Translations under genes and position numbers: made by a program | Origin: Comamonadaceae bacterium | GTDB taxonomy: Bacteria > Pseudomonadota > Gammaproteobacteria > Burkholderiales > Burkholderiaceae_C | Assembly: GCA_947450765.1 (NCBI GenBank) | Contig: CANFXC010000001.1 | Coordinates: forward strand, 186,001 to 250,000 | DNA length: 64,000 nucleotides | Direction of reading: 5' to 3' | Shown: positions 1 to 64,000 of the stretch, piece by piece | How the letters are laid out: the number at the start of each line of letters is the position of its first letter | Position numbering within the stretch: the first letter of the stretch is position 1 | The notes under the pieces: model-generated | Told to the model about the DNA's origin: nothing | The model's database searches: none | The model's input: the letters and a program-made list of their open reading frames with translations, nothing else

Positions 1-945
1 CCTGCAGAGTGGCACAGCAGCGCCTGGGTGGCCGACCAAACTCTGGCTCTTTTACACAGTCGCAAGGACGAGGCTAAGCCCTTCTTCGCATGGGCCTCTT
101 TCCCCGACCCACACCACCCTTTTGATTGCCCCGCGCCGTGGAACTCGATGTACGATCCGGCCGACATGGCGCTACCAGCGCACCGCACGCTCGACCTAGA
201 CAAGCGGCCATGGTGGCACCGCGCCGCGCTGGAAGGTTCGCCGCAGATCGCTGACCCAGAGTTGGCCAAGTTCCGATCTGAAGGCTTCAAGGTACCGCCA
301 CAAACAGACCAGCAACTCGCCGAGATGACGGCCAATTACTACGGCATGATCTCTCACGTTGATCACCATATTGGGCGCATTCTGGAAGGCCTGAAACAGG
401 CAGGTCTGTCTGACAACACCCTCATCATTTTCGCCAGCGACCACGGCGACATGCTGGGAGATCACGGCCTGTACCTCAAGGGCCCGATGTTTTACGAGGG
501 CGTTTTGCGGGTCCCCTTGATCGTCGCAGGCCCCGGGATTCCGGTTGATCAGACCATCGACACGCCCGTGTCCACGATCGACCTGGCCGCTACCTTGTTG
601 CAAAGTGCGGGTCTGACCTGTGCCAGCGAGCAAAGCCGTTCACTGCACCCCGTGATGCACCGCAAGGAAACACGCGAATGCGCCTGGAGTGAGTGGCAAG
701 TGCATCCGGCTCGGCTGGGCGTGGCCCTTGAGCTTCGGGCAGTGCGCACTGCAAGATACAGCTACACACTTGAACTCGGCTCGGGCAGCGGTGAACTGTA
801 TGACTTGCAGAAAGACCCGCAGCAACTCGTCAACCGCTTTGATGATCCGGATTGGGGGGATGTGCGCACACACATGCAGGACTTGCTGATGGCGCGACCG
901 GGCCCTGTGCGCGTGGTACAGACTGAGCCCGTAGGAATTGCCTGA
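1..945 (+). CDS. Sulfatase family protein, C-terminal part (5' end outside window)
   Basis: The reading frame is open from base 1, so only the last 314 residues are visible. They match the C-terminal part of the alkaline-phosphatase-like sulfatase fold: a PFFAWASFPDPHHPF segment, then a DHGDMLGDHGL metal-site motif near visible residue 147, then the conserved FYEG...RVPLIVAGPG stretch. Enzymes of this family hydrolyse sulfate esters using a formylglycine made from a Cys or Ser in a CxPxR motif. That motif and any signal peptide lie upstream of the window, so substrate and cell location cannot be judged. The stop codon overlaps the next start (TGATG), suggesting translational coupling. A second, complete sulfatase lies at 9613-11136. 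A phosphonate monoester hydrolase is the main alternative. Confidence 0.85.
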   Translation, partial: PAEWHSSAWVADQTLALLHSRKDEAKPFFAWASFPDPHHPFDCPAPWNSMYDPADMALPAHRTLDLDKRPWWHRAALEGSPQIADPELAKFRSEGFKVPPQTDQQLAEMTANYYGMISHVDHHIGRILEGLKQAGLSDNTLIIFASDHGDMLGDHGLYLKGPMFYEGVLRVPLIVAGPGIPVDQTIDTPVSTIDLAATLLQSAGLTCASEQSRSLHPVMHRKETRECAWSEWQVHPARLGVALELRAVRTARYSYTLELGSGSGELYDLQKDPQQLVNRFDDPDWGDVRTHMQDLLMARPGPVRVVQTEPVGIA

Positions 946-1526
946 TGACAACGACCTTGAACGTCGGCAGAACGTGTTCATTCTGGCTGGCCATCGTTCT
1001 AACTTTGGGACCACTGTCTGCGCATGCGCAATGCACGGGGATGTTGGAATCGCTAGACCGGTTGGAGTCAATGGTAAGTGCAGAAAACACCGCCCGCAAT
1101 GCGTTGGCAACGATCCGCCGCAACGCACAGGACTGGAAGAATCTGCTGCTGCGAGGTCGTGATGCCAACGAGCGCCAGACCATGCAGACCCGCTTTGACA
1201 CGCAGGCAAAAACCTATGTGGCTCGACTGTTGCACCTAAGGGACCAAATGAGTCAGCTCAGCCTAGCGCTTGATCGCCTAGACGTACTGGACCGGGAACA
1301 ACTCAAATTATTTGACAAGTACCGTGCGGCACTGGCGCGACACGGCGTGGACTCCTTAGAGGCTGCGGCAGCGGCAGACCGTGAAGTTCAAGGCGCGGAT
1401 GTCATCACCTTCAGGACACTTGAGCAGACCATTGAGGTGCTCTCTGCCAGCAACCTCACGCAGTTTCAAACAGTGCGTCAGAGCATGCGCAATTGCCAAG
1501 CCCTGAACACACCCACTCCAAAATAA
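945..1526 (+). CDS. Small secreted helical protein resembling a chemoreceptor sensor domain
   Basis: This 193-residue protein starts with a clear signal peptide: a hydrophobic stretch ending SAHAQ near residue 28. The rest is almost entirely predicted amphipathic helix. It contains a QDWKNLLLRGRD segment and, further on, LFDKYRAALARHG and REVQGAD segments. These resemble the periplasmic four-helix ligand-binding domain common in Burkholderiales methyl-accepting chemotaxis proteins. No transmembrane helix, HAMP or signalling domain follows, so it would be a free periplasmic protein. It overlaps the upstream sulfatase stop by one base and ends 8 nt before the ThDP enzyme, so all three are probably co-transcribed. 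The resemblance is recognised by eye only; a plain hypothetical coiled-coil protein is the alternative. Confidence 0.75.
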   Translation: MTTTLNVGRTCSFWLAIVLTLGPLSAHAQCTGMLESLDRLESMVSAENTARNALATIRRNAQDWKNLLLRGRDANERQTMQTRFDTQAKTYVARLLHLRDQMSQLSLALDRLDVLDREQLKLFDKYRAALARHGVDSLEAAAAADREVQGADVITFRTLEQTIEVLSASNLTQFQTVRQSMRNCQALNTPTPK

Positions 1527-1534
1527 CACCCCCC

Positions 1535-3301
1535 ATGGAAACCAACTCAGCGCCTACGGGCGCGACATTGCTGATTGATGCGCTGGCAGCGCAAGGCGTC
1601 GACACCATTTTTTGCGTGCCCGGCGAAAGCTATCTGGCAGCCGTGAATGCGCTCTATGACCATCGTGACGACATTCAACTGGTTGTGTGCCGCCACGAAG
1701 GCTCAGCCACCTTCATGGCTGAGGCTCATGCGAAAGCGACTGGGCGGCCCGGGGTGTGCTTTGTAACGCGCGCGCCTGGTGCTACGCAAGCCTCTATTGG
1801 CTTACACACCGCTCACCAAGATTCGACCCCCTTGATACTTTTCATTGGTCAAGTCAGCCGTGACTTCATGGAGCGCGAAGCCTTTCAGGAAGTGGATTAC
1901 CGGCGCATGTTTGAGCCGGTGACGAAGTGGGTCGCGCAGATTGATGATCCAGCGCGAGTCCCGGAGATGGTGAGCCGGGCCTTCCATGTGGCGCTGTCCG
2001 GGCGACGTGGCCCGGTGGTTCTGGCGCTGCCGGAAGATGTGCTGAGCGCACAAGTAAGCCCAACACCACGCATTGCCAAGGCAGCGAGCGCGCCCGAAGT
2101 AGCCCCCAGTGCGTCCGATGTCGCACGCCTGCTGGCTCTGCTTGAGCATGCCGAACGACCGCTGGTGATTCTGGGCGGCAGCGGTTGGAACCAAACGGCA
2201 GTGGATGAGATGGGTTCTTTTTTGCGCGCAGCTGGCTTGCCAGTTGCTTGCTCATTTCGTCGACAAGATTTGTTCGACAACCTAGATTCACAGTATGTCG
2301 GTGTACTCGGACTTGGGACAGACCCAGCGCTGCACAAAGCCGTGAAGGGGTCTGATCTATTGATTCTGATGGGTGCGCGCATGGGGGAAGTACCGAGCGC
2401 GGGCTACACACTCATCGACTCGCCGCAACCCTCTCAAGTTCTCGTCCATGCGATGCCCTGCGCGCAAGAGCTGGGCCGCGTCTACCGCCCCGACCTGGCC
2501 ATGCTGACGACCATGCCCGCACTGGCGCATGAACTGGCGACCCTGAAGTTAGCGCCCGATTTAAAGCGCCGCTTGCAGCCTTGGGTTCAGTCCCTGCATG
2601 AAGACTATGAACGCTTCAGTACACCCACCATGCGTCCGATAGCATCAGTCGACAGCCGCACACTGGGAGAGGTGAAGACTGTCGACATGAGCGCCATTTG
2701 GACTGTGCTGCGCGACCAACTGCCGGCGGATGTCGTCATCACCAACGGCGCAGGAAATTACACGGCCTGGGCTCATCGACACCACCGCTACAAGTGCTTT
2801 GGCAGCCAAATCGCACCGACAAGTGGCGCGATGGGCTATGGCCTACCAGCCGCCATCGGGGCCAAGCTCGCCAGGCCGGTACGACCTGTTTTATGCTTGG
2901 CCGGCGACGGTTGTTTCATGATGAGTTCTCACGAGCTAGCGACAGCCGTGAAACTGAAACTTCCCATCGTCATCGTTGTATTCGACAACCAGATGTACGG
3001 GACGATTCGGATGCATCAGGAAAAGTGGTTTCCTGAACGGGTGTACGGAACCGACCTTGACAACCCAGACTTCGTCGCGCTCGCGCGAGCATTCGGTGCC
3101 CATGCGCAGCTGGTCGAAAGCGCTGAGAAATTGATCGAAGCCATTTTGATCGGTTTTAAAGCGAACCGACCCACGCTGCTGCATGTGCGCACTGACCCAG
3201 AGCAAATCAGCCCCAGCGGCTCTATCACCTCCATTCGTCAAAGCACGATCGGCAAGACGCCCAAATCGGCCGAAGTTGACCTGCAAGACACACAAGCCTA
3301 A
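1535..3301 (+). CDS. Thiamine diphosphate-dependent enzyme, acetolactate synthase-like
   Basis: This 588-residue protein has the three-domain layout of the acetolactate synthase/decarboxylase superfamily. The N-terminal pyrimidine-binding domain carries the catalytic glutamate in RHEGSA (Glu55). A central nucleotide-fold domain follows. The C-terminal pyrophosphate domain has the ThDP/Mg motif running from GDG (457-459) to Asn485. It should cleave or ligate a 2-oxo acid or similar carbonyl compound in the cytoplasm. The start at 1535 was chosen because it falls 8 nt after the previous stop; an upstream GTG/ATG at 1493 would overlap that gene. Between a sulfatase and Bug transport genes, a catabolic lyase role fits better than branched-chain amino acid synthesis. 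No regulatory small subunit is nearby. It does not look like a sulfoacetaldehyde acetyltransferase at its N-terminus. Confidence 0.85.
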   Translation: METNSAPTGATLLIDALAAQGVDTIFCVPGESYLAAVNALYDHRDDIQLVVCRHEGSATFMAEAHAKATGRPGVCFVTRAPGATQASIGLHTAHQDSTPLILFIGQVSRDFMEREAFQEVDYRRMFEPVTKWVAQIDDPARVPEMVSRAFHVALSGRRGPVVLALPEDVLSAQVSPTPRIAKAASAPEVAPSASDVARLLALLEHAERPLVILGGSGWNQTAVDEMGSFLRAAGLPVACSFRRQDLFDNLDSQYVGVLGLGTDPALHKAVKGSDLLILMGARMGEVPSAGYTLIDSPQPSQVLVHAMPCAQELGRVYRPDLAMLTTMPALAHELATLKLAPDLKRRLQPWVQSLHEDYERFSTPTMRPIASVDSRTLGEVKTVDMSAIWTVLRDQLPADVVITNGAGNYTAWAHRHHRYKCFGSQIAPTSGAMGYGLPAAIGAKLARPVRPVLCLAGDGCFMMSSHELATAVKLKLPIVIVVFDNQMYGTIRMHQEKWFPERVYGTDLDNPDFVALARAFGAHAQLVESAEKLIEAILIGFKANRPTLLHVRTDPEQISPSGSITSIRQSTIGKTPKSAEVDLQDTQA

Positions 3302-3325
3302 ATCCCAACCATCAAAGCGGCCACT

Positions 3326-4255
3326 ATGCAAAGCCAAATAATCTCTTCAGGACTAGACCCAGCCATAGCCAAATCTGCTGAACCGATAACGATTGTGGTG
3401 CCCTTCCCGCCCGGCGGAATTGACTTGATCCTGCATCTGCTTTTACCCGAGTTGAGCAAGCGCCTTGGACAGCAGGTCCATCTGGTCAATCACCCTGGGG
3501 GAACGGGCGCGCATGGCTCTCTAGAAGTAGCCAACGCTAAACCGGACGGCCTCACCCTGCTGTTCGCCTCACAGGGACCGCTGGTCTACCAACCCCAGTT
3601 GAACGTGGTGGGTTACGACGCACAACGCTCTTTCGTACCGGTGTGCCGAGTGACCTCCACCCCCAGCGTGCTAATGGCTTCTGGCCGCAGCGCCTTCAAT
3701 CATGTTGCAGATGTCGTGGCGGCGGCTGAAGCTGCGCCTGGCCGCATTGCCTACTCCTCGCCGGGCACTGGCGGACTGCCGCACATTGGCATGGCAGCTT
3801 TTGCGAAGGTGATGGGCCTAGATTTGCAACACAAACCAATGGCCGGCGCAGCAGCGGCCATCAAGGCACTCAAAGATGGGGAGGCCGAGCTGATTGCGGA
3901 ACAACTGCCCACGGCGATCGCACTGGCCAGCGAAGGTGCACGAATCATTGGCGTTTTTTCACCGCATCGCTTGAATTCGCTGCCCCATGTACCAACCATG
4001 ATCGAGCAGGGCTGCGATCTGAGTTTCCAGTCGTGGAACGCCTTGATGGCACCAGCGAACACGCCAACGGCTACCTTGAAACGCCTGAGCGAAGTGTGCC
4101 TAGCGGCTTTGGTGGAGGCGACCCCTGCGCTGAATCAGAAGATGGGCGTAGACCCCGCTTACCTAGGGTCAGCACAAACCGCAACATTTATTGCAAGCGA
4201 GCTTGACCGCGCGAGCGAACTCATACGGCGCAGCGGACTGATCCATCAAAAGTGA
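3326..4255 (+). CDS. Bug/TctC-family solute-binding protein lacking a signal peptide
   Basis: This 309-residue protein has Bug-family features: an ITIVVPFPPGGIDLI ligand-loop segment at the N-terminus, a GGTGAHGS loop, and a GTGGLPHIG loop in the second lobe. Family members are periplasmic receptors for carboxylates that feed TctAB permeases or two-component sensors. This one starts with about 20 polar residues and has no hydrophobic export signal. The frame upstream runs into the ThDP-enzyme stop codon at 3299-3301, with no ATG, GTG or TTG between, so a missed leader is unlikely. It may be a cytoplasmic binding protein, or a copy that lost its signal. It sits 24 nt after the ThDP gene and ahead of a normal Bug gene. 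Family assignment is firm; location and role are inferred. Confidence 0.85.
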   Translation: MQSQIISSGLDPAIAKSAEPITIVVPFPPGGIDLILHLLLPELSKRLGQQVHLVNHPGGTGAHGSLEVANAKPDGLTLLFASQGPLVYQPQLNVVGYDAQRSFVPVCRVTSTPSVLMASGRSAFNHVADVVAAAEAAPGRIAYSSPGTGGLPHIGMAAFAKVMGLDLQHKPMAGAAAAIKALKDGEAELIAEQLPTAIALASEGARIIGVFSPHRLNSLPHVPTMIEQGCDLSFQSWNALMAPANTPTATLKRLSEVCLAALVEATPALNQKMGVDPAYLGSAQTATFIASELDRASELIRRSGLIHQK

Positions 4256-4291
4256 CTACTCATTTTTAAACAAAAAAAGATTGGAGACATC

Positions 4292-5263
4292 ATGCAAAAA
4301 AAATACATTACCGCCGCCCTAGCCGCTCTGTTATTGATCTGCAATTTGGGCTCGACCGCGCTCGCTCAAAGCTACCCAAGCAAGCCCATCACGCTGGTCG
4401 TGCCTTACCCGGCTGGTGGCGGGGCAGACATCATTGCTCGGATGCTGGCTGAATCCATGAAGCCGATACTGGGTCAACCGGTCACCGTGACCAATCGACC
4501 CGGCGGTCAGGGCACGATTGGCACCGCAGAAGTATTGCGCTCACCTGCAGACGGCTACAACATTGTGCTGAGCGCGGCAGCAACGTTGACGGTACAACCG
4601 CATCGTCAGGACTTGCCCTACAACACACCGGACGATTACGACCCCATCATTAAAGCGGCCAACTTACCGATGGTTTTTGCCGTGTTGTCGAGTTCTCCGC
4701 TGAAAAGTGCCAAAGCCGCGATGGACTTCGCGCGTGCCAATCCGGGCAAAGTGCGCGTTGGGACGCCTGGTAATGGCTCCGTCGGGCACCTGATTGTTGC
4801 CAGCGTCAACTCCAAGTCAGGCGTCAGGCTTGGACATGTGCCTTACGCCAGCGGCGCTGAGTCGATTCCATCGATGCTAGGCGGACACATTGAAGCTGTG
4901 GTGGCTCACCCCTCTGAATTGTTACCACACGTCAAGGCCAAGACGGTCACGGTGCTGGCTGTTTTCGAAGAGCAGCGCAACCCTAACTTCCCAGACGCAC
5001 CAACCTTCAAGGAGCTGGGCTACGACATCACCATGGGCGTTTACTACCCAGTCATCGCTCCGAAGAACATGCCGGCAGACATCAGGGCCAAACTGTTCAA
5101 GGCCGCGAAGACAGCCATGGAAGGTCAGGCTTTCAGCTCCCGCGCCAAAGAGGGTGGCTACGACCTAGACATCAAGGATCCGGAGGTGCTGCGCAGGGAC
5201 CTCTGGACCGCCTACCGGGATAACGGACAGTTGGTCAAAGAACTGGGGATGGGTAAAAAATGA
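4292..5263 (+). CDS. Bug/TctC-family periplasmic solute-binding protein
   Basis: This 323-residue protein is a typical Bug receptor. A signal peptide (positive start, hydrophobic core, cleavage after ALAQ near residue 26) is followed by PSKPITLVVPYPAGGGADII, the first ligand-binding loop, and a second loop around GTPGNGSVGHL. It should bind an organic anion in the periplasm and pass it to the TctB/TctA permease encoded immediately downstream. A GGAG ribosome site lies about 8 nt before the ATG. The stop overlaps the tctB start (ATGA), so the two are translationally coupled. The ligand cannot be predicted; known relatives bind citrate, glutamate, aspartate, terephthalate and nicotinate-like acids. 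Confidence 0.92.
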   Translation: MQKKYITAALAALLLICNLGSTALAQSYPSKPITLVVPYPAGGGADIIARMLAESMKPILGQPVTVTNRPGGQGTIGTAEVLRSPADGYNIVLSAAATLTVQPHRQDLPYNTPDDYDPIIKAANLPMVFAVLSSSPLKSAKAAMDFARANPGKVRVGTPGNGSVGHLIVASVNSKSGVRLGHVPYASGAESIPSMLGGHIEAVVAHPSELLPHVKAKTVTVLAVFEEQRNPNFPDAPTFKELGYDITMGVYYPVIAPKNMPADIRAKLFKAAKTAMEGQAFSSRAKEGGYDLDIKDPEVLRRDLWTAYRDNGQLVKELGMGKK

Positions 5264-5721
5264 CCGCCCGCTTGGCCAGGCTGATCGCAGCCTTGTTCTT
5301 TCTCGTCATTGGTAGCGGAATGATGTATCTCTCGCCGCGCCTGGCGGGTGGACTCGGGTTAAGCGCTGCAGAGCCGGGCCCAGGCTTGTTTCCGATGATG
5401 GTCGGTGCGCTCATGTTCATCGCTGCGGCGACACACCTGGTTCAGACGCTGGCACAAACGCAAACCGAGGCAGAGCCCCCCTACCGGGCACCCCGCGACA
5501 TCCTGTTGCTCATTGCCACGATTGCCGGATACATCCTGCTTTTGCCTCGCGCCGGATTTTTTGTAGCCGCTTTTTTACTGCTACTGGGCTCACTGTCGAT
5601 CTACGACATGCCTGGGCGGTGGAAACGTATCGCCACATCAGCGGTGTCAACGGTCATCGCCTATTGGGTGTTCACGCTGGGCTTAAGCGTGCACATGCCG
5701 GCACCTACCTGGTTCAACTGA
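5260..5721 (+). CDS. tctB: TctB-like small membrane subunit of a tripartite tricarboxylate transporter
   Basis: This 153-residue protein has four predicted transmembrane helices (about residues 5-25, 40-60, 82-100 and 102-150 with a break). It has the PGPGLFP motif between the first two helices that is typical of the TctB family. TctB is the small subunit of the secondary TTT transporter and works with TctA and a Bug receptor. It overlaps the preceding Bug gene by 4 bases and ends one base before the tctA start, in the normal C-B-A order. The symbol describes the family; citrate is not implied as substrate. Confidence 0.9.
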   Translation: MTARLARLIAALFFLVIGSGMMYLSPRLAGGLGLSAAEPGPGLFPMMVGALMFIAAATHLVQTLAQTQTEAEPPYRAPRDILLLIATIAGYILLLPRAGFFVAAFLLLLGSLSIYDMPGRWKRIATSAVSTVIAYWVFTLGLSVHMPAPTWFN

Positions 5722-5722
5722 C

Positions 5723-7243
5723 ATGAATGCATTTGAAGGCTTGGCGTTTGGTTTTTCCATCGCCCTACAGTGGCAAAACCTGCTCGCCTGTTTCACGGGC
5801 GTATTGATCGGTACTGTCGTTGGCGTCCTGCCGGGCATTGGGCCAATCGGCGCCATGGCACTGTTACTGCCAGTGACCTACAGCATGACGCCAGCGGGCG
5901 CACTGATCATGCTCGCTGGCATTTACTACGGCTCTATGTATGGCGGCTCGACGACCTCGATCTTGCTGAAGGTACCGGGTGAGGTGTCTTCTGTCATCAC
6001 CGTGCTTGACGGCTACGAAATGGCACGCCGAGGCCGCGCCGGAGCCGCGCTGTTTGTCGCCGCCGTTGGTTCATTCGCTGCGGGCTCTATTGGCATCCTT
6101 GGACTGGCATTTTTGGCGCCGGTACTGGCCGCCTCAGCACTGCGGTTCGGTCCGCCGGAATTCTTCGCCCTGTGCATTCTGGGGCTGCTCGTGCTCTCAA
6201 GGCTGACCGGGTCGTCACTGGTGCGAGCCGCCGTGATGGTGGCGCTGGGTCTTGGGCTGAGCACTGTCGGTATGGAACCGATGTCGGGCGTTGCACGCTT
6301 CACCTTTGGCTCCCTTGAGCTGTCGCAAGGGCTAGAACTTGTCCCTATCGCAATTGGACTTTTTGGTGTGGCCGAACTGTTGTCTTCCGCGCATGACAAA
6401 CTGACTGCAGAGCGCCCCTTGAAAGTACGGTTTAAGGAATTATTGCCGACCCGATCTGAGTGGAAGCGTTCACAAGGGCCCATCGTGCGGGGTTCAATCA
6501 TGGGTTTTCTTTTTGGGCTGATACCAGGACCGACCGCGATCATTGCAACCTTCAGCTCCTACGCATTGGAGCGCAAGCTGTCAAAGCATCCAGAAGAGTT
6601 TGGTCATGGCGCGATTGAGGGCGTGGCCGGCCCTGAAAGCGCCAATAACGGTGCGGCTCAGGGCGCGTTCATTCCTTTGCTTGCGTTGGGTATTCCGTTT
6701 GCCCCCGCCTCAGCCATGCTACTGACCGCGCTACTGATTCATGGCGCCAAAACGGGTCCAATGCTGATGGTCGAGAGCCCGGAAATATTTTGGGGCGTGA
6801 CCTCAAGCATGTACGTTGGAAACGTCATGCTGCTCCTGCTGAACTTGCCACTGATCGGCGTATTCGTTGCACTGCTGCGGCTGCCCATGTATCTGATTTC
6901 CAGCTTGGTGGCGCTGCTGTGCGTCGTCGGTACGTACGCCATCTCCAACAGCCTTTTGGACCTGTGGGTGCTGCTGCTGAGCGGCGTGGCCGGCTATGTG
7001 CTGCGCCAGCTTAAGTTCGAACCCGTGATCCTCTTGATGGCGCTGGCGCTAGGGCCCATTTTGGAACGCTCATTCCTTCAATCGCTTTACCTGACCCAAG
7101 GTGACTTAACCGACATCATGACACGCCCGATTGCAGGAACGATGCTGGTCATTGCCGGTTTGGTTTTGATCTACCCCCTGCTGCAAGTGCTAATCGTGCG
7201 CTGGCGTGCCGCCAAACCTTTAGCAGACCAGAGGAAATCTTGA
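5723..7243 (+). CDS. tctA: TctA-like large permease subunit of a tripartite tricarboxylate transporter
   Basis: This 506-residue protein has about 11-12 predicted transmembrane helices and matches the usual TctA length of about 500. The first TctA signature (GVLPGIGPIGAMALLLP) is near residues 32-50, and the related second motif (FGLIPGPTAIIATFSSY) is near 265-280. These mark the two inverted halves of the permease. It should import the organic anion delivered by a Bug protein, driven by an ion gradient. Bug genes flank the tctBA pair on both sides, so one permease may accept several receptors. Confidence 0.93.
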   Translation: MNAFEGLAFGFSIALQWQNLLACFTGVLIGTVVGVLPGIGPIGAMALLLPVTYSMTPAGALIMLAGIYYGSMYGGSTTSILLKVPGEVSSVITVLDGYEMARRGRAGAALFVAAVGSFAAGSIGILGLAFLAPVLAASALRFGPPEFFALCILGLLVLSRLTGSSLVRAAVMVALGLGLSTVGMEPMSGVARFTFGSLELSQGLELVPIAIGLFGVAELLSSAHDKLTAERPLKVRFKELLPTRSEWKRSQGPIVRGSIMGFLFGLIPGPTAIIATFSSYALERKLSKHPEEFGHGAIEGVAGPESANNGAAQGAFIPLLALGIPFAPASAMLLTALLIHGAKTGPMLMVESPEIFWGVTSSMYVGNVMLLLLNLPLIGVFVALLRLPMYLISSLVALLCVVGTYAISNSLLDLWVLLLSGVAGYVLRQLKFEPVILLMALALGPILERSFLQSLYLTQGDLTDIMTRPIAGTMLVIAGLVLIYPLLQVLIVRWRAAKPLADQRKS

Positions 7244-7257
7244 TGAGGAGATACAAC

Positions 7258-8229
7258 ATGCGCAATAAAAATCTGATATTGGCTTCGCTACTGGCTTTCG
7301 GTATGTGCTCTATCGCTAAGGCCCAAACCACCGAGTTTCCGGTCCGACAGATCCGTATCGTGGTGCCGTTTGCGGCCGGTGGCGCCACCGACGTGATTGC
7401 GCGCGTTGTCGGGCAAAAGGTGTCCGAACTGCTAGGCCAACCGGTGTTGATCGACAACAAGGCGGGTGCCAACGGCAATATCGGCGCGCTGCAGGTGGTC
7501 CGCTCGGCGCCCGATGGTTACACCATCCTCATGGCGACATCCAGCCACGCCATCAATGCCACGCTTTACCGCAAGCTGGACTACCAACTGACAACCGATT
7601 TCGTCGGGCTGTCCAACCTTGCATCGGTTCCACTGTTGCTGGTCGTCAACAACGCCGTGACTGCCAAAACACCGACTGAATTGGTCACTTACGCCAAGGC
7701 CAATGGTGAAAAGGTCAATTTTGGCTCGGGCGGCACAGGGACGGCGGCGCATCTGGCGGGCGAGCAGTTCAATACGCTGACTGGCGTGCGCATGATGCAC
7801 GTGGCTTACAAGGGCGGAGCGCCAGCACAGACCGACCTGATTGGCGGGCAAATTCAGGTCATGTTTGCCAATCTGCCTGAAGTACTTGCGCAAGTTCAGG
7901 CAGGACGACTGCGGCCGCTGGCGGTGACAGGCGGCTCCCGCCGGGTCAACCTGCCTAACGTGCCGACTTTTGCTGAAGCTGGTTTTGCACAAGTGGACGC
8001 TAAATCTTGGTTTGGCCTGTTCGCACCTGCAGCCACACCCGCGCCGGTGGTTGCCAAGCTCTCTTCGGCGATAGCCAAAGCGGTCGCCGACTCTGCGGTT
8101 CAAGCTCGCCTGAATGAACTGGGCGCAGATCCGATCGGCAACCAGAGCGAGGCATTCCAAAAATTTGTAGTCCAGGAAGTGGAACGCTGGGGGGTGCTGG
8201 TACAGCGTTCCGGCGCTACAGTGGACTGA
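7258..8229 (+). CDS. Bug/TctC-family periplasmic solute-binding protein
   Basis: This is a Bug receptor of 323 residues. The signal peptide ends CSIAKAQ near residue 24. The first ligand loop is IRIVVPFAAGGATDVIARV and the second is around FGSGGTGTAAHL. The start at 7258 is preferred because an AGGAG ribosome site lies at 7246-7250. An in-frame ATG at 7243 overlapping the tctA stop (TGATG) is also possible and would add five residues. Coming directly after tctA, it is a second candidate partner of that permease. The following gene encodes a NIPSNAP protein 34 nt downstream, probably in the same transcript. Confidence 0.92.
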   Translation: MRNKNLILASLLAFGMCSIAKAQTTEFPVRQIRIVVPFAAGGATDVIARVVGQKVSELLGQPVLIDNKAGANGNIGALQVVRSAPDGYTILMATSSHAINATLYRKLDYQLTTDFVGLSNLASVPLLLVVNNAVTAKTPTELVTYAKANGEKVNFGSGGTGTAAHLAGEQFNTLTGVRMMHVAYKGGAPAQTDLIGGQIQVMFANLPEVLAQVQAGRLRPLAVTGGSRRVNLPNVPTFAEAGFAQVDAKSWFGLFAPAATPAPVVAKLSSAIAKAVADSAVQARLNELGADPIGNQSEAFQKFVVQEVERWGVLVQRSGATVD

Positions 8230-8263
8230 TCTGTTTTTTTAATTCATCAAAAAGGAAAGCTGC

Positions 8264-8590
8264 ATGCTTTACGACGTTCGCACCTACACCTGTATTCCGG
8301 GCACCCTGAAAAAACACCTAGCGCTGTATGGCGCGCACGGCTATAACGTGCAGCGCCGCCATCTGGGTGAGCCAGTGGTTTACCTGCAAACCGAAACGGG
8401 CAACGTCAACACTTACACCCACATCTGGGCTTTTGAAAACGCGGCTGACCGCGAAGGTCGGCGCGCCGCCTTGCAGCGTGATCCCGATTGGGCTAGCTAT
8501 CTGGAAAAGAGTGCGCAAGCCGCCTACCTCGTATCTCAGGAAAATAGGCTGATGGTGCCAACCCCATTCTTCAAGCAAACAACTCGTTAG
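8264..8590 (+). CDS. NIPSNAP family protein
   Basis: This 108-residue protein starts MLYDVRTYTCIPGT and has the dimeric alpha-beta barrel pattern of NIPSNAP proteins: a beta strand, a helix (LKKHLALY), a central YTHIWAF strand and a helix beginning ADREGRRAAL. The biochemical role of bacterial NIPSNAPs is poorly known. They often accompany catabolic gene sets, as here after TTT transport genes. An AAAGGAAAG ribosome site precedes the ATG. Its 3' end overlaps the 3' end of the convergent LysR gene by 20 bp, so transcription from both sides meets here. Confidence 0.85.
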   Translation: MLYDVRTYTCIPGTLKKHLALYGAHGYNVQRRHLGEPVVYLQTETGNVNTYTHIWAFENAADREGRRAALQRDPDWASYLEKSAQAAYLVSQENRLMVPTPFFKQTTR

Positions 8591-9476
8591 CCGCCACTCG
8601 GGCAATCCGCAAGACCTCACGGCAAGCAGCCGTGGCCGCATGGGTATCACTCAAAAGTAAGACCAGTTTGCGCTTGAGTGAGGGCTCGACAATCCGTGCG
8701 GCCTGAAGTCGACCTGCGGTGACATCGTCGCGAACGGCACTCGCTGTCAATATGGCGTGGACACCGGAAGTCGCTACCAGGTGCTTCTGAATGGCCAAAG
8801 AGTCGCATTCGACGGCGATTTTCAGTGTGATGCTCTTGCGCTGCGCCCAATGTTCGAGCAAATGGTGAAAGGCATAGGGCCGGTTAGGAACAACCAAAGG
8901 AATGCCATCGAGTCGCTCAAACGCTACCGTCGACGCGCTGGTGAGCAAGTCTCCGCGCGCTCCAACCAGCAGATGCTCCACCGAGCCAACCACAAACTCC
9001 CGACCGTGATGCTCCCGCGCGTTCCTTGATAACAAAGCAATATCAAGCGTTCCAGCCTCCAGCCCCTGCGCCAGACGGCCACTGGTAGCGCTCACGATCT
9101 GCAGTCGAATGCCAGGGCATTCCTCCCGAACTTGTCGGTAAAGGTTCCCCACAAACACGTCAGACACCGATGCCAGAACTCCAAGCCTGACGGTTCCAAT
9201 GGGATCCCTCAACACACCTCGGACACCTTGGGTCAATCGGTCAGCCACTTCAAGCCAGGCTACGACTTGAGGATAAATATAGAGACCGGCGTCGCTCAAT
9301 CGAACGCCCCTGCCGCGACGCTCAAATAAACGCCCACCGCATGCGGTTTCGATAGCGGACAGTTGTCGGCTCACAGCCGACTGAGCAACGTCACGTGCAG
9401 CAGCGGCATGGGTCAGGCTACCGTGGTCGGCGATTTGTATAAAAAGACGCCACTGTTCAATGCTCAATGTTTTCAA
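8571..9476 (-). CDS. LysR-family transcriptional regulator
   Basis: This 301-residue protein has an N-terminal winged helix-turn-helix with the LysR pattern (SLTHAAAARDVAQSAVSRQLSAIE, about residues 20-45, then RRGRGVRLSDAG). A linker helix and a periplasmic-binding-protein-like effector domain from about residue 90 follow. It should be a tetrameric DNA-binding regulator that senses a small metabolite. It is transcribed away from the second sulfatase gene (9613) and toward the transport genes. The 136-nt divergent gap is the likely site of autoregulation and of control of the sulfatase-Bug pair. Its probable targets are the flanking island genes and its inducer the imported substrate; both are inferences from position. 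Confidence 0.93.
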   Translation of the reverse strand: MKTLSIEQWRLFIQIADHGSLTHAAAARDVAQSAVSRQLSAIETACGGRLFERRGRGVRLSDAGLYIYPQVVAWLEVADRLTQGVRGVLRDPIGTVRLGVLASVSDVFVGNLYRQVREECPGIRLQIVSATSGRLAQGLEAGTLDIALLSRNAREHHGREFVVGSVEHLLVGARGDLLTSASTVAFERLDGIPLVVPNRPYAFHHLLEHWAQRKSITLKIAVECDSLAIQKHLVATSGVHAILTASAVRDDVTAGRLQAARIVEPSLKRKLVLLLSDTHAATAACREVLRIARVAANELFA

Positions 9477-9612
9477 GCCATATCTCCGAAGTTATACCGC
9501 GCTTGCCAAGCATACCCCTATCAAAACTTTTTCAAGCTCACTAAACTCAAACATTCAAGACAGTTCGGCGCGCAATCGGGCCGACAAATGTTCTCACTAG
9601 GACACTAAAAAA
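9477..9612. promoter_or_regulatory. Divergent LysR/sulfatase intergenic region with a GC-rich inverted repeat
   Basis: This 136-nt gap separates the divergent starts of the LysR gene and the cytoplasmic sulfatase gene. LysR regulators usually bind such gaps. An inverted repeat TCGGC/GCCGA with a 10-nt spacer lies at 9565-9569 and 9580-9584. The classical T-N11-A LysR box was not clearly seen, so the operator assignment is weak. A ribosome site AGGA near 9599 serves the sulfatase start. Confidence 0.35.
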
Positions 9613-11136
9613 ATGCAAAAGTTGACGACTCCTCTTAAAAATAAAAGCAAGCCCACACAACCCAACGTTCTATTTGTGACCGTCGATCAATGGGCCGCGG
9701 GAATGTTTGGCCACGCTGGGCATCCGGTCATACAGACGCCGACGATTGATCAATTGGCAAGACTGGGCACACGCTATAGCAACGCCTACTCAGAGTCGCC
9801 GATTTGTATACCCGCGCGTCGCACGATCATGACCGGACAGACCCCGCGATCGCATGGGGACCGTTCATTCATGCCTGCTGAACCCATGCCGCAACAGCCC
9901 TTGCTGGCTCAATGTTTTAGAGATGCCGGCTACCAAGCCACTGCGATCGGGAAGCTACACGTTTTCCCGCAGCGCGACCGGATCGGGTTTGATGACACCT
10001 TGCTGGCGGAGGAAGGTCGCCCGCAACTAGGGGCTGTCGATGACTACGATATGTTTTTGTCCGATCAAGGTCACACGGGTCAACAATTCATGCATGGCAT
10101 GAGCAATAACGACTATCAGACTCGCCCATGGCATTTGCCTGAGTCGCTCCACGTCACCAATTGGATCACCCGGACTGCGGCGCTGAGCATCAAGCGGCGT
10201 GATCCAACCCGGCCCGCTTTCTGGCATGTGTCGTACTCGCACCCACACCCGCCGCTGGTCCCACTGAGTGACTACCTCCATATGTACCGGGATGTCGAAA
10301 TCGATCTGCCTGTTAGCGGTACTTGGGCCGAAAAAACAGATGAACTGCCAAGTGCACTTCGCGTCGTTCGCAACTACTGGCCCACCATTCATAGTCCAGA
10401 ACAACACCGAGCATTGAGGCGTGCCTATTACGCCTTGTGCACGCAAATTGATCACCAAATCCGGATCTTGATGGGTACGTTACGCGAAGAAAATTTACTG
10501 GACAACACCATCATCATGCTGACAGCAGATCATGGTGACATGCTCGGTCAGCACGGGCTTTGGGCCAAGACGCTTTTTTACGAAGGTTCTGCCAATGTGC
10601 CCATGATTTTGGTGGGTACCGCAGCTTGTGACCGCATCAACCCCGGGGCACTGGACCACCGGCTTGTCGGTCTGCAAGACATCATGCCAACCTTGCTAGA
10701 CCTCGCCGACATTGCCATCCCATCCTCAGTAGAGGGCCTGTCTATGGTGGGTCAAGTGCACCGTGAGACCTTCTTTGGTGAGTGTGGCGAGGGGCGCAAC
10801 GCTACACGCATGCTGCGTGACAACCGCTACAAGCTCATCTGGTATCCAGCCAACAGCTGCGTACAGCTTTTCGATCTTGAAAATGATCCTCAAGAAATGT
10901 GCGACTTGTCTCAAGTCGCGGCCTGCCAAGCTGTACGCGAAAAGCTCGAAGCGGCACTGGTTAAAGAGCTTTACGGCAGCGATTTGGACTGGCTACAAAA
11001 TGGCCAGCTTGCAGGCTATGACCCAGGCCCCTTTCATGCAAAACCAAATCGGGCACTGGCAGGTCAGCGTGGCCTGCACTATCCGCCTCCGCCAGTGGAT
11101 GACCCAAACCGATCAGCCAATCGTCCGGCAGCGTAA
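9613..11136 (+). CDS. Sulfatase family protein, formylglycine type, no export signal
   Basis: This 507-residue protein is a complete sulfatase. The N-terminal strand PNVLFVTVDQW supplies metal-site Asp25 and Gln26. The modification motif is Cys65-Ile-Pro-Ala-Arg69 followed by RTIMTGQ; the Cys would be converted to formylglycine. The metal-site motif ADHGDMLGQHGL begins near residue 305. No signal peptide is present (the first 16 residues are polar), so it probably acts in the cytoplasm, as choline sulfatase BetC does. That fits import of an intact sulfate ester. A maturation enzyme is not in this window. A Bug gene follows 51 nt downstream. Substrate unknown; a phosphonate monoesterase or phosphodiesterase of the same superfamily is possible. 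Confidence 0.9.
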   Translation: MQKLTTPLKNKSKPTQPNVLFVTVDQWAAGMFGHAGHPVIQTPTIDQLARLGTRYSNAYSESPICIPARRTIMTGQTPRSHGDRSFMPAEPMPQQPLLAQCFRDAGYQATAIGKLHVFPQRDRIGFDDTLLAEEGRPQLGAVDDYDMFLSDQGHTGQQFMHGMSNNDYQTRPWHLPESLHVTNWITRTAALSIKRRDPTRPAFWHVSYSHPHPPLVPLSDYLHMYRDVEIDLPVSGTWAEKTDELPSALRVVRNYWPTIHSPEQHRALRRAYYALCTQIDHQIRILMGTLREENLLDNTIIMLTADHGDMLGQHGLWAKTLFYEGSANVPMILVGTAACDRINPGALDHRLVGLQDIMPTLLDLADIAIPSSVEGLSMVGQVHRETFFGECGEGRNATRMLRDNRYKLIWYPANSCVQLFDLENDPQEMCDLSQVAACQAVREKLEAALVKELYGSDLDWLQNGQLAGYDPGPFHAKPNRALAGQRGLHYPPPPVDDPNRSANRPAA

Positions 11137-11187
11137 GTTACTTCGCTTTCGCCACATCTCCCAAAAAACATAACCGAGAGGTCTCCG

Positions 11188-12234
11188 ATGTCACACTCTA
11201 TTGAAAAATTGCTGCCCGTCGAAACCATAGACACACAGATGCCACCCAGCGGCCGACGCACCTTCTTGAATGGTCTGGCGGCGTCAGGCCTCGCTGCTGC
11301 AACCCTGCCTTTCTGGGCGACAACTAAGGCTCAAGCTCAAGGCCTATATCCAAACCGGCCCTTGAAACTAATCGTCCCCTACCCGCCAGGCGGTAATACA
11401 GATCTGGTAGCACGGCTTTTTGGAGTCCATCTGGCGACTGCCTTGGGTCAGCCAGTGATCGTCGATAACCGTGGGGGCGCCGCTGGCAGCATTGGCATGT
11501 CAGCCGCAGCAAAATCTCCAGCGGATGGCTACACCGTCGTTATCGGCGATGTGGGCTCACTGGTCGTGAACCGATTTGCACAGCCAAACTTGGCTTATGA
11601 CCCGCTGAAGGACTTCGCACCCATCTCATTGATTTCGACCGTGTCAATTGTCGTCACCGCACGATCTGATTTCCCAGCCAACACCTTCGTGGAATTTCTC
11701 GCCCTCGCTCGCGCCAACCCGGGTAAATACACCTGTGCGACAGCAGGAACGGGAACGATCGGCCACTTATCTCTTGAGTCGCTCATGTCCATGGCCAACA
11801 TACAAGTGCGACATGTGCCCTACAAAGGGGGGGCGCCGGCACTGACAGATTTACTAGGTGGGCACGTCGATCTGATGATTGATGGCGCTGCTTTTTCACA
11901 AGCCCGGGCCGGAAAGATCAAAACACTCGCGGTCACAGGAGATCGAATTGGTGCCATGCCAAATGTGCCGACTATCGCAGAATCGGGTGTGCCCGGTTAC
12001 CGGTTTTCCAACTTCTGGGGCTATCTGATGCCAGCAGGCACGCCCAAGGAAATTGTTGATCGTGTCGCTGTTGAGATTCAGCGCATCGCAACGCAGCCAG
12101 CCGTTCGCAAACAACTCACAGAATCTGGCATCACTGCAGCCAGTAGCTCACCCCAAGTTTTCAGCACCTTGATTCGCAGCGAAAACGAAAAAATAGAAGG
12201 CATTATCAAGTCTGCCAAGATCTCGTTCCAGTAG
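11188..12234 (+). CDS. Bug/TctC-family solute-binding protein with twin-arginine signal
   Basis: This 348-residue protein is a Bug receptor. It has a long N-terminus carrying a twin-arginine motif (GRRTFLNG, Arg23-Arg24), a moderate hydrophobic stretch and cleavage near AQAQ at about residue 50. That predicts Tat export of a folded protein. Ligand loops are LKLIVPYPPGGNTDLVARL and ATAGTGTIGHLS. It follows the sulfatase gene by 51 nt with a GAGAGG ribosome site and probably shares its transcript. No tctAB lies beside it, so it may use the permease at 5260-7243 or serve as an orphan receptor. Confidence 0.92.
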   Translation: MSHSIEKLLPVETIDTQMPPSGRRTFLNGLAASGLAAATLPFWATTKAQAQGLYPNRPLKLIVPYPPGGNTDLVARLFGVHLATALGQPVIVDNRGGAAGSIGMSAAAKSPADGYTVVIGDVGSLVVNRFAQPNLAYDPLKDFAPISLISTVSIVVTARSDFPANTFVEFLALARANPGKYTCATAGTGTIGHLSLESLMSMANIQVRHVPYKGGAPALTDLLGGHVDLMIDGAAFSQARAGKIKTLAVTGDRIGAMPNVPTIAESGVPGYRFSNFWGYLMPAGTPKEIVDRVAVEIQRIATQPAVRKQLTESGITAASSSPQVFSTLIRSENEKIEGIIKSAKISFQ

Positions 12235-12253
12235 CGCGATTTATCGGAGATTC

Positions 12254-12271
12254 TGCCAGCCGTATCTGGCA
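12254..12271. terminator. Hairpin after the sulfatase-Bug transcript
   Basis: A perfect 6-bp inverted repeat TGCCAG/CTGGCA with a 6-nt loop starts 19 nt after the Bug stop codon. There is no T-run after it, so it may stabilise the mRNA 3' end or be a weak terminator rather than a classical intrinsic one. Confidence 0.3.
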
Positions 12272-12372
12272 CCTCACAATCCAACACAACATCAGCTTTA
12301 CGCGCTATAACGCGGCAAACATTGGATCTAGTCTGATGCAAATTTAAAGCAAGTAGCATCTCGCGGGCAACA

Positions 12373-12393
12373 TCGCTCAGTGAGTAAGAGCGA
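12373..12393. promoter_or_regulatory. Inverted repeat upstream of modA, possible ModE-type operator
   Basis: A 6-bp inverted repeat TCGCTC/GAGCGA with a 9-nt spacer lies 19 nt before the modA start. A second short palindromic element containing CGCTATAACG is at 12303-12312. ModE operators are palindromes with CGnTATA-like half-sites, so the second element resembles a collapsed half-site pair. No modE gene is in the window. The match is weak. Confidence 0.25.
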
Positions 12394-12400
12394 CATTTAG

Positions 12401-13880
<1,480 letters not shown>

Positions 13881-13884
<4 letters not shown>

Positions 13885-15053
13885 GCGCGCCCCTCAACTT
13901 ATCGTCATTGCGAGCGCAGCGCGGCAATCCAGGGGTTCATGGATTGCCGCGCTGCGCTCGCAATGACGAAGGTGTGTTGCCTAGCCAGCTTAGGCTCAAG
14001 CTCCAACGAGCCGACTTTGCGCTGGATGTCGACCTTGAGTTGCCGGGCCAGGGCATCACGGTGTTGTTTGGTGTGTCTGGCTCGGGCAAGACCAGCTTGC
14101 TGCGCTGCGTGGCCGGTCTGGAACGCACGCCGGGTGCGCTGGTCTCCATGGCGGGCGAGACCTGGCAAGACGACGCTGCCGGCGTTTACCTGCCGACCTG
14201 GCAACGCCCGCTGGGCTATGTGTTTCAGGAAGCCAGCTTGTTTGAGCACCTGAATGTGCGGGCCAATTTGCAGTTTGGCTTGAAGCGCTCCAAGGGTGCG
14301 GCCGACAGCTCGGCTTTGAGCGCCGCCATCGACTTGCTGGGCATTGGCGCGCTGCTGGAGCGCAAAACCAGCCAGTTGTCAGGCGGTGAGCGTCAACGCG
14401 TGGCGATTGCGCGCGCACTGGCAACGCAGCCCCGCTTGCTGCTGCTGGACGAACCGCTGGCGGCCCTCGATCACGCCCGCCGCCAAGACATCCTGCCCTG
14501 GCTGGAACGGCTGCGCGACGAGCTGAAAATTCCCATGCTTTACGTCACGCATTCATCGGACGAAGTGGCGCGTCTGGCGGACACCTTGGTGGTGCTGGAT
14601 GAAGGCAAGGTCAAGGCCTGCGGCCTAGTTGCTGATGTCTTGGCCGGACTCGATATTCCGGTGGTGCTGGGTGACGACGCCGGTGCGCTGCTGTCTGCCA
14701 GCATTGAAAAGCGCGACGAGCGATGGCATCTGGCACAGCTGAAGTTCAACGGCGGCAGTCTCTGGGTTCGTGACACCGGTCTGCCGCTGGGGCGGCAGGT
14801 GCGCGTGCGGGTGTTGGCACGCGATGTCAGTATCGCCCTGGACAAACCCAGTCAGACCAGCATCCAGAACCTGCTGCCCTGTGTGGTGTTGGCGATGGGT
14901 CCCGACACGCATGCCTCGCAATCATTGATCCAGCTCCAGTGCGGTCAGTCTGTTCTGCTGGCACGCGTCACGGCACGTGCGGTGCATGAGTTGCAACTGA
15001 AGCCCAGTATGCAGGTCTGGGCGCAGGTGAAATCGGTGGCTTTGGTCGAGTAG
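13881..15053 (+). CDS. modC: Molybdate ABC transporter ATP-binding protein ModC, with palindromic insert at N-terminus
   Basis: This 390-residue ATPase has Walker [10 protein letters not shown], signature [15 protein letters not shown], Walker [13 protein letters not shown] and an H-loop in YVTHSSDE. The C-terminal third is a TOBE/Mop domain that binds molybdate and tunes uptake. The ATG at 13881 overlaps the modB stop in the same ATGA manner as modA/modB, so it is the expected start. Residues about 8-30 are encoded by a 66-bp perfect palindrome (13903-13968) absent from the normal ModC layout, where the first strand begins near residue 3-5. The frame stays open through it, so translation may read through the insert. 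Alternatively it restarts at the in-frame GTG 13974 or TTG 13977. Confidence 0.93.
13903..13968. repeat. 66-bp perfect palindromic element (REP/MITE-like) inside modC
   Basis: Two 29-nt arms (13903-13931 and 13940-13968) are exact reverse complements separated by an 8-nt loop. The arm begins CGTCATTGCGAGCGCAGCG, a sequence type known as a dispersed repeat in several bacterial genomes. The element is 66 bp, a multiple of three. It has no stop in the modC frame and so inserts 22 codons. In RNA it would form a very stable hairpin 22 nt after the modC start codon, which could reduce modC translation. No second copy was noticed in this window. Confidence 0.9.
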
Positions 15054-15064
15054 GGTTTGAACGA

Positions 15065-16300
15065 CTAAGCCAAGACAGGCCGCACCGGCTTCCTCGCCAG
15101 CATGAACGAGACCGAGCCCAGCGCCGACAAGATCGCCAGCACGGTGAAGCCGAGCTGGTAATTGCCAGTCAGGTCGGCCAACATACCGGCGACCATCGGC
15201 CCGGCGATCTGGCCCACGGCGATGATCGCGGCTGAAATACCCATGATCGCGCCGATCGCCTGACGACCAAAATAATCGGCCCGGATCGCCTGCATGAAAG
15301 GACCACGCAGCCCCCAAGCCAGGCCATGAAACATGGCGAAGGCGATCAAGCCCTGCATCTGGCTTGAATACGTCAAAAACATCAAACCAAGTGCGTGCGA
15401 CAACATGCACAGCGCCGCCACTTTACGTTTCTCAAATCGGTCGCCGATGGCCGCTCCAAGCAGCACACCCAACAGCTGCCCAAAAGTCATCAGCATGATG
15501 ACCCAGCCCGCTGTTGCAAAGGAGTAACCAAGGCCCTCTCGCATGTGGGTGATCGCATGGACGTTGACGGCGGTGACCACCAGCAAGGCCAGCCCGTGGC
15601 CGATCGCCAGCAACCAGAAGGCTTGCGTGTTGAGGGCTTCACGGAGTGAAAATTCTTGTTGCCCGGAGGCTTTCAAAACCGCCGATTCATGCGTCTCGTC
15701 TTCCGGCCGAATGCCATCGACAAATTCACCGTGGTCTGCGGGGCGTCGGCGGATCATGCGCGCCAAGGGCAAACCCACCACAAGGGCCATGACGCCTGAA
15801 GCCGCCGCGGTGGCACGCCAGCCCCACTGCTGCATGGACCAAGCCATGGCCGGCACCACCAAGCCGCCCAGCGCCAGACCTAAGCTCATGATGGAGAGCG
15901 CACGGGCGCGGTACTTTTCAAACCAGTGGACGATGGCGATTGAAAGTGGGAAATAGCCGCCCAAACTGGCACCAACAGCCATCAAAATCGCGCTGACATA
16001 AAAGGTGCCCACGCTGTCCACCTGACTCAACAGCAAGAGCCCGGCACTGAAAATCACGATGCCCCAACGGATGATGGATTGCGGGCCCCAGCGGTCCATC
16101 AACCAACCGAGCAATGGCCCGATGATGGCGGACTCAGCCGACTGCAGGGCCGCAGCGCCCGACAATGTGGTCTTGCTCCAACCCATTTCTTCCGACAAGA
16201 CAGCGATGTACAGACCGAAGCTCTGCAACAGCAAAGCGCCTATCAAGAACTGAATGCCGCAAGCCGCACCGACCATGCGCCAGCCGTAGAAAATGGGCAT
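15065..16300 (-). CDS. Major facilitator superfamily transporter
   Basis: This 411-residue protein has twelve predicted transmembrane helices in two halves joined by a cytoplasmic loop rich in charged residues (about 180-215). The start FYGWRMVGAACGIQFL and the motif LLGWLMDRWGPQ between helices 2 and 3 resemble the oxalate/formate antiporter and monocarboxylate-transporter-like branch of the MFS. It probably moves an organic anion. It is convergent with modC (11-nt gap) and has no obvious pathway partner. The mrp gene upstream on the same strand is only 39 nt away, so they may share a transcript. Confidence 0.88.
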   Translation of the reverse strand: MPIFYGWRMVGAACGIQFLIGALLLQSFGLYIAVLSEEMGWSKTTLSGAAALQSAESAIIGPLLGWLMDRWGPQSIIRWGIVIFSAGLLLLSQVDSVGTFYVSAILMAVGASLGGYFPLSIAIVHWFEKYRARALSIMSLGLALGGLVVPAMAWSMQQWGWRATAAASGVMALVVGLPLARMIRRRPADHGEFVDGIRPEDETHESAVLKASGQQEFSLREALNTQAFWLLAIGHGLALLVVTAVNVHAITHMREGLGYSFATAGWVIMLMTFGQLLGVLLGAAIGDRFEKRKVAALCMLSHALGLMFLTYSSQMQGLIAFAMFHGLAWGLRGPFMQAIRADYFGRQAIGAIMGISAAIIAVGQIAGPMVAGMLADLTGNYQLGFTVLAILSALGSVSFMLARKPVRPVLA

Positions 16301-16339
16301 CTCAGCTCACGCGCTGTTGTGTTGTGTGCAAAGGGTCAA

Positions 16340-17443
16340 TCAGGTATTTTTGGAAATGGTGATGGTCGGGAACTTGGACGAAAAGTCCTTGTTCTTGGCT
16401 GCAATCGACACCGCGACTTTGCGGGCTACGGCTTTGTAAATACCGGCCACATCGCCATCGGGGTCGGCCACCACGGTCGGCCGGCCATTGTCGGCCTGCA
16501 GACGAATTTGCATGTCCAACGGCAAAGCGCCGAGGTAGTCCATGCCGTAGTCGGCGGCCATTTTTTTGCCGCCGTCTTCGCCGAAAATATGCTCGGTGTG
16601 GCCGCAGTTGCTGCACACGTGCACCGCCATGTTTTCAACGATGCCGAGAATCGGCACGCCAACTTTCTCGAACATCTTGATGCCTTTTTTGGCATCCAGC
16701 AAAGCGATGTCTTGCGGCGTGGTGACGATCACAGCGCCGGTCATCGGCACGCGCTGGCTCAGTGTCAACTGAATATCGCCGGTGCCGGGAGGCATGTCGA
16801 CGATCAGGTAATCCAGGTCTTTCCAGTTGGTTTGGCGCAGCAGCTGCTCCAGCGCCTGCGTCGCCATCGGGCCACGCCAGATCATGGCTTCGTCTTGAGC
16901 CACCAGAAAGCCGATGGACATGACCTGGATGCCGTAGTTTTCCATCGGCTCCATGTTTTTGCCGTCGACACTTTCAGGACGGCCTTCAATGCCCATCATC
17001 ATCGGCTGGCTGGGGCCGTAAATATCGGCATCCAGCAAACCAACGCTGGCGCCTTCTGCGGCCAAGGCCAGCGCCAAATTAACGGCGGTGGTGCTTTTGC
17101 CCACGCCGCCCTTGCCCGAGGCGACCGCAATGATGTTCTTCACGTTGGGCAGCAGTTGCACGCCGCGCTGCACGCTGTGGCTGGAGATCTTGAACGACAC
17201 ATTGACCGAGACGTTGTTGACGCCCGGCACGGCTTTGACGGCAGCGATCAGTTGCTTGCGAAAACCAGCCAGTTGGCTCTTCGCCGGATAGCCCAGTTCG
17301 ACATCGAAGGCCACGTCGCCGTCGGTCAACAGCAAGTTTTTAACCGCTTTGGTACTGACAAAGTCTTTGCCCGTGTTCGGATCAATGACGGCCTGCAGGG
17401 CATTGAAAATCGCCTGCTGGGTGAGTTGTTGTTCTGCCGCCAT
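16340..17443 (-). CDS. apbC: Mrp/ApbC iron-sulfur cluster carrier ATPase
   Basis: This 367-residue protein has an N-terminal MIP18/DUF59-like domain (about residues 1-90) and a P-loop MRP domain with the deviant Walker A GKGGVGKSTT near residue 120. A CSNCG pair near residue 280 is the conserved CxxC through which dimers hold a bridging [4Fe-4S] cluster. It carries Fe-S clusters to apo-proteins in the cytoplasm. It is divergent from metG, as often seen in proteobacteria. The 148-nt gap between them should hold both promoters. Confidence 0.95.
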   Translation of the reverse strand: MAAEQQLTQQAIFNALQAVIDPNTGKDFVSTKAVKNLLLTDGDVAFDVELGYPAKSQLAGFRKQLIAAVKAVPGVNNVSVNVSFKISSHSVQRGVQLLPNVKNIIAVASGKGGVGKSTTAVNLALALAAEGASVGLLDADIYGPSQPMMMGIEGRPESVDGKNMEPMENYGIQVMSIGFLVAQDEAMIWRGPMATQALEQLLRQTNWKDLDYLIVDMPPGTGDIQLTLSQRVPMTGAVIVTTPQDIALLDAKKGIKMFEKVGVPILGIVENMAVHVCSNCGHTEHIFGEDGGKKMAADYGMDYLGALPLDMQIRLQADNGRPTVVADPDGDVAGIYKAVARKVAVSIAAKNKDFSSKFPTITISKNT

Positions 17444-17591
17444 GAAATCAATCTCCGGTTTTTTGGTGCCGCTGAGGCGACAAAGTCTGTGAAAAGTTTG
17501 GGGAGAAGTCTAACGCCGGCACCTCGGCCGTACAGGCCGAAGGGCTTAGCCGCGCCCCAACGACATAAAATCCCGGCTTAGTTCAATAAAG

Positions 17592-19742
17592 ATGTTTATG
17601 TCCCAGCGCCGCCTTTTTGTCACCACTGCCCTGCCGTATGCCAACGGCAACTTCCACATCGGCCACATCATGGAGTACATCCAGGCCGATATCTGGGTCC
17701 GCTTCCAGCGAATGCAGGGCCACGACGTGAACTTTGTCGGTGCCGACGACGCCCATGGCGCGCCGATCATGATTGCCGCCGAAAAAGCGGGCAAAACGCC
17801 GCAGCAGTTTGTGGCCGACATCGCTGCCGGCCGCAAGCCTTATCTGGACGGCTTTCACATCAGCTTTGACAACTGGAGTTCCACAGATTCGACTGAAAAC
17901 CACGAACTGGCCCGGCAAATTTACCGCGACCTGCGAGACAACCCGCAAGGCTCCTTGATTGAAACCAAAACCGTCGAGCAGTTCTTTGACACCGAAAAGA
18001 ACATGTTTCTGCCGGACCGCTTCATCAAAGGCGAATGCCCGAAATGCCACGCCAAAGACCAGTACGGCGACAACTGCGAAGTCTGCGGTGCGGTCTATGC
18101 ACCCACTGATTTGATCAACCCGTTCTCCGCTTTGTCGGGCGTGACGCCGGTGCTGAAAAGCTCCGAGCATTTCTTCTTCAAATTGTCTGACCCGCGTTGC
18201 GTTGAATTTCTGGAAAACTGGACGCAAGGCCAAGACGAGTCCGGTAAACCGAGGCTGCAACCGGAGGTCGCCAACAAGGTCAAAGAATGGTTTTCGGTGC
18301 GCACCAACCCGGACGGCACGCAAAGCGAAGGCCTGGGCGACTGGGACATCAGCCGTGACGCGCCTTACTTCGGCATCGAAATTCCCGACGCCCCCGGCAA
18401 GTACTTTTACGTCTGGCTGGACGCCCCGGTCGGCTACCTCGCGTCCTTGAAAAATCTGCTCGACAAACGCGGCCAGAACTACGACGCCTACATGGCCGAC
18501 CCGGCGCTGGAGCAGTACCACTTCATCGGCAAAGACATCGTGACGTTTCACACTTTGTTTTGGCCAGCGATGCTGAAATTCAGCGGTCGCAAGACGCCGA
18601 ACAACATCTTTGTGCACGGTTTTTTGACCGTCAACAACGGCGAAAAGATGAGCAAGAGCCGCGGCACCGGACTCGACCCGCTGAAGTACCTCGGCCTCGG
18701 CATGAACCCCGAATGGCTGCGCTACTACTTGGCCGCCAAGCTCAATGCGCGCAATGAAGACATCGACTTCAATGCCGACGATTTCATGGCCCGCGTCAAC
18801 AGTGACTTGGTTGGCAAGTACATCAACATCGCCAGCCGTGCGGCGGGCTTCATCAGCAAACGCTTTGGCGGTCAGTTGGGCCACATCACGGCTGACGGCG
18901 CAACGCTGCTCGAAACATTGCGGGTGCACCGTAGCGTCATCGAGCCGCTCTACGAAAGCCGCGAATTCGCCAAAGCTGCGCGTGAAGTGATGTTGCTGGC
19001 CGATCAAGTGAACGCCTATGTGGACCAAAACAAACCTTGGGAATTGGCCAAAAAAGAAGGCATGGAAGCGCGCCTGCACGACGTTTGCACCGTGTGCATC
19101 GAGGCGTTTCGTTTGTTGAGCCTTTACCTGAAGCCGGTGTTGCCGGCACTGGCCGCGCAAGTCGAAGACTTCCTCAAAACGCCGGCGATGCGCTTTGCCG
19201 ATGCAGCAACACCGCTCGGCCAGGGCCATGTCATTGGTGACTACAAACATCTGATGCAACGCGTCGATGTGAAACAACTGGATGCCTTGTTTGAGCCGCC
19301 TGCCGGAGCAGAACCTGCGGTCACTGAGGCCGTTGCTGAATCCGCGACAGAAACCGCGGACACAGGTGAAGCCCTGATTCCCGGCGGTGAAGCCATCGCC
19401 CCGACCATCACCATCGACGACTTCGCCAAGATCGATTTGCGCATCGCCAAGATCGTCAACTGTGAGCGTGTTGAAGGTTCGACCAAGCTCTTGCGGCTGA
19501 CCTTAGACGCGGGCGAAGGCCGGCTGCGCAATGTCTTCAGTGGCATCGCGTCGGCCTACCAGCCTGAGCAGTTGATCGGCCAGCTCACGGTGTTGGTGGC
19601 CAACCTCGCGCCGCGCAAGATGAAATTCGGCATCAGCGAAGGCATGGTGCTCGCCGCCAGCCACGCCGACGAAAAAGCCCAGCCCGGTATTCACGTCTTG
19701 ACACCTTGGCCGGGCGCCACGCCAGGCATGCGGATTCACTGA
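17592..19742 (+). CDS. metG: Methionyl-tRNA synthetase
   Basis: This 716-residue enzyme charges tRNA-Met. It has class I motifs HIGH (HIGHIMEY near residue 21) and KMSKS (GEKMSKSRG near residue 350). A zinc-binding insert carries CPKC and CEVC pairs (about 145-162). The last 110 residues, after an Ala/Glu-rich linker, form an EMAP-II-like tRNA-binding and dimerisation domain ([18 protein letters not shown]). An alternative ATG six bases downstream (17598) is equally plausible. The stop overlaps the next start (TGATG). Confidence 0.97.
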
Positions 19743-19957
19743 TGCGACCACAGAGGCACTCACTCATGCTCGCCATCCTGCTGTCGGGCGCGACATGGGT
19801 GCTCTCGGGATGTGTCGTCATTGCGGTGGTCGACACGGCCGCTTCTTTAGCCGTTGGTGCGGTTGGGCTGGTCGGCGACGCTGCGATCGGCACCGTCAAG
19901 GTGGCCGGTAAAGTGGTTGGCGCCACGGCCGATGCGGTATTGCCGGGCGGAAAATGA
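19742..19957 (+). CDS. Very small predicted lipoprotein
   Basis: This 71-residue protein has a signal peptide ending in a lipobox (VLSGC, Cys near residue 21). The mature part is only about 50 residues, made almost entirely of Ala, Val and Gly. The ATG at 19742 overlaps the metG stop by one base, and the stop overlaps the SulP start (ATGA), so the gene is wedged and coupled between two larger genes. It should be anchored in the inner or outer membrane. The Ala/Val/Gly body could lie along or within the membrane. Function unknown. Codon-level overlaps on both sides support that it is real. Confidence 0.75.
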   Translation: MRPQRHSLMLAILLSGATWVLSGCVVIAVVDTAASLAVGAVGLVGDAAIGTVKVAGKVVGATADAVLPGGK

Positions 19958-21630
19958 CGCTGCCCGTTCCCCTGGCCTCTTTTAGACCGCGCCTGCTGGA
20001 CGCCCTCAAAGGTTACTCGCAAGAGCGCTTCTTCAAAGACGCCGGCGCAGGCATCACGGTCGGCATCGTCGCGCTGCCGCTGGCGATGGCCTTTGCCATT
20101 GCCTCGGGACTCCAACCTGAAGCCGGTATCTGGACCGCCATCATGGCTGGCGCAGTGGTCTCATTGCTGGGCGGCTCTTCGGTGCAAATCGCCGGCCCGG
20201 CAGGTGCCTTCATCGTCATTGTTTACGGCATTTTGGAACGCTACGGCCTGGCCAATCTGCTGATCTCCACGGCCAGCGCTGGCGTGCTGATGTACTTGTT
20301 GGGCTGGTTCAAACTCGGCACCCTTGTGCGCTATGTCCCGGTCAGCATCGTGGTGGGCTTCACCAACGGTATCGCGGTGCTGATTGCCTTGTCGCAGTTG
20401 AAGGACTTCCTAGGGCTGCGGGTGGACAAAATGCCGGCTGATTTTTTTTCCCAACTGAGCGTACTTGTCAGCCAAGCGGGAACAGTCAATCTGTACGCAC
20501 TGGGTTTGGCGTTGGCTTGCTTGGCGGGTCTGTTTGCGTGGCCGCACATTTTTGCCGCGGCGCCGAATGAAAAAAATACCCTGACGGCGCGTTTGTTGAA
20601 AGCCTTGCATGACGTTGAAGGCTTGCCGATGCGCCGCCTCACGCGGCTGACCGGACGCTTGCCCGGCCCGATTGTGGCGTTGGTCAGCCTGACGGCTCTG
20701 GCCTACATGGCCAGCTTCCCGGTTGAAACCATCGGCTCACGCTTTGGCGGTATTCCGCAAGCGCTGCCCGTCTTTGCCCTGCCCGACTTTTCGTGGGACA
20801 CCGTGCGGCTGCTGTTCGCCCCGACCCTCACCATCGCCTTGCTGGGCGCGATTGAATCACTGCTGTGCGCCCGCGTCGCGGACCAAATTTCGGGCCTGCC
20901 CCGGCATGACCCGAACCAAGAGCTGATGGCGCAAGGTATCGCTAATTTTGTTGTGCCGTTTTTTGGCGGCATGCCGGCCACGGGAACCATCGCCCGCACC
21001 GTGACCAATGTGCGGGCCGGCGCGACCTCACCGATTTCTGGGCTGGTACATGCCCTGACGCTGGTGCTGATCGTACTGGTGGCCGCGCCGCTGGCCGTGC
21101 ACGTGCCGCTGGCAGTACTCGCCGGTGTCTTGATGTACGTGGCCTGGAACATGGGCGAGTGGCGCGAATTGATGCACTTTCGCCAACACAGCAACCATTA
21201 CAAGTTGCTCATGCTCGGCACCTTTTTTCTGACCGTGGTGTTTGACCTGACGGTGGCGCTGCAAGTCGGGCTGATTCTGGCCTGCGTGCTGTTTGTGCGG
21301 CGCATGAGCTCGTTGTTTCGCGTGGTCGAGACCTCGCGGGATGCGGAATCGGCCAGCTATCAGCTCTACGGCTCCTTGTTTTTTGGTGCCGTGGCCAAGG
21401 TCGATCCGATCTTGAGCGCCGTCGAGAGCTCGCCGCAAGGGCTTGAAATCAGGCTCGACTTGCAATCGCTGCAGTCGCTGGACCGCTCCGGCTTGGAGGT
21501 GCTGGAGCAGCTCCACAAGGCGGTGGTGTCGCGCGATGGACGGCTCGTCATGACGGGTCTGAACGCCCAACCACGGGAAACCATGGAGCGCGCCGGCTTT
21601 CTTGCCAAGGTCGAGGCCGCCATCCCCTAA
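19954..21630 (+). CDS. SulP family inorganic anion transporter
   Basis: This 558-residue protein has the SLC26/SulP layout. An N-terminal membrane domain of about 12-14 helices includes the motif AGITVGIVALPLAMAFAIASGLQPEAG. A cytoplasmic STAS domain follows from about residue 440 (YQLYGSLFFGAVAKVDPIL, then LQSLQSLDRSGLEVL). Members carry sulfate, bicarbonate or other anions, usually with Na+ or H+. Bicarbonate or sulfate are the main options here and sequence does not decide. It is coupled to the small lipoprotein upstream. Confidence 0.92.
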   Translation: MTLPVPLASFRPRLLDALKGYSQERFFKDAGAGITVGIVALPLAMAFAIASGLQPEAGIWTAIMAGAVVSLLGGSSVQIAGPAGAFIVIVYGILERYGLANLLISTASAGVLMYLLGWFKLGTLVRYVPVSIVVGFTNGIAVLIALSQLKDFLGLRVDKMPADFFSQLSVLVSQAGTVNLYALGLALACLAGLFAWPHIFAAAPNEKNTLTARLLKALHDVEGLPMRRLTRLTGRLPGPIVALVSLTALAYMASFPVETIGSRFGGIPQALPVFALPDFSWDTVRLLFAPTLTIALLGAIESLLCARVADQISGLPRHDPNQELMAQGIANFVVPFFGGMPATGTIARTVTNVRAGATSPISGLVHALTLVLIVLVAAPLAVHVPLAVLAGVLMYVAWNMGEWRELMHFRQHSNHYKLLMLGTFFLTVVFDLTVALQVGLILACVLFVRRMSSLFRVVETSRDAESASYQLYGSLFFGAVAKVDPILSAVESSPQGLEIRLDLQSLQSLDRSGLEVLEQLHKAVVSRDGRLVMTGLNAQPRETMERAGFLAKVEAAIP

Positions 21631-21653
21631 AATGCTCGTCAAAGGTATACGAC

Positions 21654-21872
21654 ATGTCCATTTTCCGCCGCCCCGATTACACCTCCGAAGTGACTCAATT
21701 CATTGAGTCACTGAAGGTCCAAAAGCCAACGCTTGAGGCTGAGCAGCTCGAAGGTCGCGCCATCTGGTGGGACCAGAAGATCGACCGCAGCGCCGAGCAG
21801 GACTACGAAGACGGCCGCGTCGCGCAACAGCCCTACGTCTACCAGACCGAACAGCACCCGAACGGGAAATAA
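21654..21872 (+). CDS. DUF3460 family protein
   Basis: This 72-residue soluble protein is rich in charged residues and starts MSIFRRPDYTSEVTQFIESLK. It matches the DUF3460 family, which is found mainly in betaproteobacteria next to scpA. Conserved parts include the RPDYTSE start and the LWW/IWWDQ segment near residue 37. Its stop overlaps the scpA start (TAATG). Function unknown; position suggests a link to chromosome segregation or simple co-transcription. Confidence 0.88.
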   Translation: MSIFRRPDYTSEVTQFIESLKVQKPTLEAEQLEGRAIWWDQKIDRSAEQDYEDGRVAQQPYVYQTEQHPNGK

Positions 21873-22744
21873 TGGGTTCACCGGCAGATCAGCACCCTAG
21901 CAGCGACCAGTCGCTGCTGCCTGCCGGTGTCAAAGACATGCCAGGCATGCCCGGGGTGATTGACCAAGTGGCGTTAGCCCGCCTGTATGGCGAGCCCTTG
22001 TTTGCGATGCCGCATGACCTGTACATCCCGCCCGATGCACTGAAGGTTTTTCTGGAGGCTTTTGAAGGCCCTCTGGATTTGCTGCTTTACCTGATCCGCA
22101 AGCAAAACTTCAATATTCTCGACATCCCAATGGCGGCCGTGACTCGGCAGTACTTGGCGTATGTCGATGAAATTCGATCGACCAATCTGGAGCTGGCGGC
22201 CGAGTATTTGCTCATGGCAGCGATGCTGATCGAGATCAAATCGCGGATGCTGCTGCCGCCGAAGAAAACCGCCGAAGGCCAAGAAGCCGAAGACCCTCGC
22301 GCTGAGCTGGTCAGGCGTCTGCTGGAGTACGAGCAGATCAAACTGGCGGCGCATCAACTCAACAGCATTCCTCAGTTTGGCCGGGATTTTTTGCGTGCGC
22401 AGGTGTTTGTCGAGCAAGCCTTGCAGCCGCGTTTTCCGGACGTCAGCGTAGTGGACCTGCAAGATGCCTGGCGCGATATTGTCAAGCGCGCGCGGCTGGT
22501 GCAGCACCATGTGATCACCCGTGAAGAACTCAGTGTGCGCGAGCACATGAGCATCGTGCTGCGCAAATTACAAGGCAGCCGCTTCGTTGAATTTGAAGAG
22601 TTGTTTGACACCACACGCGGCATGCCGGTGCTGGTGGTCACCTTCATTGCCATGCTGGAGTTGTGCAAAGAAGGCCTGATCGACGTCACGCAGGCTGAAG
22701 CCTTCGCCCCCATTTATGTCCGGTTGGCTTACACGCCAACTTGA
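21872..22744 (+). CDS. scpA: Segregation and condensation protein A
   Basis: This 290-residue protein is the kleisin subunit of the Smc-ScpAB condensin complex. The core begins after a 60-residue variable N-terminus with FEGPLDLLLYLIRKQNFNILDIPMA. The helix LELAAEYLLMAAMLIEIKSRMLLP is the conserved Smc-contacting region, and a C-terminal winged helix ends the protein. The start overlapping the DUF3460 stop was chosen over a longer in-frame opening that would lie inside DUF3460. No scpB is in the window. Confidence 0.95.
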   Translation: MGSPADQHPSSDQSLLPAGVKDMPGMPGVIDQVALARLYGEPLFAMPHDLYIPPDALKVFLEAFEGPLDLLLYLIRKQNFNILDIPMAAVTRQYLAYVDEIRSTNLELAAEYLLMAAMLIEIKSRMLLPPKKTAEGQEAEDPRAELVRRLLEYEQIKLAAHQLNSIPQFGRDFLRAQVFVEQALQPRFPDVSVVDLQDAWRDIVKRARLVQHHVITREELSVREHMSIVLRKLQGSRFVEFEELFDTTRGMPVLVVTFIAMLELCKEGLIDVTQAEAFAPIYVRLAYTPT

Positions 22745-22829
22745 AGCTGCACACCGGTGGGTGCAGGCCATTGGCTCGCGCCTCTTTATCCATGACGCCG
22801 TTTAAACATAGCGTCCTCAAGGAGCACAC

Positions 22830-23735
22830 ATGACCCAGAACACTGCCAACACTGCCAAGTCTTCCACCGACAGCCTAGCTTCAGCTTACGGTACATTACC
22901 GCCCGTCTCGGTGCCGTCGCAGCGCAAACCCGTCAGCTTGCCGCGGCTGCGCGAGATGCATCAACAGGGTGAAAAAATCACCATGCTGACGGCTTATGAC
23001 GCGACCTTTGCAGCCGTCGCGGACGCCGCCGGCATCGAGTGTATTTTGGTTGGCGATTCGCTCGGCATGGTCTGTCAGGGACTGACCAGCACCGTCGGCG
23101 TGTCGCTGGAAACCATGCGCCACCACACCGAATGTGTGGCCAACGGTCTGCGTCGCTCACATGGCACTGCTTGGCTGATTGGCGACCTGCCCTTCGGCAG
23201 TTACCACGAGTCGCGTGAGCAGGCCCTGCGAAGCGCCAGTGTGCTCATGCAGGCCGGCGCGCACATGGTCAAGTTAGAAGGCGGCGGCTGGACCACCGAG
23301 ACTGTGCGTTTTCTGGTGGAGCGAGGGATTCCGGTTTGCGCACACCTCGGGCTGACGCCGCAAACCGTGCATGCGCTCGGCGGTTACCGGGTGCAGGGGA
23401 AAACCGGCGAATCAGCCACGCTGATGAAGCAGCACGCCCATGAACTGCAAGACGCCGGCGCCACCATGATCGTGCTGGAAATGGTGCCGGCCGCCGTCGC
23501 CGCAGCACTGACGACCGAACTCACACGCTGCGCGACCATCGGCATTGGCGCCGGCAAAGACACCGCCGGCCAAGTGCTGGTGCTGCACGATATGCTGGGC
23601 ATCAACCTGGGCAAAATGCCGCGCTTTGTGCGCAACTTCATGGACGACGCGGGCAATGTTCGAGGCGCCATGGAGGCTTATGTCAAAGCCGTGAAAGAAG
23701 GCAGTTTCCCGGTGGACGCCCTGCACGCTTGGTAA
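22830..23735 (+). CDS. panB: 3-methyl-2-oxobutanoate hydroxymethyltransferase
   Basis: This 301-residue TIM-barrel enzyme transfers a hydroxymethyl group from methylene-tetrahydrofolate to 2-oxoisovalerate, the first committed step of pantothenate synthesis. Conserved segments include [25 protein letters not shown], the Mg-binding KLEGGG and [21 protein letters not shown]. It has an extra 30-residue N-terminus compared with the E. coli protein. An AAGGAG ribosome site precedes the ATG by 9 nt. It is followed by panC. Confidence 0.96.
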
Positions 23736-23796
23736 TCGCTTGTCGTCGCTTGGTCATTTTTCACTTCTCAATGTCTCTGGCTACTAGGATTTTTTG

Positions 23797-24654
23797 ATGC
23801 ATATCGTTCACACCATCGCCGACTTGCGCCAGCACCTGAGTGCCTTTCGGCGTCCGGCTTTTGTGCCAACCATGGGCAACCTGCATGACGGTCATATCGC
23901 GCTGGTCAAACAGGCCGCCGTGTTGGGTGACGTCACGGTGTCGAGTATTTTTGTCAACCGCTTGCAGTTTGCGCCGCACGAGGACTTTGACAGTTACCCG
24001 CGCACGCTCGACGCCGATGCAGAACGCCTGAAAGAAGCCGGCTGCAACGTGCTGTTTGCACCGCGCGAAAAAGAGCTCTACCCAGAACCGCAAACCTACA
24101 AGATGCATCCAGCGTCAGAGCTAGCGGACATTTTGGAAGGCCACTTCAGGCCCGGCTTCTTCATTGGCGTGAGCACCGTTGTGTTGAAGCTTTTTTCCTG
24201 TGTTTTTGCTGGTAAGCCTGAGGGCGTCGCGGCCTTCGGCAAGAAGGACTACCAGCAGGTCATGGTGATCCGCCGCATGGTTCAGCAATTCGCCCTGCCG
24301 ATCGAGATCGTGACCGGTGAGACGCAACGCGCGGCTGACGGTCTGGCTTTGTCTTCCCGCAACAACTACCTCAGCCCGGCAGAGCGTGCAGAAGCGGTGC
24401 AACTCTCCATCGCGTTGGCAGCCTTGGGCGAGGCCGCCAAAAGTGTCCAAGCGGCTGACCTGCCGGCACTCGAAGCCGCAGCCATGCAAGCGCTGGCGCG
24501 GCGCGGGTGGAAACCGGATTACCTGACGATACGCCAGCGTGCTAACTTGCAAAGCCCGCACCCGCAAGCTGGACCGCTGGGCACGGAACCCTTGGTGGTG
24601 CTGGGCGCCGCCAAGCTCGGCATGACGCGGCTGATCGACAACTTGGAAATTTAA
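23797..24654 (+). CDS. panC: Pantothenate synthetase
   Basis: This 285-residue ligase joins pantoate and beta-alanine using ATP. The HIGH-like motif is in [14 protein letters not shown] (about residues 25-38), and the KMSKS-like region around [13 protein letters not shown] (about 180-195) matches the family. The ATG at 23797 has an AGGA site at 23786. A TTG three bases upstream is less likely. It sits 61 nt after panB, in the usual panB-panC order. Confidence 0.96.
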
Positions 24655-24671
24655 ATCAGCAAGCGTGGGCC

Positions 24672-25733
24672 TCAGCCCTGCTCAACCGTGGCGTCACGTT
24701 CCATCAATGAGGCCACCGCTTGCGCTGGCGTGACTGCGCCGTCCAGCAAGGCCACGACGGCTTCGGAAATCGGCATTTCAATGCCGAGTGCTTGGGCACG
24801 TTGCACCACTGTGCGTGCGCAATAAGCGCCTTCAGCCACGTGACCCAGTGAAGCTACCGCCTGAGACAGCGTTTGACCCTGCGCCAGCAACAAGCCAACT
24901 TGGCGGTTGCGGCTCAAGTCACCGGTCGCGGTGAGTACCAGATCACCCAGACCGGACAAGCCTGTGAAGGTTTCGTTGCGAGCCCCAAGGGCAACGCCCA
25001 ACCGGCTCATCTCGGCCAAGCCGCGGGTGATGAGCGCTGCGCGGGCATTCAGGCCGAGCTTTAAACCGTCGCAAAAACCGGTCGCGATGGCCAGCACATT
25101 TTTAACTGCGCCACCAACTTCTACGCCAATGATGTCGTCGCTGGCGTAGACCCGCAAGGTGTCGCTGTGAAAAGCCTCGACCAGGGCCGCCCGCACATCG
25201 ACGTGTTCACTGGCTGCGACCAAGGCCGTCGGTTGACCCTCCGCCACTTCACGCGCAAAACTGGGACCGCTCAGAACGCCCGTTAGCAAGTCGGGGGCCA
25301 CTTGCGCCCTGATCTCATGGACTAACAAACCAACGCCTGGCAAGGCTGCAGATGCGGTGCCAGCAACTGCCGCTAACGGCGCCTCAAAGCCCTTGCTCAA
25401 CCAAGCCACCGGCACGCGCACATGGGCTTGCTGCAAACGCTGAAAAATGCTGCGCACGCCCGCAATCGGCGTGGCGATGACGATCAAGTCTTGTCCAACG
25501 AGTGCCGCCTCTAAAGAAGCGTCAGTGCCGCCCAACACCTGCAGACCAGGGGCCAGCGTGATGCCCGGCAGATAGCGCTGGTTCTGCCGCGAAGACTGGA
25601 GCACTTCGACCAAGGCCGAGTTGCGGGCCCACAGCGACACGTCATGCGCCGCCTCACCGGACACGACCTTGAGACTGGCGGAGACAGCCAATGCAGTGCC
25701 CCAGGCGCCAGCACCGATGACAAGAATTTTCAT
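24672..25733 (-). CDS. gpsA: NAD(P)-dependent glycerol-3-phosphate dehydrogenase
   Basis: This 353-residue enzyme reduces dihydroxyacetone phosphate to sn-glycerol-3-phosphate for phospholipid synthesis. The N-terminal Rossmann motif is [10 protein letters not shown]. The catalytic lysine region is [32 protein letters not shown]. It is about 20 residues longer than E. coli GpsA because of a stretch around [13 protein letters not shown]. It lies downstream of secB, as in E. coli (yibN-grxC-secB-gpsA). Confidence 0.96.
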
Positions 25734-25789
25734 GCTGCGCCCTGCCCGGCAAGCGCGCGACTGAACGAACGAGAAAAATGGATCAAAAT

Positions 25790-26254
25790 TTAAACAATGA
25801 TCTGCGGTGCGGCTTGGGCAGCTGCATCGGCTTGCTGTTGCAGAAACATCGCCTGGAAGTTGATTTCAGCCAGATGCACCGGCGGGAAACCACCGCGTTG
25901 GATCACGTCAGCGACATTGCCACGCAGGTAGGGATAAACGATTTGGGGGCAGGCGATACCGAGAATGGAACCGAGTTGCTCAGCCTCGACGTTGCGCACT
26001 TCAAAGATGCCGGCTTGCTTGGCTTCCACCAGAAATACCGTCTTCTCATTGATTTTGGTGTGCACTGTGGCGGTCACGGTCACTTCGAAAATACCGTCAT
26101 CAGTGACTGGCGATGTTTCAACACCCAGCTGGATGTCGACGCTAGGCTGCTCAGGATCGAGCAGGATGCTTGGGGAATTGGGCTGCTCCAGCGAAATGTC
26201 TTTGAGATAAACGCGTTGAATCTGGAAAACAGGGTCAAGGTTGGCTTCGGCCAT
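25790..26254 (-). CDS. secB: Protein-export chaperone SecB
   Basis: This 154-residue cytoplasmic chaperone keeps precursor proteins unfolded and passes them to SecA. Typical segments are [20 protein letters not shown] at the start, the [11 protein letters not shown] strand, [35 protein letters not shown] and an acidic/hydrophobic C-terminal helix. Length matches the family. Upstream are grxC and the rhodanese gene; downstream is gpsA. Confidence 0.97.
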
Positions 26255-26396
26255 GATGCACTTTCAACAAACAATTAAAGGAATGCCTGCGGCCAGTGAA
26301 GGACATGCAAGCCCAAGGATTATCTCCGGACGATCGGCTGAAATAGCTCAGCAGGCCACAGCAGAACTGTCGCCCAAGCCATGATCCCCCAAAAAA

Positions 26397-26657
26397 TTAA
26401 GCCGCACTCAACAGTGGGAGCAGACCGCCGCGACTGTCCAGCGCCACCAGATCGTCGCAGCCACCCACATGGGTGGTACCGATGAAGATCTGCGGGACGG
26501 TACGTCGACCGGTGATCTCCATCATTTTCTCGCGCTCGCCCGGCAGCATGTCAACGCGGACTTCATTGAGTTCAGCAACGCCGCGCTGCTTCAAAAGCGC
26601 CTTGGCCTGGATGCAATAAGGGCAGGAGCCGGTGGTGTAAATTTTGACGGTTTGCAT
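26397..26657 (-). CDS. grxC: Glutaredoxin 3 (dithiol type)
   Basis: This 86-residue glutaredoxin has the active-site CPYC (about residues 12-15), the cis-Pro segment TVPQIFIG and the GGCDDL glutathione-binding motif. It reduces protein disulfides and glutathionylated thiols in the cytoplasm. The ATG at 26657 was chosen; an in-frame TTG two codons upstream would overlap the rhodanese stop. Only two bases separate the rhodanese stop from this ATG, so the pair is translationally linked. Confidence 0.95.
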   Translation of the reverse strand: MQTVKIYTTGSCPYCIQAKALLKQRGVAELNEVRVDMLPGEREKMMEITGRRTVPQIFIGTTHVGGCDDLVALDSRGGLLPLLSAA

Positions 26658-26659
26658 GT

Positions 26660-27070
26660 TCAAGCCTTTTGCACCGGCAAGTTGGCTTCACGCCAGGCTT
26701 TGAGCCCGCCGCTCAGACTTTGGGCCTGGTCGTAGCCGAGTTTTTTGGCCACGGCCACGGCGCGACCTGCGCGAGCGCCGGACTGACACAGGAAAATAAT
26801 CGGCAAAGCTTTGTTTTTGACCGTGCTGGGCAGCTTGTCTTCAAGCTGGCTAAAAGGGATATTTTTAGAGTTAGCAACGTGACCGGCGGCAAATTCATCG
26901 ATCTCACAGACGTCAATCACGACGGCTTTTTCGCGGTTGATCAATTGCACCGCAGCCGCAGCACTGAGGTTTCCGGCCGCCGTGCTGCTGGCGATCAAGG
27001 GCCAAACCAGCATACCGCCAGCGGCCAGCGCGACGGAAATCAGCATCCAGTTGTCAATCAGAAATTTCAC
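26660..27070 (-). CDS. yibN: Membrane-anchored rhodanese-like protein (YibN type)
   Basis: This 136-residue protein starts at a GTG. It has one N-terminal transmembrane helix (about residues 6-28) and one rhodanese domain with an active-site loop LCQSGARAGRA (Cys95). The family CH2A-like motif normally read as V-R-E-x-x-E-F has Cys in place of Arg here (VIDVCEIDEFAAGH). A sulfurtransferase role at the inner membrane is inferred. Gene order with grxC, secB and gpsA is the same as around E. coli yibN, which supports the name. The frame stays open far upstream, but that region lies under gpmA on the other strand and is not credible as coding. Confidence 0.88.
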   Translation of the reverse strand: MKFLIDNWMLISVALAAGGMLVWPLIASSTAAGNLSAAAAVQLINREKAVVIDVCEIDEFAAGHVANSKNIPFSQLEDKLPSTVKNKALPIIFLCQSGARAGRAVAVAKKLGYDQAQSLSGGLKAWREANLPVQKA

Positions 27071-27193
27071 TTTTGAGCCTTTTGAGTGTTGTGCCGTTCG
27101 GCAGTTAAGTCCTGATTTTAGAATGGAGGTTGAACCTTGCGCAGCGCGCCTGCTGCGAATCCCCTGCAACCTGACATTTTCAAGCCCTCCTTC

Positions 27194-27937
27194 ATGTACA
27201 AAATAGTGCTTATCCGCCATGGCGAGTCCACCTGGAATCTTGAAAACCGCTTCACCGGCTGGGCCGACGTCGACCTGACGCCAACCGGCATTGCCCAAGC
27301 GCTGAGCGCTGGCAAGCTGCTCAAAAATGAAAACTACGAGTTCGATGTGGCCTACACCAGCGTGCTCAAGCGGGCGACCCGCACCCTTTGGCATGTGCTT
27401 GACGAGATGGATCGGACTTGGTTGCCAGTGGTGCACAGCTGGCGCCTGAATGAGCGCCATTACGGCGCACTGCAAGGATTGAACAAGGCGGAAACTGCCA
27501 AAAAATACGGCGACGCTCAGGTGCTGGCCTGGCGCCGCAGCTACGACGTGCCGCCGCCGGCCCTGACGCCGGATGATGAGCGATGCGAACGCAGTGACCC
27601 GCGCTACGCCAAACTGGCCCCGGAACAAGTTCCGCTGACAGAATGCCTGCAAGATACCGTGGCGCGGGTCATGCCACTCTGGACTGAGTCGATCGCGCCG
27701 GCCATCAAAGCCGGCAAGCGAATTGTGATGGCGGCCCACGGCAACTCCATCCGGGCGCTGGTCAAGTACCTGGACAACATGTCGGATGCCGAGATTGTTG
27801 GCCTGAACATTCCAAATGGCATTCCACTGGTTTACGAGCTGGACGCCGAGCTCAAGCCGATTCGTCACTACTACCTAGGCGACACGGAAGCGATCGCCAA
27901 GGCTGCGGCAGCTGTGGCGGCGCAAGGCAAAGGCTGA
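27194..27937 (+). CDS. gpmA: 2,3-bisphosphoglycerate-dependent phosphoglycerate mutase
   Basis: This 247-residue glycolytic enzyme interconverts 3- and 2-phosphoglycerate. The phosphohistidine motif [10 protein letters not shown] is at residues 6-15, and the second catalytic histidine is in [16 protein letters not shown] (about 185). Length equals the usual 247-250. The ATG at 27194 is favoured over an upstream in-frame ATG because the family starts with [10 protein letters not shown]. It is divergent from the rhodanese gene. Confidence 0.97.
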
Positions 27938-28084
27938 CCCACTATTTTGACTTGGGACAGGTTTCCTGCGGAACTGTCTGGCAAGGCTTTTCTCCAAGGT
28001 GTATATTGCTTCACATTCTTGCCGGGGGCCTGTGCAGCACATGTTGTAACGCCTTGGGGACAAGGCCAATGAAGGTGTTTTTTT

Positions 28085-29518
28085 ATGGGTCAAAAACTCA
28101 AGATAGCAGGTTGGATTTCCGTGGGTGCCATTGCAGGCGCATTGACCACCGTTCAATTACAAGCAGTAGCACGTGGCGGTATGGCGCCACTGCCGCTTGA
28201 AGAATTACAGCAACTCGCCGCGGTTTTCGGTATGGTCAAGAGTGACTATGTCGAGCCCGTGGACGAAAAAAAGCTGATCACCGATGCGATCTCCGGCATG
28301 GTCGCCAGCTTGGATCCACATTCGGTTTATTTCGACAAGAAGTCCTTCAAGGAATTCCGCGAAGGCACCAGCGGCCGATTCGTTGGCGTCGGTATCGAGA
28401 TCAGCCAGGAAGACGGCCTTGTCAAGGTGGTATCGCCTATCGAGGGTTCACCCGCCGACCGGGCCGGCCTCAAACCCAACGACCTGATCACCAAGATTGA
28501 CGAGACCTTTGTCAAAGGCTTGAGCTTGAACGACGCGGTCAAAAAAATGCGCGGCGAACCGCAGACCAAAGTGGTCTTGACCATTTTTCGCAAAGACGAG
28601 AACCGCACCTTTCCGGTGTCCATCACGCGAGAAGAAATTCGCACACAGTCAGTGCGCAGCAAGGTCATCGAGCCTGGCTATGCGTGGATTCGTCTGAGCC
28701 AGTTCCAAGAACGCACAGTTGAAGACTTCGCCACCAAAATTGAACAGATTTACAAGCAGGAGCCCAATCTCAAGGGCTTGGTGCTTGACCTGCGCAACGA
28801 TCCAGGTGGTTTGCTTGACGCAGCGGTAGCGGTGTCAGCGGCTTTCTTGCCGGAAAACGTCACCGTGGTCTCGACCAACGGGCAACTGGCCGAAAGCAAG
28901 TTCACTTACAAAGCCTCGCCAGAGTTTTATGCGCGTCGTGGTGCTGACCCGCTCAAACGCCTTCCCGCTGCCTTGAAAACCGTGCCGCTGGTGGTCTTGG
29001 TCAATGAAGGTTCGGCCTCGGCCAGCGAGATCGTGGCGGGCGCACTGCAAGACTACAAACGCGCCACCATCATGGGCAACCAGACCTTCGGTAAGGGCTC
29101 GGTACAAACGGTCCGTCCGCTTGGCCCCGACACCGGTCTGAAGCTCACGACCGCACGTTACTTCACGCCCAGCGGCAAGTCGATTCAGGCCAAAGGCATT
29201 GTTCCTGACGTGATGATTGACGAAACCCTGGAAGGCAGCCCGTATGCAGCATTGCGCACACGAGAAGCCGATTTGGAAAAACACCTGAACAGCGGTCAAG
29301 GCGCTGAAGTGAAAGACCCGGGCCGTGAAAAAGCCCGTGAGGAAGCCTTGAAGCGACTTGAAGAAGAGTCCCGCAAGACGCCAGAACAACGCCGGCCGCC
29401 TGAGTTTGGCAGTGCGAAGGACTTCCCTTTGATTCAGGCCATCAACCAGCTCAAAGGCAGTCCGGTCATCGTCAGCAAGACCATGGTCGAACGCAAGGAA
29501 GATAAAAAAGAGAATTAA
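28085..29518 (+). CDS. ctpA: S41 family carboxyl-terminal processing protease (CtpA-like)
   Basis: This 477-residue periplasmic protease has an N-terminal membrane anchor or signal (about residues 6-28), a PDZ domain (about 100-180, GVGIEISQEDGLVKVVSP) and an S41 catalytic domain. The catalytic serine is in NEGSASASEIVAGAL and the lysine in GNQTFGKGSVQT. It cleaves proteins near their C-termini; relatives trim cell-wall hydrolases or lipoproteins. The C-terminus is long and rich in Lys and Glu. A run of seven T bases lies just before the start codon, and the ribosome site GAAGG is upstream of it. Confidence 0.93.
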   Translation: MGQKLKIAGWISVGAIAGALTTVQLQAVARGGMAPLPLEELQQLAAVFGMVKSDYVEPVDEKKLITDAISGMVASLDPHSVYFDKKSFKEFREGTSGRFVGVGIEISQEDGLVKVVSPIEGSPADRAGLKPNDLITKIDETFVKGLSLNDAVKKMRGEPQTKVVLTIFRKDENRTFPVSITREEIRTQSVRSKVIEPGYAWIRLSQFQERTVEDFATKIEQIYKQEPNLKGLVLDLRNDPGGLLDAAVAVSAAFLPENVTVVSTNGQLAESKFTYKASPEFYARRGADPLKRLPAALKTVPLVVLVNEGSASASEIVAGALQDYKRATIMGNQTFGKGSVQTVRPLGPDTGLKLTTARYFTPSGKSIQAKGIVPDVMIDETLEGSPYAALRTREADLEKHLNSGQGAEVKDPGREKAREEALKRLEEESRKTPEQRRPPEFGSAKDFPLIQAINQLKGSPVIVSKTMVERKEDKKEN

Positions 29519-29537
29519 GCGACGCCTTAGCAACAGA

Positions 29538-29566
29538 CAACGCCGGTGCCTTTTCGCCCGGCGTTG
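29538..29566 (+). terminator. Probable terminator after ctpA
   Basis: A 9-bp stem CAACGCCGG/CCGGCGTTG with an 11-nt loop lies 20 nt after the ctpA stop and is followed by CTGTTTC. The T-run is short, so this is an imperfect intrinsic terminator. It separates ctpA from the next gene. Confidence 0.5.
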
Positions 29567-29613
29567 CTGTTTCAAACTGTGGCCACGGCTTACCCGGTTT
29601 CTACTCTGCCCCT

Positions 29614-30366
29614 ATGAACGATTCCCAGCTGCTGCGTTATTCACGGCATATTCTGCTCGATGAGATTGGCATTGAAGGGCAGACCCGGCTTCTCAATTCT
29701 CATGCGCTGATCATCGGCGCGGGTGGGCTGGGTTCACCCGCTGCGCTGTACTTGGGCAGCGCAGGCGTCGGCCGCATCACGGTGGTTGACCATGACCGCG
29801 TCGAGGCCACCAATCTGCAACGGCAGATCGCCCACACCATGGCGCGCATCGATCAATTCAAAGCGCTGTCGATCGCCGAGGCGATTGCCCAAATCAATCC
29901 AGATGTCGAGGTCAGGGCCGTGACCCAACGAGCCGACGACGCATTGCTGAATGAGCTGGTGGCACAAGCCGACGTTGTACTCGACTGCACCGACAATTTT
30001 CAAACTCGCCACGCGATCAACCGCGCCTGCGTGCGGCATGGCAAACCACTGGTGTCGGGGGCGGCGCTGCAATTGGATGGTCAGGTGACGGTTTTTGACC
30101 CGCGTCAGCCAGCGGCACCCTGCTATGCCTGCTTATTCCCGGAGTCTGATGCGCCCGAAGAAACCAATTGCGCCACCATGGGCGTCTTTGCGCCGCTGGT
30201 GGGCATCATTGGCAGCATGCAAGCCGCAGAGGCGCTAAAGTTGTTGTGTGGCTTTGGTGAGTCACTGGCGGGCCGGTTATTGATGCTGGACGCGCGACAC
30301 ATGAGCTGGACAGAGATGGGAGCGCGGCAGCAACCCGATTGCAAGGTCTGCGGTCTTCTTCATTAG
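29614..30366 (+). CDS. moeB: HesA/MoeB/ThiF family adenylyltransferase
   Basis: This 250-residue E1-like enzyme adenylates the C-terminal glycine of a small sulfur-carrier protein such as MoaD or ThiS. It has the nucleotide motif GAGGLGSPAALYLGSAGVG (about residues 34-52), an R-finger region TNLQRQIAH, and two zinc-binding pairs, CYAC (about 169-172) and CKVC (about 243-246). It lacks a rhodanese domain. MoeB and ThiF cannot be told apart safely by sequence alone, so the symbol is tentative. No carrier protein gene is adjacent. Confidence 0.85.
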   Translation: MNDSQLLRYSRHILLDEIGIEGQTRLLNSHALIIGAGGLGSPAALYLGSAGVGRITVVDHDRVEATNLQRQIAHTMARIDQFKALSIAEAIAQINPDVEVRAVTQRADDALLNELVAQADVVLDCTDNFQTRHAINRACVRHGKPLVSGAALQLDGQVTVFDPRQPAAPCYACLFPESDAPEETNCATMGVFAPLVGIIGSMQAAEALKLLCGFGESLAGRLLMLDARHMSWTEMGARQQPDCKVCGLLH

Positions 30367-30631
30367 GCTTTAAGCGGCCCTGGTGATCAACGAAACCCAC
30401 CTTTGCATTTTTAATTTCATCAGCATCGACGTGACTGTAGAGCAAACTCTTTTTTATTTAAGCCATTTATTTAAAACTGTAGGAGTTGCCCTACACACTC
30501 ATCCCTGAGTCACTGTCAAAATTCATCAGCGCTAGATTGCGAAGTTTGAATTATTCCCAAAGGCTCATGACAGTGATGCTTCTTTCACGGAAGTGCACTG
30601 GAACCCTGCCGTCACGACTACTGGACCTCAA
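30367..30631. other. 265-nt intergenic region upstream of the receiver gene
   Basis: This AT-richer gap contains the palindrome described at 30478-30495. A possible -10-like TAGATT lies near 30533. A short hairpin with GGAA in the loop (30586-30595, CAC/GTG stem) sits in the presumed leader and resembles a CsrA-type binding site, but a single element is weak evidence. No ORF or tRNA was recognised. Confidence 0.4.
30478..30495. promoter_or_regulatory. GacA/NarL-type palindrome TGTAGG-N6-CCTACA
   Basis: A perfect 6-bp inverted repeat with a 6-nt spacer lies 137 nt before the receiver gene start. Its layout matches the GacA-family operator TGTAAG-N6-CTTACA with one symmetrical change. A GacA-like regulator is encoded 0.5 kb away (31021-31653), so this is a plausible binding site for it. 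Binding is inferred, not shown. Confidence 0.5.
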
Positions 30632-31015
30632 GTGAGATTGAAGACTTTTATCGTTGAAGATAACGCCACCATCAGGGAGAACCTGATTGGCACTCTTGAA
30701 GAACTGACCTGTGTTCAGGCGGTTGGAACCGCAGAAACAGAAATGGAAGGACGCGAGTGGCTCACACAGCATCAGGATGAGTGGAACCTAGCCATCATTG
30801 ATCTATTTTTAAGACAAGGCACCGGGCTGGGCGTCCTCACTTCATGCCAAGGACGCAAACCCAACCAAAAAGTGATTGTGTTGAGCAACTACGCCACTGA
30901 AGATATCCGTCAGCGCTGCGCCCAGTTGGGTGTGGACGCCGTCTTTGACAAGTCCAATGAAATTGACGCCTTGGTGAGCTTCTGCATCGCACTGTGCCAG
31001 CCCACCAAGGATTAG
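30632..31015 (+). CDS. Single-domain response regulator (receiver only)
   Basis: This 127-residue protein is one CheY-like receiver. It has an acidic pair in FIVEDNA (Glu9-Asp10), a phospho-acceptor in AIIDLFL (Asp57), a switch serine in VLSNYA and a conserved lysine in VFDKSNE. There is no output domain, so it may act by protein contact, as a phosphate sink, or as a competitor of the adjacent regulator. The GTG at 30632 fits the family start (RLKTFIVEDN); an upstream in-frame GTG at 30593 would add 13 residues. It is convergent with the NarL-type gene (5-nt gap). Confidence 0.85.
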   Translation: MRLKTFIVEDNATIRENLIGTLEELTCVQAVGTAETEMEGREWLTQHQDEWNLAIIDLFLRQGTGLGVLTSCQGRKPNQKVIVLSNYATEDIRQRCAQLGVDAVFDKSNEIDALVSFCIALCQPTKD

Positions 31016-31020
31016 CGCGT

Positions 31021-31653
31021 TCAGTCGATCAACTTATTCTTGAGCGCGTAATAGGTCAGGTCGCTGTTCGACGACAGGCTCATTTTTTCCATCACTCGCG
31101 TGCGGTAAGTACTCACCGTTTTGACACTCAAAGAAAGCGCCTTGGCAATGTCACCCGCCGTTTCACCCTTGGCGAGTTTCAAGAAGACTTGAAACTCGCG
31201 CTCCGACAATTGTTCATGCGCGGCGATGTCGTGCGGACGGTTGAGTTGCTGCGCCAGCAGTTCCGCCACGCCAGGTGTGATGTAACGTTTCCCAAGAGAA
31301 ATCACGCGAATGGCGTTGACTATCTCCGTCGGGTCGCACTCTTTATTCAGGTAGCCACTAGCGCCTTGGCGAATCAGGTTCACAGCGTAATGTTCTTCCG
31401 GATATCCACTCAAGATCAAGATACCGACGTCAGGTGCTTTGGCGCGGATCATCGCCAAGGCATCGATACCGCTTTGCCCGGGCATGGACAAGTCCATGAC
31501 CAGGATGTCCAGTTCGACATTGCGCACCAAATCAATGGCTTCACGCCCGCTGGCAGCTTCACCCACAACTCTCAGGTCGACATGGTCCGAGAAGAACTGC
31601 TTGAGTCCAGAACGAACAATCGCGTGGTCATCAACAATACCGATTTTTATCAT
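31021..31653 (-). CDS. NarL/FixJ (GacA-like) response regulator
   Basis: This 210-residue protein has a receiver domain (phospho-acceptor Asp54 in VMDLSMPG, lysine in YLNKECD) and a C-terminal LuxR-type helix-turn-helix (LSEREFQVFLKLAKGETAGDIAKALSLS, about 148-175). It resembles GacA/UvrY in length and in the HTH region. It should bind DNA as a dimer when phosphorylated. Its likely kinase is the CHASE3 histidine kinase encoded divergently 134 nt away. The palindrome at 30478-30495 is a candidate target. Confidence 0.95.
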   Translation of the reverse strand: MIKIGIVDDHAIVRSGLKQFFSDHVDLRVVGEAASGREAIDLVRNVELDILVMDLSMPGQSGIDALAMIRAKAPDVGILILSGYPEEHYAVNLIRQGASGYLNKECDPTEIVNAIRVISLGKRYITPGVAELLAQQLNRPHDIAAHEQLSEREFQVFLKLAKGETAGDIAKALSLSVKTVSTYRTRVMEKMSLSSNSDLTYYALKNKLID

Positions 31654-31787
31654 TTCATTGTCTTTCCAGAAAATCTATTGTGCGCGGCAACGCCATTTTT
31701 TAAAGCTGATCATCGGCAGAAATTCTTAAATTTTTGCAACGATCCATTATTGACGAATAATTCATCGATATTTAATTGGAGTTCACG

Positions 31788-33128
31788 TTGAAGCAGTTAT
31801 CAATACCGAAGCTGATGATCAGCTTGCCGCTCGCGGTCCTTGGAGCAGCCATATTGATCTCGATCAACGAAGCCAGTTTCCACGCCTCTACGCAAGCGAC
31901 TCAGAATATTGAGAAAGCCGAATTCGCACGTCATTCTGTCGGCCAGCTCATGCACACTGTGTTGGATGCAGAGACGGGAACGCGTGGGTTTTTACTCACA
32001 GGTGATGAGAAATACCTTCAGCCATACGACAGTGCGCGCGCTCAACTCGGGCAAGATCTAGCCCAATTGCGCCGGCAATTGACAGACCAGCCAGAAGAAT
32101 TGGCCGCGTTCGAATTGATGGCACTCCACATCAGCCGCAAGCAAAGCGAAAACGATTTAAGTGTGCGCATGCGCAAAATCGGCAACGACGACGCTTGGAA
32201 GTTCATGCTGACCACAGACGTCGGCAAGCAAAACATGGATGCCATCCGGATTCAGTCCGAAAAACTCATGGCTTCCAGCCTCTCAAAGATGGAGGTCGCG
32301 CACAGTCAAATTGATCACTCCTTGATGCTTTCGCGCATCGGCATTGCCGCCATCACACTGGCAGGGTTGCTGGCTTTTTACATGTACTTGATGCAAACCG
32401 AGGCGTTGCTAGCGGCGGGCACGAGAGAGAAACAATCGCTGCAAAATGAGCGCGACCGACTTGAAGCACAGGTGCGAGACCGCACAGCCAAACTGGCAAA
32501 GCTCGCCACGTACCTCCAGGAAGTGCGGGAAGATGAACGCGGTCACTTGGCGCGTGAGTTGCACGATGAACTTGGCGCACTGCTGACGGCGGCCAAGCTG
32601 GATGTGGCGCGCATTAGATCCCGCTTAGGTAGTAGCGTGCCTGAAGCGACCGAGCGACTCGAGCACCTGATCAGCACACTCAACAGTGGCATTGCACTGA
32701 AGCGGCGTATTGTGGAAGACTTGCGACCGTCTTCACTGTCCCACTTGGGGCTGGTGGCATCACTTGAAATCCTCACGCGAGAGTTTGCCGAACGCTCTGG
32801 GATTGAGATTAAAACTGCGCTGGCGTCGGTCGAACTGGGCGGCTCTGCGCAACTCACGGTTTACAGGCTGGTGCAGGAATCACTGACCAACATGAGTAAG
32901 TACGCCAAAGCCACCCATGCCGATATCACGCTGCAAAACAACGATGACCAGGTCATCATTGAAGTCAGTGACAACGGCCAAGGGTTCGATACCGACAAGG
33001 TCGCTACGACCAGCCACGGGCTTGCAGGCATGCGGCACCGTGTCGAAGCGGCGGGTGGACAACTTTTCATCGAATCCAGCCCAGGCAAGGGCACACACAT
33101 ACGCGCAAATCTGCCAAAGACGCACTGA
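31788..33128 (+). CDS. CHASE3-domain sensor histidine kinase (HisKA_3 type)
   Basis: This 446-residue inner-membrane kinase has a first TM helix (about residues 8-28) and a periplasmic CHASE3 domain with the signature DAETGTRGFLLTGDEKYLQPY (about 60-80). A second TM (about 185-205), a coiled coil, a HisKA_3 domain (His259 in RELHDELG) and an HATPase domain (EVSDNGQGF, then GLAGMRHRVEAAGG) follow. This is the NarX/DegS type that partners NarL-family regulators. The start is probably the TTG at 31788, because GGAG lies at 31778-31781 with good spacing; a TTG at 31776 has no site. The CHASE3 ligand is unknown. Confidence 0.92.
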   Translation: MKQLSIPKLMISLPLAVLGAAILISINEASFHASTQATQNIEKAEFARHSVGQLMHTVLDAETGTRGFLLTGDEKYLQPYDSARAQLGQDLAQLRRQLTDQPEELAAFELMALHISRKQSENDLSVRMRKIGNDDAWKFMLTTDVGKQNMDAIRIQSEKLMASSLSKMEVAHSQIDHSLMLSRIGIAAITLAGLLAFYMYLMQTEALLAAGTREKQSLQNERDRLEAQVRDRTAKLAKLATYLQEVREDERGHLARELHDELGALLTAAKLDVARIRSRLGSSVPEATERLEHLISTLNSGIALKRRIVEDLRPSSLSHLGLVASLEILTREFAERSGIEIKTALASVELGGSAQLTVYRLVQESLTNMSKYAKATHADITLQNNDDQVIIEVSDNGQGFDTDKVATTSHGLAGMRHRVEAAGGQLFIESSPGKGTHIRANLPKTH

Positions 33129-33382
33129 AACTCCTCCAGCTTCAAACTTCACACGCCGGTGTTCCAAGGTCGCGTCCTACAAGGCCTTGACTCGTTCACC
33201 GACAAGGTGACCCGTAACTAACCGATGAAGCTCATCATCAGAGCTCCCTAAACTGGCATACAGACGTCGAAAGAAGAAACCACTCTGATCAAGCCATGTC
33301 AATCGGTACTGATTGGGGCAAAACTTCCACGACACATACGCTGAAGCCGCTTTGCTTCATCACTCAACCCAAAGGATTCGTC
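33129..33382. other. 254-nt gap upstream of the YqjD-like operon
   Basis: No ORF with coding character is seen. A degenerate version of the upstream palindrome (CCAAGG-N6-CCTACA, 33164-33181) keeps the inner AGG/CCT and the full right half. It could be a second site for the NarL-type regulator controlling the stress-type operon that follows. An AAAGGA ribosome site lies at 33371-33376. Confidence 0.3.
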
Positions 33383-33763
33383 ATGACCGCCAACAATTCC
33401 GGAACCCAAGCTGCACGCAATACACGTGAGGATGCACTGCAAGCGACAGTCCAAGCGACGGAGCTCACCCGCAGCTACGCCAAAGAAGCGCTCGACCAAG
33501 CTGAAGGCAAAATCCGCGAGTTGCGCGGAAGCGTCGACCCGATGGTCGACAAGCTGGCCGACACCGCCCAAAAACTGGCGCGCCAAAGTATGGACATGGC
33601 CTCCGAAGCCAAGCACAAAGCCCAAGAGTCCCTGGCTCGCTATACCGACGTCACCACCAAATACGTCAGCCAGCAACCCGTGCGCTCGGTGCTGATTGCT
33701 GCCGCTGTAGGCGCCGCCGTCGCCTTGCTGGTGGCTGCCGCACGCAACAATAAGCGCTATTAA
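33383..33763 (+). CDS. YqjD/ElaB-like (DUF883) membrane-anchored protein
   Basis: This 126-residue protein has a long charged amphipathic helix (about residues 10-95, rich in Ala, Lys, Glu and Gln) and a C-terminal transmembrane segment (QPVRSVLIAAAVGAAVALLVA). This matches DUF883/ElaB-YqjD proteins. In E. coli these tail-anchored proteins bind ribosomes and appear in stationary phase or under stress. The ATG at 33383 follows AAAGGA; an upstream in-frame ATG (33296) lacks a ribosome site. The next gene encodes the usual YqjE-like partner. Confidence 0.88.
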   Translation: MTANNSGTQAARNTREDALQATVQATELTRSYAKEALDQAEGKIRELRGSVDPMVDKLADTAQKLARQSMDMASEAKHKAQESLARYTDVTTKYVSQQPVRSVLIAAAVGAAVALLVAAARNNKRY

Positions 33764-33799
33764 TTTCGCCGATCTCTTTCAGCCTGCCGCACGTCTTTT

Positions 33800-34165
33800 A
33801 TGCTCCATCCTCTTTTCGCTACCCTGATAAAACGCCCTGATCTCATCGCAGATCACATCGCGGCGTATGCCGAACTGATCAGCCAGGAAAGCTCAGGGAT
33901 TGGGATGGACTGGATTAAACGCGGGCTGGCGTGGACCTTGACAGCATTGGGGGTGGTTGTCTTTGTGATTTTTTCTGGCATCGCTCTCATGCTAGGAGCT
34001 CTGAATCAGTTTCATTGGGTCTTGGTGGCGGTTCCAAGCGGTGTGTTGCTGCTGACGTTGCTGGCCTTTTTAAAAGCCAGGAAACCGATCGACAGTGACC
34101 GCTTCGCAGAATTCAAGGCGCAATTGAACAGCGACTTGCGTGCCTTGCGCGAGGCGGCAGAATGA
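33800..34165 (+). CDS. YqjE-like phage-holin-family membrane protein
   Basis: This 121-residue protein has two transmembrane helices (about 44-65 and 72-92) between charged ends, as in the YqjE/holin superfamily 3 group. Such proteins accompany YqjD homologues. It is chromosomal, with no phage genes around, so a lysis role is unlikely. Its stop overlaps the next start (ATGA). Confidence 0.85.
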   Translation: MLHPLFATLIKRPDLIADHIAAYAELISQESSGIGMDWIKRGLAWTLTALGVVVFVIFSGIALMLGALNQFHWVLVAVPSGVLLLTLLAFLKARKPIDSDRFAEFKAQLNSDLRALREAAE

Positions 34166-34644
34166 GCATGACACCGCAACAGCGTTTGGCCGCCAGCCGA
34201 CGTGCGATCGTGCAGAGCATGAATCGGGACCGTCAAGAACACATGAACGATGACATGGCCGCCGATTCGCAAGCCGGAACGGGCTTGGGTGGGCAAGAAT
34301 CCTTGGAGGGTGCGGGCCATTCGACTCGCTCAGCGCGCACGCACTCCTCGGGTTTGAATGGTCTCTGGCGCATCGTACGGCGAGCCACATCGAGTTGGTG
34401 GCGATCGCACCCCGCGCATCTGGCGGTGGACGTAGTGCATCCCATGTTTGAAAAATATGCACAGGACCATCCACTGAAACTGGTTGGCGCCGCAGCAGCA
34501 GTCGGTGCTGTCATGGTGATCGCTAAACCGTGGCGGCTTATTTCCGTGACAGGTGTGTTGATTGCGGCCATGCGGTCAACTCAGATGTCGAGCCTAGTCG
34601 CATCCTTTCTGACATCACCGCCGGAGCGGTCGCGTGACAAGTAA
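34162..34644 (+). CDS. Hypothetical protein, third gene of the YqjDE-type operon
   Basis: This 160-residue protein begins with a basic helix (QQRLAASRRAIVQSMNRDRQ), followed by a Ser/Gly-rich linker (40-70). The C-terminal half contains one or two weak hydrophobic segments (LKLVGAAAAVGAVMVIAKPW, then a second near 135-150). The position and the R-rich start recall YqjK, but it is longer and the match is loose. It is translationally coupled to the YqjE-like gene. Function unknown; probably membrane-associated. Confidence 0.7.
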   Translation: MSMTPQQRLAASRRAIVQSMNRDRQEHMNDDMAADSQAGTGLGGQESLEGAGHSTRSARTHSSGLNGLWRIVRRATSSWWRSHPAHLAVDVVHPMFEKYAQDHPLKLVGAAAAVGAVMVIAKPWRLISVTGVLIAAMRSTQMSSLVASFLTSPPERSRDK

Positions 34645-34678
34645 CACACACTCCACCTCATCATTCAAGGAAAGTTCC

Positions 34679-34993
34679 ATGAAATACGCTCGTGCCATTG
34701 CCTTTGCCGCCTTCACCAGCATCGCACTCATCAGTGCGGGTTGTGCCGTAGTGCGGGGTCAAGAAACTGCCAGTTCCTACGTCGATGACGCCGCCATCAC
34801 GACCAGCATCAAAGCCAAATTCATTGATGACAAAATCGTTTCGGCGTCCTCCATCAGCGTTGAAACGTTGAATGGCACCGTGCAGTTGTCTGGGTTTGCG
34901 AAAAACGCCGCGGAGAAAACTCAGGCGGAAGAGATTGCTCGCAAGACCAACAATGTTCGCTCAGTTCGCAACGATATCGTTGTGCGTCCCTGA
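34679..34993 (+). CDS. BON-domain lipoprotein
   Basis: This 104-residue protein has a signal peptide ending in a lipobox (LISAGC, Cys about residue 21) and one BON domain (DDAAITTSIKAKFIDDKIV, then VETLNGTVQLSGFA, about 40-104). BON domains occur in OsmY-like stress proteins and are thought to bind membranes. The ATG at 34679 follows AAGGA; an upstream GTG at 34634 overlaps the previous gene. Anchoring in the outer membrane is likely. It closes the operon beginning at 33383. Confidence 0.9.
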   Translation: MKYARAIAFAAFTSIALISAGCAVVRGQETASSYVDDAAITTSIKAKFIDDKIVSASSISVETLNGTVQLSGFAKNAAEKTQAEEIARKTNNVRSVRNDIVVRP

Positions 34994-35002
34994 CCTGCTG
35001 AA

Positions 35003-35512
35003 TCAATGCCGGTATGGGCAGTGCCCATACCTGCGTCTGAATTCACGCGGGTACTCCGGCGACATCTCTGCAAAGAGTCCGCGACCTAGCAACTTGGCGT
35101 GAACTTCCTCCTGCACATAAGGGCCTGAATCCCGCAAATAGCGATAGGACCAGGCATGGCCTCGCTGCACCATCCACTGACCCACGTCTTCTCCACTCAG
35201 GTAGATCAGCGCCAGATCACGGCCATAGTCATCAACCCCCTGCATGCGCAGAGTCACTGAACGCCTGAGTACGCGGGCTTGCAACGCTTGACGCGAGGCC
35301 GCGCCGCCGATTTGGCATATTTCAGGCGCATCCATGCCGCTGATCCGGATCTTGTGCACAGCACCACCGTTAGATGGACGCACGTGCACCGTATCGCCAT
35401 CAACCACATACGTGACCATGCCGACCCAAGTCGCCTGCGTTGCCTCTGACTGGGGCTGCGCTGGCAGCGCCAGTATCAGCAACGTCAGCCCCACCCATGG
35501 TCGCCATGTCAT
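35003..35512 (-). CDS. Secreted thermonuclease (SNase) family protein
   Basis: This 169-residue protein has a signal peptide (about residues 1-22, ending AQPQS) and a staphylococcal-nuclease fold. Catalytic-site equivalents are all visible: VVDGDTVHV, the Arg in KIRISG, the Asp and Glu in GMDAPEI, and the Arg in YGRDLALIYL. It should be a calcium-dependent phosphodiesterase acting on DNA or RNA outside the cytoplasm. The start at 35512 was chosen for its AAAGGA ribosome site; a GTG six codons upstream is weaker. Confidence 0.92.
   Translation of the reverse strand: MTWRPWVGLTLLILALPAQPQSEATQATWVGMVTYVVDGDTVHVRPSNGGAVHKIRISGMDAPEICQIGGAASRQALQARVLRRSVTLRMQGVDDYGRDLALIYLSGEDVGQWMVQRGHAWSYRYLRDSGPYVQEEVHAKLLGRGLFAEMSPEYPREFRRRYGHCPYRH
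35011..35031. terminator. Perfect hairpin shared by convergent BON lipoprotein and nuclease genes
   Basis: A 9-bp perfect stem GGTATGGGC/GCCCATACC with a 3-nt loop lies 18 nt after the lipoprotein stop. It also encodes the last codons of the nuclease on the other strand. There is no T-run in either direction, so bidirectional termination is plausible but not certain. Confidence 0.45.
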
Positions 35513-35539
35513 CGCACTTCCTTTGATCACATCTCAGAC

Positions 35540-36406
35540 TCAGGTCGTGATAATCCAGCCCTCAAGTGGATCAACCTTATCAGGCAATCCGTAGCGAGGC
35601 ATGCCGCCTTCATGCTGTTGCTGCGCCCAAGCCGCCTGCACGAGGCACAGCACGGCGTCCAGAGAATCACCCGTGGCATCGTCGACCAGACGATCGCGCT
35701 GGGCGTGCGTGAGTTTCAGGCGCAAGCCCAGCCGCGTTTGTCCATGCTCAAGGGCCGTCAGCATGTCCTTGCGGGCGATCAATCGTTCTGGCGTTTGTAA
35801 GGCCTTAGCGTCATTTTTGTAGCTGCGGTTTTTGGTCTCCAAACCAGCCGCCTGGCTGGCCTGCTGAAGTAACTCTCGCGCCAACAAACCTGGATAGCCT
35901 TCCAATGCAATACGCGGCGATGCGATCGCCTCAACAGGTGGCATGCCAAGCCCCATAAGCTGCACGCCGGCGGCGACTAAGCGGGGGACGCCGGCATGCA
36001 ACATGTAAGCGACGGGCGGGTTGACCCATTTCATCGAACTGCTGGAGCCCGCTGGTATGTCGGTGACTCGATGAGCGAATTTTTGACCTACGGGCCGGGC
36101 ATTGCAAAAGGCTGCGAAGGTGCTGCGAATTTCGGGGCGTGTGAGCGTTGCGTAGTGCTGCATGCAAGCCAACCATTCCTCGGGCCAGCCCAGCGTGGTT
36201 ACCAGTTCACGCGGCAGGCCAAAGGGTAAATCGAAAGCCCCTACCCAGGCACGATCTTGAGTCAACCAGAGCGAAAAATCCTCCAGCGTTTCAACCCGCT
36301 CCAATTGAGCCAGTTGAACCCGGCCGCGATGCAAATGACCCGTGGCAAATACGATAGGTTTGCGGCGGCTGGGGCTGCTGGAAAAGTCGCAGCCAGCAAG
36401 AAGCAT
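35540..36406 (-). CDS. DUF429 domain-containing protein
   Basis: This 288-residue protein matches the DUF429 family, which has an RNase H-like fold. It starts LLAGCDFSSSPSRRKPIVFA, with the early acidic residue expected of that fold, and has GAFDLPFGLPRELV and GDSLDAVLCLVQAAWA segments. The C-terminal acidic pair (DDATGDSLDA) fits a metal site. Function is not established; a nuclease-like role is possible. The ATG at 36406 is preferred; an in-frame TTG at 36430 would overlap the BLUF gene. It follows the BLUF gene by 10 nt, so they are probably co-transcribed. Confidence 0.8.
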   Translation of the reverse strand: MLLAGCDFSSSPSRRKPIVFATGHLHRGRVQLAQLERVETLEDFSLWLTQDRAWVGAFDLPFGLPRELVTTLGWPEEWLACMQHYATLTRPEIRSTFAAFCNARPVGQKFAHRVTDIPAGSSSSMKWVNPPVAYMLHAGVPRLVAAGVQLMGLGMPPVEAIASPRIALEGYPGLLARELLQQASQAAGLETKNRSYKNDAKALQTPERLIARKDMLTALEHGQTRLGLRLKLTHAQRDRLVDDATGDSLDAVLCLVQAAWAQQQHEGGMPRYGLPDKVDPLEGWIITT

Positions 36407-36416
36407 GTCCAAGGCG

Positions 36417-36842
36417 TCAGGAACGGCCAACGATGGAAGCAGTCGCCATCAGTTCCTGCAACAACGCCATGGAAACAGCGCCTGAAACGCTATACGGATC
36501 CAGCTCGGGCCGCTCTGAGTATTTGAGCAATATAGAGGTGTTGAGCTTGGCGGTATTGACCAAGCCCATGGTCCAGCCGCCGAACTTGCGCTCACTGATT
36601 TCTTCATAGCTCAACAACATGACGTCCTTGTGGCGCGGGTCATTGAGGATGTGTCTGTAGAGATCATTCACAGCCGTGCGTCCACCTTCCAGTGCCTGCA
36701 AAAAGATGCCGCCGCCGTAGCAAAGAATACCGGTGATGCCGCAAGCCGGGTTGTGGCTGCGCGACTTCGCCAGAATGGCCTCTGTGGCTTCAGGGCTTTG
36801 GGGATCAGCCGCGCGGCTGGCATAAAGAAGGCGAACCAACAT
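36417..36842 (-). CDS. BLUF-domain blue-light photoreceptor
   Basis: This 141-residue protein is a short BLUF protein: the FAD-binding domain (about residues 1-95) plus a C-terminal helical cap. Residues needed for the photocycle are present: Tyr7 in LLYASRA, Asn31, Gln49 in IFLQALEGG, and Trp90 and Met92 in GGWTMGL. It should sense blue light through a hydrogen-bond switch at the flavin and act by protein-protein contact, as it has no output domain. The ATG at 36842 matches the family start. It lies between DUF429 (10 nt downstream) and folE (85 nt upstream) on the same strand. Confidence 0.93.
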   Translation of the reverse strand: MLVRLLYASRAADPQSPEATEAILAKSRSHNPACGITGILCYGGGIFLQALEGGRTAVNDLYRHILNDPRHKDVMLLSYEEISERKFGGWTMGLVNTAKLNTSILLKYSERPELDPYSVSGAVSMALLQELMATASIVGRS

Positions 36843-36927
36843 GGTGAAAATCCTTTGAGCGATGGTGGCGTGAAGCCACAAAAAAGCGAAGTCGAGTCAG
36901 GCAAAAAATCGGGCCAACACGAACAGT

Positions 36928-37671
36928 TCAGCCGTTGATCTTCTTCGGAATAAGTGACAGAAATTCACGGCGCAGATTGGGGTCTTTCAGAAAGACACCG
37001 CGCATCACCGAGTTGATCATCTTGCTGTCAAGGTCTTTCACACCGCGCCAGCCCATGCAATAGTGGGAGGCTTCCATCACGATGGCAAGACCATCAGGCT
37101 GGGTTTTTTCCTGAATCAGATCGGCCAGCTGAACCACCGCTTCTTCTTGAATCTGTGGCCTGCCCATGACCCACTCGGCCAAACGCGCGTACTTTGACAG
37201 CCCGATCACGTTGGTGTGTTCGTTGGGCAAGACGCCGATCCAAACCTGACCAATCACCGGACAAAAGTGATGCGAACAAGCGCTGCGCACGGTGATCGGG
37301 CCGACGATCATGAGCTCATTCAGATGCTCTGCGTTAGGGAACTCTGTGATGGCCGGAGCGTGCAAGTATCGGCCTTTGAAGACCTCGTTGATGTACATCT
37401 TGGCCACGCGTCGGGCGGTGTTGTTCGTGTTGTGGTCGTTTTCTGTGTCAATGACCAGACTGTCGAGCACGCCTTGCATCTTGATTTCTACTTCATCGAG
37501 CAATTTTTCCAAGTCACCGGGTTCGATGAATTCGGCGATATTGTCATTGGCATTGAAGCGCTTCCGAGCGTTGGCGATACGCTCCCTGATCTTGACCGAC
37601 ATCGGGGTGCCTTCATCGTCGGCGGCGAGCGCTGTTTCAGGCGCTGAGGACGTGTTTGATTTCATAAGCAT
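36928..37671 (-). CDS. folE: GTP cyclohydrolase I
   Basis: This 247-residue enzyme converts GTP to dihydroneopterin triphosphate, the entry to folate and pterin synthesis. Zinc ligands are seen in ACSHHFCPVIG (Cys and His) and HYCMGWRGVKD (Cys), and the GLSKYARLAEW motif is conserved. The CSHH form differs from the more usual CEHH. The N-terminal 40 residues are variable. The start is at 37671, or two codons later. The next pathway enzyme, NudB, is encoded at 39127-39582 on the same strand. Confidence 0.93.
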   Translation of the reverse strand: MLMKSNTSSAPETALAADDEGTPMSVKIRERIANARKRFNANDNIAEFIEPGDLEKLLDEVEIKMQGVLDSLVIDTENDHNTNNTARRVAKMYINEVFKGRYLHAPAITEFPNAEHLNELMIVGPITVRSACSHHFCPVIGQVWIGVLPNEHTNVIGLSKYARLAEWVMGRPQIQEEAVVQLADLIQEKTQPDGLAIVMEASHYCMGWRGVKDLDSKMINSVMRGVFLKDPNLRREFLSLIPKKING

Positions 37672-37791
37672 GCGAGATGTTAACAGTCCTGAATAGGCCT
37701 GTTTGGGCTATTGACATGCAGACGAACGCCTTCAAAATTGTTAGCTCAGTCAGCTTTCAAATCGCGCATTCGGGTGCCTACAACTGAAGCA

Positions 37792-39075
37792 TTAATACCG
37801 TTGGCCCGCCAGCAACAAGGTGAGCCGCATCAACGCATAGGCCAGCAAATCAAGCAGGCGCTGACGCCAAGGGCGTCCGTTGTAGTCGGCGGCTGCCAGA
37901 CGACGACCGTGACCGGCGATGGCGAGCAACAGCCGCTGCCGCAAATTCTCGGCAAAGGCGCGGTCGTCCAGCACCACGTTGGCTTCACGTGCCAACAACA
38001 AGCTCAGCGGGTCGAGGTTAGACGAACCTACTGTGGCCCAGTGGCCGTCGATCACGGCCACTTTGGCGTGCAAATAACTGGCTTCGTACTCATGAATCTC
38101 AACCCCGGCTTTGAGCAGCGCGCCATAGACTGGCCGGGCCGCGTGGTACTGCATGAAGTGCTCATACTTACCTTGCAGCAGCAAGGTGACCTTGACGCCG
38201 CGCTTGGCCGCCTTGATCAGCGCACGACGCAAGCGACCACCCGGCACAAAATACGCGTTGGCGATCAGAATGTCTTTTCGTGCGTGGCCAATGGCCTTGC
38301 GGTAGGCGCGTTCAATGATGTTGCGGTTCAGCAGGTTGTCACGGACCAGCAGTGCAGCCCGAGCCGCAGGCAGACTGAGAGAGACCCTGGCCCCTGCGGG
38401 TCGACCCGACAAGGCCAAAGCACGCCGGCGTGCAAGGTGTGCGGCACTGATCCGACCACCGTAACCCGCGGCCTTGAAGGCCTCCCAAGCTTCGACCAAG
38501 TGATGCCGACGGGCACTGTAACCCGCCTGCACGCGCCACCACAGCAAGGCCATGGCCTCAGAAGCAGCTTCAGCCACGGGCCCATGAAGCGCGACGCTGA
38601 AGTCAAACCGAGGAGATGCGAGCACGCCATGCCGTGGATCGTAAAAATCATCCAGGATATTGATACCGCCACAAAAAACCAAGTCCTGGTCCACCACACA
38701 GAGCTTGCGGTGCAACCGCCTCCAAAGATCTGGCCGCACCAGCCCTAAGCTAGGCCAGTTAGAGTTCAACGGCGAATACACCTGCCAGTGCACCCCGGCA
38801 GACCGAAGCCTTGTCGCCCATTCGGCCTCCAGAGGAACAGTCCCGATACCGTCGACCAGCACCTGCACAGTCACGCCGCGTTGAGCCGCACGGATCAAGG
38901 CCTCTGCGACATCAGCGCCAGCGCCATGGAAGTCAAAAATATAGGATTCCAGCTGCACCCAGTAAGAGGCGGCATCAATCGCAGCAATCAGCGCTGGAAA
39001 AAAAGCCACGCCGCCTTGCAGCAACTGTGGCGGCGGTGGGGGCGGTGGGGGCGGAAGTGACGCAGCTTCAAGCAT
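37792..39075 (-). CDS. clsB: Cardiolipin synthase B (phospholipase D family)
   Basis: This 427-residue enzyme has two HKD motifs, HRKLCVVD and HAKVAVID, each followed by a GGIN or GSSN element. It makes cardiolipin from phosphatidylglycerol and a phosphatidyl donor at the inner membrane. It lacks the N-terminal TM helices of ClsA, fitting ClsB. An unusual feature is nine consecutive prolines at residues 8-16, encoded by a 9-bp tandem repeat (39028-39054). That predicts a ribosome stall needing EF-P. It lies 51 nt after nudB. Confidence 0.92.
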   Translation of the reverse strand: MLEAASLPPPPPPPPPQLLQGGVAFFPALIAAIDAASYWVQLESYIFDFHGAGADVAEALIRAAQRGVTVQVLVDGIGTVPLEAEWATRLRSAGVHWQVYSPLNSNWPSLGLVRPDLWRRLHRKLCVVDQDLVFCGGINILDDFYDPRHGVLASPRFDFSVALHGPVAEAASEAMALLWWRVQAGYSARRHHLVEAWEAFKAAGYGGRISAAHLARRRALALSGRPAGARVSLSLPAARAALLVRDNLLNRNIIERAYRKAIGHARKDILIANAYFVPGGRLRRALIKAAKRGVKVTLLLQGKYEHFMQYHAARPVYGALLKAGVEIHEYEASYLHAKVAVIDGHWATVGSSNLDPLSLLLAREANVVLDDRAFAENLRQRLLLAIAGHGRRLAAADYNGRPWRQRLLDLLAYALMRLTLLLAGQRY

Positions 39076-39126
39076 GTGTCAAGAGTGACACAAAAATCGG
39101 TCTGAGCCAAGCCACACCGAATGCCC

Positions 39127-39582
39127 TCACACGCGGGTTTTCACGAACTTCGGCAACAGCAAAATCGCCTCGGCGTTCGACGGTGAATAGCAGCTTTCAG
39201 CGGCAGCGCGCCAATTCAGCCACTGGAAAGCGGTGTGCTCGCGCGGACTCAAGCGCACCGGGACGACTTCTGGAACACACAAGCTGAACAGGTGCTCGGT
39301 GTTAAGCGTCACACCAGGGGCATAGCGGTGACGCCAGGCCGGGTAGATCTCGTAGACATTCGTGATGCCCCAATCCAGCAGATCGGCTGGCTGGACAGCC
39401 AGCCCAGTTTCTTCCTGCACCTCACGGGCTGCGGTGTGCCTTAGATCAGCATCAGTTGCATCGACCGAGCCGGTCACGCTTTGCCAAAATTCAGCGTGAT
39501 CAGCACGCCGGATCAGCAGCACCTCTAAGGCTGGCGTGTGAATGACCACCAGCACGGAGAGGGGCAGCTTGAAGGTCTTCAT
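39127..39582 (-). CDS. nudB: Dihydroneopterin triphosphate diphosphatase (Nudix)
   Basis: This 151-residue hydrolase has a Nudix box: Gly of the GSVDATDAD segment through REVQEETGL (about residues 37-60). NudB removes pyrophosphate from the FolE product in folate synthesis. Its place between aspS and clsB matches other betaproteobacteria. Its substrate specificity is inferred from this context and from length. Confidence 0.9.
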   Translation of the reverse strand: MKTFKLPLSVLVVIHTPALEVLLIRRADHAEFWQSVTGSVDATDADLRHTAAREVQEETGLAVQPADLLDWGITNVYEIYPAWRHRYAPGVTLNTEHLFSLCVPEVVPVRLSPREHTAFQWLNWRAAAESCYSPSNAEAILLLPKFVKTRV

Positions 39583-39659
39583 TTCAAGTTTTTCAAACTG
39601 ACTTCAGCAGCTCGGACTGCAGCATTCACGCTCCGCGCATCTGCTGCTCAAACCGGCGA

Positions 39660-41465
39660 TCAGGCCGGCAGGGGATTGCGCAAGCGAATGTGCAACTCGC
39701 GCAATTGTTTTTCATCCACCGAGCTTGGCGCATGTGTCAGCAAACACTGGGCGCGCTGGGTTTTCGGGAAGGCGATCACGTCGCGGATTGACTCGGCGCC
39801 GGTCATCATGGTGACGATGCGGTCCAGGCCGAAGGCCAAACCACCGTGCGGTGGCGCGCCGTATTGCAGGGCATCCAGCAAGAAGCCAAACTTTTCCTGA
39901 GCTTCTTCCGGGCCGATTTTCAGGGCGTCGAAAACCTTGCTTTGCACATCGGCGCGGTGAATCCGCACGGAGCCGCCGCCGAGTTCCCAGCCATTGAGCA
40001 CCATGTCGTAGGCTTTGGCGATACAGCGGCCTGGGTCCGTGTCCATCCAGTCTTCATGGCCGTCTTTGGGTGCCGTGAACGGATGGTGCACAGCGCTCCA
40101 GCGGTCGTTGGCTTCATCATGCTCAAACATCGGGAAGTCGACCACCCAGAGCGGCTTCCAGCCAGCCGTGAAGACACCGATTTTTTTACCCAGCGGGCTC
40201 AGACCAATCTTCAGTCGCAAGGCGCCGATGCTGTCGTTGACCACCTTGGACTTGTCCGCACCAAAGAAAATAATGTCACCGCTTTGTGCGCCGCAACGCT
40301 TCAAAATTTCGGCCAAAGCAGCGTCGTGCAAATTCTTCACGATCGGGCTTTGCAAACCCTCGCGGCCCTTGCTAACGTCATTGACCTTGACCCAAGCCAA
40401 GCCCTTGGCACCGTAGATTTTGACGAATTCGGTGTAACCGTCGATCTCACTGCGGCTCATCTCGGAACCACCCGGCACGCGCAACGCGACGACCCGGCCG
40501 CCCGGCGTGGTGGCCGGTGTGCTGAAGACTTTGAAGTCGACATCGGCCATGACATCGGTGAGTTCGGTGAACTCCAAGTTGATGCGCAAGTCGGGCTTGT
40601 CAGAGCCGAAGCGGTGCATCGCGTCGGCGTAGGCCATGACAGGAAATTCACCCAGGTCAGTCGCCAGTACAGTCTTGAAAATGTTGCTGATCATGCCTTG
40701 AAACATGTCGCGAATCTCTTGCTCGTCCATGAACGAGGTTTCAATATCGATCTGCGTGAACTCAGGCTGACGATCAGCGCGCAAGTCTTCGTCGCGAAAG
40801 CATTTGGTGATCTGGTAGTAGCGGTCAAAACCGGCCACCATCAGCAACTGCTTGAACAATTGCGGGCTTTGCGGCAGCGCAAAAAATTGGCCTTCATTGA
40901 CGCGGCTAGGAACCAGATAGTCACGCGCACCTTCGGGCGTGCTTTTGGTCAGCATCGGTGTTTCGATGTCGATGAAACCATTGGCGTCGAGGAACTTGCG
41001 GGTCTCCATCGCCACCCGGTAACGCAGCATCAGGTTGTTCTGCATGTAAGGGCGGCGCAGGTCCAGCACCCGATGCGTCAGACGCGTGGTCTCTGACAGA
41101 TTGTCGTCATCGAGCTGGAACGGTGGTGTGACGCTGGCGTTCAGCACCGTCAGTTCATGGCACAAAATTTCGATCTTGCCGCTTTTGAGACCGTCGTTGA
41201 CCGTGCCTTCAGGACGCGCACGGACCAAGCCTTTGATCTGCACGCAGAACTCGTTGCGCACGACTTCAGCAGTCTTGAACATGTCCGCGCGATCCGGATC
41301 GCACACCACCTGCACATACCCTTCGCGGTCACGCAGGTCAATGAAAATCACGCCGCCGTGGTCACGTCGACGATTGACCCAACCGCACAAGGTGACGGTT
41401 TCGCCCAGCAAGGCATCGGTCACCAGACCGCAATAGTGGGAGCGCATTTTGGAAGCGTTGGACAT
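39660..41465 (-). CDS. aspS: Aspartyl-tRNA synthetase
   Basis: This 601-residue class IIb synthetase has an N-terminal OB-fold anticodon-binding domain (about 1-110). The catalytic domain shows motif 2 ([17 protein letters not shown]) and motif 3 ([13 protein letters not shown]), with a bacterial GAD insertion domain between. Many Burkholderiales AspRS enzymes are non-discriminating and also charge tRNA-Asn, but that cannot be decided here. The gene lies between DUF502 and nudB on the same strand. Confidence 0.97.
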
Positions 41466-41477
41466 ACGGAGATTGCT

Positions 41478-41497
41478 TTACGGTTAACGGTTAACGG
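41478..41497. repeat. Short tandem repeat of CGGTTAA upstream of aspS
   Basis: Two exact copies of the 7-mer CGGTTAA (41481-41487, 41488-41494) plus a partial third and a preceding TTA form a 20-bp array. It begins 13 nt upstream of the aspS start codon, in its leader. Its role is unknown. Confidence 0.6.
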
Positions 41498-41549
41498 ATT
41501 TCGCGAAGGGAGATGGGGCGCAGCCTGATTAAAAACTGACGCACAAGAA

Positions 41550-42170
41550 TTAAAGTGGTTTGTGGGTAGCAGGACTGCCGGGTGACACAACGCCCATAGA
41601 AATCACATAGGTCAGCGCTTCATCGACACTCATTTTGAGTTCAATGCAGTCTGACTTTTTCAACATCACAAAGTAACCGCCGGTCGGATTCGGCGTGGTC
41701 GGCACATAAACGCTGAGGTACTCACCTTCAAGGTGATTAACGAGATCACCGCCGGGCGTGCCGGTCTGAAATGCGATAGTCCAGACGCCTTCACGTGGCC
41801 ACTGGATCAGCAATGCCTTACGGAAGGCATTGCCATTTTCTGAAAACAAGGTGTCCGAAACCTGTTTAACGCTGGAATAAATGGACCGGACGATGGGGAT
41901 TCGCCCCAGCAGCGCGTCCCACCAGCCGACCAGTTTTCGACCGAAAAAATTACTCGCCACAGCGCCGATGGTCAACACAATGGCCAGCGCTAGCAAGACA
42001 CCAAAGCCAGGGATATGAAAGCCCAGCAAATAGTCAGGCCGCCACGACTGCGGCAGTATTTGCAGGGTTTGGTCGAGCGTGCCAACGATCCAGTCCAGCA
42101 CCCACAGCGTGATCGCTAACGGCACTAGGACCAACAAGCCGGCCAGCAGCCAGCGGCGGACGGCCGCCAT
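41550..42170 (-). CDS. DUF502 family membrane protein
   Basis: This 206-residue protein has two transmembrane helices (about 8-30 and 52-75). The soluble C-terminal domain carries the family segments SIYSSVKQVSDTLF and VYVPTTPNPTGGYFV. DUF502 proteins are widespread and uncharacterised. Its start overlaps the fmdB stop by one base, so the two are coupled; fmdB-DUF502-aspS is a common betaproteobacterial order. Confidence 0.92.
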   Translation of the reverse strand: MAAVRRWLLAGLLVLVPLAITLWVLDWIVGTLDQTLQILPQSWRPDYLLGFHIPGFGVLLALAIVLTIGAVASNFFGRKLVGWWDALLGRIPIVRSIYSSVKQVSDTLFSENGNAFRKALLIQWPREGVWTIAFQTGTPGGDLVNHLEGEYLSVYVPTTPNPTGGYFVMLKKSDCIELKMSVDEALTYVISMGVVSPGSPATHKPL

Positions 42171-42517
42171 CAGTCGGCTTTGCCAGATGATGGCGCCGGG
42201 GCAGCCGGCGTGCTGGGCGCTGGCGCGGCAGCAGCACTGTCTGCTTTGGGCGCCGGCGCTGAGACGGCGGCAGGAGCATCAGATGTTGATGCAGCTGGCG
42301 CCACACCATCTTTGGCCTGAGGCGCGCCAGAATCACCACCGCGAAAGTCTGTCACGTACCAACCGGAACCCTTGAGCTGAAAGCCGGCAGCGGTCAGCTG
42401 CTTCTTGAAAGTCGGCGCACCGCACTGGGGGCAATCTGTCAGCAACGGGTCCGAGAGTTTTTGTAAAACGTCCTTGGCATGCCCGCAGGACTCGCATTTG
42501 TAAGCGTAGATTGGCAT
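42170..42517 (-). CDS. FmdB-family zinc-ribbon protein
   Basis: This 115-residue protein has a short zinc ribbon at the N-terminus: CESC near residue 8 and CPQC near residue 34, in the pattern MPIYAYKCESCGH. The second half (about 60-115) is an Ala/Pro/Ser low-complexity tail that is probably disordered. FmdB-like proteins are thought to be regulators, with no clear role here. It leads the fmdB-DUF502-aspS run. Confidence 0.9.
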   Translation of the reverse strand: MPIYAYKCESCGHAKDVLQKLSDPLLTDCPQCGAPTFKKQLTAAGFQLKGSGWYVTDFRGGDSGAPQAKDGVAPAASTSDAPAAVSAPAPKADSAAAAPAPSTPAAPAPSSGKAD

Positions 42518-42612
42518 AGCTCTAGATGATTTTCAGGTGAGTTGAACAGCCTGCAAAGGGTGTCAGGATGCAAACCCTCAATTATAGGCGCTGCACTTTA
42601 ACACCCAGCACC

Positions 42613-44166
42613 TCAAAACAGCCGCATCCGCAGCACCACTTGCATGGCCAACAGCCCGAGGGCAAAACCCAGTCCGCCGTAAACCAGCCCCTGCAGCAGT
42701 TTGTTGGTGCGTTTTTGCTCGGCCAGCAGTTCGATCAACTCACTTCGGTTACCCGTCGATTGGGTTTTGAGAAACTGATGGAAAAGACGCGGTAAAGCGG
42801 GCAACAGCTTGGCGTAAGTCGGGGCTTCGGCCTTGAGTTCGGCTAATAATTTTTCCGGGCCGACTTGCTCCAGCATCCATTTTTCAAGGAATGGCTTGGC
42901 CGTGCTCCACAAATCGAGCTCCGGATCGAGTTCCCTGCCTAGGCCCTCGATGTTGAGCAGCGTTTTTTGCAACAACACCAGCTGCGGCTGGATCTCGACC
43001 TGGAAGCGCCGCGAGGTCTGGAACAGCCGCATCAGCACCAGTCCGAGCGAAATCTCTTTGAGCGGACGGTCAAAGTACGGCTCGCAGCAAGAGCGAATGG
43101 CTGACTCAAGTTGATCAACACGGGTGCGCGCTGGCACCCAGCCCGACTCAATGTGCAGTTCGGCCACGCGTTTGTAGTCACGCAGAAAAAACGCTGTGAA
43201 GTTTTGCGCCAGATATTCTTTGTCGACCTCTGTGAGGGTGCCGACAATGCCGAAATCAAGCGAAATATAACGCCCGAAAGTGGCGGGCTCAAGACTCACT
43301 TGAATGTTGCCCGGGTGCATGTCGGCGTGGAAGAACCCGTCGCGAAAGACCTGCGTGAAAAAGATCGTGACGCCGTCTCGGGCCAGCTTCGGAATGTCAA
43401 CGCCGGCGTCGCGCAAGCGCTGCACCTGGCTGATTGGCACGCCCTTCATGCGCTGCATGACCATCACATTGGGCATGCAAAAGTCCCAGACCATCTCCGG
43501 AATCATCACCAGGTTCAAGCCCTGCATGTTGCGGCGCAACTGGGCCGCGTTGGCGGCTTCGCGCAGCAGGTCCAGTTCGTCGTGCAAATGGGTGTCGAAC
43601 TCGGCCACCACTTCACGCGGCTTCAGGCGTTTGCCATCGGCCGATAAACTTTCGACCCAGCCCGCCATCATGCGCATCAGCGCCAAGTCTTTTTCAATCG
43701 CCGGCAGCATGTTGGGCCGCAAGACCTTGACCGCGACTTCACGCCCATCGGGCAGCGTCGCAAAGTGCACCTGGGCAATCGAGGCACTGGCCACTGGCGT
43801 GCGATCGAAGCTGGCGAAAATTTTGTCAATCGAACGGCCAAAGGCACTTTCGATGATGGCCACCGCGACTGACGATTCAAAGGGGGGCACCCGGTCTTGC
43901 AAACGCGCCAGTTCGTCGGCAATGTCGGTTGGCAGCAAGTCGCGGCGGGTCGACATGACTTGTCCGAACTTCACAAAAATCGGACCCAGCCGCTCTAGCG
44001 CCAGCCGCAAGCGCTCGCCTCGCGGTGCCTTCAAGTTGCGTCCGACAGAGACGATACGGGTCAGCAGACGAATCCAGGGCTTCTCAAAACTCGACAAAAC
44101 CAGTTCGTCCAGACCGAAGCGAAGCACCGTCCAGACGATAAAAATACCGCGAAAGAGCCGGCTCAT
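42613..44166 (-). CDS. ubiB: Ubiquinone biosynthesis kinase-like protein UbiB
   Basis: This 517-residue protein belongs to the atypical ABC1/UbiB kinase-like family. It has the KxGQ motif ([15 protein letters not shown], about residues 70-85), an Ala-rich nucleotide loop ([12 protein letters not shown]), a catalytic-loop [10 protein letters not shown] and a metal motif DFGIVG. Two C-terminal transmembrane helices anchor it. It is needed for ubiquinone synthesis, with ATPase activity that may help extract the lipid intermediates. It overlaps ubiJ by 4 bases. Confidence 0.95.
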
Positions 44167-44726
44167 GTCGTCGCCTTGTGGCTTGGTGTTGTCTCGCGGC
44201 CTGAGGCAAAAGGCGCACGAGGTGCGCGCGCCACAAACTCACGTATTGCAGCTAGCAAACGCTGGCCAGCCCCGGCGATCGCATGGGCAGGCACATCCCC
44301 CAAGATCCGCGACAAGTCTTCTTCGACATCCCAGCGCAGGTTGTCTGCCAACCAACCCAATTCGGCGGCCAGTTGCACATCGCCTTCAATCTTGACCGGC
44401 GGTGCCTTGCCTTCAAGTACCGACTGCGCCACGACCCAAGGCGCTTCCATGGCCACCGACAGCGTCAAGTCGGCTGGCAGTGTTGCCGGCGCACGGTCCG
44501 TCAGGCCCGCCGGCGTGATCAACAGGTCGAGCGCAAAAGCACCCCAACGCAAATGAATCACGCTGCCCTTCTTGCGGGCGAGGCGCGCCTGCGCCTCTTT
44601 TTCCTGCATCAAGACATGATTGAGAAACAACACCAAGCGCTGCTGACCCTCAGCGACCAGCCATGTTGGCGGTTGCAGATGTTTAGCGAAGGATTCCAGA
44701 AAAGAAAAAGGGGACGTTTTATTCAT
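44163..44726 (-). CDS. ubiJ: Ubiquinone biosynthesis accessory factor UbiJ
   Basis: This 187-residue protein has an SCP2 lipid-binding domain (about residues 35-135), with [29 protein letters not shown] typical of UbiJ. It should bind ubiquinone intermediates for the Ubi metabolon. Position just upstream of ubiB on the same strand, with ubiE nearby, supports the assignment. Confidence 0.88.
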
Positions 44727-44762
44727 ACGTCCCCGATTTTGACGGATAAATGACCGGTCAGA

Positions 44763-45749
44763 TCACTGCAAGGCTTGAACACCCGCCACCAACCAGCCGC
44801 CAGCACCATTGCGCCGCTTGGTCATGTTCCAGACTTCGCGGAACGGATTCGGGCCAGCAGACGCGTCTTCGCGGATCATTCCTGAGAATTCAACGCTGGC
44901 CATGTAAACGTCTTCCAGCTCTTCGATGCCAAGCAATTGAGCATCCAAACGCAACACGTCGGTCTTGTTAAAAACACCGCCGGTGTGCGACTCGCGCTCG
45001 GCCAATTGACTCTTGATCTGGTCCAGCATGTCGTCCGTCATCATGGCTCGCAGGGAACTGATGTCGGAGCGGTCCCAAGCGTCTTGCAAGGTCACGAAAT
45101 TGGTCTTGCAAGCACTCAGGAATCCGTCGGCATCAAAGCCGGTGGGCACACCCCAAGACTGTGAACCCAGCAACGCCGAGCCAATCATCGAACCGCCAGC
45201 CGCAGTCGTGGAAGCCAGTCCTGGCGTCGATTCAAACGATGTACCCGGACGCTCCCAAGGCCGAGCCGAGGCGTCGTTGCCCACATTGGCCGGACTGTAG
45301 TCACGGGCCGGTGTGGCTCCCGCACCCTGAAAAGCAAACGGCGAAGAAGACTGGGCATTGCCCTCGCGATTGGCCTTGAGCTTGCGCATCACAAAGCCGA
45401 TCACCAGCATGACAGCCAGCGCCAACAAAGCAAAAGTCATGAACTGCGCCAGACCTGCCCCCAGACCCAGCGAAGACGCTAGCCAAGCCAAACCGAGTCC
45501 AGCGGCCAAACCGCCGAGCATGGCGCCCCAAGGCTTCTTCGGTGCAGCTGCAGCCGCTGCGGGTGCAGCAGGCCTAGCGGCTTGCGCGGCAGAACCAGCC
45601 GCAGGCGGCGAGGCCTCGCGCTGAGTGACGTTGGACGACTGCTTGCCGACGGACTTGCCGCCACCGATGCGTTTAGCTTCGGCATCACCGCCACTCAAGC
45701 CCAAGGTGGCCGTCAATGCGAGCGCCAAGATTGCTGACCAGATTTTCAT
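44763..45749 (-). CDS. Tim44-like domain protein
   Basis: This 328-residue protein has a signal peptide (about residues 1-25), a basic segment RIGGGKSVGKQS, an Ala/Pro-rich stretch and two transmembrane helices (about 75-120). A C-terminal Tim44/MBA1-like domain follows (about 200-328), with AMMTDDMLDQIKSQLAERES. It is probably membrane-bound with the Tim44 domain on one face. Its role in bacteria is unclear. It sits between ubiE and ubiJ, a placement seen in Burkholderiales, so a link to ubiquinone assembly is possible but unproven. Confidence 0.88.
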   Translation of the reverse strand: MKIWSAILALALTATLGLSGGDAEAKRIGGGKSVGKQSSNVTQREASPPAAGSAAQAARPAAPAAAAAAPKKPWGAMLGGLAAGLGLAWLASSLGLGAGLAQFMTFALLALAVMLVIGFVMRKLKANREGNAQSSSPFAFQGAGATPARDYSPANVGNDASARPWERPGTSFESTPGLASTTAAGGSMIGSALLGSQSWGVPTGFDADGFLSACKTNFVTLQDAWDRSDISSLRAMMTDDMLDQIKSQLAERESHTGGVFNKTDVLRLDAQLLGIEELEDVYMASVEFSGMIREDASAGPNPFREVWNMTKRRNGAGGWLVAGVQALQ

Positions 45750-45866
45750 AATGTCCCCACCCTTATTTTTGAAGTACTACAACTACGCGTTCGAACACTC
45801 AACTTTATGCTTTCACATACTTATTGCGTACAAGGCAAATCAAGACCGGATTAAACCCAAATGACA

Positions 45867-46598
45867 TCAACATTTGATACCGACATGCAAGGCGACCATG
45901 CCGCCTGTGAGGTTGTGATAGTCCACATGGCCAAAACCGCTCTGGTGCATCAAGGCCTTCAGCGCGTCTTGGTCAGGGTGCATGCGAATCGATTCCGCCA
46001 AATAGCGGTAGCTCGAATCGTCATTGGCGACCAGCTTGCCGAGGCGGGGCAAAACCTTGAACGAATACCAATCGTAAATTTTTTCAAGCGGCTTGGCGAC
46101 TTTGGAAAACTCCAGCACCAGCAATTTGCCCATCGGTTTGAGGACGCGCATCATTTCCTTGAGGGCAACATCTTTATGGGTCATGTTGCGCAGACCAAAA
46201 GCCACGGTGACTACGTCAAAACTGGCATCCGGAAAAGGCAATTTCTCGGCATCACACACCAGCGTCGGCAAGGCCACGCCAGCGTCGAGCAGACGGTTGC
46301 GGCCTTCGCTGAGCATGGCTTGGTTGATGTCTGTGTGCACCACGCGGCCCGTCGGGCCGACCTGCGGCGCAAACGCCAGGGCCAGATCGCCCGTGCCGCC
46401 GGCGATGTCAAGGACGGACTGACCGTCGCGGACATTCGCCACCTTCACGGTGTAGGCCTTCCAGACACGGTGCAGGCCCGCCGACATCAGGTCGTTCATG
46501 ACGTCGTATTTAGGAGCGACCGAATCGAAAACGCCGCGCACGAGACGCGCCTTTTCTTGCTCGTCGACCGACTCAAAACCGAAATGTGTGTTGCTCAT
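45867..46598 (-). CDS. ubiE: Ubiquinone/menaquinone C-methyltransferase
   Basis: This 243-residue SAM-dependent methyltransferase has motif [17 protein letters not shown] (about residues 60-75), a downstream [23 protein letters not shown] segment and the UbiE signature [17 protein letters not shown] near the start. It performs the C-methylation step in ubiquinone synthesis. It is followed by the Tim44-like gene and preceded by DUF971 (8-nt gap). Confidence 0.97.
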
Positions 46599-46606
46599 GT
46601 AAGGCC

Positions 46607-47020
46607 TCAGTGGCTGGCGCAGGCAGAACCGCCGGCACTGGTCATGGGCGCATCGCGCTCAGCACCGGCCGCTTGCAGCCGCGCCAAGTAATCGGCCCAC
46701 AAACGGTTCTGCTCCGAACCCAGAAAGTACAAATAGTCCCAGGAAAAAATACCGGTGTCATGACCATCCGAGAAGACCGGCTTGACAGCGTAATTGCCAA
46801 TCGGCTCTAGCTCCACCAAGGTGACTTCACGCTTGCCGGTTTGCAGCACTTCCTGGCCGGGCCCGTGGCCCTGTACTTCGGCCGACGGCGAATAGACGCG
46901 CATCAACTCGAACGGAATCTGAAAATCCGAGCCATCAGAAAACGTCACCTGCAACTGCCGCGACTGGCTGTGCACCGTGATAGCCGTGGGTGTCGGCGCC
47001 CCAGTTTGAAGACCTGCCAT
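46607..47020 (-). CDS. DUF971 domain protein
   Basis: This 137-residue protein matches the DUF971/GBBH-like N-terminal domain family, with [37 protein letters not shown] and the later [11 protein letters not shown] strand. A C-terminal CAS-H end contains Cys and His residues that may hold metal. Genes of this family commonly precede ubiE in betaproteobacteria. Function unknown; a part in iron-sulfur or quinone metabolism is only a guess from position. Confidence 0.88.
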
Positions 47021-47077
47021 GAACGTGCTTTCGGTGGTTAAAGTTGATGCGAAGTTGGTGCAAAAACGGCGTGAAGA

Positions 47078-50000
47078 TCACACCAGCACGCGCTCAATGC
47101 CGCCGCGATTGGCGACCTCGACATAGTTCGGCAGCCAGTCTTTGCCCAGAATCTGATTCGCCATCTCAACCACGATGTAGTCGGCTTCGAGCAAGCCGTT
47201 GTTCAGGTCGTCACCAAAGCGCGACAAACCTTGCAGGCAACTCGGGCAACTGGTGAGAATCTTCACCGGACCCTTGGCCGCCACCGCTCCACTGGCGCGC
47301 AATGCGGCCTCACCCTTTTGCAATTCTTCTTCCTTGCGAAAGCGAATCTGCGTCGAGATGTCAGGCCGGGTCACGCCCAGCGTGCCGGACTCACCGCAGC
47401 AACGGTCGTTTTTGAGAACGTTGTCGCCCAGCAAGGCTTTGACCGTCTTCATCGGCTCTTGCAATTTCATCGGGCTGTGGCACGGGTCGTGGTACAGATA
47501 ACCTTGACCGGGCTCATCAGTGCGCAGCGTGATGTTCTTCTCGAGCAGGTATTCGTGGATGTCGATGATGCGGCAACCCGGGAAAATCTTCTCAAACTCG
47601 TAACCCTGCAACTGGTCGTAGCAAGTCCCGCAACTCACCACCACGGTCTTGATCTCGAGGTAGTTGAGCGTGTTGGCCATGCGGTGAAACAGCACCCGGT
47701 TGTCGGTGATGATCTTGTCCGCCTTGTCGAACTGACCGCTGCCGCGCTGCGGATAACCGCAGCACAGATAGCCCGGTGGCAAGACGGTTTGCACACCGGC
47801 ATGCCAGAGCATGGCCTGAGTAGCCAGCCCGACCTGCGAGAACAAACGCTCAGAGCCACAACCCGGGAAATAAAACACGGCTTCAGTTTCTGCCGTGGTG
47901 CTCAGTGGGTTGCGGATGATCGGGACGTAGTCTTTGTCTTCAATGTCAAGCAGGGCTCGCGCCGTTTTCTTCGGCAAACCACCCGGCATCTTCTTGTTGA
48001 TGAAGTGAATCACCTGCTCTTTGATGGGCGACTTGCCAACGCTGGACGGCGGCTTGGCAGTCTGTTTGCGCGTCAAAGAGCGCATCAGGTCATTAGCCAC
48101 GCGCTGCACCTTGAAGCCAACATCGACCATGGCGCTGCGCATGAACTTGATGGTCTGCGGGTTGGTGGCGTTCAAGAACAACATCGCTGCCGCATTGCCA
48201 GGCCGAAACGACTTCTGACCCATCTTGCGCAACAAGTTGCGCATGTTCATCGAAACTTCGCCAAAGTCAATGTCGACCGGGCAAGGCGTCAGGCACTTGT
48301 GGCAGACCGTGCAGTGGTCCGCCACGTCTTCGAATTCTTCCCAATGTTTGATCGAGATGCCGCGCCTTGTCTGCTCTTCGTACAAGAAGGCTTCGATCAA
48401 CAGCGAGGTTGCCAGAATTTTGTTGCGCGGGCTGTACAGCAAGTTGGCGCGCGGCACGTGCGTGGCACACACCGGTTTGCATTTGCCGCAACGCAAGCAG
48501 TCTTTGATACTGCCGGCAATCGCGCCAATGTCCGACTGTTGCATGATCAGCGACTCGTGTCCCATCAGGCCAAAGCTCGGCGTGTAGGCATTGGTCAAAT
48601 CAGCAGGGAAAGCGGCGTCGCGCAGCAGCTTGCCTTTGTTGAAACGACCTTCCGGGTCCACCCGTTTTTTGTAATCGGTGAACGGCTGCAACTCAGCTTC
48701 GGTCAGGAAATCAAGCTTGGTGATGCCAATGCCGTGCTCGCCTGAAATCACACCATCCAGCGAACGCGCCAACACCATGATGCGGGCCACCGCCGCGTGG
48801 GCAGTTTGCAGCATGTCGTAGTCGTCGCTGTTGACGGGCAGGTTGGTGTGGACATTGCCGTCACCCGCGTGCATGTGCAAAGCGACCCAGACGCGGCCCT
48901 TCAGCACCCGGCGATGCACCGCCGTGCATTCGTCCAGAATTGGCTGGAACGCCGCACCGTTGAAGATGGCTTGCAGCGGCGCGCGGAGCTGGGTTTTCCA
49001 GCTGGCGCGCAAGCCATGGTTTTGCAGCTCCGGAAACAAGGTTTCCACCTTGTCCAACCAGCCACTCCAAAGTGTGCGGACTTCGCGCACCAGCGCCAGC
49101 GCCTGCACCACCCGGTCTTCGAGCAGTTCAGCCGAAGGGATGTCGTTGGCGTCGTCAGACTTGCCCAAAGGCAGCTGGCCTTTGGCGAAAAAGGCTTCGA
49201 GCTCGTTGCACAGCTTGAGCTTGTTGGCCAGACTCAGCTCGATGTTGATGCGCTCAATACCGTCGGTGTACTCGGCCATGCGCGGCAGCGGAATGACCAC
49301 GTCTTCATTGATCTTGAAGGCGTTGGTGTGGCGCGAAATAGCCGCCGTGCGCTTGCGATCAAGCCAGAATTTTTTACGCGCGTCGGGGCTGACGGCGATG
49401 AAACCCTCGCCTTCACGCGAGTTGGCCAGGCGCACGACTTCAGAAGTAGCGCGGGCCACCGCATCAGCGTCGTCGCCAGCGATGTCACCGAACAACACCA
49501 TCTTTGGCAAACCACCGCGCTTGGATTTGGTGGCGTAACCCACCGCCTTCAGGTAGCGGTCGTCCAAGTGCTCGAAGCCGGCCAGAATCGCACCGCCGCG
49601 CTTTTGCTCGGCGAACATGAAATTCTTGATCTCAACAATGCTCGGCACGGCGTCCTTGGCGTTGCCAAAAAACTCCAGACACACGGTGCGCGTGTGCACC
49701 GGCATGCGGTGCACGATCCAGCGCGCGCTGGTGATGAGGCCGTCGCAGCCTTCTTTTTGAATACCCGGCAGCCCGCTCAAAAACTTGTCGGTGACGTCCT
49801 TGCCAAGACCTTCTTTGCGAAAGCTCTTGCCCGGAATGTCCAAGCGTTCGGTGCGGATCGGCGTCTTGCCATCGGCTTTGAAATAGTTGAGCTCAAAGCT
49901 CGCCACTTCGACGTCATGGATCTTGCCCAAATTGTGGTTCAACCGAACCACTTCAAGCCACTCAGCGTCGGGCGTGACCATGCGCCACGAGGCCAAATTG

Positions 50001-50974
50001 TCGAGCGCAGTGCCCCACAACACGGCTTTTTTGCCGCCTGCGTTCATGGCGATATTGCCGCCAATGCAGGAAGCTTCGGCTGAGGTCGGGTCTACCGCAA
50101 AAACGAAACCGGCTTTCTCTGCCATGTCGGCGACGCGCTGCGTCACCACACCGGCTTCGGTCCAGATGGTCGGGACGGGTTCAGCCAGCCCCGGCAGCAT
50201 GACCTTTTGCACCTCGGTCATGGCTTCGAGTTTTTCGGTGTTGATGACAGCGGATTTCCAAGTCAGGGGAATCGCGCCGCCGGTGTAACCGGTGCCGCCG
50301 CCACGCGGAACAATCGTCAAACCGAGCTCAATGCAGCCCTTGACCATGCCGGCCATTTCGACCTCGGTGTCTGGCATCAGCACCACAAACGGGTACTCGA
50401 CGCGCCAATCGGTGGCGTCTGTCACGTGCGAGACGCGCGACAGGCCGTCGAACTTGATGTTGTCTTTTTGCGTGCATTTGCCGAGCTTGCGCTCGGTCTG
50501 GCGACGCAGGTCGGCCATGTGTTTGAAAGAGACGGAAAACTTCTCCACCGCAGCCCGCGCCAAGCCCAGCAGTTCGCCGACGATGGCGTCGCGCTCGGCA
50601 TCGGCGCCCGGCGTGCGGCGTTTTTCTACCTCCCCAAGACGGTGCTGCAAAGCCTCAACCAGCAACTTGCGGCGCTTCGGGTTGTCCAGCAGGTCATCTT
50701 GCAAATAGGGGTTGCGCTGCACCACCCAGACATCGCCCAGCACTTCGTAAAGCATGCGGGCAGAACGACCTGTCCGGCGCTCGTCGCGCAGCCTGTTCAG
50801 CAAATCCCAGGCGCGTGCGCCGAGTAGGCGAATCACGACTTCCCGGTCAGAAAAGGAGGTGTAGTTGTACGGAATTTCACGAATGCGGGCTTGCTCTGCG
50901 GCAAGGCCCGACGTCAAATCACCAGCATCGCCAGTGATGGCATGAAATTCATCAAGAGTAGTAAGAGCGTTCAT
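47078..50974 (-). CDS. Large FAD/FMN-binding and Fe-S oxidoreductase (DUF3683, GlcD-GlcF-like fusion)
   Basis: This 1298-residue protein joins several modules. An N-terminal DUF3683 region (about 1-180) is followed by an FAD-binding PCMH domain ([16 protein letters not shown]) and a C-terminal FAD-oxidase domain with [15 protein letters not shown]. Two [4Fe-4S] ferredoxin motifs ([14 protein letters not shown] and [14 protein letters not shown]) come next. Two CCG domains ([17 protein letters not shown]) end the protein. This is the layout of a membrane-associated D-2-hydroxyacid (D-lactate or glycolate-type) dehydrogenase with its Fe-S subunit fused. The ATG at 50974 fits the family; a frame opening 30 codons upstream is less likely. 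The substrate is not certain. Confidence 0.92.
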
Positions 50975-51113
50975 CGTGCGAAAGTTAGCAGCTAGGAAGG
51001 GGGAGCCTACCTGAAAGTCAATGTTACCGCAGCGTGGAAGCGGCCACACCGCCAACGGGGACAAACCTCATGGAAACTCCGGTTGTTGATTCTCGGCCAG
51101 CCGTGTAAAAGAA

Positions 51114-51131
51114 CTGTCACAAATTATTCAT
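51114..51131 (+). promoter_or_regulatory. Probable PhoB (Pho) box upstream of ugpB
   Basis: CTGTCAC-AAAT-TATTCAT forms two 7-bp direct repeats at 11-bp spacing. The first matches the Pho consensus CTGTCAT at six of seven bases; the second keeps the TCAT core. A possible -10 TTAAAT is near 51152. The ugp operon belongs to the Pho regulon in E. coli, which supports phosphate-starvation control here. The second repeat is weak. Confidence 0.55.
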
Positions 51132-51172
51132 AAACTAAAGTTTTCACCGTTTTAAATATTTCAGGAGTCCCC

Positions 51173-52489
51173 ATGAAGATTCGCTTCACTGCACTCGCGC
51201 TGGCCGCCAGCGCTCTGCTAGTCCCGCTGGCAAGCCAAGCACAAACCGAGATTCAGTGGTGGCATTCCATGACCGCTGTCAACAACCAGTGGGTCAATGA
51301 CCTGGCCAAGGAATTTAACGACAGCCAGAAAGACTACAAAATCGTTCCGACCTTCAAGGGCAACTACGACGAGTCCATGACAGCCGCGATCGCCGCCTTC
51401 CGCTCGGGCAACGCGCCGCACGTGTTGCAGGTGTTCGAAGTGGGCACTGCCACCATGATGGCCAGCAAAGGCGCCACCGTGCCGGTCGGCAAGATCATGA
51501 GCGATGCCGGCTTGGCGTTCGACCCCAAGGCCTATATCCCCGCCGTGGCCGGTTACTACACGGCCCCCAACGGCCAGATGTTGAGCTTCCCCTTCAATAG
51601 CTCCACCACCATCTTCTACTACAACAAGGACGCCTTCAAGAAGGCTGGTCTGAATGCTGACAAGGCCCCCGCCACTTGGCCTGAAGTCTTCGCGGCAGCC
51701 AAGAAACTCAAGGAAAGCGGCCACAGCTGCCCGATGACGCTGGCCTGGATGGGATGGACCCAGCTGGAAAGCTTCTCCACTTGGCACAACGTCGAGTTCG
51801 CCACCAAGGGCAATGGCCTGAACGGTATGGACGCGCGCCTGAAGGTCGATTCGCCGCTGCACGTCAAACACATCGAGAACCTGTCCAAGGCAGCCGCCGC
51901 GGGCGAGTTTGTCTACAAAGGCCGCGGCTCCAACGCCCAAGCGTCGTTCACGGCCGGCGAGTGCGCCATGATCCAGACCTCGTCCGGCTTCTACGGTGAC
52001 GTCTCCAAGAACGCCAAGTTTGCCTACGGCTTGGCCCCGTTGCCCTACTACGCTGACGTGAAAGGCGCACCGCAAAACACCGTGATCGGCGGCGCCTCGC
52101 TATGGGTCATGTCAGGCAAGAAAGCCGAAGAGTACAAGGGCGTTGCGAAGTTCTTTGACTTCCTGTCGCAGACCAAGGTGCAGGCTGCCAGCCACCAGCG
52201 CACAGGCTACCTGCCCATCACCATGGCCGCCTATGACCTGACCGACAAGTCTGGTTTCTACCAAAAGAATCCCGGCACCGACATTGCCGTGCAGCAGATG
52301 GTGCGCAAGGTCACCGACAAGTCACGCGGCATCCGCCTAGGCAACTACGTACAGATCCGCACCATTGAGGACGAAGAGATGGAGCAGGTTTGGTCTGGCA
52401 AGAAGTCTGCCAAAGACGCACTGGACGCCATCGTCAAGCGCGGCAACGAACTGCTGGTCCGCTTCGAGCAGGCCAACAGCAAGAAATAA
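51173..52489 (+). CDS. ugpB: sn-glycerol-3-phosphate ABC transporter substrate-binding protein
   Basis: This 438-residue periplasmic receptor has a signal peptide ending ASQAQT near residue 24 and the UgpB start EIQWWHSMTAVNNQWVNDLAKEFN. Typical later parts include GNAPHVLQVFEVGTATMM and FNSSTTIFYYNKDAFKKAGL. It binds glycerol-3-phosphate or glycerophosphodiesters. An AGGAG site precedes the ATG by 5 nt. It heads ugpBAECQ, the same set as in E. coli but with ugpE before ugpC. Confidence 0.95.
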   Translation: MKIRFTALALAASALLVPLASQAQTEIQWWHSMTAVNNQWVNDLAKEFNDSQKDYKIVPTFKGNYDESMTAAIAAFRSGNAPHVLQVFEVGTATMMASKGATVPVGKIMSDAGLAFDPKAYIPAVAGYYTAPNGQMLSFPFNSSTTIFYYNKDAFKKAGLNADKAPATWPEVFAAAKKLKESGHSCPMTLAWMGWTQLESFSTWHNVEFATKGNGLNGMDARLKVDSPLHVKHIENLSKAAAAGEFVYKGRGSNAQASFTAGECAMIQTSSGFYGDVSKNAKFAYGLAPLPYYADVKGAPQNTVIGGASLWVMSGKKAEEYKGVAKFFDFLSQTKVQAASHQRTGYLPITMAAYDLTDKSGFYQKNPGTDIAVQQMVRKVTDKSRGIRLGNYVQIRTIEDEEMEQVWSGKKSAKDALDAIVKRGNELLVRFEQANSKK

Positions 52490-52563
52490 CAACAAGTTCC
52501 GAACCCGCACCCAGCCACAGTGGCCCCGCAAGGGGCCCGGTGGCTTTTGAACGATGATGACTG

Positions 52564-53445
52564 ATGGAAAAACGCGTACTTTTTCGTTCCGGGTGGCTGC
52601 CTTGGGCCCTGATCCTGCCCCAGATGCTGATCATCGGTGTGTTCTTTTTCTGGCCGGCAAGCCAAGCCCTGCTTCAGTCGCTGCAGCTGGAAGATGCATT
52701 CGGCATGAGCCGTGAATTCGTCGGACTGGACAACTTCCGCCGTCTGTTCAACGACCCCACCTACCACGCCTCGTTCAAGATCACGGCGCAATTCTCGGTG
52801 CTGGTGGCGGTCATCGGCCTATCGCTGGCGCTGCTGCTGGCCATTTTTGCCGATCGCGTTGTGCGCGGCGCCATGGTCTACAAAACGCTACTGATCATGC
52901 CGTACGCCGTGGCGCCCGCCATTGCCGGCGTGCTGTGGATCTTCATCTTCTCGCCGTCCATCGGCGTGCTGTCGTATGGACTCGGCCAGCTGGGCTATAA
53001 CTGGAACCACCTCATGAATGAGGGCCAAGCCATGGCGCTGATCGTCATCGCGTCTGTTTGGAAACAGATTTCTTACAACTTCCTGTTCTTCTTGGCCGGC
53101 CTGCAGTCGATCCCCAAGTCGCTGATCGAGGCCGCTTCAATTGACGGCGCCGGTCCGTGGCGACGTTTTTGGAGCATACAGCTTCCCTTGTTGTCGCCGA
53201 CCACCTTCTTCCTTCTGGTCATCAACATCGTCTACGCCTTCTTCGATACCTTCGGCATCATCGACGCCATGACCGCCGGTGGCCCCGGCCAAGCGACCTC
53301 GATCCTGGTTTACAAGGTCTACCAAGACGGCTTTAAGGCACTGGACTTGGGCGGCTCGGCCGCGCAGTCGGTGATCCTGATGATGATCGTGGTGGCGCTC
53401 ACGGTGGTGCAATTCCGCTATGTTGAAAAGAAAGTGAACTACTGA
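52564..53445 (+). CDS. ugpA: sn-glycerol-3-phosphate ABC transporter permease UgpA
   Basis: This 293-residue inner-membrane permease has six predicted transmembrane helices and an EAA coupling loop ([25 protein letters not shown], about 195-220). It pairs with UgpE. Its stop overlaps the ugpE start by one base (TGATG). Confidence 0.95.
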
Positions 53446-54293
53446 TGGTTGATCGCAGCCGCTGGCTCACCTTCCTGTCCCACACCGTGATGCTGCTCGG
53501 CGTGCTGGTGGTGGCTTTTCCACTTTACTTAGCGCTCATCGCTTCGACCCACACGGCCGACGCTATCGTGCAGGTGCCCATGCCCTTGCTGCCCGGCAGC
53601 AATATGTGGGAAACCTACAAAGCCGCACTGTTCGGCGACGGCAAACTGGGCTCCAACACCACGGTGGCCCACATGATGTGGGTCAGCTTCGTCACGGCCA
53701 TGGTGATCACGGTCGGCAAAATTTCCATCTCGCTGCTGTCGGCTTTTGCCATCGTCTACTTCCGCTTCCCGTTCAAGATGTTCTTCTTTTGGGCCATCTT
53801 CGTGACGCTGATGCTGCCGGTCGAAGTGCGCATCTTGCCCACCTACAAGGTCGTCGCCGACTTGGGCATGATCAACACCTACGCCGGTCTGACGCTGCCG
53901 CTGATCGCATCCGCCACCGCGACCTTTTTGTTCCGCCAGTTCTTCCTGACGGTGCCGGGCGAGTTGGTTGAAGCCGCCCGCATGGACGGTGCTGGCCCGA
54001 TGCGCTTTTTCAAGGACATCCTGCTGCCGCTGTCGAAGACCTCGATTGCCGCGCTGTTCGTGATTCAGTTCATTTACGGCTGGAACCAATACCTGTGGCC
54101 GCTGCTCATGACCACCAGCGAGGACATGTACCCGGTGGTGATCGGCATCAAGCGGATGCTGGCCGGCGGGGAAGCCGCCAACGACTGGAACATCGTGATG
54201 GCCACCGCCATTCTGGCCATGCTGCCGCCTGCACTGGTGGTGATACTGATGCAGAAGTGGTTCGTCAAGGGCCTGGTTGACACTGAAAAATAA
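53445..54293 (+). CDS. ugpE: sn-glycerol-3-phosphate ABC transporter permease UgpE
   Basis: This 282-residue permease has six predicted transmembrane helices and the EAA loop VEAARMDGAGPMRFFKDILLPLSK (about 175-200). It starts with one TM preceded by a short basic segment. It completes the heterodimeric channel with UgpA. The following 53 nt hold the ugpC leader. Confidence 0.95.
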   Translation: MVDRSRWLTFLSHTVMLLGVLVVAFPLYLALIASTHTADAIVQVPMPLLPGSNMWETYKAALFGDGKLGSNTTVAHMMWVSFVTAMVITVGKISISLLSAFAIVYFRFPFKMFFFWAIFVTLMLPVEVRILPTYKVVADLGMINTYAGLTLPLIASATATFLFRQFFLTVPGELVEAARMDGAGPMRFFKDILLPLSKTSIAALFVIQFIYGWNQYLWPLLMTTSEDMYPVVIGIKRMLAGGEAANDWNIVMATAILAMLPPALVVILMQKWFVKGLVDTEK

Positions 54294-54346
54294 ATATTTT
54301 GCGGGACAGATCTTCAGCTCTGTCCCCAACTGACTAGAAGATAAAA

Positions 54347-55363
54347 ATGGCTTCAATCCAACTCAACAACGTCATCAAGACTTACGGCGTCGGCAAACAC
54401 GCGCTGCAGGTCATTCACGGCATCAACGCCGAAATCGCCGACCATGAGTTCATCGTCATCGTCGGACCGTCGGGCTGCGGCAAGTCCACCTTGTTGCGCA
54501 TGGTGGCCGGCTTAGAGGAAATCTCCGGCGGCGAGATTTCCATAGGAGGGCGTGTGGTCAACGACTTAGAGCCGTCCGAGCGCGACATCGCCATGGTGTT
54601 CCAGAACTATGCGCTGTACCCGCACATGAGCGTGTTCGACAACATGGCTTACGGACTGAAGATCAAGAAGGTGCCGCTCGCCGAGATCAAGGCGCGTGTT
54701 GACAAAGCCGCCGGCATCTTAGAGTTGGGCCACCTGCTGGACCGCAAGCCCCGCGCCCTCTCGGGCGGCCAGCGCCAGCGCGTGGCCATGGGAAGGGCCA
54801 TCGTGCGGCAACCGCAGGTGTTTTTGTTTGACGAGCCGCTGTCCAACCTGGACGCCAAGCTGCGCGTGCAAACCCGCTTGGAGATTCAAAAGCTGCACCG
54901 CGAACTCGGCATCACCTCGCTGTTTGTCACGCACGACCAGGTCGAAGCCATGACCTTGGCCCAGCGCATGATCGTCATGAACGCCGGCCGGGTCGAGCAG
55001 TTCGGCACGCCTGAAGAGGTTTACAACCGCCCCGCCACCACCTTCGTGGCCAGCTTCATGGGCTCGCCGCCGATGAACTTGCTCAAGTATCTGCGCAACG
55101 CAGACTTTGGCGGCCCGGCTGGGGCTATTTTGGGTATTCGTCCGGAGCACCTGCACATCTCGGACACGGGCTGGGCCGTCAAGGTTGAGGCGATTGAAAT
55201 GCTGGGCGCCGAGCGTCTGGTGTATGGCCGCTTGGGCGATGAGTCTTTGATTGTCCGGATGGCTGAAAGCCAGCCGTCCCCCGTGCTGGGCGCGACGATT
55301 CATGCGGCGCCGCGAACCGACCGGTTGCACTGGTTTGACAGCGCCAGCGGACAACGTTTATGA
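54347..55363 (+). CDS. ugpC: sn-glycerol-3-phosphate ABC transporter ATP-binding protein UgpC
   Basis: This 338-residue ATPase has Walker [10 protein letters not shown], signature [15 protein letters not shown], Walker [13 protein letters not shown] and an H-loop [11 protein letters not shown]-terminal TOBE-like regulatory domain starts near residue 240. It energises the UgpAE channel. It overlaps ugpQ by 4 bases (ATGA). Confidence 0.96.
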
Positions 55364-56118
55364 CCGCCGCAACCGGTCAGGCTTGGCCTTATCCGCGCTG
55401 GATTGCGCATCGCGGTGCCGGCAAATTAGCGCCCGAAAACACGCTGGTGGCGTTTCGCTTGGGCGCGTCCCACGGCTACCGCATGTTCGAATGCGACGTC
55501 AAGCTGAGTGCCGACGGCGTGCCGTTTTTACTGCACGACGCCACCTTGGATCGCACCACGAACGGGCAAGGGCTGGCGGCTGACTTGAGTTGGGACGGGC
55601 TGTCCCGCTTAGACGCCGGCAGCTGGCATTCGCCAGCGTTTGCGGGTGAGCCACTGGCCAGCCTGGAGGCGGTCGCGCATTTCTGCCTAGACAACTCTTT
55701 GGGCCTGAACATTGAGATCAAACCCACTCCCGGCAGTGAATCGTTGACCGGCACCGTGGTGGCGAACGCGGCGGCACGGCTATGGGCTGGCGCGCCGCAG
55801 GGCAATCTACCGCTGCTCAGTTCTTTTCAACCCGACGCACTCGAAGCCGCACGCGCTGCGCAAGCGCATTTGCCGCGCGCCTTGTTGTTGGACGCTTTGC
55901 AGAGTGGCTGGCTGGAGACTGCCTTGCGAATCGGCTGTGTAGCGGTGGTCTGCAAGCACACGCACTGGGATGCGTTCAGCGTCCAGCAAACCCAAAGCGC
56001 AGGCTTGAAGGTCCTCAGCTACACCGTGAATGAAGCGTCGGCTGCTGATCGGCTGTGGGCGCTGGGCACCGATGGCATCATCACCGATCGCGTGGATCTG
56101 TTCTCGCCGGCCAGCTGA
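55360..56118 (+). CDS. ugpQ: Glycerophosphodiester phosphodiesterase UgpQ
   Basis: This 252-residue cytoplasmic enzyme has the GDPD TIM-barrel signature: [18 protein letters not shown] near the start, then [27 protein letters not shown] and NIEIKPTPG. It hydrolyses imported glycerophosphodiesters to glycerol-3-phosphate and an alcohol. It has no signal peptide. It ends the ugp operon and is coupled to ugpC. Confidence 0.94.
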
Positions 56119-56136
56119 AACAGGAAGGTAATCACC

Positions 56137-56442
56137 TCAAACTTTCCAGCCGCGCAGCAACAGCCACTGCACCAAAGCCGCCGCCAGCGCCATGGCGGCG
56201 TAGGTCAGCAATCTGCCGTCATGACCAAAAACCACCAAGCCGCAAACGGTGACCAGCAAGTTAACCGCGAACACCAGCGCCAACTGCAAATGCCAACCGG
56301 GGCTGCTCAAGCGAGCGGCTTTTCCGCCAGCTTTAGATTTTGAAAAAGGCAGTAACGCGGAAAGACCGACCATCAGCAAAGCCAGAAAAGCAGCGGGCGC
56401 CACGAAGTTCAGCAAATGGTTGGCCAGAAGATAAAAGGTCAT
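56137..56442 (-). CDS. Small hypothetical membrane protein
   Basis: This 101-residue protein has three predicted transmembrane helices (about residues 4-32, 48-68 and 74-96) with a basic loop KSKAGGKAA between the first two. No known family was recognised. It is convergent with ugpQ (18-nt gap) and divergent from hemA. The start at 56442 places the first helix directly at the N-terminus; an ATG at 56487 is an alternative. Neither has a clear ribosome site, which lowers confidence. Confidence 0.65.
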   Translation of the reverse strand: MTFYLLANHLLNFVAPAAFLALLMVGLSALLPFSKSKAGGKAARLSSPGWHLQLALVFAVNLLVTVCGLVVFGHDGRLLTYAAMALAAALVQWLLLRGWKV

Positions 56443-56549
56443 GGGCTGATCTAGAAAGTTGCGATGCAGTTTAAGCGCACGGCCCATCGAAAAAGGCCAT
56501 TTTGAGGCGCGCCACCTGCCCCGGTCAGCCAAAAATTTATAATCAGCGC

Positions 56550-57830
56550 ATGTCAGTCTGGGCCCTCGGCTTAAATCATCACACAGCACCGCTTGATTTG
56601 CGAGGTCGATTTGCGTTTGCCATCGACCAGATTGAGCCTACTTTGAAGGGTTTGCGCGCCTCGCTGACGCGCCAACCTGAAGCCACGCTGCTGTCGACCT
56701 GCAACCGCACTGAAATTTACTGCGCTGGCGAGCACGTCGATCTCGACAAAACAATCGACTGGTTGGCGCACAACGGCGGCGTCTCCCCCGCGCTGCTGCG
56801 ATCGCACAGCTACACCCTGCACAACGGCGATGCCGCACGCCACGCCTTTCGCGTGGCCAGCGGGCTCGACTCCATGGTGCTGGGCGAGCCGCAAATCCTC
56901 GGACAAATGAAAGACGCGGTGCGCGCCGCCGAAGATGCCGGTGCCATGGGCACCACGCTGCACCAGCTGTTTCAACGCTCGTTTGCGGTGGCCAAAGAAG
57001 TCCGCAGCAACACCGAAATCGGCGCTCACAGCATCAGCATGGCGGCCGCCTCGGTGCGCTTGGCCGGCCAACTCTTTGAAGACCTCGGCGACATCAAGGT
57101 GTTGTTTGTCGGGGCCGGCGAAATGATTGAACTGGCGGCAACTCATTTCGCCGCCAAGAACCCGAAATCGATGGCGATTGCCAACCGCACGCTAGAGCGC
57201 GGTGAAAAACTGGCGGGTCGCTTTGGCGCAGAAGTGATGCGGCTGGCCGACCTACCGCTGCGCCTGCATGAGTTCGACGCCGTCATCAGTTGCACCGCCA
57301 GCACCTTGCCCATCATTGGCTTGGGCGCGGTGGAACGGGCCCTCAAATTGCGCAAGCACAAGCCCATGTTCATGGTCGACTTGGCCGTCCCCCGCGACAT
57401 CGAACCCGAAGTGCAGGCGCTCGAAGACATTTATCTCTACACCGTCGATGACTTGGCAAAAGTTGTGCAGACCGGCAAAGACAACCGGCAAGCGGCGGTG
57501 GCGCAAGCCGAAGTGATCATTGACGCCGGCGTGCAAAACTTCATGCATTGGCTGAACCAGCGCGGCACCGTCCCGCTGATCCAACAGCTGAATGCCCAAG
57601 CCGACGAATGGCGCGCACTGGAAATCAACCGCGCCAAAAAAATGCTGGCCAAGGGCGAGCCGGTGGAAGCCGTGCTCGAAGCGCTGTCACGCGGGCTGAC
57701 ACAAAAGATGCTGCACGGCGCCATGGCCGAACTCCACGCCAGCGATGCCGACAACCGGGACAGCACCGCCCGCGCTGTCTCAAGGTTGTTCCTGCGCGGC
57801 AATCTGCCCAAAGAGCGCAACAGCCTTTAG
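56550..57830 (+). CDS. hemA: Glutamyl-tRNA reductase
   Basis: This 426-residue enzyme reduces glutamyl-tRNA to glutamate-1-semialdehyde, the first step of tetrapyrrole synthesis. The start [14 protein letters not shown] and the catalytic cysteine in [11 protein letters not shown] (about residue 50) are typical. The NADPH domain has [15 protein letters not shown], and a C-terminal dimerisation helix follows. The ATG at 56550 fits the family; an upstream frame opening adds nothing conserved. prfA and prmC follow, the common hemA-prfA-prmC order. Confidence 0.96.
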
Positions 57831-57978
57831 CGGCGATCCTCACGCCAAAGCTCGCGCCGACTTTGTCGGTCCGCAGACCCGCCTTCAATCGCTCCTCGCA
57901 AAAACTGGCCTTCCCGCCCTTTGATCTGGCCATCATGTTTTTGCCCCTGTTTCCCTCGCTATCGCCCTGAACTCTCTG

Positions 57979-59094
57979 ATGAAACCATTTCTTCGCCAAA
58001 CACTGGAACGCCAGATTCTTCGCCTGCACGAGCTTGACGCACTGCTCTCGGCCAGCGACGTGGTCAGCGACATGGAGCGCTTTCGCAACCTGACCCGCGA
58101 GCACGCCGAAGCCAGTCTGATCACGGCGCAATACAACAAACTGACGCGTCGCGAGGCTGATCTGGCCGGCGCCCAAGCCATGCTCGCGGAAGCTGCGACA
58201 GACCCCGACATGACGGCCATGGCCGAAGACGAAATCGACGAGGCCAAAGCCGACATCACGCGCCTCGACGAAGCCCTGCAGCTGATGCTGATCCCCAAAG
58301 ACCCGGACGACTCACGGCCGGCCTTTCTGGAGATTCGCGCGGGTGCGGGCGGCGATGAATCCGCGCTGTTTGCGGCCGACTTGTTCCGCATGTACACGCG
58401 GTATGCAGAGCGCTGCGGCTGGCGCTGCGAGATCATCAGCGAGTCACCGTCGGAGCTGGGCGGCTACAAGGAAGTGGTGGTCCGCATGGAAGGCCAGCCC
58501 GACAGCCTCGGCATGGGCGTCTACGGCAAGCTGCGCTTTGAATCAGGCGGCCACCGGGTGCAACGCGTGCCGGCCACCGAAACCCAGGGCCGCATCCACA
58601 CCAGCGCCTGCACGGTTGCCGTGCTGGCCGAGCCCGACGAGGCGGTGCTGATCCAGATCAACCCGGCCGATTTGCGCATTGACACCTACCGCGCCAGTGG
58701 CGCTGGTGGCCAGCACATCAACAAGACCGACTCGGCCGTGCGCATCACCCACTTGCCCACCGGCATCGTCGCCGAGTGCCAGGAAGGCCGCAGTCAGCAC
58801 AGCAACAAAGCCCAGGCCTTGAAAGTGCTGACCGCCCGCATCCATGAAAAAGACCGCTCTGAACGCGCCGCCAAAGACGCCGCAACGCGCAAGGGCTTGA
58901 TCGGCAGTGGCGACCGCAGCGACCGCATCCGCACCTACAACTTTCCGCAGGGCCGGCTCACCGACCACCGCATCAACCTGACGCTCTACAAACTCAACTA
59001 CATCATGGAGGGCGACCTCGAAGATGTGGTGACGGCCCTGCAAGTGGAGCGCGGCGCGGAGCTGTTGGCCGAACTGGAAAACCGAAATGGCTGA
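57979..59094 (+). CDS. prfA: Peptide chain release factor 1
   Basis: This 371-residue factor reads UAA and UAG stop codons. The codon-recognition motif Pro-Ala-Thr is at residues 198-200, and the peptidyl-hydrolysis GGQ is at 243-245, whose Gln is methylated by PrmC. The PAT motif distinguishes RF1 from RF2. It overlaps prmC by 8 bases. Confidence 0.97.
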
Positions 59095-59956
59095 AGCCTT
59101 GAATTGCGCACAGGCCATCGCTGCCGCCTGCAGCTTGGGGTTGGACAGGCTCGATGCGCAGTTGCTGTTGTTGCATGTGCTGGGCAAGCCGCATGGCGGT
59201 CGTGCTTGGCTGATCGCCCATGACCGCGACCCGCTGTCGCCCGAGGCCTGCGAACGCTTTCGCGTGCACAGCCAACGTCGGGCAAGCGGCGAACCACTGG
59301 CGTACATCGTCGGGCAACAAGAATTTTTTGGCCTGCCGCTGGCTGTTGATCCACGCGTCTTGATCCCCAGGCCAGACACTGAAACCTTGGTCAGCTGGGC
59401 GCTTGACGTGCTGCCTGCGGGCCGCGCCAAAGTGCTCGACCTCGGGACCGGCAGCGGTGCCATCGCCTTGGCACTCAAACACGCGCGCCCAACAACAGAT
59501 GTCAGCGCCATCGACGCCAGCGCTGACGCCGTGGCAGTTGCCCGTGGCAACGCGGCGGCGCTAGGTTTGGCCGTGTCGATTGAGATCAGTCGCTGGTTTG
59601 AGCAGGTCAACGGCCTGTTTGATGTGATCGTTAGCAACCCGCCCTATGTCCGCGACGGCGACCCGCATTTGGCGGCTTTGGGGCACGAACCGATTCAAGC
59701 GCTGACGGCAGGCGCAGATGGATTGAGCGATCTGCGCCAAATCATTGCTGGTGCGCCCGCGCACTTACAGGCTGGCGGCTGGTTGCTGCTGGAACACGGC
59801 TACGACCAAGCCGAGGCCGTTGCTCAGCTGCTGCAAGAACAAGGCTTTGAGAATGTCTCCAGCCGTGCCGACTTGGCCGGCATTCAGCGCTGCTCGGGTG
59901 GCCGTTTTGGCGGTCTGAAACCGGACCTGCGCAGCGGGATTAAAAGCGTCCGATAA
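59087..59956 (+). CDS. prmC: Release factor glutamine N5-methyltransferase
   Basis: This 289-residue SAM-dependent enzyme methylates the GGQ glutamine of release factors. It has motif [16 protein letters not shown] (about residues 115-130) and the catalytic NPPY ([11 protein letters not shown], about 183-193). The N-terminal helical domain recognises RF1. It overlaps prfA, its substrate gene. Confidence 0.96.
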
Positions 59957-60018
59957 TCTGTCCACACGATTTTTAACGTCTGGCCAGCGTGCCAAGACCA
60001 CACCAACGGAGTATTCCC

Positions 60019-60339
60019 ATGAGCGACACCCAACAACGCATTGATGACATCGTTAAATCCAGCGACGTGGTTCTTTTCATGAAAGGCACCGCCCAATTTC
60101 CAATGTGCGGCTTTTCTGGCAAGGCCATTCAGGTGCTGAAAGCCTGCGGCGTGAACAAACCAGCGACCGTCAATGTGCTGGAAGACGAAGACATTCGCCA
60201 CGGCATCAAGGAATACAGCAACTGGCCAACCATTCCCCAGCTGTATATCAAGGGCGAGTTCATTGGCGGATCGGACATCATGATGGAGATGTACCAAAAC
60301 GGTGAACTGCAACAGGTCATCGGCACGCCCGAAGCCTGA
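60019..60339 (+). CDS. grxD: Monothiol glutaredoxin (Grx4 type)
   Basis: This 106-residue glutaredoxin has the monothiol active site CGFS (MKGTAQFPMCGFSGKA, about residues 24-38) and WPTIPQLYIKGEFIGGSDIM for glutathione binding. It carries [2Fe-2S] clusters between Fe-S proteins. The ATG at 60019 is preceded by GGAG. Confidence 0.96.
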   Translation: MSDTQQRIDDIVKSSDVVLFMKGTAQFPMCGFSGKAIQVLKACGVNKPATVNVLEDEDIRHGIKEYSNWPTIPQLYIKGEFIGGSDIMMEMYQNGELQQVIGTPEA

Positions 60340-60356
60340 AGCTGATCGGACCGTTC

Positions 60357-60381
60357 ACGCCAAGCTATTGCAGCTTGGCGT
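60357..60381. terminator. Perfect 10-bp hairpin between convergent grxD and yacG
   Basis: The arms ACGCCAAGCT and AGCTTGGCGT with a 5-nt loop span 60357-60366 and 60372-60381. The hairpin lies 17 nt after the grxD stop and includes the last codons of yacG. There is no T-run on either side, so it is a candidate bidirectional terminator or mRNA-end stabiliser. Confidence 0.5.
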
Positions 60382-60577
60382 CCCCGTAAACCTGATCGTC
60401 AGGTGGGGCGTCTGCTGGCAAACGAAAGCTCTCGCTGGCCCAAGCGCCCAAGTCCATGTTTTTACAGCGCTGACTGCAAAACGGCCTGAAAGCATTGCTG
60501 GGCGCATACACACTGTCACCGCCGCAGCTCGGGCAAGTCACAATTTTGGAATCAGAAGTCTTTGGGGTCATCATCAA
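60365..60577 (-). CDS. yacG: DNA gyrase inhibitor YacG
   Basis: This 70-residue zinc protein has CPSC (about residues 15-18) and CSQRC (about 34-38) as its four-Cys zinc site, then [13 protein letters not shown] typical of YacG. It can bind gyrase subunit B and inhibit it. It sits in the usual coaE-zapD-yacG order. The start may be one or two methionines later than 60577. Confidence 0.9.
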
Positions 60578-60648
60578 GTCTTTGACGGGGCCGTCAGCGC
60601 AAAGCTAACAGCCCTTCACTGGCTATTTTTAACTGGCTATTTCAAGCG

Positions 60649-61404
60649 TTAAGCGCAGAGCGTGAGCTCAAATTCGGCATCTTCAGCCGCAGAATGCAAG
60701 CGATCATCGCTGGCATGGCGCATCAGCCGAACAGATGCCATCAGGCGGTTAGCGCTGATTTCAGGCACCAGTCCGTTCGCAGAATCAAGCCGCAGCCGCA
60801 ACAACTGGAAGGTCCGTCCTTGCGGCAGCGTCTGCTGATAAACACCACCCGAGGCGAGTACTTTTTGCGGCAGCCCAGCATCGCGCAACAGCTTCAACAA
60901 GAGACTGATCGAGTCTGCCAACGGCACCAGCGTCGACATCCAGCGTTGAATATCTTCCCGCCGGCGCGAACCGCTCAGGTGCTGCCATGCGAAATAAGCG
61001 GGCAGGTCAAACTCACACGTACCGCCCGGAATGCCGGCACGGCTGCGAATCCCCATGAGCCAATCATTTTCTGTCAATGACTGACCGGCCTTGCCTGGCA
61101 AGGCATTCAGGGTTGCAAAATAACTGTCCAACTGGCCGATGATTTCGTCAAGCGCGGCTTCCGAGATAGCCGGGTTGCCGCGGTAACCATTCAGCACATG
61201 CTTTTGTTTTTCGAGATCCTTGAGGACGTCGGTTTTCAAATCGGCACGGCAACCCACATCCATGATCTCGAAGATCGTGGTGATGGCGTAATGGTGGTCG
61301 ATGGGATCGTCGCGCTCGGCCAATTCGCCTAACCTGCCGAACAGGTGTTCAAGGCGCAAATAAGTCCGTACGCGTTCGTTAAATGGGTACTCGTAAAGGA
61401 TCAC
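60649..61404 (-). CDS. zapD: Cell division protein ZapD
   Basis: This 251-residue cytoplasmic protein bundles FtsZ filaments at the division ring. It matches the family from the start (ILYEYPFNERVRTYLRLEHLFGRLG) and contains the helical SRAGIPGGTCEFDLPAYFAWQ segment. It lies between coaE and yacG, as in many betaproteobacteria. Confidence 0.95.
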   Translation of the reverse strand: MILYEYPFNERVRTYLRLEHLFGRLGELAERDDPIDHHYAITTIFEIMDVGCRADLKTDVLKDLEKQKHVLNGYRGNPAISEAALDEIIGQLDSYFATLNALPGKAGQSLTENDWLMGIRSRAGIPGGTCEFDLPAYFAWQHLSGSRRREDIQRWMSTLVPLADSISLLLKLLRDAGLPQKVLASGGVYQQTLPQGRTFQLLRLRLDSANGLVPEISANRLMASVRLMRHASDDRLHSAAEDAEFELTLCA

Positions 61405-61455
61405 AGCGATATCTTTATCGACGTTGATAAGGCCGGCAGACCGGGCACTATTACA

Positions 61456-62073
61456 TCATAGCCCGAAGCGCGCAGCTGCAGCCCGTGCCAGACCGGCTAA
61501 TTCTGCCAGCGACTGTGTCTCGTTGTAAATGCAAATGTCTGCAGCAGCCAGTCGCTGCGTCCGGCTCGCTTGGGCGTCGATAACTTTTTGCACGGCCTCA
61601 CGGGTCCAACCGTTGCGGGCCATGACCCGGCTGATTTGCCTCTCTTCGGTGCAATCCACCACCAACACCTGATGCAATTGCGCCCGCCAGCGGCCAGACT
61701 CGACCAGCAAAGGAACGTCAAAAACAATGCAACGGGTGCCCTTGCTTTCTGCGGCACTCGCTTGCCGGGCAGTCTCTGCCGCCACGAGCGGATGAACGAT
61801 AGCTTCCAAGCGCAGTTTCGCTGCCGGGTCAGAGAAAACCTGCTGACGCATGGCGTCCCGGTCCAACGCACCCGCTGACGTGACGAAGGCTGCGCCGAAG
61901 ATTTGCCGAATAGCCGGAATGGCCGCGCCACCTGCCGCCGTCAGCTGACGTGAGATTGCGTCCGCATCCACAATGACCGCGCCACATTCAGCCAGCATCT
62001 CGGCCACGGTGCTCTTGCCACTGCCGATGCCGCCGGTGAGTCCGATTCGACGCGCAGCGAATGGCTGCGTCAT
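61456..62073 (-). CDS. coaE: Dephospho-CoA kinase
   Basis: This 205-residue kinase phosphorylates dephospho-CoA in the last step of coenzyme A synthesis. The P-loop is GGIGSGKST (about residues 14-22), and a VFDVPLLVESG segment follows. The ATG at 62073 overlaps the pilD stop by 4 bases (ATGA), which decided the start. Confidence 0.95.
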   Translation of the reverse strand: MTQPFAARRIGLTGGIGSGKSTVAEMLAECGAVIVDADAISRQLTAAGGAAIPAIRQIFGAAFVTSAGALDRDAMRQQVFSDPAAKLRLEAIVHPLVAAETARQASAAESKGTRCIVFDVPLLVESGRWRAQLHQVLVVDCTEERQISRVMARNGWTREAVQKVIDAQASRTQRLAAADICIYNETQSLAELAGLARAAAARFGL

Positions 62074-62960
62074 ATCGCAAGCCCCGTCCAACGCAAGATC
62101 GCCTGCGGTCCAAAAAACAGCGCCGTCAGACCCGCGATGGCCAAAAATGGGCCGAAGGGCACATAGCCACCTTCACGCAATTTCGACGACCACTTCAGAC
62201 CCATGCCGACCACAGCGCCCAGCACTGAGGCCATCAGAATGATGGGCACCAACGCAGCCCAGCCGAACCAAGCCCCCAGCGCCGCAAATAGTTTGAAATC
62301 GCCAAAACCCATACCCTCTTTGCCAGTGGCAAGTTTGAAGGCCCAATACACCCCCCACAAAGACAGATAACCGCCCACCGCACCCCAGAGAACATCGCTC
62401 AGGCTGACGCCTGGGTTCCATTGCAGGGCTGCGACGATCAGGCCACTCCACACCAGCGGCAGGGTGATGTCATCTGGCAGCAAGGTGGTGTCCCAATCGA
62501 TCATCGCCAGCGTCACCACCGCAGCAGAAAACCCACACCAAACTACCGCCGTGGGTGTTCCACCCCAGCGAGACACGCAAAAGTAAAACAAGCCTGCCAT
62601 CACCAACTCGACCAAGGGGTACCGCACGCTGATACCCACGCCGCACGCTGAACACCGGCCTCGCAGAAAAAGGTAACTCACGACTGGAATGTTCTCGTGC
62701 CAGGCAATCGGATGGCCGCAATGAGGACAACGCGAACGCGGCTGCGACAGGCTAAGAACTTGTCCAGATTCTGATTCGGCATTTGGCTCCGCACTCAGAT
62801 CAGCTGAGTGTCCCGCAAATTCAGCGCACTCCTTGACCCATTGCTGCTCCATCATCAACGGTAATCGATGAATCACGACGTTGAGAAAGCTGCCGACCAT
62901 CAACCCCATCAGTCCCGCCAGCAGGGGCAATGCATGCGGCCAAGCAAATGTCAACATCAA
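62070..62960 (-). CDS. pilD: Prepilin peptidase / N-methyltransferase
   Basis: This 296-residue inner-membrane aspartic protease cleaves and methylates type IV pilins. It has two zinc-binding CxxC pairs (CPHC and CSAC), and catalytic aspartates in DWDTTLLPDD and in GFGDFKLF (GxGD motif). About seven transmembrane helices are predicted. It overlaps pilC by 4 bases. Confidence 0.96.
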   Translation of the reverse strand: MMLTFAWPHALPLLAGLMGLMVGSFLNVVIHRLPLMMEQQWVKECAEFAGHSADLSAEPNAESESGQVLSLSQPRSRCPHCGHPIAWHENIPVVSYLFLRGRCSACGVGISVRYPLVELVMAGLFYFCVSRWGGTPTAVVWCGFSAAVVTLAMIDWDTTLLPDDITLPLVWSGLIVAALQWNPGVSLSDVLWGAVGGYLSLWGVYWAFKLATGKEGMGFGDFKLFAALGAWFGWAALVPIILMASVLGAVVGMGLKWSSKLREGGYVPFGPFLAIAGLTALFFGPQAILRWTGLAI

Positions 62961-64000
62961 ATCACCTGCCCGAGCTCGAAGATTGGCAGATACATCGAGA
63001 TCAAAATTCCACCGATCAGTGACCCGAGAACCACGATGATGAAGGGCTCCATCAAGCTCGCCAAAGCAGCAACTTTTTGATCTACTTCGGCCTCAAAAAA
63101 ATCAGCCGATTTACCTAGCATGTGATCCAAAGCACCCGACTCTTCGCCAATCGCACACATCTGCACCACCATGTTTGGGAATACCCCAGCGCGCGCCATG
63201 GCCACATTCAAACTGACACCCGAGGACACTTCTTTTTGAATATTGAACGTTGCATTCACATAAACCGAATTTCCGCTGGTTCCACCTGCTAATTCAAGCG
63301 CGTCAATGAGCGGTACGCCAGCGGCAAACAACGTTGACAGCGTTCTTGTCCACCTGGCAATACAGGCCTTTTCGAGCAGTGAGCCAAAAACTGGCAACTT
63401 CAATAACCATTGGTCTGTCAATCGTTGCAGTTTCTGGCTACGCCGCCAAATCCCCATCAGCACATAAGCAGTCACAAACCCAACACCGATCATGAGCCAC
63501 CAGTACGCGACCAAAAACTCACTGACACCCATTACAAAAAGAGTTGGCGCTGGCAGTTCTGCGCCGAACGACGAAAAAACGCTCTTGAAAGCCGGTATGA
63601 CAAAGATCATGATGATCGCAATCACAACAAAGGCGACACTCATGACTGCGGCGGGATAACTCAAGGCCGATTTGACTTTGGATTTTATGGCTTCAGCCTT
63701 TTCCATATAGATAGCCAAGCGGTCCAACAATGCATCCAGAATACCGGCCGCCTCGCCAGCCGCCACCAGATTGCAGTAGAGCGAATTGAAATAGGAGGGG
63801 TGTTTGCCGAAAGCGACACTCAAAGCGGTGCCGCTTTCGACATCACTGCGGATATCGTTGAGCAGCCTGACCATGCGCGGATTGCTGTGACCTCGGCCCA
63901 CAACGTCAAAACATTGCAGCAACGGCACGCCGGCATTCATCATGGTTGCCAACTGCCGGGTAAAACCGGCCACATCGTGAGGGGAAATAGATCGACCTGA
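62957..64000 (-). CDS. pilC: Type IV pilus assembly inner-membrane protein PilC (5' end outside window)
   Basis: The visible 347 residues cover most of a PilC/GspF-family protein of about 400 residues. It has two repeated T2SSF domains, each with a cytoplasmic helical bundle (FTRQLATMMNAGVPLLQCFD and a second WTRTLSTLFAAGVPLIDALE), and three transmembrane helices. The frame is open through base 64000, so the start lies beyond the window. PilC links the pilus base to the motor ATPases. The pilC-pilD-coaE order is standard. Confidence 0.96.
   Translation of the reverse strand, partial: SGRSISPHDVAGFTRQLATMMNAGVPLLQCFDVVGRGHSNPRMVRLLNDIRSDVESGTALSVAFGKHPSYFNSLYCNLVAAGEAAGILDALLDRLAIYMEKAEAIKSKVKSALSYPAAVMSVAFVVIAIIMIFVIPAFKSVFSSFGAELPAPTLFVMGVSEFLVAYWWLMIGVGFVTAYVLMGIWRRSQKLQRLTDQWLLKLPVFGSLLEKACIARWTRTLSTLFAAGVPLIDALELAGGTSGNSVYVNATFNIQKEVSSGVSLNVAMARAGVFPNMVVQMCAIGEESGALDHMLGKSADFFEAEVDQKVAALASLMEPFIIVVLGSLIGGILISMYLPIFELGQVI

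Follow-up and report, generated by a model that had tools for sequence, protein, structure and literature searches.

What kind of element is a perfect palindrome that lies in frame at the very start of modC, is ModC translated through it, and what has kept it there? We addressed these questions in the window, the whole 64,000-nt stretch of DNA analyzed here, and in relatives of its genome. Our main reading, to which we assign a probability of roughly 0.75, is that CGTC-tagged REP repeats, arranged as a dimer, inserted at the 5′ end of modC in an ancestor of a species group, are translated as a harmless tail and are kept as a nucleic-acid element, because their silent sites are near-constant while the silent sites of modC itself diverge by roughly one third or more. 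The kind of element is known; what is new, and open to testing, is how strongly silent sites are conserved inside translated REPs. This bears on whether individual REP copies are useful to the cell or debris of mobile DNA, which is still debated.

A perfect palindrome at the 5′ end of modC

The first-pass annotation described a perfect palindrome with 29-nt arms and an 8-nt loop, without a stop in the modC frame. The palindrome is real, and its arms extend to 30 nt each (13902–13931 and 13940–13969; 100% complementary, 8 nt between them), that is, the 29-nt REP units proper plus one outer T/A pair. It starts 21 nt past the A of the modC ATG, and the frame is open throughout. Among inverted repeats of the whole window with arms no more than 200 nt apart, the runner-up reached only 23 nt at 74%. 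As RNA, the 68-nt palindrome folds with −64.7 kcal/mol (z = −12.85), which none of 200 shuffles equalled. Folded on its own, a single unit leaves the CGTC tag and the short CCA tail unpaired and forms 5 + 3 pairs with an internal loop and a 3-nt loop. Rfam gave no match at gathering scores for positions 13000–15200. The coordinates of all features are listed in Table 1.

Table 1. Features at the modC site, in window coordinates
Feature	Position	Strand	Basis or remark
Whole palindrome, 30-nt perfect arms and 8-nt loop	13902..13969	.	Inverted-repeat search and fold
REP unit 1: CGTC tag, stem-loop, CCA tail	13903..13931	+	0 mismatches to unit pattern
Spacer GGGGTTCA, 8 nt	13932..13939	.	
REP unit 2, inverted, tag outward	13940..13968	-	0 mismatches to unit pattern
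Stretch absent from L010, L011 and L013	approx. 13895..13981	+	87 nt; ends ambiguous by a few bases
modC, molybdate transporter ATP-binding subunit, 390 aa from ATG 13881	13881..15053	+	ABC_tran, TOBE; structures 2onk and 3d31 among matches
modB, permease subunit; stop overlaps modC ATG	13183..13884	+	BPD_transp_1
Candidate downstream starts GTG and TTG, in frame, right behind the palindrome	13974..13979	+	Read from the sequence

The palindrome belongs to a dispersed family of REP repeats

Searching for the arm across the genome, a check that the first-pass annotation had proposed, revealed the palindrome to be one copy of a dispersed repeat. A 111-base query around it gave 94 matches at many sites of its own genome (3.04 Mb in 151 contigs, 87% complete; both strands counted), and the unit pattern with at most three mismatches likewise found 94 units, 54 forward and 40 reverse, compared with none for a reversed control pattern. 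From this genome we retrieved 39 blocks with 78 units, a subset of all copies. The 5-bp outer stem was fully complementary in 71 of the 78 units and came in several types (ACTGC/GCAGT in 32, ATTGC/GCAAT in 21, ATGGC/GCCAT in 13, ATCGC/GCGAT in 3 and two others in 1 each), which is a sign that pairing matters. The 39 blocks held 28 tags-outward dimers, besides +++- arrangements and singles. The spacers of these dimers measured 19 nt (18 dimers), 20 nt (6), 7 nt (3) or 8 nt (1), the last being the modC copy. Allowing three mismatches, units were present in 22 of 61 genus genomes, this one included, at 1 to 374 per bearing genome; with at most two mismatches they were found in 10 of 200 family genomes, again counting this one. 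At eight other REP loci, relatives mostly carried other REP arrangements, scars or altered flanks, and the insertion boundaries revealed no target rule.

The assignment of the palindrome to the known superfamily of CGTC-tagged REPs, as a dimer, is well supported, because tag, tail, dimer layout and dispersal all fit. In the available excerpts of Di Nocera et al. (2013, PMC3733652), these repeats have an unpaired CGTC tag, a short unpaired tail that is mostly CCA, stems of 8–9 bp that start almost invariably with complementary A and T, loops of 4–5 nt and mainly head-head dimers with the tags outside. Our repeats share with that description the CGTC tag, the CCA tail, a short stem-loop, tags-outside dimers and dispersed copies, some of them within genes, as well as the lack of any dedicated transposase in view. 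They differ from the REPs described there in their 5 + 3 bp with an internal loop, their 3-nt loop and a tag-to-tail length of 22 nt. As for the A/T rule at the stem start, the modC units agree with it, and the commonest genomic stem is AC/GT (32 of 78 units). The same excerpts place R. conorii RPE-6 in CGTC-1 and RPE-4 in CGTC-4, and through this assignment and description the earlier comparison of the palindrome with Rickettsia RPEs proved apt. Like RPE-4 and RPE-6, the repeats studied here are short palindromes that can lie in frame inside genes; unlike them, they occur in another host group and most of their copies lie outside confirmed genes.

A further resemblance is to the REPIN-RAYT systems of Pseudomonas and others, which, as far as the excerpts of PMC3116915 and PMC8049555 describe them, also comprise dispersed inverted REP pairs with conserved spacer lengths. 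Here, in contrast to those systems, the tag is CGTC rather than GTAG, and no Y1 gene was flanked by these repeats in the loci examined. The Y1 transposase family was present in 84 of 87 genus genomes, mostly as one gene per genome independent of REP number, and in 22 of 22 REP-bearing versus 38 of 39 REP-free genomes. No REP unit was found by script near any of the 30 Y1 loci fetched, and inspection by eye of 3.3 kb around the Y1 gene of this genome (L009, G000:C34:21050-21376) revealed no such REP. Given its equal presence in REP-free genomes, we rejected the Y1 transposase as a dedicated partner; together with the REP-free Y1 loci, this means that nothing points to an own RAYT. Thus, within Y1, the only transposase family covered, no dedicated transposase was found. 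A GGATCTGACCCCATTTATT-like repeat does lie beside the L009 Y1 gene. In one open-access collection, we found no related literature on the unit sequence or on REP-coded peptides; among the matches listed there for intragenic REPs with synonymous or purifying selection, only PMC3733652 was relevant.

A probable single insertion at modC, variously kept, shortened and bypassed

A search of 87 genus genomes and named genome contigs yielded ten close species with a modC site, including this one. The 66-bp dimer lies in frame in the window, in G083 (L015) and in G075 (L016); G064 (L012) has it too, with a downstream restart of modC. G026 (L091, which lies at a contig end) carries a 77-bp dimer of another arm and spacer type, and its modC is also re-started. 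In-frame deletions of 36 nt occurred in G076 (L014) and G109 (L052), leaving short hairpins of opposite loop orientation, and each deletion is explained by a 5-nt direct repeat. The site is empty in G078 (L010), G103 (L011) and G008 (L013). An in-frame palindromic repeat adding 22 codons, as the first-pass annotation had it, is therefore found in five of the seven filled species and not in G064 and G026, where modC is re-started; nor are the 22 residues common to all ModC orthologues, as three of the ten species lack them. Likewise, the 66-bp element is real, but the gain relative to the three empty relatives is 87 nt, or 29 codons (junction lengths of 183 nt here versus 96 nt), because some 20 nt of flank accompany the palindrome.

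Compared with the window, the palindrome of G064 is identical, that of G075 has one arm change and that of G083 two changes, both among the 8 spacer bases, so that three species share the spacer GGGGTTCA. The common position and spacer of these four 66-bp alleles argue for a single insertion event and inheritance by descent. Trees built from modB, from modC and from a patchy concatenation (7.2 kb for this genome, 4.7–7.0 kb for the other nine) were star-like, and the three empty species did not group; the order of gains and losses at modC is therefore beyond the resolution of these trees. Mini-hairpins such as CGTCACTGCGAGCGCAGTGACG at two intergenic loci, L253 and L233 (G103 and G109), resemble the internal contraction seen at modC, which suggests a recurrent mode of decay.

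In-frame REPs in miaA and a pseudouridine synthase

Two further genes carry REPs in frame. In miaA (loci L122, L218–L223 and L278–L285), every one of the seven group species in which the locus was found has REP-coded inserts in a mid-gene loop, and these inserts come in seven lengths, each of which preserves the frame; G008, G083 and G076 gave no match. The MiaA loop pattern could be read in 22 of 30 loci, namely six of the group, 15 short-loop outsiders without REP and the outsider G065; the group member G109 was among the eight loci not read by the pattern and was read separately. When five genomes were searched for the miaA REP peptide, the matches listed separated genes poorly from gaps. 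In this genome, L122 (G000:C3:66200-69300) encodes as many as three consecutive, nearly identical copies of the REP peptide VTASEARQS, and in G065 (L284) a glycine-rich, low-complexity insert of another kind occupies the same loop, marking it as a permissive site.

The other gene encodes an RluA-type pseudouridine synthase (L123, G000:C47:8600-11700; L224–L231) with REPs near its C terminus in four of nine species, in frame in all four. The remaining five lack a REP, and G103 and G109 among them may carry scars. In the G075 copy, the spacer is inverted compared with the other copies.

The silent sites of in-frame REPs are conserved

If these stretches were drifting, their silent sites should change as in the flanks. 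They do not. The miaA REP core (63 nt, seven species) had a pS of 0.034 (12 differences in 348 site comparisons) and a pN of 0.054, compared with a pS of 0.366 and pN of 0.032 in the 110 codons upstream, and 0.393 and 0.033 in the 60 codons downstream. Variable columns fell on the three codon positions as 1, 5 and 2 in the REP and as 17, 4 and 66 upstream. None of 150 upstream windows had a pS as low as the REP (minimum 0.219), whereas the REP pN lay within their range (maximum 0.066). As the locus had been picked in this genome, we also calculated pS without it, which gave 0.020.

The modC REP behaved similarly: in the three in-frame species with an intact palindrome, there were 0 differences in 53 synonymous-site comparisons and 6 in 145 non-synonymous ones. 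No modC window out of 335 was as low in pS (minimum 0.160, median 0.366), and pairwise dS of modC was 0.37–0.70 among eight of the ten species (G064 and G083 left out). For the pseudouridine synthase, the rates come from three of the four filled species, the rearranged G075 copy being left out and data for G083 lacking; pS was 0.033 in the REP versus 0.399 in the flank, and pN 0.035 versus 0.097. Hence, each of the three genes shows conserved silent sites in its REP. Constraint at the protein level is clearly not the reason in miaA and modC; this is less clear for the synthase, where such constraint is possible because the REP pN, too, lies below that of the flank. At L248, L252, L271, L273 and L274 dimers were not callable by script, and that comparison entered no rate. 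Covariation between the miaA arms, with one double-change pair, did not exceed that of shuffles.

Drift is thus disfavored. So are recent separate insertions, because they would bring varied spacers, and modC and miaA each have a spacer of their own that recurs across species (the 7-nt miaA spacer is within one change in all seven species). A bolder reading, at slightly less than even odds, is that each translated REP is maintained where it lies, over a period in which adjacent silent sites diverge by more than a third, by purifying selection on the DNA or RNA, and that the protein merely tolerates the residues. If true, a REP copy that stays in place would itself have a function at its locus, or some site-specific upkeep, and would not be a drifting remnant of mobile DNA.

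The same conservation could result from gene conversion between REP arms instead of selection at each locus, which we regard as a less probable account, though one with evidence on its side. Units are alike across the genome, and the modC dimer of G026 is of another type, so that replacement does happen (one type change). Against it, spacers are shared by locus across species at both modC and miaA, and the miaA arm types are constant in 7 of 7 species apart from single point changes. Had the arms been drawn freely at the frequencies of this genome, such constancy would have a chance of 0.002 in the left arms and 0.0001 in the right ones. Free rewriting from the genomic pool is disfavored because it would mix arm types; conversion restricted to arms of one type could possibly hold them constant.

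Translation of ModC through the REP

An open frame says little about translation, because the REP frame is naturally poor in stops. The old ATG, the upstream CAGGT and the overlap with the modB stop all persist in the window and in the relatives read. In ModC from outside the group, only a few to ∼20 residues precede the first strand (relatives readable by script, with script-chosen starts). Homology of this ModC to solved structures begins at residue 38 at least in the 60 of 107 matches listed, and an AlphaFold2 model (32 sequences) has pLDDT <50 for residues 1–22 and 27–30 and its first strand at residue 35. From the low pLDDT and the late start of homology, REP residues 8–29, if translated, would form a disordered N-terminal tail.

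A less probable alternative is that the palindrome is non-coding, ModC starting at TTG 13977 or GTG 13974 and the hairpin forming a modB-modC leader that possibly tunes ModC. The old start of G064 and G026 now leads into a 37- or 36-codon ORF, and the TGA of this ORF overlaps the new ATG from which modC is re-started; this holds although the REP lengths differ. Furthermore, all five in-frame species have the same TTG CCT AGC right behind the palindrome, preceded by GAAGG or GAGG-like bases. In this genome, translation could begin at TTG 13977, which follows a weak GAAGG; the excerpts of PMC3733652 also caution that many N-terminal REPs may be extragenic. The persistence of the old start codon, CAGGT and modB-stop overlap argues for the upstream start. 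Both the intact and the 36-nt-shortened alleles are in frame as well, which is a weak argument because the repeat spacing fixes the 36 nt.

We therefore keep to the old ATG in outlining what may have happened at modC. A REP dimer (two 29-nt units, inverted, with the 8-nt spacer) would have entered the 5′ end of the gene in the group ancestor and would be transcribed together with modBC. Translation, coupled to the modB stop, would most likely still start at the old ATG and run through the REP in most filled species, so that ModC gains a disordered tail ahead of the ATPase fold, probably tolerated and harmless. The sequence of the hairpin would be kept by some agent that acts on it at the DNA or RNA level, and the insert may be lost by deletion between the 5-nt repeats, or modC may escape it via a downstream restart.

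The first-pass annotation also suggested that a hairpin near the start could lower ModC synthesis relative to ModB; that it is kept for this role seems improbable. The predicted fold is very stable and its first pair lies 21–22 nt past the A of the start codon. On the other hand, three of ten species have no hairpin, two have a short one only and two have bypassed it, and the mid-gene REPs of miaA, from which no effect on initiation is expected, show equal conservation. The natural alleles of one REP in one operon, intact, shortened, absent and bypassed, lend themselves to expression work.

REPs inside and outside genes

Even less probable is that the REP is an element specialized for entering proteins, as Rickettsia RPEs were first described. 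In-frame copies do exist in modC, miaA and the pseudouridine synthase, but these are the only 3 of 39 blocks confirmed within genes by orthologues, and three more are possible: L144 (an ORF), L152 (an epimerase C terminus) and L135 (a UbiA-type N terminus). Finally, despite the fragmented assembly (151 contigs), an assembly artefact or chance has a negligible probability, because the palindrome occurs at the same place in the assemblies of three other species, and many diverged copies lie elsewhere in the genome.

In-gene REPs thus carry their own ruler in the adjoining silent sites, which makes the question of their usefulness testable locus by locus. They also call for care in annotation, as peptides such as SLRAQRGNP or VTASEARQS may be translated repeats and not domains. 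At L144 (G000:C2:1-2400), a 525-aa open frame with no Pfam match contains several in-frame REP-derived stretches.
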